Assembly: GCA_027859005.1 (NCBI GenBank) | Contig: JAQIBQ010000193.1 | Location: forward strand, 1 to 35,468 | DNA: 35,468 nt | Reading direction: 5' to 3' | From: Prolixibacteraceae bacterium | Lineage (GTDB): Bacteria > Bacteroidota > Bacteroidia > Bacteroidales > Prolixibacteraceae | In this document: positions 1-35,468 of the stretch, one piece after another | Numbering within the stretch: the stretch's first letter is position 1 | Layout of the letters: each line of letters starts with the position of its first letter | Notes under the pieces: generated by a model | Told to the model about the DNA's origin: nothing | The model's input: only the letters and a program-made list of their open reading frames with translations | Databases searched by the model: none | Translations under genes and position numbers: made by a program

Positions 1-1
1 C

Positions 2-316
2 CTTAATTTTCCTGACATGGCTTTGGGTACTACTGCCGAAATCCCAACCATTGAAAATAAAGTAAAAGTTAAAATTGATGCAGGAACGCAGCCCGAAAAA
101 ATACTGAGACTTAGGGGTAAAGGATTGCCAGATGTAAATGGATATGGCAAAGGTGATTTATTGGTACGTATACACGCATGGGTTCCAACCAAACTTAATG
201 CCGAAGAAAAAGCACTACTCGAAAAATTAAGTCAACAACCCAGTTTTCAAGGATCTCCTAACGAAGGAGACAACAAAAAAGATTTCTTTAAGAAAATGAG
301 AGGTATGTTCGAATAA
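2..316 (+). CDS. dnaJ: Chaperone DnaJ (Hsp40), C-terminal fragment
   Basis: This is the 3' end of dnaJ, cut by the window edge: the frame is already open at base 2 and reads LNFPDMALGTTAEIPTI, a typical start of DnaJ C-terminal domain II. About 104 residues remain of a protein that is usually near 380, so the J domain, Gly/Phe region and zinc fingers lie outside. The segment KILRLRGKGLPDVNGYGKGD followed by LLVRIHAWVPTKL is the conserved client-binding and dimerisation part. DnaJ delivers unfolded clients to DnaK and stimulates its ATPase in the cytoplasm. The first ATG here (17) is internal and not the start. A strong terminator follows, so this gene ends its transcription unit; grpE and the rest are expected upstream, outside the window. 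Confidence 0.95.
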   Translation, partial: LNFPDMALGTTAEIPTIENKVKVKIDAGTQPEKILRLRGKGLPDVNGYGKGDLLVRIHAWVPTKLNAEEKALLEKLSQQPSFQGSPNEGDNKKDFFKKMRGMFE

Positions 317-352
317 TTTGAACTACTAATCTTTTTTAAACAACGCATAAAT

Positions 353-391
353 ATCCACAATTTCATAACGAATGAGATTGTGGATTTTTTT
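353..391 (+). terminator. Intrinsic terminator after dnaJ
   Basis: Arms 353-364 and 374-385 pair over 12 positions (one T-G wobble) around a 9-base loop and are followed by a run of seven T (385-391). It lies 37 bases after the dnaJ stop codon. Confidence 0.85.
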
Positions 392-486
392 ATAACTATA
401 CTTTCATATAGCACTCATCTAGGGTAACCATGCAATAATAGTTGGAATTAAAGGTTAAAAAGAAATAAATCTATAAACCTAAAAAA

Positions 487-564
487 ATGATTCCTTTTCT
501 AATTGCAATGGCTATTTTCTTGATCGCAGTGGTTGTGGTAGTTTTGAGAGATAATAAGGTATAA
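487..564 (+). CDS. Candidate 25-residue single-pass membrane peptide
   Basis: A short frame beginning ATG at 487 encodes 25 residues, MIPFLIAMAIFLIAVVVVL and then RDNKV. It is one unbroken hydrophobic helix with a short charged tail, which is what a small inner-membrane peptide looks like (N-out or N-in cannot be told). It sits alone in the roughly 420-base gap between the dnaJ terminator and the convergent trkH gene. I see no clear promoter and do not recognise a family; KdpF-like or respiratory-complex mini-subunits have similar looks but no specific motif ties it to them. The frame could be chance in AT-rich DNA, but a pure membrane helix with a basic end is less likely by chance. The rest of the gap (565-739) shows nothing I can name. 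Confidence 0.35.
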   Translation: MIPFLIAMAIFLIAVVVVVLRDNKV

Positions 565-739
565 ATATAAGCTCTTCTTTTAGAAAAAATCAAGAAGCGT
601 TCAGATCTATTTATACCATTCCTCTTCCTCATCTAATTAACTAAACAATAAAGATAAATAAAAACTTTTTTTTCAATTCATTACTCTATACTTTGCGAAA
701 AGGAATAATGTTCTCAAAATAACGCTACCAAAACAAGCA

Positions 740-2191
740 TTATTTTTTATAAAATGAAGGCACAATAAACACCAATACTGATAATATTTCAAGCCTTCCT
801 AGTATCATATTAAACGAAAGGTAATACTTGCCGAACTCAGATAATGAAGCAAAATTTTCGACAGGACCAACCAAGTTAAAACCTGGACCAATACCCCCCA
901 ATGTTGTTATAACACTACTAACGGCACTAACATGATCTAAACCTGTTAAAACCATAATTAAACTACCAACAGCAATTGTAGTATAGTAAAAAAAGATAAA
1001 GCCAATAATTCTTTTTGTAACATCAAGCGAAATAGACTGTTCATTGAAACGAGCAATTTGAATTGAATTTGGATTAATTATTTGCTTCAAATATTGACGC
1101 ATGTTTTTAAAAACAATTACATACCGCGCCACTTTAATTCCACCTCCAGTAGAACCAATACATGCTCCTGTTAACATTAATAATAGAATAATAAACTTTG
1201 CAAATGGTGTCCAATACAAATAATCGGCAGATACAAATCCTGTTGCTGTAATAATAGATGAAACCTGAAATAATGCTTGTCTGAAAGCAGGCTCCCATGT
1301 TATGCCAGTTTTTTGCACAATGAAGTATGCAATTACCAATGAACTAATTAAAATGAGGAATGCATACACTTTCAGCTCTTCGTCCTTAAAAAAACGTTTA
1401 AACCGGCCATGAACAAACATATAATGCAAAGTGAAATTCATTCCTGATAATATCATGAACAAGATAACAACATACTGAATTGAAGCAGAACTGTTTATTA
1501 AACTTGAATTATACGTTGAAAAGCCTCCGGTTGCAACAGTTGCAAAGGCATGGCAAACAGCATCAAATAAATTCATTCCACAAACAGACAATGCCACAAC
1601 CTCTAAAGTAGTTAGTACTACATAAATAAACCACATTCGTTTTGCTACGTCAATTGTACGAGCTTTTATCTTTTCAGTAGTAAAGAAAGCTCCTTCAGCA
1701 ATCATCATTTGTTGTCCGCCAATATTGAAATAAGGAATTAATGCAATTACTAAAACAATAACACCCATACCTCCTAGCCAATGTGTTTCAGCTCTCCAAA
1801 AAAGTAAGGATTTAGGCATCGCTTCTATATCGTTTAAAATTGATGAGCCAGTAGTAGTAAAACCTGAAACTGACTCAAATAATGCATCAGCAAAATTGGG
1901 GATGGTATTGGTAATTATATAGGGAATTGCTCCAAACAATGAAATAAATATCCAAGTTAAAACTACAGCCAAGAAATTATCCTTAATTGAGATATTAACT
2001 ACATCCCTCTTTGTAAAAACGAAAACAGTTCCACCAATGATTGAAATAAAAACAAATGCAAAAATAAGTTGAACAACTTCATGCTCCTTATATATTAATG
2101 CTACGGGGATACACGTTAATACAAATAGTGCTTCAATTAAAACACCAATTGAGATCACATGAAAAACATGACCCAAATGAATTCTATTCAT
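740..2191 (-). CDS. trkH: TrkH-family potassium uptake channel subunit
   Basis: Integral membrane K+ translocating subunit of the Trk/Ktr system; it works with a cytoplasmic nucleotide-binding ring (TrkA). At 483 residues it is the usual TrkH length. Four M-P-M repeats are visible through their selectivity-filter loops: SGFTTTGSS (about residue 110), ATVATGGFSTY (about 217), ITATGFVSADY (about 315) and TTLGGIGPGFN (about 430). The central Gly in each filter is kept. No trkA is adjacent, although trkA-trkH pairs are common in this phylum, so the partner must be encoded elsewhere. A small exported protein gene lies 37 bases upstream on the same strand and may share its transcript. The start at 2191 fits the family's N-terminal helix and has no better alternative. 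Confidence 0.93.
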   Translation of the reverse strand: MNRIHLGHVFHVISIGVLIEALFVLTCIPVALIYKEHEVVQLIFAFVFISIIGGTVFVFTKRDVVNISIKDNFLAVVLTWIFISLFGAIPYIITNTIPNFADALFESVSGFTTTGSSILNDIEAMPKSLLFWRAETHWLGGMGVIVLVIALIPYFNIGGQQMMIAEGAFFTTEKIKARTIDVAKRMWFIYVVLTTLEVVALSVCGMNLFDAVCHAFATVATGGFSTYNSSLINSSASIQYVVILFMILSGMNFTLHYMFVHGRFKRFFKDEELKVYAFLILISSLVIAYFIVQKTGITWEPAFRQALFQVSSIITATGFVSADYLYWTPFAKFIILLLMLTGACIGSTGGGIKVARYVIVFKNMRQYLKQIINPNSIQIARFNEQSISLDVTKRIIGFIFFYYTTIAVGSLIMVLTGLDHVSAVSSVITTLGGIGPGFNLVGPVENFASLSEFGKYYLSFNMILGRLEILSVLVFIVPSFYKK

Positions 2192-2228
2192 TTATTTAAA
2201 ATTAAAATAAGACCTTGAAAAACAAAAA

Positions 2229-2540
2229 CTAGAAGGTCAGATAAGGAGGAGATAAATCGGTGGAATATAGAGTTATAAACCGTTTCCGTTTAAGTGTATT
2301 TAATTCTGAAAATATAGCATTTGAGGAAACAAATTTGTAGGAGAAATTTTCACATAAATTTATTGCTTTGAATTCAATATCTTCAATATCCTCAGCAACA
2401 AAATCATATTGATCAAAATCAAAGTTTAAATTACATATGATACTATCTTCAATAGTATTATTTACAAAATCGTTCTCCTTAACAGTAGTATACTGTAGGA
2501 GCATTAAAATGTAAAATATAAATAATACTAATATTCGCAT
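2229..2540 (-). CDS. Small exported or membrane-anchored protein, unknown
   Basis: 103 residues; the first 17 or so (MRILVLFIFYILMLLQYTT) form a hydrophobic signal or anchor, and the remainder is acidic and Asn/Asp-rich with three Cys spread over it, then a basic LKRKRF stretch near the end. I do not recognise a family. Support for it being real: a TACATTTG box (2559-2566, minus) lies 18 bases before the ATG, and the gene runs into trkH with only 37 bases between, so it may be the first gene of a trkH operon. It could encode an accessory factor, but nothing in the sequence shows this. Confidence 0.5.
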   Translation of the reverse strand: MRILVLFIFYILMLLQYTTVKENDFVNNTIEDSIICNLNFDFDQYDFVAEDIEDIEFKAINLCENFSYKFVSSNAIFSELNTLKRKRFITLYSTDLSPPYLTF

Positions 2541-2558
2541 CTTGTTGTAATAATGCTA

Positions 2559-2566
2559 CAAATGTA
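2559..2566 (-). promoter_or_regulatory. Bacteroidota-type -7 box (TACATTTG)
   Basis: Minus-strand TACATTTG is an exact match to the Bacteroidota -7 consensus TAnnTTTG, 18 bases before the start of the 103-residue protein. No TTTG -33 box is seen at the expected spacing, so the call rests on the -7 element and position only. Confidence 0.4.
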
Positions 2567-2620
2567 AAAGTTATTTAAATTAATTTTTTAAAATAGGAAG
2601 TATTCTATTGTTTGTTAATT

Positions 2621-2654
2621 AAAAATAAAACCACACCCTAAACAAGTGTGGTTT
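2621..2654 (-). terminator. Intrinsic terminator after the downstream Spy-like gene
   Basis: Arms AAACCACAC (2628-2636) and GTGTGGTTT (2646-2654) pair perfectly over 9 bp; on the minus strand the hairpin is followed by a T-rich tail (complement of 2621-2627). It ends the unit containing the gene at 2784-3185, about 130 bases after its stop. Confidence 0.75.
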
Positions 2655-2783
2655 ACATTCTCCCTTCCAACACATAAATTCAGAAATTTACGCCAGCTTA
2701 ATTCCATCAATTGCCCCAACTAATAATTCTCAAATGTTGATGCTTTCATCATTCATTGTCTGTATAGGATTATATTTATTGAG

Positions 2784-3185
2784 CTACCTAATCGGACGTT
2801 GTTCTTGTGAACCAGATCCATTCTTCTTTTGGTAGGCGTCGAATTTAATTTGTTGGTCTCTTGTCAACAAAGCTTTTACATTTTTCTCAAATTCACTTTT
2901 GAGTGCATCCATTTCTTCACGATTTGGTCTGGCATTTCCACTTGTTTTTTGTTTTATTGTTTTGAAATGCGCTGTATAAAGTTTAAGAACAGAAGTCTCT
3001 TGTTCCTCTGTTAAAGCTATTTCATTGGCCAATTGAGTGACCATTTTTTGAATTTGTTTTGTATTTGGTACTGGAGGAGGTCCTTGTTCTCCACCGCTTT
3101 GACCACCACCACCAGGAGGTTGAGTAAAACCGATACTTACTACAAAAAGAAATACTGTTGTTAAAAATAACTTTGTTGTTTTCAT
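2784..3185 (-). CDS. Spy/CpxP-like periplasmic protein (copy B)
   Basis: 133 residues. The first 21 form a signal peptide ending VSIGFTQ; then comes a Gly/Gln/Pro-rich linker (about 22-40), then a helical region with two LTxxQ-like motifs, ALTEEQ (about 58) and LTRDQQIKFDAYQKK (about 107). LTxxQ pairs are the signature of Spy/CpxP-type periplasmic chaperones or stress sensors, which bind unfolded proteins or metals as helical dimers. It is a paralogue of the 136-residue protein at 3642-4052: PNTKQIQKMV..LTEEQ..LYTAHF here corresponds to PNAAQIEKMV..LSEEQ..LYKAHF there. A broken lipoprotein gene lies between the two and is in frame with this ATG. The family assignment is from motif pattern; client or metal specificity is unknown. 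Confidence 0.7.
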   Translation of the reverse strand: MKTTKLFLTTVFLFVVSIGFTQPPGGGGQSGGEQGPPPVPNTKQIQKMVTQLANEIALTEEQETSVLKLYTAHFKTIKQKTSGNARPNREEMDALKSEFEKNVKALLTRDQQIKFDAYQKKNGSGSQEQRPIR

Positions 3186-3461
3186 AATTATCTTATTTAT
3201 TGTTTGTTGGTTATTATTTACATACGAAGGTTCATTTCCCGAATAGTTAGCATCTTGTCAAAAAAATGATTCACCAACCAATGGTTCATCAATTATTGTT
3301 GAAGCGGTATAAAATGTCTTAGTGTCTGTGTCGACGATAGGATACGTAATTTGATTCGAATTTATCTGATCATCATCAAGCCTGTCATTATCGTACATTT
3401 CATTTGTACAAGAAACATTAAATAAAGAAAACAGTGTTATTGTTAAAATTGATATTTTCAT
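3186..3461 (-). pseudogene. Truncated DUF1566-type lipoprotein gene remnant
   Basis: An intact frame of 67 codons starts at 3461: lipoprotein-like signal MKISILTITLFSLFNVSC, a short Asn/Asp linker, then TYPIVDTDTKTFY and ending GESFF at a TGA (3258-3260). Reading on past the TGA in the same frame gives QDANYSGNEPSY. Together YPIVDT...GESFF(stop)QDANYSGNEPSY is the N-terminal signature I know from DUF1566 (Lcl C-terminal domain) proteins, which normally read ...GExFYGQDAQY..NQPSYTDNGDGT. The TGA therefore sits exactly where Gly (GGA) is expected, a one-base change. After PSYVNNN (about 3212) the similarity stops and the leader of the next gene begins, so the roughly 100 or more residue remainder of the domain is gone. 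Two lesions, a nonsense change and a 3' deletion, make this a dead gene. It may still yield a 67-residue lipopeptide. Confidence 0.7.
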
Positions 3462-3589
3462 ACTAAAGATTGCAATTAGTTTATACTTTATGAATCTGTT
3501 TTAAATACAAGTAATCCGTTTCAATACCCTATCATCCTAATAACCTGAATACGAAAATTTTAATCGAATTCAATTTAATAGTATAGAAA

Positions 3590-3619
3590 TAAAGAAAGCA
3601 CACTCAAAAAATGAGTGTG
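3590..3619 (-). terminator. Hairpin after the upstream Spy-like gene
   Basis: CACACTCA (3599-3606) and TGAGTGTG (3612-3619) pair perfectly over 8 bp around a 5-base loop; on the minus strand a T/C-rich stretch follows (CTTTCTTTATTTC). It lies 23 bases after the stop of the 3642-4052 gene. The T tail is interrupted, so termination may be partial. Confidence 0.6.
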
Positions 3620-3641
3620 GTTAACTTTCCCCAATTAATCA

Positions 3642-4052
3642 TTAACCCCGTCTGTGAGGTCCATCATTCTCCCTCTTCTCTCTATTTTCTTGATGTTTTC
3701 TATTGAACTCTTCAAATTCTTTAGCTTGTTCAGCATCCAATTCTGCTTCTACTGAAGAAAAGAATTCATCTCTAAAACTATCGTGCGCCTTCTTTATTTC
3801 TTCTCGTTTTGCTTCTTCCTCATCTCTTATAACTTTCAATTCGTTAAAATGAGCTTTATACAAAGCACTTATTTTGGTCTTCTGCTCTTCGCTCAAAGAA
3901 AGATCAATTGCCATGTGTTCAACCATTTTCTCAATCTGTGCTGCATTTGGTAACTCTCGAGGATGTTCATCTCTTTGAGGTTGAGCACTTGATATAAATG
4001 TTGTTGCAATTACTATTGCCAAGGTGAATACTATTCTTTTTAAAGTTTTCAT
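3642..4052 (-). CDS. Spy/CpxP-like periplasmic protein (copy A)
   Basis: 136 residues: signal peptide (1 to about 23, ending SSAQ), a short polar linker, then a highly charged helical domain with SLSEEQ (about 53) and LDAEQAKEFEEFNRKHQ (about 108), the LTxxQ-like pair of the Spy/CpxP group. The tail is rich in Glu, Arg and His (GPHRRG), which could bind metal, but this is inference. It shares its core with copy B (2784-3185), so the two look like an old tandem duplication; the remnant lipoprotein gene sits between them. Expected role: periplasmic chaperone or envelope-stress sensor. No ECF sigma, anti-sigma or two-component gene is adjacent to say how it is controlled. Confidence 0.7.
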   Translation of the reverse strand: MKTLKRIVFTLAIVIATTFISSAQPQRDEHPRELPNAAQIEKMVEHMAIDLSLSEEQKTKISALYKAHFNELKVIRDEEEAKREEIKKAHDSFRDEFFSSVEAELDAEQAKEFEEFNRKHQENREKRENDGPHRRG

Positions 4053-4248
4053 GTGTTTTTATTTTTAAAAGATTTTTGATTTTAAACTTTAGATCAAAGG
4101 AATAGTATTAGAGATTAAAAAATAAAAGCAATCAACAAACCAATGGTTTTTATCTACGAAAAAGGAAATTCTCGTTGTTTATCCAATTCCCTTTCGAATA
4201 AAGAAATATCTAGAACGAAAGGATTCGATGTGCTTATTTAAAAACAGT

Positions 4249-4599
4249 TTAGGATTCGAAAACAAATTCAATTGCTTTTTCAATCTGGATTTTGTCGAAT
4301 ACTTTTTTCAAGCGAAGGATACCCAGTGCATGTTTGGAACCAGTTCCCTCCTGCTTGCCTGATAGGTCTCCCAGATAAAAGGTATATTCTTTAAGTGCCC
4401 ATAGAAGCTCTTTGCTAAGCTCTTCAAGACCAAAGAAGGTCATGTTCAACATTGAAAAGAAAATGCCCTGACAATCACTATGTTTTATAACACCTCCATT
4501 GCAATCGTTTGCGAATTCGTTTGCATTCATTCTAACCAACATCCGTCCCAAAAACTTGAAGTATTTCAAGTTAAAATATATAACATTGCTCTTAATCAC
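4249..4599 (-). CDS. Small cytoplasmic protein of unknown function
   Basis: Up to 116 residues with no signal peptide. The middle is hydrophobic and helical (GIFFSMLNMTFFGLEELSKE, then LLWALKEYTFYLGDLSG), followed by a polar GTGSKHALGIL loop and an acidic C-terminal helix. I do not recognise the family. The longest frame begins with GTG (4599) just after an in-frame TAG; ATG codons at 4542 and 4530 give 97 or 93 residues and are real alternatives (the latter begins MNANEFANDC). Codon use and amino-acid mix look like a genuine protein rather than a shadow, and no gene overlaps it. The gene stands alone between the Spy-like genes and the divergent T9SS protein gene; its neighbours say nothing about function. 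Confidence 0.5.
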   Translation of the reverse strand: MIKSNVIYFNLKYFKFLGRMLVRMNANEFANDCNGGVIKHSDCQGIFFSMLNMTFFGLEELSKELLWALKEYTFYLGDLSGKQEGTGSKHALGILRLKKVFDKIQIEKAIEFVFES

Positions 4600-4719
4600 A
4601 TAATAAACAACCTATTCAATTAATGGCTACTGCACTAATTTACTGTGTAATGGAATAAGTATGCCTAAATTTAAAGGTTGGTAAAAGTGAATATTGTAAT
4701 TGCTAACTAAAAATCCACA

Positions 4720-6606
4720 ATGATGAAATTTTTTACACAAAAATTACTTTTTCTGTTTCTTGGAATACTTTTCGCTATTAGTTCATCTGCTCAACTAAAC
4801 ATTGAAAGTATTGCCACCGATCCTGCTTATCCAACAATGGATGCCCCTATTACTATTTACATTAATGTAAACCATTGGGGAGAATTAAATGCCTCTAATT
4901 TTACAGCTTATACCGGACTGGTAACAAGTGAATCAGACAATTCACATGGCTGGACATATTTAAAAAACAGTGATTGGAACGATTTTTCGTTGGAGTTAGA
5001 TCAAGTTCAAGATTCAATTTACGCCTTGGTTATTGACGATCCAAAAGCCTTTTATGGTATACCTGATGGTGTGGCCACTTATCGAATTACATTTATTGTA
5101 CGTGGCCTGGTTGATGGTGCGAATGCGGGTCAAACCGAAGATTTATTTCTAGAAGTTTACGGCTCGGAACCAACGAGCTTATTTAGCTTTCTACCTGAAA
5201 CACCTACCGATAAGGACTTAATTTGCACTACATGGAACATCAATGTAGAAAATGATGAAAACAGCTTAACAGGAAACACCGATTCTATTTGGGTACATAC
5301 CTGGCTAAACAATGTGTCAGGTCCGGCAACGGGCTCAGGCGCATGGCCCGATAATAGCGAAAAGTACCTTTGCGAAAGAGTAAATGATTCTCTTCTTCGT
5401 TGGTTTATTGCTCCAAATGTTCGTGAATTCTACGAATTTGAACCATGGACTTATTCCGAATCAATTGGAGTTCTAATTCGCAATAAAGAGGGTAATGCAC
5501 AAACCAACGATTTTCAAATTCCTCTCATTTCAGAAAGAGAGCTTGACTTTTCGCTTGTAAATCCAGTACTTATTTACCCTGTATATCCCACAGTAGAAGA
5601 CGAAATCGTAATTTATATAAATACAAATCATTGGAATTTTGACACTGAAAACGGATTCATCTCTGCATATACTGGTTTAATTACCGGAGAATCCACTGAT
5701 ATCGATGATAGCTGGCAACATCTAGTTAATTCCGACTGGAATGATGTAAGTCTTAAATTGGAACAAATCAATGATTCAATTTCAGCTTTTATGATTAACA
5801 ACATCGAAGAATTGTATGAAGTTGATAATAAAACAGAACCAGTATTTCGCATTACATTTATAGCACGTGAGGTATCAAATACTGATAGTTCCGTTGTTAA
5901 TCAAACCGAGAACCTATACTTTGAAATTTATAATTCAACACCATCACAACTGGTACAATTGCAACCGGTTTCTCCCAGCGAAGACGACGCCATTGCATTC
6001 ACATTCAATATTAGTAGTCAAGTTGAGTTGACCGATTTTGTGGCTGAGAATGGAAAAGATTCAATTTTTATTTACACTTGGCTAAATACTGACGATGGAG
6101 AAGGAAATGAAATTTCAGCTTGGGGAGATGTATCTAGCAACAAAACGCTTAAAACAATTGCAGTAAACGACTCTGTTTATCGTTTTTATGTACCCAAAAG
6201 TGTTCGATCTTTTTATGGAATTGATGATTCATGTTTGCATGTGTTATCGACCAACCTTATTCTACGAAATGTAGCAGGAGATATTCAATCAGAAAATATT
6301 ATAGTAGAAGTAACTCAAAACGATGTTGACTGTACTGGAGTTGGAGTTGATGATTTGCAAAGTCTTTTTCCTATTAAAGTATTCCCCAACCCTGTTTCTG
6401 ATTTCTTAACAATCTCATGTACAAGCGACAATATGCAAAATACTCAGATAGAATTGTATTCAATAACAGGTGTAAAGGTTTATTCCAGCATTAGCGATTT
6501 ATCAAATAATAGCTGTATTGATGTATCTCGTTTTGATAAAGGTATTTATTTACTAAAAATTCAGTCGAATTTAGGACGAGTAAATTCAACAATAATTATT
6601 CAATAA
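4720..6606 (+). CDS. T9SS-secreted protein with duplicated beta-sandwich-like modules
   Basis: 628 residues. A signal peptide (1 to about 24, ending SSAQ) leads into two copies of a two-module unit. Module A appears at about 25-155 and 275-415, with shared landmarks YINVNHW / YINTNHW, AYTGLVTSES / AYTGLITGES, NSDWNDFSLELDQ / NSDWNDVSLKLEQ and YRITFIVR / FRITFIAR. Module B appears at about 158-268 and 418-535, with VHTWLNNV / IYTWLNTD and REFYEF / RSFYGI. The last 75 or so residues (IKVFPNPVSDFLTI...YSITGVKVYS...KGIYLLKI) are a type A T9SS sorting domain, so the protein is exported to the surface or medium by the type IX system. The TYTG..W / FYGI..R pattern resembles starch-binding-like modules seen next to secreted amylases of Bacteroidota; carbohydrate binding is an inference. 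No catalytic domain is visible. It is monocistronic with its own terminator. Confidence 0.8.
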   Translation: MMKFFTQKLLFLFLGILFAISSSAQLNIESIATDPAYPTMDAPITIYINVNHWGELNASNFTAYTGLVTSESDNSHGWTYLKNSDWNDFSLELDQVQDSIYALVIDDPKAFYGIPDGVATYRITFIVRGLVDGANAGQTEDLFLEVYGSEPTSLFSFLPETPTDKDLICTTWNINVENDENSLTGNTDSIWVHTWLNNVSGPATGSGAWPDNSEKYLCERVNDSLLRWFIAPNVREFYEFEPWTYSESIGVLIRNKEGNAQTNDFQIPLISERELDFSLVNPVLIYPVYPTVEDEIVIYINTNHWNFDTENGFISAYTGLITGESTDIDDSWQHLVNSDWNDVSLKLEQINDSISAFMINNIEELYEVDNKTEPVFRITFIAREVSNTDSSVVNQTENLYFEIYNSTPSQLVQLQPVSPSEDDAIAFTFNISSQVELTDFVAENGKDSIFIYTWLNTDDGEGNEISAWGDVSSNKTLKTIAVNDSVYRFYVPKSVRSFYGIDDSCLHVLSTNLILRNVAGDIQSENIIVEVTQNDVDCTGVGVDDLQSLFPIKVFPNPVSDFLTISCTSDNMQNTQIELYSITGVKVYSSISDLSNNSCIDVSRFDKGIYLLKIQSNLGRVNSTIIIQ

Positions 6607-6638
6607 TTAAAAATTCATATTTATTGATATACAAATTG

Positions 6639-6666
6639 AAGGTCGGAATTATTTCCGACCTTTTTT
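6639..6666 (+). terminator. Intrinsic terminator after the T9SS protein gene
   Basis: AAGGTCGGAA (6639-6648) pairs perfectly with TTCCGACCTT (6653-6662) over 10 bp with a 4-base loop, followed by a T run to 6666. Confidence 0.9.
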
Positions 6667-6874
6667 ATTTCATTAAAACAGTTTCAATTTAGATAAAAAC
6701 CAAGGCCATCAATGAAAATACGACAATCTCAGTAAAAGCGAATACAATAAGTGTTTCGAGTAAAATCAACAATAGGAAATACCTATCTGCTATTCAATTT
6801 TAGTTATGCCAATGCTTGTGCTAATTACATTTAACCCGAAATATGCTCTTCCAACAATTAAAACTATCTGATAC
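6667..6874. other. Intergenic spacer between convergent units
   Basis: This lies between two facing terminators at the ends of convergent transcription units. I checked both strands for short frames, repeats and promoter boxes and see nothing I can support. Confidence 0.6.
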
Positions 6875-6918
6875 AAAAAAGGGTTAAAAACGAAGTTGAA
6901 ACCACTTTTTTAACCCTT
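6875..6918 (-). terminator. Intrinsic terminator of the uronate operon
   Basis: AAGGGTTAAAAA (6879-6890) pairs with TTTTTAACCCTT (6907-6918) over 12 bp; on the minus strand it is followed by T residues (complement of 6875-6880). It lies about 20 bases after the stop of the DUF4861 gene. Confidence 0.85.
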
Positions 6919-6938
6919 CAAATTATTTTTGATTCAAT

Positions 6939-8210
6939 TTAATATGTCACGACAATTGGGTTGCTTAGTAATTCCGATTCGGAAGAAATATAAGCTTTAA
7001 AATTATCAATACTTTTCCATTTTTCATTTTCAAGCCCCCAAACAGCGAAGAAGAAATGGCTTGCTACCTTTTCTGCTTTAATCTTTTGAGAAACATAATA
7101 AGTCTCGGAAATTACATGACTGAATTTCTTTGCATCGACAGTTGTATAACCTTCTTTATAAAAATTAATATTAGTTGTTCTCCCTGTTGTGCCTACTTCG
7201 TTGGTTTTTAACAGAACTCCCATGCCTAATTCATCTTTATTTTCTGATTGAAGATCTAAAGTAGCAATTGAAGAATAATCACCATTAGCCACAAATTGTA
7301 CAGGTTCATTTTTCAATTTACTAGTAACAATACCTGTTACTAGTTGTTTTTCGCCTGTAAAACCCGAAACGGTTACATCCGACTTAAACCAATACTTCCC
7401 AGGAATAATTGTAATTCGTTCGGTTGCAGAAAGCATTTTGTCAGCAACATTCCACCCTGTATATTTCAGATCGAAAACAGAACGAACTGGTCCTTCGGTA
7501 ACCTTTTGATAAACATAGCTTTTTGTCGATCCTAAACGATACAATGAATCACCTTCTAGCATTGCTAATCCTCCTGAGCCAAGAGAACTACCACAGTGCA
7601 GAACATCCATTCCCCAATCTGATAAAACATGATAGTTTGGAATTTTTGCTGTGTGAACGTCATCAAGAACTAAACCAGGCTTAAGTTTTCCAAATAGGTC
7701 TTTGATATTACGACAATCAAAATAATTTCGAAAAGCCATTTTATCATTTTCCCAGCTAACACTCTCACCTTGAGCAATTATTTTAAATCCATCTTCAATT
7801 AATGGAGCTTCATAATAATCAACTTCAAGATATTTGTGATCTGCTTGTTTAATTCCAAGACGAACATTGGTTCTTTTATCAAATTTAGGATAATCAGAAA
7901 TTGCACAATCTTGAATCTCCAAATCAATTGATTCAGATGCCTTTAAATCTAGAATAAAAACAAACTCATCCCATTTACTATCTCCATCCATATCATCTAC
8001 TTGCGATGGAATATTTAGTCCATTTAAAAGAACAATTGGTGCGAAACCTTCGTTGAAAACACCAAATTTTGTTTCCAAGTCGCTTCTTTTCAAAACGATA
8101 GTTTCATCAGATCGATCGATACTTAGTGGAGTACTTACTGATAACGTTTGGCTCTTTGTACATGAAACGATAGAAAGAGCAGTCAATAAAATGATTATGA
8201 GTTTATTCAT
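6939..8210 (-). CDS. DUF4861-family lipoprotein of the uronate operon
   Basis: 423 residues; signal peptide with lipobox-like IVSC (Cys 17), so probably an outer- or inner-membrane lipoprotein facing the periplasm. The body is beta-rich: FGVFNEGFAPIVLLNGL near the start, a DMDGDSKWDEFVF acidic segment at about 72-84, GMDVLHCGSSLGSGGLA in the middle, and HFFFAVWGLEN near the end. I recognise this as the DUF4861 family, which is found in polysaccharide utilisation loci for uronic-acid-rich glycans; its biochemical activity is not settled as far as I know. It is the last gene of the operon lacI-kduI-kdgF-kduD-DUF4861, 64 bases after kduD. The context suggests a role in processing or binding of unsaturated-uronate oligosaccharides, but no catalytic residues can be assigned from sequence alone. 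Confidence 0.75.
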   Translation of the reverse strand: MNKLIIILLTALSIVSCTKSQTLSVSTPLSIDRSDETIVLKRSDLETKFGVFNEGFAPIVLLNGLNIPSQVDDMDGDSKWDEFVFILDLKASESIDLEIQDCAISDYPKFDKRTNVRLGIKQADHKYLEVDYYEAPLIEDGFKIIAQGESVSWENDKMAFRNYFDCRNIKDLFGKLKPGLVLDDVHTAKIPNYHVLSDWGMDVLHCGSSLGSGGLAMLEGDSLYRLGSTKSYVYQKVTEGPVRSVFDLKYTGWNVADKMLSATERITIIPGKYWFKSDVTVSGFTGEKQLVTGIVTSKLKNEPVQFVANGDYSSIATLDLQSENKDELGMGVLLKTNEVGTTGRTTNINFYKEGYTTVDAKKFSHVISETYYVSQKIKAEKVASHFFFAVWGLENEKWKSIDNFKAYISSESELLSNPIVVTY

Positions 8211-8274
8211 TATAATGTTTATTAATTGTTCAATTGATTCTTATCTACGAACTACAATAGCATTATCAATGCAA

Positions 8275-9072
8275 TCAAATTTCGTTTTCACCTTTTACAT
8301 ATCCGAAGTTGGCTAAAATTCCACCATCGACATACAGAATGTGACCGTTTACAAAGTCGCTTGCTTTTGAGGCAAGAAAAAGAGCAGCATTACCAACATC
8401 TTCGGGTTCTCCCCATCGTCCGGCTGGTGTACGAGTCATCACCAAATCGTTAAAGGGATGTCCGTTAAGACGGATATCGGCAGTTTGAGAAGTGGCAATG
8501 TATCCTGGGCCAATACCGTTAATTTGAACATTATATTTAGCCCACTCGCAGGTCATGTTCTCAGTTAGTAATTTCAATCCACCTTTAGCAGCAGCGTATG
8601 CCGAAACACTATTCCGACCATAAACGCTCATCATAGAACACATGTTAATAATTTTTCCGCTTCGACGTTCAATCATACCAGGAGCAATACGTTTAGCTAA
8701 AATTAAAGGGGCTACTAAATCGACATCAATTACTTGTTCAAATTCACTAATTTTCATGTCGAGTATTGGAATTCTTTTAATGATTCCAGCATTATTCACT
8801 AGGATATCAATTGGGCCAACTTCTTTTTCAATTTTAGTAACACCGGCATCAACAGCAGCTTCGTCGGTAACATCAAAAACCAGAGAGTATGCATCGATTC
8901 CAGCTTTGGCATATTCTTCTTTGCAAGAAACTAAGCGTTCTTTTACGCGGTCGTTCACACAAATTTTAGCACCAGCCTGTCCAAGTACTTTGCCAATTGC
9001 CATTCCTATACCGTGTGTTCCTCCGGTAATTAGTGCTACTTTTCCTTTTAAATCAAATAATTCGTTTATCAT
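8275..9072 (-). CDS. kduD: 2-dehydro-3-deoxy-D-gluconate 5-dehydrogenase (KduD)
   Basis: 265-residue classical short-chain dehydrogenase that interconverts 2,5-diketo-3-deoxygluconate and 2-keto-3-deoxygluconate (KDG) with NAD(H), the last step of this pathway's local part. The Rossmann motif TGGTHGIG (16-23), NNAG (93-96) and the catalytic set Ser147, Tyr159, Lys163 (YAAAK) are all present. The C-terminal NGHILYVDGG is the usual SDR ending. SDRs are hard to assign alone; the call as KduD comes from its length, its overall match to that subfamily and its position two genes after kduI. It starts 24 bases after the kdgF stop. Confidence 0.88.
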   Translation of the reverse strand: MINELFDLKGKVALITGGTHGIGMAIGKVLGQAGAKICVNDRVKERLVSCKEEYAKAGIDAYSLVFDVTDEAAVDAGVTKIEKEVGPIDILVNNAGIIKRIPILDMKISEFEQVIDVDLVAPLILAKRIAPGMIERRSGKIINMCSMMSVYGRNSVSAYAAAKGGLKLLTENMTCEWAKYNVQINGIGPGYIATSQTADIRLNGHPFNDLVMTRTPAGRWGEPEDVGNAALFLASKASDFVNGHILYVDGGILANFGYVKGENEI

Positions 9073-9096
9073 GATATTCTATTTTCTTATTGTTTT

Positions 9097-9444
9097 CTAC
9101 AAAAAATCTTCACGTAATGGTGTGAAACAGTCAATAATTTTCACATAATCAGTTAAGCGCTGAATTGTATGAGGCACATTAGCAGGAATGGCAAAGTGAT
9201 CGCCTTCTTTCAAATGCACTTTTTCATCAGTTGCAGCAAATAAATACACTTCACCAGCTGCTAAATACGAGACTTGTTCGTGTGGATGTGAATGAAAAGG
9301 ATCGGGGGCATTTGAAGGACCATCGGTGAATTCAACGTTCACCAACATTAAATGGTCCGTTTTGATTATACGACGCTCAATTCCTTCGGACACCTTAATA
9401 CACGGCATTTCGTCATATTTTGCAGTATAATTGCCTGTTTCCAT
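9097..9444 (-). CDS. kdgF: Cupin, probable KdgF (unsaturated uronate linearisation)
   Basis: 115-residue single-domain cupin. The first metal motif reads HSHPHEQVSYLAAGE, giving His51, His53 and Gln57 as likely ligands, and the second gives His92 (IPANVPHTI). KdgF-type cupins convert 4,5-unsaturated galacturonate or guluronate into the open-chain ketone 5-keto-4-deoxyuronate, the substrate of KduI. The assignment depends on context: the gene lies one base after kduI and 24 bases before kduD, so its product fits the missing first step. Many small cupins look alike, so a different role is possible. No signal peptide; cytoplasmic. Confidence 0.75.
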   Translation of the reverse strand: METGNYTAKYDEMPCIKVSEGIERRIIKTDHLMLVNVEFTDGPSNAPDPFHSHPHEQVSYLAAGEVYLFAATDEKVHLKEGDHFAIPANVPHTIQRLTDYVKIIDCFTPLREDFL

Positions 9445-9445
9445 T

Positions 9446-10288
9446 TTATTTCAATTGGGTTGGCTGTACAATATCCATATCGGTATAATCAAGATTTTCG
9501 CCGGCCATACCCCAAATAAAAATATAATTCGACGTACCTGCAGCGCTGTGAATAGACCAGCTTGGAGAAATTACCGCTTCTTCATTTTTCAACCAAATGT
9601 GACGTGTTTCTTCTGGTTGCCCCATAAAATGACAAACCGCCTGATCATCTGGAACTTCGAAATAGAAATATACTTCATTTCTTCGACTGTGCGTATGAGC
9701 TGGCATGGTATTCCAAACACTACCCGGTTTTAATTCTGTCATTCCCATTTGTAATTGACAGGTATCTACAACGGTATTAATCATCAGCTGATTAATGTCT
9801 CTTTTGTTAGATGCCTCAGCAGATCCCATGTGCAAAACATTAGCCTGAGCTAGTGTTACATGTTTTGCAGGATATTCTTTATGTGCTGGTGCCGAATTGA
9901 AATAAAATCTTGCAGGCTTTTTAGCATCATTTGAAACAAATAATACTTCTTTGCTACCACGGCCTACATACAAAGCATCTTTATAGTCTAGTCCATATTC
10001 AACTCCGTCGACCAATACTTTACCAGCACCGCCTACATTCATAATACCTACTTCACGACGTTCGCAAAAATATTCGGATTTTAAGGGATCGATTGTTTCT
10101 AATGGTAGTGATTTATTTACAGGCAATGCGCCTCCAACAATATAACGCTCGGCTAGCGAATAAACCATTCGAACATTGCCCGGATCAAAAATATTACTCA
10201 CTAAAAATTCACTGCGAATACGTTCAGTTCCATACTGCTTAAAATCTTCGGGATGGTATGAGTACCTTTCTTCGTAATAAGTTGCCAT
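9446..10288 (-). CDS. kduI: 5-keto-4-deoxyuronate isomerase (KduI)
   Basis: 280 residues, essentially the length of the E. coli enzyme. It isomerises 4-deoxy-L-threo-5-hexosulose uronate to 2,5-diketo-3-deoxygluconate in the cytoplasm. The zinc ligands are in place: His198 and His200 (MPAHTHSRRNE), Glu205 and His247 (SWSIHSAAGTSNYIFIWGM). Other conserved blocks are YIVGGALP (49-56), FCERREVGIMNVGG (74-87) and a YVGRG loop. It starts 29 bases after the LacI-family gene and ends one base before kdgF, so these are translationally close members of one operon. Confidence 0.95.
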   Translation of the reverse strand: MATYYEERYSYHPEDFKQYGTERIRSEFLVSNIFDPGNVRMVYSLAERYIVGGALPVNKSLPLETIDPLKSEYFCERREVGIMNVGGAGKVLVDGVEYGLDYKDALYVGRGSKEVLFVSNDAKKPARFYFNSAPAHKEYPAKHVTLAQANVLHMGSAEASNKRDINQLMINTVVDTCQLQMGMTELKPGSVWNTMPAHTHSRRNEVYFYFEVPDDQAVCHFMGQPEETRHIWLKNEEAVISPSWSIHSAAGTSNYIFIWGMAGENLDYTDMDIVQPTQLK

Positions 10289-10317
10289 AATGCTATTTTT
10301 TAAGTTTTTATTATATC

Positions 10318-11349
10318 CTAATCAATTGTATTTCGTTGAGATGACTTTCTGATAATTAATTGTGGTTTGAAACTCAATGAACTTGGAACTTCCTTGTTTT
10401 GCTTATTTTCAATTCTTTCAATCAATAATCTGGCAGCACTTCTCCCGATATCTTCACTATACTGCTCCAGAGTTGTTAGAGCCGGATCGGTTAGTTCAGT
10501 GAATGGTTCATTCGCAAAACCGACAATACCAATATCTTGCGGAATATTAATACCTGCATTTTTAAAAGTGATTAATGCACCTAAAGCAGAATAATCACTG
10601 GATGAAAAGATAGCATCAGGAAGTTTATTCTTTGTCAAAAGTGTTTGAGCTAACTCTTCTCCACTAAGCCTAGTTATAATATTGTCAAAAATCATATCAC
10701 TTGTAACGTCTAGATTTGCCTCATTCATTGCCTTCTTGTATCCATTGAGACGCTGTTCGTATACGTTTATATGCAAGGACCCTGAAAAATGAACAATGTT
10801 TTTATAACCTTGCTCAATTAAATGTTTTGTAGCTTCGTAAGCACCAGCAAAATTGTCGTTTATAACATGATCGATATTTAGGTTTTTTATAATTCGATCG
10901 AATAATACAACAGGCATGCCTCCATCAGTTGCAGCTTGAATATGAGCTCCATTTCGGGTTTCATTTGATATGGACATTATTACTCCTTCGGCTCTGTTGT
11001 TTATTAGTGTTTGCAAACCATCAATCTCTTTCGCTTGACTTTCATTTGTTTGACAAATCATTAAGTTATAACCAGCCGGATTTGTTATTGCTTCCATACC
11101 AGCAATTGCATGTGAAAAAAAATGGCGATTAATTCGAGGAATAATTACACCTATTAAGTTGCCTTTCCCTTTTCTTAAATTCGATGCCATATGATTGGGT
11201 TTATAACCCATTTCGGCTGCAGTTTTATTTACAAGTTCACGCGTTTTTTGGCTTATGCGCTTGTTGCCGCTTAATGCTCTTGAAACAGTAGATGCTGTTA
11301 TATTTAAACGAGCAGCGATAGTATGTATGGTTACTTTTTGATTTTTCAC
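10318..11349 (-). CDS. LacI-family transcriptional repressor of the uronate operon
   Basis: 343 residues. An N-terminal helix-turn-helix (about 5-25, with ITASTVSRALSGN) and hinge helix (about 50-60, HMASNLRKGKG) are followed by a periplasmic-binding-protein-like effector domain (GVIIPRINRHFF, VVLFDRII, GIVGFANEP). LacI regulators bind a palindromic operator and release on a sugar ligand; the likely inducer here is a uronate intermediate such as KDG or its precursors, by context only. It is the first gene of the operon, so it would control itself too. The start is a GTG that places VTIHTIAARL four residues in, as usual for the family. A TAACTTTG box and a palindromic operator candidate lie directly upstream. 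Confidence 0.9.
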   Translation of the reverse strand: MKNQKVTIHTIAARLNITASTVSRALSGNKRISQKTRELVNKTAAEMGYKPNHMASNLRKGKGNLIGVIIPRINRHFFSHAIAGMEAITNPAGYNLMICQTNESQAKEIDGLQTLINNRAEGVIMSISNETRNGAHIQAATDGGMPVVLFDRIIKNLNIDHVINDNFAGAYEATKHLIEQGYKNIVHFSGSLHINVYEQRLNGYKKAMNEANLDVTSDMIFDNIITRLSGEELAQTLLTKNKLPDAIFSSSDYSALGALITFKNAGINIPQDIGIVGFANEPFTELTDPALTTLEQYSEDIGRSAARLLIERIENKQNKEVPSSLSFKPQLIIRKSSQRNTID

Positions 11350-11353
11350 TGCA

Positions 11354-11361
11354 CAAAGTTA
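11354..11361 (-). promoter_or_regulatory. -7 box (TAACTTTG) of the uronate operon
   Basis: Exact TAnnTTTG match on the minus strand only 4 bases before the GTG start of the LacI-family gene. If used, the mRNA would be leaderless or nearly so. No -33 TTTG is seen at the usual spacing; the region it would occupy contains the operator candidate. Confidence 0.4.
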
Positions 11362-11368
11362 ATAAAAT

Positions 11369-11386
11369 TGCGCAATCGATTGTACA
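11369..11386. promoter_or_regulatory. Candidate LacI-family operator
   Basis: TGCGCAATCGATTGTACA: a perfect 10-bp palindrome (CAATCGATTG, 11373-11382) with a central CG, flanked by TGYR / YRCA so that the whole 18 bases are palindromic in purine/pyrimidine terms. A central CG inside AATCGATT is typical of LacI-family sites. It lies 20-37 bases upstream of the repressor gene's start and just upstream of its -7 box, where bound repressor would block RNA polymerase. Confidence 0.6.
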
Positions 11387-11399
11387 GGTTTTATGGGAA

Positions 11400-13019
11400 T
11401 TATTTATTCCGACGATAACTAGCTTTATTTCTTTTATCTTTTGACAAATCAAAAGGGCTTATTGTATCAATTAAGCCAACTTTTATCGACTGCCAAATGA
11501 AGCCAAAAATAGATTTGCTTTTGTCTCGGACATAATCAACCTTCCCTTGTTTAAACCTTTTGTCGGAAGATACATTACTCTTTCGTAAAGCTAAATTGCT
11601 AATTATTGAGATTAAAATATTTTTCTCTTTACTATTTTTATGAAGAACTTTGATTTTTAAATCGTCGTATTCAAAATTCACAGTACCTGTTGAATGATTG
11701 TTATCAGCCAAAATATTAAAATTGATACCATACAACTGCCCCACAGTTTCAATCCCCGCCATAGGTTGAAGTATGCGGTTTACACTCTCTGTACTTAAAT
11801 TATTTAACTGGCCATTGAATTGGAATCGATTCATAATATCGTTAACATCCATTCTTAACGAGGCCTCTATTATTGCTCCATTCATAAAATTAGATAGGAT
11901 ATCAAATTCAGTAAAAAGATTTGTATTTTTAATATTATGTAAATTATATCCCGACGCAAATAGATTATAAAAAGACATTCCTGCTATTGAATCTTGATTT
12001 TTAGGCCGTGCTTCAAAAAATACACTTGAATTTAATACTCGAAATGAGTCAAGTTTGAAAGACACAGGCAAATTTCTAAATAATTCAGAAAGTAATGGTT
12101 TGTTGTTTTGATTCATTTTATTGAAATGATCGTCGACCAATGCATGTATTTTAATTGAATCGATGTGAAGAGAAGAGGCTATAAATTTTGGACTGCCTGT
12201 TGAATCAAAACTCCAATCGAAATGGTTCAGGCTTACAGAATTGATATACATATTTACCCAATCATCTTTTTTACGATTAAGAACAATAAAATCGGACTTT
12301 GTGAGAGTGGGTATCAAATTAATTCTGTTGAATTGTATGTTATCATTCTGCAATTCAATATTGTAAATTTGAAGTGTAGCAATGGAATCAATTTTAACCT
12401 TAATTTCAAAGCAAGATGCGATAAGCGAACGAAACGTTAGTGGCAACGGGTTTTTAATTGTTAAGGTATCGACATTAAACGACTGTACGAATATATTTAG
12501 GTTTGATATTGAAACACTGGGTTCGAAACTCTTCTCATCATATAAATTCAAGCTTGCATTTCGAATTTCTAAATCATTTATTTGAATCCTAGTAAAAACA
12601 TCTTTCCATATTTCATTTAATTTTTCTTCTTTATCGTGCACTTCATTTGATTCTGAAAATATTTCGAATGTAGGTTCATTCACAATTAATTTATCAGTTC
12701 CCAATACATGCTCAAAAAACAGTTTTTTAATACCAGGCTTTTCAATTTTAAAGTAGTCGATTGTAATTGTATTGCCTTTAGTTGTATCAGCTACTTCGTT
12801 TATCTCAATTGCTCTTATGTATAAATTCTGCTTTAAAAAATTGAGAGAAGTACTTTCGAATACAATCTCGTATTTACGGTCGGGGTTTTGGTTTAGTACT
12901 TCTGGAAGATGATGATTCAACCAATTTTGAAGTATTTTCTCTGTACCAAAAAACACTAGCAAAAGAAGAAACAGTACAATTATTGGAATTCCTAATAAAT
13001 TTCTCTGTTTTAGATTCAT
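11400..13019 (-). CDS. AsmA-like membrane-anchored protein
   Basis: 539 residues with one N-terminal membrane helix (about 9-25, GIPIIVLFLLLLVFFG) and a long beta-rich periplasmic body with alternating polar/hydrophobic strands (for example YEIVFESTSLNFL, LNLYDEKSFEPSVSISNLNI). The C-terminal part, GTVNFEYDDLKIKVL followed by ISNLALRK and VDYVRDKSKSIFGFIWQSIK, is the ending I associate with AsmA/TamB-like proteins of Bacteroidota. Members of that superfamily are thought to form beta-groove bridges that move phospholipid across the envelope or affect outer-membrane assembly. The family call is from overall pattern and this C-terminal block, not a catalytic motif. It is a single gene, starting 51 bases before the operator of the uronate operon with no obvious terminator between, so some read-through is possible. 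Confidence 0.55.
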   Translation of the reverse strand: MNLKQRNLLGIPIIVLFLLLLVFFGTEKILQNWLNHHLPEVLNQNPDRKYEIVFESTSLNFLKQNLYIRAIEINEVADTTKGNTITIDYFKIEKPGIKKLFFEHVLGTDKLIVNEPTFEIFSESNEVHDKEEKLNEIWKDVFTRIQINDLEIRNASLNLYDEKSFEPSVSISNLNIFVQSFNVDTLTIKNPLPLTFRSLIASCFEIKVKIDSIATLQIYNIELQNDNIQFNRINLIPTLTKSDFIVLNRKKDDWVNMYINSVSLNHFDWSFDSTGSPKFIASSLHIDSIKIHALVDDHFNKMNQNNKPLLSELFRNLPVSFKLDSFRVLNSSVFFEARPKNQDSIAGMSFYNLFASGYNLHNIKNTNLFTEFDILSNFMNGAIIEASLRMDVNDIMNRFQFNGQLNNLSTESVNRILQPMAGIETVGQLYGINFNILADNNHSTGTVNFEYDDLKIKVLHKNSKEKNILISIISNLALRKSNVSSDKRFKQGKVDYVRDKSKSIFGFIWQSIKVGLIDTISPFDLSKDKRNKASYRRNK

Positions 13020-13236
13020 GCGTTTAGCCTAATTAGTTAGTTAAGATATCAAAAGGTATTCAAACCAACAATTTAAAACCCTGAAATTAAAACAATTCAC
13101 TTGAGTATCGTTTGGGATAATAATCTTTCAACGTAATATGAAAACAAGCCCCTAAAAAGGATTGATTGTCCCATATAGAGACTAACCTCATTCCATCCAA
13201 ATAGTATCACTCTGTGCTACTTGATGTTAGTGTCGA

Positions 13237-13252
13237 TGGCACAACAATTGCA
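13237..13252 (+). promoter_or_regulatory. Sigma-54 (RpoN) -24/-12 promoter
   Basis: TGGCACAACAATTGCA matches the sigma-54 consensus TGGCAC-N5-TTGCA at every defined base, with GG (13238-13239) and GC (13250-13251) separated by exactly 10 bases. Predicted transcription start is about 13263, which is 23 bases before the ATG at 13286 of a small Cys-rich protein. Transcription would need an AAA+ enhancer-binding activator; none is encoded in the window and I did not find an obvious upstream activator site. Confidence 0.7.
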
Positions 13253-13285
13253 GTTTATATATTACAACTCTTAAACCCTAAGGTT

Positions 13286-13501
13286 ATGGATACGATTAAA
13301 CAACCAAAATGTGCCAATAAATGTGAGAATTGTTACTACAATCAAATTAATAAATGTATCGCTCAAGCTGACGATGATTTTTTTATTGATATCAATATTG
13401 AAAAAAAAACCAGTAAAAAAATCATGAAAACACAGAAAAATTTACTGTCAAAAATTGAAATACACTCAGAAATATCAAGTGTAATAAATATTGCGTTCTA
13501 A
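13286..13501 (+). CDS. Small Cys-rich protein under a sigma-54 promoter
   Basis: 71 residues. The N-terminal part carries four Cys in KCANKCENCYYNQINKC (C-x3-C-x2-C-x7-C, about residues 9-24), a spacing that could hold zinc or an iron-sulfur cluster; then an acidic patch (ADDDFFIDI) and a lysine-rich, probably helical middle (EKKTSKKIMKTQK). No signal peptide. I do not recognise a family. The frame is open up to an earlier ATG at 13214, but that would put 24 more codons across the sigma-54 promoter and its start site, so 13286 is preferred. It is convergent with the PAS histidine kinase and shares a hairpin at its 3' end. Sigma-54 control suggests a conditional (nitrogen, redox or envelope-related) role, which is inference. 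Confidence 0.6.
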   Translation: MDTIKQPKCANKCENCYYNQINKCIAQADDDFFIDINIEKKTSKKIMKTQKNLLSKIEIHSEISSVINIAF

Positions 13502-13530
13502 AAAGAGGCTATTTGTAAAAAAATAGCCTC
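13500..13530 (-). terminator. Terminator of the PAS histidine kinase gene
   Basis: GAGGCTATTT (13505-13514) pairs perfectly with AAATAGCCTC (13521-13530); on the minus strand five T follow (complement of 13500-13504). The hairpin touches the stop codon of the convergent Cys-rich gene; on the plus strand there is no T run, so it works mainly for the kinase transcript. Confidence 0.8.
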
Positions 13531-13579
13531 AACAATTAATGATGGATTCAAAATCTGTCTAAAGTAAAAGGTATAAAAA

Positions 13580-16500
13580 TCAGGCCTTATTATAGGGGTG
13601 ATAAAAATAAAATTCAGCTCCTTTATCTACTTCTGATTTCACTCCAATTTCACCACCTAGAAGTTGAACGAAGGATTTAGCAATAGAAAGTCCCAAACCA
13701 GAACCTCCGTACAATTTATTAATTGAAGAGTCAGCCTGTCTGAAACGATCAAAAATAATTTCTTGAAATTCCTTTGATATACCAATCCCTGAATCTTTCA
13801 CCCAGAAATAGAGTTGCTTTCCCTCAGTTTTTACACCATATTCTACTAATCCTTTGCTTGTAAATTTCAAGGCATTTACAATTAAATTTGAAATCACTTG
13901 TGTAAGTTTAGTCTCATCGGTAATAATTTTAGCTTCTTCATCATTTAAAGTAGAGACATAGGTTATTTTCACATCTTTATTAGAATTAGAAATCTGAAAT
14001 TGTTCATATAGAGTAACCAATAAATCATTTACATTAAAAGGCGCCAAATTGGAAGAGATTTGTCCCGCATCGATTGTTGAAACGTTTATAATATCGGTGA
14101 TAATATGCAATAATTGATCGCTGCTATTTTGAATAATTCCATAAAAATAAGCTCTTTCATCGTTGCTTATTTCATTGTTTGAGAATAATTCGGTAAAACC
14201 AACAATAGCATTTAAAGGGGTACGAATCTCATGTGACATATTATTTAAAAAAGCAGACTTTAGCCGATCACTTTCTTCAGCCTTTTCTTTGGCATTCATT
14301 AAATCAGCTTCCAATTTTTTTCGTAGGCTAATGTCTTCACTTATTACAATAAAATTTATTATTTTATTGCTGCTGTTTTTAATGGGTGAAATTAATACAG
14401 ACTCCCAATAGCTCTCCATATTTTTCCTTCGGTTTAAATGCTCACCCCTCCATTCAATACCATCGTTTAGGCTCTTCCATATTTCATCATAAACCTCGGG
14501 ACTGGTATGCCCTGTTTTCAATATTCTTAACATTCGGCCTATCAGCTCAACCTCGTCATAACCCGATGTTTCCAGAAACTTTTTATTCACATACTCAATA
14601 ATACCTTCAGTATTTATTATCATTATTGATGCTGGACTATGATTCATTACTGCATTTAATTTCAACAACTGCTGTTCGGTTTGCTTGCGCTGAGTTATAT
14701 CTTCTTTAATGGCTATATAACTATGAATTGTACCTTGCTCGTCTCTAATAGGCGAAATAATTGCCGACTCCCAATAAAGCTCCCCATTTTTCTTTTTATT
14801 ATGGAACTCTCCTTTCCATTCATCTCCATGCGAAATGGTGTCCCATAGAACTTTGTATTCATCTGTAGATTTCTCTCCTGAGCTCAAAATTCTTGGGTTT
14901 TTACCCCTAACTTCCTCAAAAGCATAACCTGTTAGGGAAATAAATTTTGAGTTCACATATTCAATATCTCCATCGAGATTGGTAATAACTATCGATGCTG
15001 GACTTTGCTCTACACCTTTCGAAAGTTGAATTATTTTTTGTTCTGCTTGTATTTTTTGAGTGATATCCCGACTAATCCCAACCAGTCCAATCAATTCGTT
15101 TTGTTCATTTCGTAAGGGATACTTTGATGAGAACAACCAATGTTCCTGATTATCTTCAAAAATATATTCTTCCTTGTGATCTAAAACAGCCTTCCCGGTA
15201 TCAAAAACACGTTGATCTAATCCGCTGAATTTAAGAGCAAGTCTTTCTGGAAAAATTTCAAAATCGGTTTTACCAATAACCTGACTTTCAGAAACAAATC
15301 CTTGATACTGCAAATCAATCCGATTTGAAAACAATTTCCGCCCTTCTAAATCTTTAGCATAAATTGCATCGGGAAGATTATCGATAATTGTTCGAAGTAA
15401 AATTCGCTCTTCAGCCAATTTCTGTTCAATTTCTTTGCGATCTGTAATATTTAGAATTACACCTTGCCATAGGATAGTCCCATCGTTCTGCTTTTCGGGC
15501 ATTGCATTACACAAAAGCCACTGAATTCCTTTTTTTGGAAGAACTACTCGGTATTCTTCACGCAAAAGAATTAGTTCATTTGCCGATTGTTCTATCCCTT
15601 TAATCATACGATTGAAATCGGAAGGATGAAGTCGTTCAAATATTTTATTGGCATTATCTACCACATCCTTATGATACAATTCATAAATATAATGCAGCCC
15701 TTCGCTAGCCATTGGAACCGTATATGTTCCATTTTGCATTCGTTGAATCTGAAAAACAACGCCAGGCAGATGTGACATTATTTTTTTATACTTCTCATTG
15801 TTTTTAACCAATTCCTCTTCGGCAAAAATCCGATCAGATACATCTCGAATAAAAGACTGGTAGGTACCATCTGGCTTTTTACTGGAATTCATTTCAACGG
15901 TTAGAATGTCTCCAGATTTTGTAATAATTTTCCGTTCAGCAATAATCGATTTGCCTCTTTCTAACTCGTCAAACCTTAGAGGCTTAATTGCTAACTCATT
16001 CTCAGCAAAGAGATTCGACATATGCATCCCGAGGAGTTCTTCCATGCCATAACCAGTCAATTCAATCGCTTTCCGGTTTACATATATAAAGTTCCCTTTT
16101 GTATTACCTTGCACAAAAGCATCGGGAGCAAATTCAATAAAGTTGCGGTATTTCTCTTCACTACGTATAAGTTCCGCTTCAATTTGCTTTTGATGAGTAA
16201 TATCTTTGATTAAAACCTGACCTGCAGGTTCTCCTTGACAAACTAATTTAAAGGCTGAAACCTCGGCATTAAAAACGGAACCATCGAGACGAATCAACTT
16301 CTCTTCAATAGGAGGCAAATCAGCTCCTGCTGTAACTTGCATCATTCTCTTCTTCACAATTGAACGAGAATCTTCATGTACAAAGTCCAACATATTTAGG
16401 CCTAGAATATCCTCTAATGATTGAGCCCCGAGTGTAAGCAATCCATTCTTATTGGCATAAATAAGCTTTCCTTTTTGATGAATAGCGACTCCAATTGGGA

Positions 16501-16690
16501 GTTTGTCAATTAGTTTTTTATAATGTTCATCTAAATCGAAACATTTATTTAACTCGAGCTCTAACTCAATTTGTTTGATTCTTAAACCTCGAGCATAACT
16601 GTAAAATTCATCAGCACTTTTAGGCACATTAAAACTATCTGCTTCCTTCTCAAAAGTATCTAATGCTAATTGATGTATATCTTTTCCCAT
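13580..16690 (-). CDS. Multi-PAS sensor histidine kinase
   Basis: 1036 residues with no membrane segment, so a cytoplasmic sensor. Six PAS domains follow one another at about 57-170, 175-290, 295-420, 425-550, 555-675 and 680-800, most ending in the PAC-like signature (IKDITHQKQIEAEL, ISRDITQKIQAEQ, IKEDITQRKQTEQ, ISEDISLRKKLEA). PAS5 and PAS6 are close copies of each other (EQSPASIVITN / NHSPASIMIIN, GYAFEEVRG / GYDEVELIG). The HisKA dimerisation domain has SHEIRTPLN with the phosphorylated His at 820, followed by a HATPase domain with DSGIGI, FDRFRQAD and GGSGLGL. There is no receiver domain and no adjacent response regulator, so it is an orphan kinase. The signal cannot be told; PAS domains bind small ligands, haem or flavin, but no haem-axial or FMN Cys motif stands out. 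Confidence 0.92.
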   Translation of the reverse strand: MGKDIHQLALDTFEKEADSFNVPKSADEFYSYARGLRIKQIELELELNKCFDLDEHYKKLIDKLPIGVAIHQKGKLIYANKNGLLTLGAQSLEDILGLNMLDFVHEDSRSIVKKRMMQVTAGADLPPIEEKLIRLDGSVFNAEVSAFKLVCQGEPAGQVLIKDITHQKQIEAELIRSEEKYRNFIEFAPDAFVQGNTKGNFIYVNRKAIELTGYGMEELLGMHMSNLFAENELAIKPLRFDELERGKSIIAERKIITKSGDILTVEMNSSKKPDGTYQSFIRDVSDRIFAEEELVKNNEKYKKIMSHLPGVVFQIQRMQNGTYTVPMASEGLHYIYELYHKDVVDNANKIFERLHPSDFNRMIKGIEQSANELILLREEYRVVLPKKGIQWLLCNAMPEKQNDGTILWQGVILNITDRKEIEQKLAEERILLRTIIDNLPDAIYAKDLEGRKLFSNRIDLQYQGFVSESQVIGKTDFEIFPERLALKFSGLDQRVFDTGKAVLDHKEEYIFEDNQEHWLFSSKYPLRNEQNELIGLVGISRDITQKIQAEQKIIQLSKGVEQSPASIVITNLDGDIEYVNSKFISLTGYAFEEVRGKNPRILSSGEKSTDEYKVLWDTISHGDEWKGEFHNKKKNGELYWESAIISPIRDEQGTIHSYIAIKEDITQRKQTEQQLLKLNAVMNHSPASIMIINTEGIIEYVNKKFLETSGYDEVELIGRMLRILKTGHTSPEVYDEIWKSLNDGIEWRGEHLNRRKNMESYWESVLISPIKNSSNKIINFIVISEDISLRKKLEADLMNAKEKAEESDRLKSAFLNNMSHEIRTPLNAIVGFTELFSNNEISNDERAYFYGIIQNSSDQLLHIITDIINVSTIDAGQISSNLAPFNVNDLLVTLYEQFQISNSNKDVKITYVSTLNDEEAKIITDETKLTQVISNLIVNALKFTSKGLVEYGVKTEGKQLYFWVKDSGIGISKEFQEIIFDRFRQADSSINKLYGGSGLGLSIAKSFVQLLGGEIGVKSEVDKGAEFYFYHPYNKA

Positions 16691-16786
16691 ATCTTTAGAC
16701 TTTCATTCTTCCCCCAAAACCTCTCAAAAATTCTCGGTAATTTATAAAAAAATAGCTAATGCTTGTTCGATTTTAAAGAATCAAGA

Positions 16787-16821
16787 ACAAAATCAGCCAT
16801 CCTTTTATTAAAAGATGGCTG
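16787..16821 (-). terminator. Terminator after the M13 peptidase gene
   Basis: CAGCCATC (16794-16801) pairs with GATGGCTG (16814-16821), extended by TTTT/AAAA inside; on the minus strand the tail is ATTTTGTTCTT. It lies 26 bases after the peptidase stop codon and before the kinase gene. Confidence 0.7.
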
Positions 16822-16847
16822 TTTCAAGATCAAAATTGATCAATATT

Positions 16848-18875
16848 TTACCATATTACAGCTCTTTTATCTTGAGCGAGATACATAGAATCGCCTTCAT
16901 TTACATCGAAAGCCTCATAAAATTCAGGCATATTTTTTAAAGGTCCTAGAACACGTAAACGGCCTAAAGAATGTACATCTTCTTTTGTAAGTCGAAGTAT
17001 TTCTTTGTCGCGAGTATTGCTTGCCCAAAGATGAGCATAGGATAAGAAGAAACGTTGTTCAGGTGTGAAACCATCAATTAATTCAGTTTGGTCACTACCG
17101 TTTCTGAAGGCGGTTAAAGAAATATTTAACCCTCCCAAATCGGCAATATTTTCACCCAAAGTAAGTTTCCCATCGGCATGAACACTATCTAAAACAACGA
17201 ATTCATCGAACTGATCGGTCAATACTTTTGTACGCTCATCGAATCGTTTTCCATCTTCTTCGGTCCACCAATCGTTTAGATTTCCATCTTTGTCATATTT
17301 TCTTCCTTGATCGTCGAAACCATGAGAAATTTCGTGACCAATAACGACCCCAATGGCACCATAGTTTACAGCATCATCGGCATCGAGATAAAAGAATGGA
17401 GGCTGTAGAATTGCAGCAGGAAATGCTATTTCGTTCATTAATGGACTATAGTATGCATTTACCATTTGTGGTGGCATGTACCATTCGGCTTTATCAACTG
17501 GCTTGTTGATTTGGCTACGATCGTATGCTGCACCAAAAGCTCTGGAGCGCATAACATTTGCGAAATAGCTGTCTTTTTTAATCTCTAAATCGGTATAATC
17601 TTTCCACTTATCGGGATAACCAATTTTCACATTAATGGTAGCTAACTTTTCGTGAGCCTTTATTTTAGTTTCTTCGCTCATCCATTCCAATTGATCGATT
17701 CGCATTCCTAAAGCTACACGCAGGTTCTCAACTAAATTAAGCATACGCTCTTTTGCCTCAGGTGGAAAATATTCGGCAACATATAGCTGACCAATAGCCT
17801 CGCTTAATGCATTGCTTGTTGTGCCTTGTACCCTTTTCCAACGGTCACGATTCTCTTCCTGTCCCTTCATTACTTTTCCGTAAAAGTTGAAATCCTGGTC
17901 AACAATAGCAGCTGTTAAATAAGGAGAAGCAGCATTTATAGCGCCCCAGCTCAAGTAGGCTTTCCAATCGTCAACCGGAACGTCGATCATCATCGCACTA
18001 ATTTCCTTGAAGAAATCGGGCATTCCAACATTAATCTCTTCTTGGTTAGGGAATCCCATTGTATTGAAAAAACGAATCCAATCGTAATCGGGGGATAATT
18101 CAACCAAACTATGTAAATTCATTTTATTGTAAGTACGGTGCGGATCTCTTCGCTCTAAACGACTCAAAGAAGCTTTTGCTAAACGGGTTTCTAGATCCAT
18201 TACTTTTTGAGCATTTTCAGAAGCGACAGCTTCACTCTCACCAATTAGTTCAAACATTTTGGCAACATGACTAATATATTCTTCTCGAATTTCGACAGAA
18301 CTTTCGTCTTCATTTAAGTAGTAATCCTTATCGCTTAAACCTAAACCACCTTGATACAATTGAGCAATTACCCAATCGGAATTGTGCTTGTCGGCCGATC
18401 CAAAAAAGGAAAACAAAGTACCTGTTCCGGCATAATGCAATTTGGTAATCAGCTGCTGTACATCGGCACTTGTTTCACAAGAGGCAATCTCATTAAGATA
18501 TGGCTGCAAAGGTCCAATTCCTTGTTGTTCAATTGCAACAGTATCCATTCCTATCTTGTACAAATCAGCAATTTTCTGGCCATTACTTCCTTGCTCATGT
18601 TCTTCTGAAGTAACTTTATCAAACAAAGTCTGTAATTGTTTCTCCGCTTCGTCGCGTAAAAGATCAAATGAACCAAAACGGCTTTTATCAGCTGGTAGCG
18701 GATGTTTCACTTTCCAACCACCATTTGCATAATTATCAAAATCGTCGGCAGGACTAACCGATAAGTCCATATCCGTAGGATCAATAGCTTGTACCTTTTT
18801 TTCGGTATTACAAGCATTAAATGTAGCAGCAAAAAGTACAACTGTCATAAATGTTAAAATTCTAATTTTCTTCAT
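16848..18875 (-). CDS. M13 (neprilysin-family) zinc metallopeptidase lipoprotein
   Basis: 675 residues, the usual length for bacterial M13 (PepO/neprilysin-like) enzymes, which cut short peptides. The zinc site is complete: His514, Glu515 and His518 in VIGHEISHGFDDQG, and third ligand Glu575 in GENIADLGG. NAYYSPLMNEIAFPAAILQP is the conserved substrate-cleft block (NAYY/F). The N-terminus is a lipoprotein signal with TFNAC (Cys22), so it is anchored in the envelope facing the periplasm or surface. It begins DPTDMDLSVSPADDFDNYANGGW, the normal M13 N-domain opening. Single gene, with its own terminator. The start ATG at 18875 is set by the signal peptide. Confidence 0.95.
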   Translation of the reverse strand: MKKIRILTFMTVVLFAATFNACNTEKKVQAIDPTDMDLSVSPADDFDNYANGGWKVKHPLPADKSRFGSFDLLRDEAEKQLQTLFDKVTSEEHEQGSNGQKIADLYKIGMDTVAIEQQGIGPLQPYLNEIASCETSADVQQLITKLHYAGTGTLFSFFGSADKHNSDWVIAQLYQGGLGLSDKDYYLNEDESSVEIREEYISHVAKMFELIGESEAVASENAQKVMDLETRLAKASLSRLERRDPHRTYNKMNLHSLVELSPDYDWIRFFNTMGFPNQEEINVGMPDFFKEISAMMIDVPVDDWKAYLSWGAINAASPYLTAAIVDQDFNFYGKVMKGQEENRDRWKRVQGTTSNALSEAIGQLYVAEYFPPEAKERMLNLVENLRVALGMRIDQLEWMSEETKIKAHEKLATINVKIGYPDKWKDYTDLEIKKDSYFANVMRSRAFGAAYDRSQINKPVDKAEWYMPPQMVNAYYSPLMNEIAFPAAILQPPFFYLDADDAVNYGAIGVVIGHEISHGFDDQGRKYDKDGNLNDWWTEEDGKRFDERTKVLTDQFDEFVVLDSVHADGKLTLGENIADLGGLNISLTAFRNGSDQTELIDGFTPEQRFFLSYAHLWASNTRDKEILRLTKEDVHSLGRLRVLGPLKNMPEFYEAFDVNEGDSMYLAQDKRAVIW

Positions 18876-19167
18876 TGAATTAATTCTTATTTAACTGAAA
18901 AGCAATCATATAATTGGGTTAGTTATTATTGAAATTACTATTCAAGTATTATTTATAAATCGTGCAATATGCGATTAGTTTTGATTTTATAAATGTATTA
19001 CAAACTTAAGAATACTATTGTTCAATTCAGTTTTTCAAATCAACCTATATATTCTAAAGAAGCGACAAATAACAAAATTATTTGTTTTAATAAGGTGATA
19101 TTGCTTACATTGATAAAATTATGAGTACATATAAAATAACTTAAATTCACTCTTAAAAAATAACACA
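18876..19167. other. Divergent intergenic region
   Basis: It must contain the promoters of the M13 peptidase (minus) and of the Lys-rich mini-protein (plus). I see no exact TAnnTTTG box with good position, no repeat and no short frame worth naming. Confidence 0.5.
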
Positions 19168-19281
19168 ATGGCCAAAGAAAAAAGCATTCAAAAAAGCTCT
19201 TCAAAAAAGGAAGCGACAATGAGCGCTAAAGAGAAGAAAGCAGCAAAAAAAGATAAGAAGAAAAACAAAAGCTACGATTAA
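19168..19281 (+). CDS. Lys-rich 37-residue protein
   Basis: The frame starts MAKEKSIQKSSSKKEA and ends KKNKSYD; nearly half the residues are lysine, with Ala and Glu filling in, so it is strongly basic and probably disordered or nucleic-acid bound. Similar tiny Lys/Ala-rich proteins are common but mostly unannotated in Bacteroidota. Support for it being real is the clean stop, the strong terminator about 140 bases downstream on the same strand with no other gene to serve, and non-overlap with other genes. AT-rich DNA easily produces Lys codons, so chance cannot be excluded. The role is unknown. Confidence 0.5.
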   Translation: MAKEKSIQKSSSKKEATMSAKEKKAAKKDKKKNKSYD

Positions 19282-19423
19282 TCTTTGTGTTGCCAACTTG
19301 TAAAAACGATTCAGTCGTTTATTTTATCTACAAAAATATTGACCTAGAAAATTGCTTTAAGCAAAATATACTTCGATTATTTTCAAAAGAAACAGATCGA
19401 CCGAAATCTTTTTCAACACCATT

Positions 19424-19453
19424 CCCCGAGTTAAAACTCGGGGTTTTTATTTT
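19424..19453 (+). terminator. Strong intrinsic terminator
   Basis: CCCCGAGTT (19424-19432) pairs with AACTCGGGG (19435-19443), effectively a GC-rich 7-bp stem with a TTAAAA loop, followed by TTTTTATTTT. It ends the plus-strand transcript that carries the 37-residue protein gene. Confidence 0.9.
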
Positions 19454-19460
19454 CCTTCAA

Positions 19461-19495
19461 AAGAAGAAGAAGAAGAAGAAGAAGAAGAAGAAGAA
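19461..19495 (+). repeat. AAG trinucleotide microsatellite
   Basis: Thirty-five bases of uninterrupted AAG repeat, about 11.7 copies, directly after the terminator tail and before the convergent rplU-rpmA terminator. It is not in any gene I accept; a frame across it would only give a poly-Lys tail. Confidence 0.95.
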
Positions 19496-19594
19496 TCAAC
19501 TATGAATTGAGCTAAAAGAGTAGTTCATTCGTTGTCTACTCACGAAGCAAAATTCATTATTTCCCTCTCCTTAAAAAGAAGGTAATGATGAGAC

Positions 19595-19625
19595 AAAAAA
19601 AAGGCTCACCCAAATGGGCAAGCCT
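19595..19625 (-). terminator. Terminator of the rplU-rpmA operon
   Basis: AGGCT..CCC (from 19602) pairs with GGG..AGCCT (to 19625), with a two-pair mismatch inside; on the minus strand it is followed by eight T (complement of 19595-19602). It lies 25 bases after the rpmA stop. Confidence 0.85.
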
Positions 19626-19650
19626 AACTTTTTATATTGTTCGTAAGAGA

Positions 19651-19923
19651 CTAGTTCTCTTCTGAAACTTCAAGTGGAGCAACAGATACAAAAGATCTGT
19701 TTTTTTGTTTTCTTTGGAATACAACAGTACCATCGATTAGAGCAAACAAAGTATGATCTTTTCCCATACCTACGTTTTCTCCTGGATGATGTTGAGTACC
19801 ACGCTGACGAACGATGATGTTACCAGCTTTAAGGGTTTGACCACCCCAAATTTTTACGCCTAATCGTTTAATTTCCGATTCGCGACCGTTCTTCGAACTA
19901 CCGACACCTTTCTTATGAGCCAT
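19651..19923 (-). CDS. rpmA: 50S ribosomal protein L27
   Basis: 90 residues, the normal length. [16 protein letters not shown] at the N-terminus is the conserved flexible arm that reaches the peptidyl-transferase centre; [17 protein letters not shown] and [17 protein letters not shown] are the rest of the L27 signature. It begins directly at MAHKK, without the cleavable N-terminal extension found in Firmicutes. It lies 18 bases after rplU in the standard rplU-rpmA operon. Confidence 0.99.
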
Positions 19924-19941
19924 GGAATATAATTTTTTTTG

Positions 19942-20253
19942 TTATCCTACTATTTCTGTAATTTGAATCTGAGTTAAATACTGACGGTGTCCGTTTTTAA
20001 CCCTGTAACCTTTTCTTCTTTTCTTTTTGAAAACAATAACTTTGTCTCCTTTAACATGCGAAAGAACTTTTGCAGTTACTTTTGCGGCTTTAACAACCGG
20101 AGTTCCAACTTTAACTTTTCCGTCGTTATCAACCAACAATACTCTGTCTATTTCAACAGTTTCTCCTTCTGGAGTTTCCAAGCGGTTCACGTACAATTTT
20201 GTGTCTTTTTCGACTTTGTACTGCGATCCGTTAAAATCAATAATAGCGTACAT
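19942..20253 (-). CDS. rplU: 50S ribosomal protein L21
   Basis: 103 residues starting MYAIIDFNGSQYKVEKD, exactly where L21 proteins begin. The frame is open 18 codons further (to 20307) but those residues (MKTIWFFRLPNRMNKRNK) have no counterpart in the family, so the ATG at 20253 is chosen. The C-terminal KKKRRKGYRVKNGHRQ with LTQIQI is the conserved 23S rRNA-binding end. First gene of the rplU-rpmA operon; L21 assembles early into the large subunit. Confidence 0.98.
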   Translation of the reverse strand: MYAIIDFNGSQYKVEKDTKLYVNRLETPEGETVEIDRVLLVDNDGKVKVGTPVVKAAKVTAKVLSHVKGDKVIVFKKKRRKGYRVKNGHRQYLTQIQITEIVG

Positions 20254-20517
20254 TTTATTTCTCTTATTCATTCTGTTCGGAAGGCGGAAGAACCAAATGG
20301 TCTTCACTTTTCAGGCCAACACGAAAACTTTCGGATTGCAAAAGTAGATAATTTTCAATGATTGCCAAATAATTAGCCTAAAAAATACTAGTCAGATATC
20401 GATATTTATGTAGGCTGCTTTTTGGCTGTAATTGCTAAGCATCTCCCATATGCTAAGCAAGAAAAACCATCTCCAAGATTAAAAACAGAATTCATTACTC
20501 AAAGTAAAAACAATTTT
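20254..20517. other. Divergent intergenic region upstream of rplU
   Basis: It separates rplU (minus) from the DUF151 gene (plus). Apart from the -7 box listed for the plus-strand gene I see no named element; short frames antisense to rplU run into it but are shadows. L21 leader autoregulation is possible, but I see no convincing structure. Confidence 0.4.
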
Positions 20518-20525
20518 TATCTTTG
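20518..20525 (+). promoter_or_regulatory. -7 box (TATCTTTG) of the DUF151 gene
   Basis: Exact TAnnTTTG match 31 bases before the ATG at 20557. No clear -33 TTTG, so the call rests on the -7 element and its distance. Confidence 0.45.
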
Positions 20526-20556
20526 TTTGAGTTGAATACCGATTTCAATTTATTCT

Positions 20557-21150
20557 ATGCTCAAAGTAAAGTTAAACGTTTTAGGGCTTTCTGTTAGCCA
20601 AACCCAAACTGGTGCCTATGCATTAGTTTTAGTCGAGGAGAATGGAGACCGAAGAATCCCAATTATCATTGGGCCAGTTGAGGCTCAGTCTATTGCCATC
20701 CAATTAGAAGGACTACATCCACCACGTCCATTAACCCACGACCTTTTTAAAAATATTTCAAAAGCATTTCAAATAGAATTATTGGAAGTAATCATTTATA
20801 AACTCGAAGAAGGAATTTTTTATTCTGAGCTGATTTGTGAACAGGGAGGAACACGCGTTGCTATCGATTCGCGTACCTCCGATGGTGTTGCCTTGGCACT
20901 CCGTTTTAAATGTCCTATTTATACTACCGAAGATATATTGGAAAAGGCTGGAATTGTAATTGAAATTTCTGACGAGCTGGAAGAAGATGAAGTTATAGAC
21001 GATTTCATTACTACTGAACCTAAAAACAAATACGAAAAAAACTCTTTGGATGAATTAGATCACCTACTACACGAAGCCATTGGAGATGAAAATTACGAGT
21101 TGGCATCTGAAATTCGCGATGAAATTTCCAGACGAAAAGAAGGCAATTAA
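20557..21150 (+). CDS. Bifunctional nuclease family protein (DUF151-UVR)
   Basis: 197 residues. The DUF151 domain (about 1-135) shows VLGLSVSQTQTGAYALVL, RRIPIIIGPVEAQSIAI and SRTSDGVALALRFKCPIY, all typical. An acidic linker (ELEEDEVIDDF) leads to a C-terminal UVR-like helical hairpin (about 162-195, LDELDHLLHEAIGDENYELA and then SEIRDEISRRK), as in UvrB/UvrC. DUF151 proteins are annotated as bifunctional (RNase/DNase) from plant work; the bacterial role is unsettled. The nucleoside transporter gene begins 18 bases downstream, so they are probably cotranscribed. Confidence 0.9.
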   Translation: MLKVKLNVLGLSVSQTQTGAYALVLVEENGDRRIPIIIGPVEAQSIAIQLEGLHPPRPLTHDLFKNISKAFQIELLEVIIYKLEEGIFYSELICEQGGTRVAIDSRTSDGVALALRFKCPIYTTEDILEKAGIVIEISDELEEDEVIDDFITTEPKNKYEKNSLDELDHLLHEAIGDENYELASEIRDEISRRKEGN

Positions 21151-21168
21151 CCTCATAAACTTAAAAAA

Positions 21169-22632
21169 ATGAAGCAATTTTTATTTTTGGTATTCCTCGT
21201 GAGTACTATGCTTTTTAATGTTAATCCTATTTTAGCTGCAACAACAGATACAATTCAAGCCAATACAACTTCTGTAACAGAAGTGCTAAATCAAACTGAT
21301 AAATCTAGTCTGCTTCTAAATCAAACAGTTTCCGATGGTTTTAGCTTTATGTCGTTATTGCGAGGCATATTGGGTGTTGTTTTTCTGCTTGCATTAGGAT
21401 TTCTATTCAGTAATAACCGTAAGGCAATTCCTTGGAAAACAGTTTTTGTAGGATTAGCACTTCAAATTGCTTTGGCCGTTGGGATTCTTAATGTCCCTTT
21501 CGTTATGTGGATTTTTGAGTTTTTCGGAAAAATATTTGTAGTTATTCTAGATTTTACAAAAGCGGGTACTGAATTCCTTTTTGCAGGATTCTTAGACGTT
21601 GAAAAATATGGATTTATTTTTGCCTTTCAGGTTTTGCCAACCATTATTTTCTTTTCTGCTTTAACGAGTGTTTTATTCTATTTTGGAATAATTCAAATTG
21701 TTGTTAAAGGAATGGCTTATGTATTCTCTCGCCTAATGGGCTTGTCAGGTGCCGAAGCTTTATCGGTTGCCGGAAATATTTTCTTAGGTCAAACCGAATC
21801 GCCTTTAATGATAAAAGCTTACCTATCCAAGATGTCGGATTCCGAAATGTTATTGGTAATGACAGGAGGAATGGCAACACTAGCAGGAGGTGTTTTAGCA
21901 GCCTACATTGCGATGTTGGGTGGCGACGATGCTCAACTACGATTAGAATTTGCAAAGCATCTTTTAACGGCATCGGTAATGGCTGCTCCAGGAGCAATTA
22001 TTTTTTCAAAAATGATAGTGCCACCTGTGGGTAAAGTCGATAAAAATGTTGAAGTATCAAAAGATAAATTCGGTGATAATCCTTTGGAAGCAATCACCAC
22101 AGGAACTTCAGAAGGAATTAAGTTAGCTGTTAATGTGGCTGGAATGTTACTGGCATTTATCGCATTCATTGCCATGTTTAATTTCATATTACGCAAGATT
22201 GGTGGCATTGGCGATTTGAACGAATCAATTGCTCAAATGACCGATGGTAAATATGCAAACTTGTCGTTGCAATTCTTATTAGGATACATTTTCTCGCCAA
22301 TAATGTGGCTAATTGGAGTACCATTAAAAGACATCACTTTAGTAGGACGTTTATTGGGTGAAAAATTAATAATGACCGAATTCATTGGATACATTAGTTT
22401 GGCCGAGATGAAGGCGGCTGGTTTATTCACAAGCACAAAATCAATAATAATGGCTACCTATATTTTGTGTGGCTTTGCTAACTTTGCATCCATCGGAATT
22501 CAAATTGGTGGAATTGGATCTTTAGCACCCAATAAGCGAACATTATTGTCGAAATACGGTTTAAAAGCATTATGGGCAGGAACATTGGCATCCTTGCTAT
22601 CAGCAACCATCATCGGAATGATTCTGGGCTAA
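21169..22632 (+). CDS. Concentrative nucleoside transporter (CNT/NupC family)
   Basis: 487 residues. It imports nucleosides with Na+ or H+ symport across the inner membrane. Family blocks: GNIFLGQTESPLMIKAYL (about 203-220, with Gln208, Thr209 and Glu210 that line the substrate site in CNTs), VMTGGMATLAGGVLAAYI, and FANFASIGIQIGGIGSLAP near the C-terminus (the second half-site). The first membrane helix of the usual NupC core starts near residue 66; before it lies a signal-peptide-like stretch (1 to about 24, ending ILAA) and a polar linker. It follows the DUF151 gene by 18 bases and precedes thyA, which fits nucleoside salvage beside thymidylate synthesis. Confidence 0.93.
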   Translation: MKQFLFLVFLVSTMLFNVNPILAATTDTIQANTTSVTEVLNQTDKSSLLLNQTVSDGFSFMSLLRGILGVVFLLALGFLFSNNRKAIPWKTVFVGLALQIALAVGILNVPFVMWIFEFFGKIFVVILDFTKAGTEFLFAGFLDVEKYGFIFAFQVLPTIIFFSALTSVLFYFGIIQIVVKGMAYVFSRLMGLSGAEALSVAGNIFLGQTESPLMIKAYLSKMSDSEMLLVMTGGMATLAGGVLAAYIAMLGGDDAQLRLEFAKHLLTASVMAAPGAIIFSKMIVPPVGKVDKNVEVSKDKFGDNPLEAITTGTSEGIKLAVNVAGMLLAFIAFIAMFNFILRKIGGIGDLNESIAQMTDGKYANLSLQFLLGYIFSPIMWLIGVPLKDITLVGRLLGEKLIMTEFIGYISLAEMKAAGLFTSTKSIIMATYILCGFANFASIGIQIGGIGSLAPNKRTLLSKYGLKALWAGTLASLLSATIIGMILG

Positions 22633-22701
22633 GTATTAATTATTGTCAGTAGCAGTCATTTTTTCTAATGACTAACAACTAGTGGCTAATGGCTTTGTAA
22701 G

Positions 22702-23496
22702 ATGAAACAATATTTAAATTTATTACAACATATTATCGATTCTGGAGTAAAGAAAGAGGATCGAACAGGCACCGGAACGATCTCCACTTTTGGACATCAA
22801 ATGCGCTACGATTTACAAGAAGGTTTTCCTTTAATTACAACCAAAAAATTGCACTTGAAATCAATCATCCATGAACTGCTTTGGTTCTTAGATGGCGATA
22901 CCAATGTGAAATATTTGCAAGATAATGGAGTACGTATTTGGAACGAATGGGCCGACGAAAATGGAGACTTGGGCAACATCTACGGATTTCAATGGCGCTC
23001 TTGGCCCGATTATAAAGGAGGAAGTATCGATCAAATTTCAGAAGTGATTGATACAATAAAAAACAATCCCGATTCACGTCGTATGATTGTTAGTGCTTGG
23101 AATGTTGCCGATATCCCGAATATGAATCTACCTCCATGTCATGCATTTTTCCAGTTTTATGTAGCCGATGGAAAACTCTCATGCCAGTTGTACCAACGAA
23201 GTGCCGATAGCTTTTTAGGAGTTCCCTTTAACATTGCCTCGTATGCATTATTGACCATGATGATGGCACAAGTAACTGGACTACAATCTGGAGAATTTGT
23301 CCATACAACTGGCGATACGCATATCTATACCAATCATTTGGAACAAGTGAAATTGCAATTGTCTCGAAAGCCTTTTGCATTACCAAAAATGAAAATTAAT
23401 CCAGATGTAAAAAGCATCTTCGATTTTAAATACAACGATTTTGAATTGGTCGATTACGAAGCACATCCGCATATAAAAGGGATTGTTGCGGTTTAA
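22702..23496 (+). CDS. thyA: Thymidylate synthase ThyA
   Basis: 264 residues, the same length as the E. coli enzyme. It methylates dUMP to dTMP using methylene-tetrahydrofolate. Catalytic Cys146 lies in [14 protein letters not shown]; Arg21 is in [10 protein letters not shown] (phosphate loop), with [10 protein letters not shown] (126-135), [17 protein letters not shown] and THIYTNH. All expected landmarks are present, so it should be active. It is followed 94 bases later by the DHFR gene that regenerates its cofactor. Confidence 0.99.
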
Positions 23497-23590
23497 ATTA
23501 ATGAACTGAAAAACTGAAAGTACTGAGTAAACTGAAACAGGAAATCAGTTTAAGATAGGTATCCAGTAACGAGTATCAAAAAACCAGAAC

Positions 23591-24082
23591 ATGATTCATA
23601 AGAATATTTCCATTATAGTAGCCATTGCGCAGAATTTTGCCATCGGTAAGAACAACGATCTACTCTTTCACTTACCCAACGATCTTAAACGTTTTAAGGC
23701 AATCACAACCGGAAAAACTATAATAATGGGACGCAATACCTTGTTGTCGCTTCCTAAATGGCCTTTGCCTAACAGAAGACACGTGGTGATTTCCGATAAT
23801 CCAGAGGATCAGTTCGAAGGCTGCGAAATGGCATCATCTGTTGAAGAAGCAATAAAACTGGTAAAAACCGATGACGAAGCTTTTATTATTGGTGGAGGAA
23901 TGGTTTATCGGCAGTTTTATCCATTAGCTGGAAAGTTATATTTAACGCTTGTTCATAAAGATTTTGATGCCAATGTTTTCTTCCCTGAAATTGATTATAC
24001 ACAATGGAAAGAAGAAAATCGGGAGGATCACTTCGACGAAAAAAATGACTTCTCTTATTCCTATTTAGACTTGCTTCGTTAA
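23591..24082 (+). CDS. folA: Dihydrofolate reductase
   Basis: 163 residues, typical for chromosomal DHFR. It reduces dihydrofolate to tetrahydrofolate with NADPH, recycling the product of ThyA. Motifs: AIGKNNDLLFHLPNDLKRFK (the Met20-loop region with the catalytic acidic residue in PNDL), TIIMGRNTLLSLP (NADPH binding), RRHVVISDN and FIIGGGMVYRQFYP. The thyA-folA order is widespread. The roughly 94-base spacer shows no terminator, so cotranscription is likely. Confidence 0.97.
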   Translation: MIHKNISIIVAIAQNFAIGKNNDLLFHLPNDLKRFKAITTGKTIIMGRNTLLSLPKWPLPNRRHVVISDNPEDQFEGCEMASSVEEAIKLVKTDDEAFIIGGGMVYRQFYPLAGKLYLTLVHKDFDANVFFPEIDYTQWKEENREDHFDEKNDFSYSYLDLLR

Positions 24083-24230
24083 AACAAAACAACATTTTAG
24101 TCTCTTATCGCATTTCTATTTCTAGATTTGTAGAAATTTACATGCACAAAAGAATTTCTTTAAAATAAATTACTGATTCACACTGTCATAACAAGAGGTT
24201 AATTGTGGCAATTACAATAAATATAAACTT

Positions 24231-25412
24231 ATGAATATCGTTCTTTTCGATGCTTCAAACAGAGAAGCCCTTTTTCCCGTATCAACAACTCGTCCTATAG
24301 CTGAAATCAGAGTAGGTATGTTTACCATTGTTGAAAAATGGGAAGCAATAGTGAATCATAAAGTCTCAGCTTTGGTTCCATCCTATTTAGCAAAAAAATT
24401 TCCTGCAAAAATGGAAAGTCAAAATACTTTTGTTAATGGAGCGGTATTGCCAACAAAAGCATTGTTTGAAGAAATTCAGAAACTTGAAAACAATCAAAAA
24501 TTAGTTCAAGGCAATACTTTAGTTGCATTTGTATCTGAATCTGTTAAATGGAACAACATAGAAAAGTTAAGTGCTAATTTTGATCATATTGAATTAAAAC
24601 TGGAACTGAATAGCATTGGCAAAACTTGGGATATTGTAAAGAATTTAAAATCAGAGTTGATCAACGATTTTGATTTATTAGGTGACACATTTACAAAGGC
24701 AAATGTTCCCGAATATACAACGGCAATATCAGCTGAGAATATAATAGTAGGTGCAAACGTGAAAATTGGTGCTTGTATTCTTAACGCTTCTGAAGGTAAA
24801 ATTGTAATCGACGATGAAGCAGAAATAATGGACGGTGCAATTGTAAAAGGGCCGGTATACATTGGAAAGCATTCAACAATTAAAATGGGAGCTAAATTGT
24901 ATGGTGCAGTTTCAATTGGTCCCTATTGCAAAGTTGGTGGAGAATTAATTGAAACGATATTTCAAGCCTATTCAAATAAAGGACACGATGGTTTCATTGG
25001 GCATTCCTATTTAGGCGAATGGTGTAATTTAGGTGCCAACACCAATATTTCAAACCTGAAAAATACCTACGAGCAAGTTCGCCTTTGGAATTACACTTCT
25101 GGTAGTTTTGAAAAGACAGGCATGCAGTTTTTGGGTTTAATAATGGGCGATCATTCCAAAACTGGAATTAATACCATGCTAAATACTGGTTCTGTAATTG
25201 GTGTAGCCTGTAATATATATGGGGCAGGATTCCCTCGGAATTTCATCCCCGACTTCACAATGGGTTCGTCTCGTAAAATGGAACTTTTCCCCCTAAAGAA
25301 TGTTTACAAAATGGCCGAGGTGATGATGAAAAGGCGTAATCTAGAGTTTGATGACATAGATAAAAATGTGCTTTTAGCAATAATTGAAAATACTAAAATG
25401 CTCCGAAAATAA
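24231..25412 (+). CDS. GlmU-like sugar-nucleotidyltransferase/left-handed beta-helix protein
   Basis: 393 residues. The N-terminal part (1 to about 155) has the layout of the Bacteroidota 'NTP_transf_4' type, opening MNIVLFDASNREALFPVSTT with RPIAEIRVG; the classic LAAGxGTRM nucleotide-binding loop is not present. From about 170 onward come hexapeptide repeats of a left-handed beta helix (for example IIVGANVKIGACILN, IVKGPVYIGKHSTIKMGAKL, GAVSIGPYCKVGG), with GHSYLGEWCNLGANTNISNL and a basic loop, typical of GlmU/acyltransferase trimers. It is likely to act on an activated sugar in cell-wall or polysaccharide synthesis, but donor and acceptor cannot be told. The gene is between folA and lon. 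Confidence 0.8.
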   Translation: MNIVLFDASNREALFPVSTTRPIAEIRVGMFTIVEKWEAIVNHKVSALVPSYLAKKFPAKMESQNTFVNGAVLPTKALFEEIQKLENNQKLVQGNTLVAFVSESVKWNNIEKLSANFDHIELKLELNSIGKTWDIVKNLKSELINDFDLLGDTFTKANVPEYTTAISAENIIVGANVKIGACILNASEGKIVIDDEAEIMDGAIVKGPVYIGKHSTIKMGAKLYGAVSIGPYCKVGGELIETIFQAYSNKGHDGFIGHSYLGEWCNLGANTNISNLKNTYEQVRLWNYTSGSFEKTGMQFLGLIMGDHSKTGINTMLNTGSVIGVACNIYGAGFPRNFIPDFTMGSSRKMELFPLKNVYKMAEVMMKRRNLEFDDIDKNVLLAIIENTKMLRK

Positions 25413-25424
25413 TTGTTTTCACTT

Positions 25425-25440
25425 TTGGCACAGCTATTGA
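25425..25440 (+). promoter_or_regulatory. Sigma-54-like promoter upstream of lon
   Basis: TTGGCACAGCTATTGA: the -24 half TTGGCAC is perfect, GG (25427-25428) and the -12 dinucleotide (25439-25440) are 10 bases apart as required, but the -12 half reads TTGA instead of TTGC. Predicted start about 25452, giving a leader near 60 bases before the lon ATG at 25513. Confidence 0.5.
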
Positions 25441-25512
25441 CAAACACTCCGATCGGTTTGATTGTTATATCAAGCGAGACACATTGACAGCAAAAAAAAG
25501 AAAGCACATTAT

Positions 25513-27969
25513 ATGGCAGATAAAGATTTAAAAAACAATAAAAGTTTTATTTTGACTGGGTTAGGAGGCGATGATTCTGATTTCATTCCTATCATTGCCG
25601 ACGGTGGAGAAGAGGAGTTAGTGGTAAACGATATGCCATCTGCTCTGCCAATTTTACCACTTCGAAATACCGTTTTATTTCCTGGAGTGGTTTTACCAAT
25701 CCAGGTTGGAAGACACAAATCGTTAAAACTTATTCGTGAGGTATACAAGAACGAAGGAGTGCTAGGAACTATTGCACAACGAGATCCTGATGTTGATGAT
25801 CCTAATGCCGAAGATATTTATGGCTATGGTACCATTGCTAAAATCTTGAAAATTTTAGAAATGCCCGACGGGAGTACAACTGTTATTATCCAGGGAAAAC
25901 AACGTTATAAATTGTTGGAAATTGTTTCCGACGAACCCTACCACACAGCAAGTGTAGTAAACCTCACCGACATTCAGCCTGTTGGTAAATCCCCTGAATT
26001 TGAAGCCATTGTTGAATCGCTAAAGGATATTGCAATTAAAATTGCGAAGAATTCAAGTAACATTTCACCCGAGGCAACATTTGCAGTTCGGAATATCGAA
26101 AACCCATCTTTTTTAATCAACTTCATTTGCTCAAATGCAGAAATTAAAGTTGAAGAAAAACAAGGCTTACTCGAAATCGATGATTTACGCGAAAGAGGAA
26201 TCCAAACGGTTTCGTACTTAGTGCGTGAATTACAAATGGTTGAGTTGAAAAAAGATATTCAATCGAAAGTGAAAACAGATATGGATCAGCAACAACGAGA
26301 GTATATGCTGAACCAACAAATGAAAACCATTCAAGATGAATTGGGCGGTAATCCTTTAGAAAAGGAAATAGAAGAGCTTAAAGAAAAAGCAGCAAAGAAA
26401 AAGTGGAGTAAAGAAGTGGGTGAAGTTTTTGATAAAGAAGTTGATAAACTTTACCGATTGAACCCTGCTGCTGGAGAATATTCAATTCAACTTACCTACG
26501 TTCAAACCCTTTTAGAATTACCTTGGAATGAATTTTCGAAGGATAACTTCAACATGAAACATGCTGAGGATACTTTAGAAGAAGATCACTATGGTTTAGA
26601 ATTGGTAAAAGAACGTATTCTTGAACATTTAGCTGTTATAAAGCTAAAAGACGATATGAAATCGCCAATTATCTGTTTGTATGGACCTCCGGGAGTTGGG
26701 AAAACATCTTTGGGCAAATCGGTTGCTAAGGCATTAGACCGTAGCTTTATCCGAATGAGTTTAGGCGGGTTACACGATGAGGCAGAGATTCGCGGGCACC
26801 GTAAAACATACATCGGAGCAATGCCAGGGCGTATTATTCAAAACATAAAAAAAGCTAAAACGTCTAATCCTGTTTTCATTCTTGATGAAATTGATAAAGT
26901 ATCGAACGACTTTCATGGAGATCCAGCTTCTGCTTTGTTAGAAGTGTTAGATCCAGAACAAAACTTTGAGTTTCACGACAATTACCTTGAAGTAGAATAC
27001 GACTTATCGAAAGTTATGTTCATTGCAACTGCGAACACGCTAAATACAATAAGCCAGCCCTTGCGCGACCGCATGGAATTAATCGAAGTTAGTGGATACT
27101 TGGTAGAAGAAAAGGTTGAAATTGCTAAGCGACACTTACTTAAGAAGCAATTAAAAAATCATGGTATAGATGAGACTTACATGACTATTGGCGAGGGTGT
27201 TTTTGAATTCATTGTTGAAAAATACACCCGTGAATCAGGCGTTCGTGAATTGGATAAACAATTGGCAAAATTAGTACGTCGTGTTGCACGAAAAGTTGCT
27301 TTTGAAGAAGAATACAATAAAAATATCGACATTGAAATCGTCCAAGAGTATTTGGGTGTTCCTCGTTTTTTGAAAGAAAAATATCAAGGAAACGAATTTG
27401 CTGGAGTTGTTACAGGACTTGCATGGACTGCAGTAGGTGGCGAAATACTATACGTTGAAACTAGCTTGAGTAAAGGAAAAGGTGGATTAACCTTAACTGG
27501 TAATTTAGGCGAAGTTATGAAAGAATCTGCAATGCTTGCTTTAGAATACTTAAAAGCACATGCCGACGAATTGAACTTAAGCTCAGAAGTGTTTAGCAAC
27601 TGGAATGTTCATGTTCACGTTCCCGAAGGTGCAATACCTAAAGATGGACCTTCTGCAGGTGTTACGATGGTTACTTCATTGGCTTCAGCTTTCACTCAAC
27701 GCAAAGTTAAGCGAGACCTTGCAATGACTGGTGAAATTACTCTTCGAGGTAAAGTCTTACCCGTGGGAGGCATTAAAGAAAAAATACTGGCAGCAAAACG
27801 CGCAGGAATAAAAGAAATTATTCTTTCAGAAGAAAACCGCAAAGATATCAATGAAATAAAAGACATATACATTAAAGGTCTTAAGTTCAATTTTGTAAAT
27901 AAAATTACCGATGTTTTAAGTCTTGCATTACTTAAAACGAAGGTCGATAAGCCTATAAACATTAAGTAA
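25513..27969 (+). CDS. lon: ATP-dependent protease Lon
   Basis: 818 residues from the ATG at 25513 ([11 protein letters not shown]). An in-frame ATG at 25462 would add 17 residues with no family support and would start within about 10 bases of the predicted transcription start. N-terminal substrate-binding domain (about 38-235, [20 protein letters not shown]), helical linker, AAA+ module with Walker A GPPGVGKT (391-398) and Walker B FILDEID (455-461), then the protease domain with catalytic Ser714 ([11 protein letters not shown]) and Lys757 ([13 protein letters not shown]); their 43-residue spacing equals that of E. coli Lon. It degrades misfolded and regulatory proteins in the cytoplasm. A sigma-54-like site upstream may make expression conditional. 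Confidence 0.98.
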
Positions 27970-27980
27970 ATAATCTATTT

Positions 27981-28023
27981 ACGATAAAAAAAGGTCGCAC
28001 TTTATGTGACCTTTTTTTATCGT
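27981..28023 (+). terminator. Long terminator after lon, works both ways
   Basis: ACGATAAAAAAAGGTC (27981-27996) pairs with GACCTTTTTTTATCGT (28008-28023) over 16 bp, with an inner CAC/GTG extension around one bulged G (27997). Seven T follow the GC part on each strand. Confidence 0.9.
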
Positions 28024-28128
28024 ATAACATTTCTATTGTGCTTCAAAAAGTACTTTATTGCTTTGTCTTATTTTATGTATTATTTTGCATAGTGTTAAGA
28101 TTAAGTATTTGGTCTAAAAATTTGAGAG

Positions 28129-31100
28129 ATGAGAAAGTGGATTATTTCCCTTGTATTGGTTTTTTTGGGAATTCAGGTTGCTGCCGAAACCATAACTAAG
28201 AATGAAGCTAGAATTGTAGCGGTTAATTGGTTTAATTCTACTGGATACGAGGAATTCAACTTACATGATATCCAACACGTAGAGTCATTAATAAATGAAA
28301 ATTCTACACTAATATATATTGTGTCCTTTAATCCTAAGGGTTGGGTAATGGTTTCAGGAACCGACAAAGTTGAACCCATTTTAGGCTATTCTTTCAATTC
28401 GAATTTCAACCTTGAAAATCAACCAGTTCAAGTAGAAGAATGGCTTAATGGGCTTAAAGAAGAGATCATCATAGCGCATTCTGAAGACTACATTCCAAAT
28501 GTAACCTTAAAGGATAAATGGGCTGACTCGAAAAATCAAATTAATGAAAAGATTTATTTAAAATCCGTTAATGTTGCTAATGTAGGCCCATTATTATCCA
28601 GCACCTGGGATCAAGGCACTTATTACAACGAATTAGCTCCTGTTGACCCATCAAGTTATGCAGGGAACGACCATGTATGGATTGGCTGCGTTGCCACAGC
28701 AGTAGCACAAGTAATGAAATATTGGGAATATCCTTTAACTGGAGTTGGTTCACACAGCTACACTCATCCCGATTATGGATTGCAGAGTGCTGATTTTGGA
28801 TCTTCAATTTACAATTGGGCCGCAATGCCCGATCACCTTACAGCACCAAATACTGAAGTTCAAAAATTGAGTTATCATGTAGCTGTTAGTATTGATATGG
28901 ATTTTGATCCTATTGGCTCAGGTGCTTATATGATTGATGCTCAAAATGCTTTAATCAATTACTTTAAATACAATACCACCATATTTAATCCATTAAAAAG
29001 TGATTGGAGTAATTATGAATGGGAAAACATGATTAAATATGAATTAGACAACAATAGGCCCGTTTTATATGCTGGCTATAATTATTCAAATACGAGTGGA
29101 CATGCATTTGTTTGTGATGGTTATTCCGATAATTTTTTCCATTTTAACTGGGGTTGGGCTGGTTATGCAAATGGCAACTTTCGACTCAATCTTTTAGATC
29201 CAGGAACAGGTGATTATTCCTACAATCAATCTGCTTTATTAGGAGTTGAACCAATCACTCCTACTGCCATAGCATCTCCTTTTCTCGAGAGTTTTGAATC
29301 GGCTAATTCAGGCGATTTTAAGCTTGTAGGAAAAACAAGTATTAGCAATACTGTGGCTCATTCAGGTAGTAATAGTATCTTATTAAGTGAAGCTTCTTTT
29401 TCATCTTATTCAAAGAATACAGCATCGATCTCTTTTATTGCCCCAGCGCTTGGTCAAATTAGCTTTTGGGTGAAGCGAAGTACTCCCGATACATCACTTT
29501 TTAATCAGCAGTCGGCAGTTTTAATGCCTGCGTATGGCTCTTCTGAATTACGCACTTTTTTTGATGGAGATTTTACCGATACCGATTGGGTAAATTACGT
29601 AGCTGATATTTCGGAATATGCTGGCCAATTAGTGCGCTTACAATTTGTGCAAGAGAATTACGACGTGGAGAAAGAACAATGGATGTATATTGATGATGTG
29701 GTTGTTTCTGGAATTAATCAAAATTTAGCACCATTCATTCCTTCAATTCCATTTCCAGTCGATAATGAAGTAAGGGTGGAACTTTCGCCTGTTTTGAAAT
29801 GGTCAGGAGGAGACCCAAACGGAAATGAGGTAAGCTATTCAGTATTCTTTGGAACTACACCAAACCCACCCAAGGTAACTACTGTGTACGATAATGAATA
29901 TATACCCGATGGACTTGCTCATTCTACAAAATATTATTGGAAAATTGTATCGGACGACGGAGCAGCGCAAAGTGAAGGACCTGAATGGAATTTCACAACA
30001 CGCAACCTGCCTCCAAACATGGCTCTTTGTAGAATCGATAATATCACAAGCAGTTCAGCAACTGTATGTGGACAAATTATTAGCGACAACAATTCAACAA
30101 TATATAAACGGGGAATATGTTGGGATGAAAAATTAAACCCACAACTAATCGATAATTATGCCTATTCAGATTTTAATACAAATGTATACTCTTGTGAATT
30201 AACCAACCTAAAACCTTACACCAAATATTATGTGCGTTCATTTACTGAAACAAGTGAAGGAACAGCTTTTAGTCAGAATGATGTCTTCACTACGTTAACC
30301 GATATCCCAACTGTTTCGGCACTCAGTGTTAACAATATAAAAAGATCGTACGCAACGATTATGGGTGCAATACCAGCCTTTAACGACAGCTCAATTTTTA
30401 GCAGAGGAGTAGCTTGGTCTACTGAATCTGGTTTTGATCCATTATTAGCAACCCGAGTGAAAGAAGTCGGAAATTGGAATTCAATCGATAGCTTCGAAGT
30501 TTTTGTGAATAATTTACCTGGTCCTGCAGTCATTTATTATAGAGTATTTGCCGAAAATTCGGTTGGAATAAACTATTCCGATGAAAATAATTTCATTACA
30601 AGAAACAGTATTCCTTCCATCAATTTAGATGAAGACAACAGCAGTGATAGCAAAACAATTAATTTCAAAGGAGTAGTTGTTGAACAAGAAACTGATGGTT
30701 TTATTTGTGACGATGATGTTACAATTTCAGATGCCGATGGAGATACCATTCAACAAATGAAAATTATTGTTGAAGCTCAATTATTCAATAGCCAAGAATT
30801 CTTAATGTTTCCCGAAAATGTTTTCAATCTACTTGTTGATGGAAACAACACCGATACGTTGATAATTGCATCAATTGATTATATAAGCAATTCAGATTGG
30901 GAAACCATACTTAAACATGTTGGGTTTTGGAGTGGAAGCGATGCTCCTGATTCTGAATTCATCAGAGAGGTTTCAGTCACCATAAACGATGGGTTTGACA
31001 ATAGCAATAAAGCTACATCTTTTCTAGCAATTCAACCCGTGAATGATGCCCCCGTGAATGTATTGTTGCCAAAACTTAGTGTGAATCCTTTGTTTAATGA

Positions 31101-33360
31101 TACAGTAACTGCAAATATTGGAGTTTGGGCCGATGAATTAGATGAGACCAATTGCGATCATTCTTTTTCTCATCAATGGCAAATATTGTCAGAAAACGAA
31201 GTGATCGATGTTGAAAATGCAACTTCAACAGAACTATTCATTTCTGAAGAATTTTGTGGTTCTAAATTTAGAATTGCAGAAACAGTAATTGACTCTTATT
31301 GTGGTGGAAACAATGTGGTTAATGCCGAAGTTGAAAGCGAATGGTATCAGATTCGAAAAGCAGAACAAACAATTGCTATCGATTTAATTCCAACTCAAAA
31401 ATATAGTCATACCCCTTATGTGCTTTCTGGCGTTTCGAGTTCAGGTTTGCCACCTAAATTCTCAATAAATTCAAATATTGCACACATTTCGAATGATACG
31501 TTGTATATGGATGCAGTAGGTGTAGCTGTAGTTTCATGTATTCAAGAAGGAAACAGTTGCTACAATGCATCAGAGAAAGCATTCCGAATACTTACCATAA
31601 ATCCGGGGGAACAAGAGATCCTTCTCTCAAGTCCCGACACTTTGAATTTTTCCGATAAATGGATTCCAACTTTTGCTGAATCGTCGGCCGGATTGCCATT
31701 GCAAGTATCAAGTTCAAATAATTCTATTGCATCTTTTTCAAACGATACCATTTTTCTAAATGGTACAGGTGATGTTGAGCTTACTTTTGAACAAGCAGGA
31801 AATGAATTCATATCGGCAGCAAAAACCGTTAAAGCAAGCTTTTATGTCGATAAAGGCGAACAAATTTTCACTTCAACTATCACATCAGAGTATAAATATG
31901 GTTCAGCTAATGTTGATGTTGAATTCGAATTTTCATCAAATTTGGAGCCTGTAGTTGAGATCTCAGATACTTCAATCTTAAAATACAATAACAATTCACT
32001 TCAAATAATTGGAGTTGGCGATTGTATTATTACTATTAATCAGACAGGTAACGAATATTATCATCCGTTTACTGAAAGAAGGTATGCAGTACAGGTATTA
32101 AAAGGAGATCAACAAATTGAGCTTCAAACGAATGATCAATTAAGGTTTGGTCAAGGCAACATTGACTTAAATGTATTTTCAACAACACTACTTCCATATC
32201 AAATTAGCTCTTCCGACACTTTAGTTGTAAAACTAATTGACGACTTGTGGTCCATTGTTGGGGTAGGTGATGTGAAACTTATTGCAACAAGCTTGGGAAA
32301 TGAGTTATGGAATGAAGCATCAAGCGAAACAACATTAACAATACTAAAAGGAATTCAAGAAATTAGTGTTCCCGACAGCATTTTCAAATACTACGGCGAT
32401 GAGGATTTCACACTCGAAGTTACTACCAATAATGGACTTAGCGAATTTGAAATTAACTGCTCTGACGACCTTGTTTCAATCGATGCAAGTAACAACATAA
32501 GTATTCAGGACATTGGAAAAACCTTTTTGCAAGTTACTGAACCAGGAAATAATAACTGGTTGGTATTTTCAGCAGAAGTCGTTCTATTTATAAACAAAGG
32601 GATACAAAGCATTTCATTTGAGCCCATTCAACCCACAAGGTATGGCGACGAAGCAATTCAGCTTGAAGCCATTACAAACTCCGCTTTGCCAATCAGTTTT
32701 GTGTCTAACAACACTGAAATTGTAAAGGTCGAAGGTTCAAAATTATTGGTGCAAAATGCAGGTTCAACAACAATACTTGCGATTCAAAGTGGAAACGATT
32801 TTTGGAGTGCTGCAGCAAATGTTTCACATGAAGTTGTAATACACAAAGGAATTCAAAGAATAGAAACACTGTTGGACGAAGTGCTTACTACAAGCAATGT
32901 AATCACTAAAACAGATTATTCAGCAAGCTCTGGTCTCGAAATTAGTGAATTTGTTTCTTCAGATCCCTCAATTTTAAATGTTGAGAAAGATGAGTTTATT
33001 ATACACCGAAGAGGTGAAGTTGAAATAGCGATTTCACAATTTGGAAACCAAAACTTTGAGGCTGTTGATTCAGTGTTTCGTTATAAGATTCAGTTCCCCG
33101 TTGGAATTTATGAATTAGAAAAAACTACAATTTCAATTTACCCTAACCCAACGAAACAATTTGCAACAATCTCGATAAAGGGTGCTGCTGAGTTTCCTCT
33201 GAATTTAAAGGTTATTAATGCGTTAGGGCAAATTGTATTTAGCAAGGTTGTTGATTTACCTGATGTTAGCTTTGATGTGTCGGAATATAATGCAGGAGTA
33301 TATTTTGTTGTTATTAAATCAGACCGCAATTATATTGTAGAAAAATTATTAGTTGAATAA
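28129..33360 (+). CDS. Giant T9SS-secreted C10 (streptopain-like) cysteine peptidase
   Basis: 1743 residues. Order: signal peptide (1 to about 18); Spi-type propeptide (about 20-130, YIVSFNPKGWVMVSGTDKVE); C10 peptidase (about 165-372) with catalytic Cys187 in WIGCVATAVAQVMKYW, His325 in SGHAFVCDGY and NWGW (340-343); a jelly-roll/MAM-like domain (about 385-530); a fibronectin-III domain (about 535-623); two more Fn3-like segments (630-723, 725-824); two beta domains (827-1075); then seven Ig-like repeats of about 83 residues from 1077, each opening KGxQxI and ending G..xIxxxQxGN; and a T9SS type A sorting domain (about 1665-1743, ISIYPNPTKQFATISIKG). The proenzyme is exported to the surface and matured there. 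The catalytic residues are intact. It is a single gene after a strong terminator. Confidence 0.9.
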   Translation: MRKWIISLVLVFLGIQVAAETITKNEARIVAVNWFNSTGYEEFNLHDIQHVESLINENSTLIYIVSFNPKGWVMVSGTDKVEPILGYSFNSNFNLENQPVQVEEWLNGLKEEIIIAHSEDYIPNVTLKDKWADSKNQINEKIYLKSVNVANVGPLLSSTWDQGTYYNELAPVDPSSYAGNDHVWIGCVATAVAQVMKYWEYPLTGVGSHSYTHPDYGLQSADFGSSIYNWAAMPDHLTAPNTEVQKLSYHVAVSIDMDFDPIGSGAYMIDAQNALINYFKYNTTIFNPLKSDWSNYEWENMIKYELDNNRPVLYAGYNYSNTSGHAFVCDGYSDNFFHFNWGWAGYANGNFRLNLLDPGTGDYSYNQSALLGVEPITPTAIASPFLESFESANSGDFKLVGKTSISNTVAHSGSNSILLSEASFSSYSKNTASISFIAPALGQISFWVKRSTPDTSLFNQQSAVLMPAYGSSELRTFFDGDFTDTDWVNYVADISEYAGQLVRLQFVQENYDVEKEQWMYIDDVVVSGINQNLAPFIPSIPFPVDNEVRVELSPVLKWSGGDPNGNEVSYSVFFGTTPNPPKVTTVYDNEYIPDGLAHSTKYYWKIVSDDGAAQSEGPEWNFTTRNLPPNMALCRIDNITSSSATVCGQIISDNNSTIYKRGICWDEKLNPQLIDNYAYSDFNTNVYSCELTNLKPYTKYYVRSFTETSEGTAFSQNDVFTTLTDIPTVSALSVNNIKRSYATIMGAIPAFNDSSIFSRGVAWSTESGFDPLLATRVKEVGNWNSIDSFEVFVNNLPGPAVIYYRVFAENSVGINYSDENNFITRNSIPSINLDEDNSSDSKTINFKGVVVEQETDGFICDDDVTISDADGDTIQQMKIIVEAQLFNSQEFLMFPENVFNLLVDGNNTDTLIIASIDYISNSDWETILKHVGFWSGSDAPDSEFIREVSVTINDGFDNSNKATSFLAIQPVNDAPVNVLLPKLSVNPLFNDTVTANIGVWADELDETNCDHSFSHQWQILSENEVIDVENATSTELFISEEFCGSKFRIAETVIDSYCGGNNVVNAEVESEWYQIRKAEQTIAIDLIPTQKYSHTPYVLSGVSSSGLPPKFSINSNIAHISNDTLYMDAVGVAVVSCIQEGNSCYNASEKAFRILTINPGEQEILLSSPDTLNFSDKWIPTFAESSAGLPLQVSSSNNSIASFSNDTIFLNGTGDVELTFEQAGNEFISAAKTVKASFYVDKGEQIFTSTITSEYKYGSANVDVEFEFSSNLEPVVEISDTSILKYNNNSLQIIGVGDCIITINQTGNEYYHPFTERRYAVQVLKGDQQIELQTNDQLRFGQGNIDLNVFSTTLLPYQISSSDTLVVKLIDDLWSIVGVGDVKLIATSLGNELWNEASSETTLTILKGIQEISVPDSIFKYYGDEDFTLEVTTNNGLSEFEINCSDDLVSIDASNNISIQDIGKTFLQVTEPGNNNWLVFSAEVVLFINKGIQSISFEPIQPTRYGDEAIQLEAITNSALPISFVSNNTEIVKVEGSKLLVQNAGSTTILAIQSGNDFWSAAANVSHEVVIHKGIQRIETLLDEVLTTSNVITKTDYSASSGLEISEFVSSDPSILNVEKDEFIIHRRGEVEIAISQFGNQNFEAVDSVFRYKIQFPVGIYELEKTTISIYPNPTKQFATISIKGAAEFPLNLKVINALGQIVFSKVVDLPDVSFDVSEYNAGVYFVVIKSDRNYIVEKLLVE

Positions 33361-33409
33361 GAATTCAGATTGAATACACTTCTTTCAACGTGAATTTTTA
33401 AAGAATAAG

Positions 33410-33417
33410 TATCTTTG
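33410..33417 (+). promoter_or_regulatory. -7 box (TATCTTTG) of the M20 gene
   Basis: Exact TAnnTTTG match 19 bases before the ATG at 33437. No convincing -33 TTTG is seen. Confidence 0.45.
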
Positions 33418-33436
33418 GCAGACTAAAAAAGAGCTC

Positions 33437-34504
33437 ATGCCAATCGAAGAACTATATCAGAATAGTGTTGAATTACTCAAGAATTTAATTCAAACACCTT
33501 CCCTATCTCGTAAAGAGGAAGATGCTGCTGCATTAATTCGCGAGTATTTATTGCATCACGACATTCCATTTAAAACCCTATTAAACAATACTTGGTGTGC
33601 AAATAAGCATTGGGACAATTCCAAGCCAGTAGTACTATTAAATTCCCACATTGATACGGTTAAGCCTGTTGATGGTTGGACATATGATCCGTATAAAGCT
33701 ACCATTGAAAGTGGAAAATTGATAGGACTGGGAAGTAACGATGCTGGTGGTCCATTGGTTTCTCTTTTAGCAGTTTTCACCCATTTTTATTCCATCGAGA
33801 ACTTGCCTTTCAATATGCTTTTTGCTGCTACTGCAGAAGAAGAAGTTTCAGGCAAAAATGGCATGGCAATCCTAACTGCCGAGCTTGAAAAAGTTGATTT
33901 TGCAGTAGTAGGTGAACCAACAAAAATGGAATTGGCAGTAGCCGAGAAAGGCTTATTAGTGATGGATTGTACAGTAAAAGGAAAAGCAGGACATGCCGCA
34001 AGGAACGAAGGCATCAACAGCATTTACCTCGCTATGGAAGAGATTGAAAAAATTAAAACCTTTCAATTCGATAAAGTTTCGCCTCAACTTGGAGAAGTTA
34101 AAATGACAGTAACTCAAATTAATGCAGGATTTCAACACAACGTAGTTCCTGATACTTGCAATTTTGTTATTGATGTTAGAACCAACGAATGTTATCCCAA
34201 TAACGAGATTATCCAAATAATAAACGATTTACTTACTTGTGAAGTAAAGCCAAGGTCTAATAGGTTGAATTCTTCAGGTATCGAAATGGAACATCCCTTT
34301 GTAAAAAAAGCAAAACATATGGGTATAAATTGTTACGGCTCCCCTACCCTAAGTGATCAATCGTTAATGGATTACAAGTCGGTTAAAATGGGGCCTGGAG
34401 ATTCTGCTCGTTCGCATACAGCAAATGAATTTATTTATCTTGAAGAAATCAGAAAAGGAATTGAAAAATATATTCTGTTATTCGAAGGACTAGTTTTGGA
34501 ATAA
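33437..34504 (+). CDS. M20-family amidohydrolase, ArgE-like
   Basis: 355-residue di-zinc M20 enzyme. Metal and catalytic residues are visible: His71 and Asp73 (NSHIDTVKPVDGW), bridging Asp102 (GSNDAGG), the Glu134-136 run (ATAEEEVSG), Glu160 (VVGEPTK) and His327 (DSARSHTANEF). The dimerisation domain contains GHAARNEG and QHNVVPDTC. GSPTLSDQSLM resembles the Bacteroidota arginine-pathway deacylase (acetyl- or succinyl-ornithine/citrulline deacylase), so ArgE-type activity is the best guess, but no other arg gene is in the window and related carboxypeptidases look similar. Its last 15 bases overlap the convergent kinase gene. Confidence 0.85.
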   Translation: MPIEELYQNSVELLKNLIQTPSLSRKEEDAAALIREYLLHHDIPFKTLLNNTWCANKHWDNSKPVVLLNSHIDTVKPVDGWTYDPYKATIESGKLIGLGSNDAGGPLVSLLAVFTHFYSIENLPFNMLFAATAEEEVSGKNGMAILTAELEKVDFAVVGEPTKMELAVAEKGLLVMDCTVKGKAGHAARNEGINSIYLAMEEIEKIKTFQFDKVSPQLGEVKMTVTQINAGFQHNVVPDTCNFVIDVRTNECYPNNEIIQIINDLLTCEVKPRSNRLNSSGIEMEHPFVKKAKHMGINCYGSPTLSDQSLMDYKSVKMGPGDSARSHTANEFIYLEEIRKGIEKYILLFEGLVLE

Positions 34505-35377
34505 GGAATAATCAATCATATTATTCAAATCCTGTGTGTTAATTGTAGGAGCTGGAATTGTGAAGCTGAAAATTGAGCCATTAGGCCTATTCTTTTCGCA
34601 CCAAACTTTCCCGCCCAAAAGAATTACATAATTTCTCACGTTTGATAAACCAAGACCTGGACCGCCTTTTATTTTCTTTAAAGTTTCTGCTCCTTGCACA
34701 AAAGGATCAAAAATAATATCGTATTCATCTTCATTAAGCCCACAACCAGAATCTGAAATATGAAAAAGATACTCAGCTTCCATTCTTAAACAGGTTAGCT
34801 CAATAATACCTGTATCAGTAAACTTCATTGCATTATCGAACAAATTATTCAAAATAAGTTTGAGCTTATCTTTGTCGGTATGTATCGTATAATCTAGGTT
34901 TTCAATATTAATTGAAAGTTTAATGTTTTTTTTAGAACTTCCTATCTTATTATTAAGCTCTAATTCTAAGGCCTTAATAAGGCCAAATATCTTAAACTTT
35001 TCCTTTTTAATTTTTACTCTACCAGTTTCTATAATTGCTAAATGAAAAATTTGATCAATTAATTTCAATAAAGTTTCACTATTCTGACTTATAAGCGTTG
35101 CATACATTTTCTTCGATAGTAAATCAGCGTCTTCCTGAACAATTAATTCAGTAAAACCCATGATCCCATTCAATGGTGTTCTTATTTCATGGCTCATATT
35201 AGCCAGAAATAAACTTTTTAGATTGTTAGATTCTTCGGCCTTTTGAATTGCGAGTTCTAAGCGTTTGGTACGTTCAGTAATTTCATTAGAAAGTTTATAA
35301 ATTGCACCTTTCAATTTTTTATTATTCTTCTCTTTCTTTCGAAGAGTTTTAACTAGGGTCTGCTGAGAAAGTTGCAC
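34490..35377 (-). CDS. Sensorless histidine kinase (HisKA-HATPase)
   Basis: 295 residues with no membrane or sensor domain: a basic coiled-coil of about 45 residues, then HisKA with NMSHEIRTPLNGIMGF (phosphorylated His63) and a HATPase domain with DNAMKFTDTG, HISDSGCGL and GGPGLGL. The start is a GTG at 35377; an in-frame TAG lies seven codons upstream and no ATG is available until HisKA itself, so the gene is either a short kinase with a GTG start or the 3' part of a longer kinase broken just upstream. The C-terminal region after the HATPase domain is a short Asn/Asp-rich tail. No response regulator is adjacent. Confidence 0.85.
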   Translation of the reverse strand: MQLSQQTLVKTLRKKEKNNKKLKGAIYKLSNEITERTKRLELAIQKAEESNNLKSLFLANMSHEIRTPLNGIMGFTELIVQEDADLLSKKMYATLISQNSETLLKLIDQIFHLAIIETGRVKIKKEKFKIFGLIKALELELNNKIGSSKKNIKLSINIENLDYTIHTDKDKLKLILNNLFDNAMKFTDTGIIELTCLRMEAEYLFHISDSGCGLNEDEYDIIFDPFVQGAETLKKIKGGPGLGLSNVRNYVILLGGKVWCEKNRPNGSIFSFTIPAPTINTQDLNNMIDYSLFQN

Positions 35378-35468
35378 TATAGATTTTATCGATTTCTAAT
35401 TTTCCTGAATTATGTTTGGATTATGAACAGTAAGCTACAGGTTTTAACGAAATCCTGACAATAATAAC

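Follow-up and report, generated by a model that had tools for sequence, protein, structure and literature searches.

Gene Content and Promoter of the Cys4-B Locus

The window analyzed here, a stretch of 35,468 nucleotides (contig JAQIBQ010000193.1 of assembly GCA_027859005.1), belongs to a 4.7 Mb Prolixibacteraceae MAG of 613 contigs, referred to below as G000. Its plus strand contains an open reading frame (13286..13501) for a 71-residue protein with four cysteines in the arrangement C9-x3-C13-x2-C16-x7-C24, as had been read in a preliminary description of this DNA. The protein is the second member in its own genome of a family termed Cys4, and the two copies are named Cys4-A (contig C48) and Cys4-B (the window). 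A histidine kinase gene with at least five PAS domains converges on Cys4-B from the minus strand (13580..16690); Pfam gives five PAS stretches, where six had been counted previously. Between the two genes lies a hairpin, GAGGCTATTT...AAATAGCCTC (13505..13530), read directly from the letters; the T-run follows it on the minus strand, which suggests a terminator for the kinase gene.

Upstream of Cys4-B, the plus strand carries a -24/-12 element of the type found in sigma-54-dependent promoters, TGGCAC-N5-TTGCA (TGGCACAACAATTGCA, 13237..13252), in which GG and GC stand 10 bases apart, as first reported, and which is separated from the ATG at 13286 by 33 bases. Judging from sigma-54 promoter geometry, transcription would start at 13263 on the plus strand, 12 nt past the C of the -12 GC. 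A longer mechanical ORF opens at GTG 13214, and because this codon precedes the predicted transcription start, ATG 13286, the start favored by the preliminary description, would be the correct one provided that the promoter is used. The genome encodes RpoN (Sigma54_AID at C564) and at least five sigma-54 activators, with five strong PF00158 matches at E 5e-66 or better.

A Putative Upstream GTCCC Enhancer Module

Taken by itself, the bare -24/-12 motif is weak evidence for a promoter, because the genome contains five copies of TGGCACN5TTGC and seven of the reversed control, so that the motif is not enriched; two of the other four matches fall within opposite-strand ORFs. Further upstream, the window contains an imperfect dyad, GTCCC-ATATA-GAGAC (13168..13182, +), located 69 nt upstream of TGGCAC and considered here the putative site of a response regulator encoded on contig C550. 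A second, distal half-site, GCCCCT (13148..13153, +), precedes the proximal copy by exactly 20 nt and is a weak match, being a degenerate copy of GTCCCA.

The same arrangement recurs at 13 sites in nine genomes, where GTCCCA sits 68-70 nt upstream of TGGCA in every case (13/13) and a second TCCC is found 20 nt further upstream at all 12 sites other than the window. In this family module the proximal copy is the dyad GTCCC-N5-GGGAC, which the window alters to GAGAC, and the promoter reads TGGCA(C/T)-N5-TTG, with TGGCA and TTG invariant across the 13 sites. When the upstream DNA of the window is dinucleotide-shuffled, GTCCCA appears at the family distance in 0.1% of cases, and GTCCCA together with CCC in the distal register, 20 nt further up, in 0.0025%. 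The pattern GTCCC-N60-68-TGGCA-N6-TTG identifies four sites in the 4.7 Mb genome, compared with one for the reversed control: two on C48, at the Cys4-A locus, one in the window, and one on contig C203. The DNA between enhancer and promoter has diverged, with only 7-19 of 52 positions identical between the window and the other sites, so that selection, and not recent copying, appears to have preserved enhancer and promoter.

An accidental -24/-12 match, with the small gene an ordinary one transcribed under a housekeeping sigma factor, would agree with the low count of the bare motif relative to its control, and with two of the five exact matches lying within ORFs. This reading is nevertheless very improbable given an enhancer at the family spacing, in a pair that has just three counterparts in the genome, two of them at the locus of the paralogue. 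The putative enhancer, overlooked in the preliminary description along with the paralogue and with the non-coding RNA that follows the corresponding promoters beside the paralogue, raises the window motif above chance, and with its genomic context the predicted promoter stands on firmer ground than was first claimed. The window locus has no orthologue in any other genome examined, and conservation of the promoter was accordingly judged at the other family sites; the check on relatives suggested with the initial proposal finds promoter and enhancer kept at all 13 sites and the four-cysteine spacing kept in all seven homologues.

The fourth site (L145, G000:C203) has its promoter near 1944, reading AGTCCCAGCAATCAATCACCCGTCCCTTTTTGGGACA then TGGCACTCACATTGCA, with an ATG 50 nt later; the gene (1418-1894, minus strand) encodes a protein of 158 aa whose start resembles a signal peptide and which has no Pfam family. 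A module of GTCCCA and TGGCA is also present in genera g6 and g12 (L036-L059, L078, L079, and L082), with a spacing of 69-73 in intergenic cases, where many secreted proteins, each about 190 aa long (the one scanned had no Pfam match), are encoded behind it, as are larger secreted or surface proteins. The regulon in these genera looks much larger.

The Cys4 Protein Family

At the protein level, a survey of the 140 genomes from this bacterial family recovered Cys4 relatives in four other genomes in addition to the paralogue on C48, and an alignment search added the Cys4 protein of G119. Extension to 393 genomes of the order gave one further match, in G358 (E 4.5e-5); that protein is longer, resembles a lipoprotein, and has none of the motif context, and the match was judged spurious. 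No Cys4 homologues were found on plasmids. The comparison genomes are incomplete MAGs, so that gene absences among them are soft. The family has no significant match in Pfam, NCBIfam, PHROGs, or PDB sequences. The four cysteines, their spacing, and the P, K, and A positions are invariant in all seven Cys4 proteins, Cys4-B included. Between the orthologues of G033 and G034, dN is 0.19 and dS is 1.77, and Cys4 is therefore taken to be a real protein under purifying selection, which bears out the earlier view of an unrecognized small protein. Cys4 is thus, by comparative criteria, a genuine and selected member of the putative regulon, from a family that neither Pfam nor NCBIfam contains.

Since structure prediction is of low confidence (pLDDT 45 for the window protein and 60 for an orthologue), it is the cysteine pattern that suggests a zinc or iron-sulphur site. 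A radical SAM enzyme was considered and rejected: the C-x3-C-x2-C spacing fits, but the protein has 71 aa, against a barrel of 200+ residues with SAM-binding motifs in those enzymes, and yields no Pfam radical SAM match.

Cys4-B is the most divergent member of the family, and it could be drifting: it aligns with the others at 22-31% identity and has a short insertion within the protein, a shorter tail, and altered forms of the conserved GED and RF motifs. These features would also fit a functionless duplicate that is decaying behind a still active promoter. Such decay is decidedly unlikely, as the ORF is intact, all four cysteines are retained together with P7, K12, and A26, and enhancer and promoter persist in spite of the diverged spacer DNA between them.

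A Predicted C-Poor RNA at the Home Locus

At the home locus of the module, found in nine genomes that all belong to the Prolixibacteraceae (G000, G032-G034, G118-G121, and G123), the promoter is followed by an unannotated, RNA-like segment of about 150-270 nt, present once or twice in tandem. Its composition is unusual, with 6-12% C and C-free stretches of up to 112 nt; UUAGGU and GGUUGA motifs are commoner in it than in shuffles, and its 3' end is a G+C-rich hairpin with a T-run, as in an intrinsic terminator. A Cys4 gene follows the RNA in six of the nine genomes, while in the other three (G118, G121, and G123) the RNA has no same-strand gene downstream. The window presents the opposite case, a Cys4 gene that has kept the module without the RNA.

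Searches against Rfam 15 gave no match to the RNA at gathering score, the sub-threshold matches being chance ones only. Because the core pattern TTAGGTTGAAGTT occurs at control level outside genera g1 and g5, the RNA is claimed for g1, g4, and g5 only. A conserved inner stem was not supported, as inner folds were not consistently better than shuffles, and pairing of the two RNAs of G000 with the leader of Cys4-B was likewise no better than shuffles. Decoy RNAs of the CrcZ type carry repeated A-rich CA motifs for Hfq/Crc, a type into which an RNA so poor in C does not fit.

Some details of individual loci may be added. In G000 (L060, C48), an IS1595-family transposase gene (1587-2492) lies between the tandem RNA units, both promoters being intact. 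In G034 and G033 (L063 and L064), two tandem RNA units lie between regulator and Cys4 with a recognizable enhancer and promoter on the first only, and the second unit may depend on read-through. In the window, the leader CTAACTAATTAGGCTAAACGC (13019-13080, minus strand) of a gene for a 539-aa protein (11400-13019) pairs with RNA 1 of G000 slightly more strongly than shuffled sequences do (z -2.6); as this is the best of 14 tests, the leader is a weak candidate for an RNA 1 target.

The RNA upstream of Cys4-A might not be a free small RNA at all, but an attenuating leader that controls Cys4-A through terminator read-through, and the window copy would then have escaped attenuation. The Cys4 ATG follows the terminator T-run by only about 16 nt in G000 and G120, and the T-run is weak in G120 and G119, as such a leader would predict. 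This explanation is possible though rather unlikely, for the RNA and its terminator are kept in the three genomes where no same-strand gene follows, an extra upstream unit without an ORF behind it occurs in G032 and G000, and G033 and G034 place two tandem units behind a single promoter.

The Associated Two-Component System

On its near side, the home locus is flanked by a divergent gene for a response regulator with a sigma-54 activator domain (NtrC-type), and on its far side by a convergent gene for a protein with a type IX secretion (T9SS) type B sorting domain. In G000 and G120 a kinase gene separates the RNA locus from the regulator; in G120 (L065, C361), genes for a coiled-coil protein, an OmpA-domain protein, a Ras-like GTPase, and a histidine kinase occupy this interval in one direction (7140-11289). 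The regulator gene of G000 is at C550:621-1973, and past it are encoded a PorP/SprF protein and then a very large protein. Type B cargo is bound by PorP-like proteins (PMC9143113). The histidine kinase gene of G000 is split across the ends of C48 and C550, and we therefore infer that these contigs join and that the regulator adjoins the C48 locus. The best NCBIfam match of the regulator is TIGR02915, at a score of 384.7 bits that falls below the curated cut-off of 502.6 and so places it outside the PrsR group.

At a threshold of at least 71% identity, the genomes that encode the regulator are precisely the nine that bear the enhancer-RNA locus, whereas the congeners G117 and G122 lack both regulator and promoter module at the thresholds used. 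This distribution bears on the convergent multi-PAS kinase (13580-16690), which had been put forward as a possible regulatory neighbor of the small gene. What speaks for it as the dedicated regulator of Cys4-B is adjacency only, and the proposal deserves hardly any credence: no receiver, sigma-54 activator, or DNA-binding domain was found in the kinase, and the enhancer type instead co-occurs across nine genomes with another two-component system, the C48/C550 kinase and its sigma-54 response regulator, the latter having orthologues at the RNA locus itself in the eight other genomes. Most likely, the activator of Cys4-B is encoded at C550. The preliminary description thus holds for the promoter, the small protein, its four conserved cysteines, and the start at 13286, and gives way on the kinase as regulator.

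A Model for the Regulon

In the regulatory reading favored here, which is very probably correct, the C550 regulator and sigma-54 would act together at GTCCC-enhancer promoters, with the window as one output of the regulon. The phosphorylated regulator would bind the two direct GTCCC copies, set two helical turns (20 nt) apart, and from a fixed position 68-70 nt upstream would activate sigma-54 RNA polymerase at TGGCA(C/T)-N5-TTG. At the home locus the module would drive the terminator-ended C-poor RNA, behind which Cys4-A is encoded, and in the window it would give a transcript that starts near 13263 and has Cys4-B as its sole gene. The four promoters of the genome are accordingly predicted to yield two small RNAs, Cys4-A through read-through, Cys4-B, and one secreted protein, in a regulon that appears tied to type B surface proteins of type IX secretion and their PorP/SprF partner.

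The function of Cys4 within this regulon is a guess: it may be a small cytosolic adaptor, binding zinc or an Fe-S cluster, that is made with the RNA once the surface system is switched on and acts together with either the RNA or the surface-protein program. A more elaborate proposal, that the sigma-54 regulator co-produces a C-poor RNA class and Cys4 so that both jointly tune the translation of type IX-secreted adhesins, with the window copy as an RNA-free, trans-located dose of protein, seems unlikely. An example of such joint action would be binding of Cys4 to the repeated UUAGG/GGUUGA motifs of the RNA.

For the Bacteroidota, knowledge of sigma-54 regulation and of small RNAs is sparse. Here, a short and precise module, comprising a tandem GTCCC enhancer, a fixed spacing, and a -24/-12 element, connects a two-component system with surface proteins exported by type IX secretion, and with a small RNA and a four-cysteine protein that had both gone undescribed. 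The module can be found by a simple pattern, and the regulon should therefore be predictable in any relative and testable in culturable members of the family. On the comparative evidence, the Cys4-B gene belongs to a small, testable circuit of surface control in a poorly studied bacterial group.

Comparison with Known Systems

The Qrr RNAs are terminator-ended small RNAs whose transcription is driven by sigma-54 with an activator. GlmY is produced by the same combination (PMC3162934). The RNA described here shows no sequence similarity to either by Rfam, and both phylum and gene neighbors differ. Francke et al. have proposed that sigma-54 is linked to the cell exterior (PMC3162934), and no report of the GTCCC enhancer, the C-poor RNA, or the Cys4 family was found in the open-licence literature. 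In the PrsK-PrsR/RpoN system for PEP-CTERM surface proteins (TIGR02915; PMC9850573), the sorted surface proteins are likewise under sigma-54 control by way of an enhancer lying upstream, though in another phylum; the associated cargo here carries T9SS signals instead, and the C550 regulator scores below the TIGR02915 cut-off.

In Flavobacterium psychrophilum, a member of the same phylum, mapped -24/-12 starts (SM4 promoters) control, within one co-expression cluster, both Rfp36, which is a putative regulatory RNA, and the sprB-sprF operon for a gliding adhesin, and the passages of that report concerned with this regulon, unlike the present case, describe no enhancer and mention no Cys4 protein (PMC9723704). 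Because sigma-54 controls both an adhesin operon and a regulatory RNA in Flavobacterium, the logic suggested here has precedent. CbrAB-CrcZ of the Pseudomonadaceae resembles the home locus in placing a kinase and a sigma-54 response regulator beside the small-RNA gene that the regulator activates via a sigma-54 promoter, and the two or three RNA copies of some strains recall the tandem units found here (PMC8871633). CrcZ acts as a decoy for the Hfq/Crc complex, while the present RNA is C-poor, has UUAGG and GGUUGA motifs and no Rfam match, and lies in another phylum beside type IX secretion genes. CbrAB-CrcZ is the closest precedent in logic (PMC8871633), and the F. psychrophilum regulon is the closest in phylum (PMC9723704).
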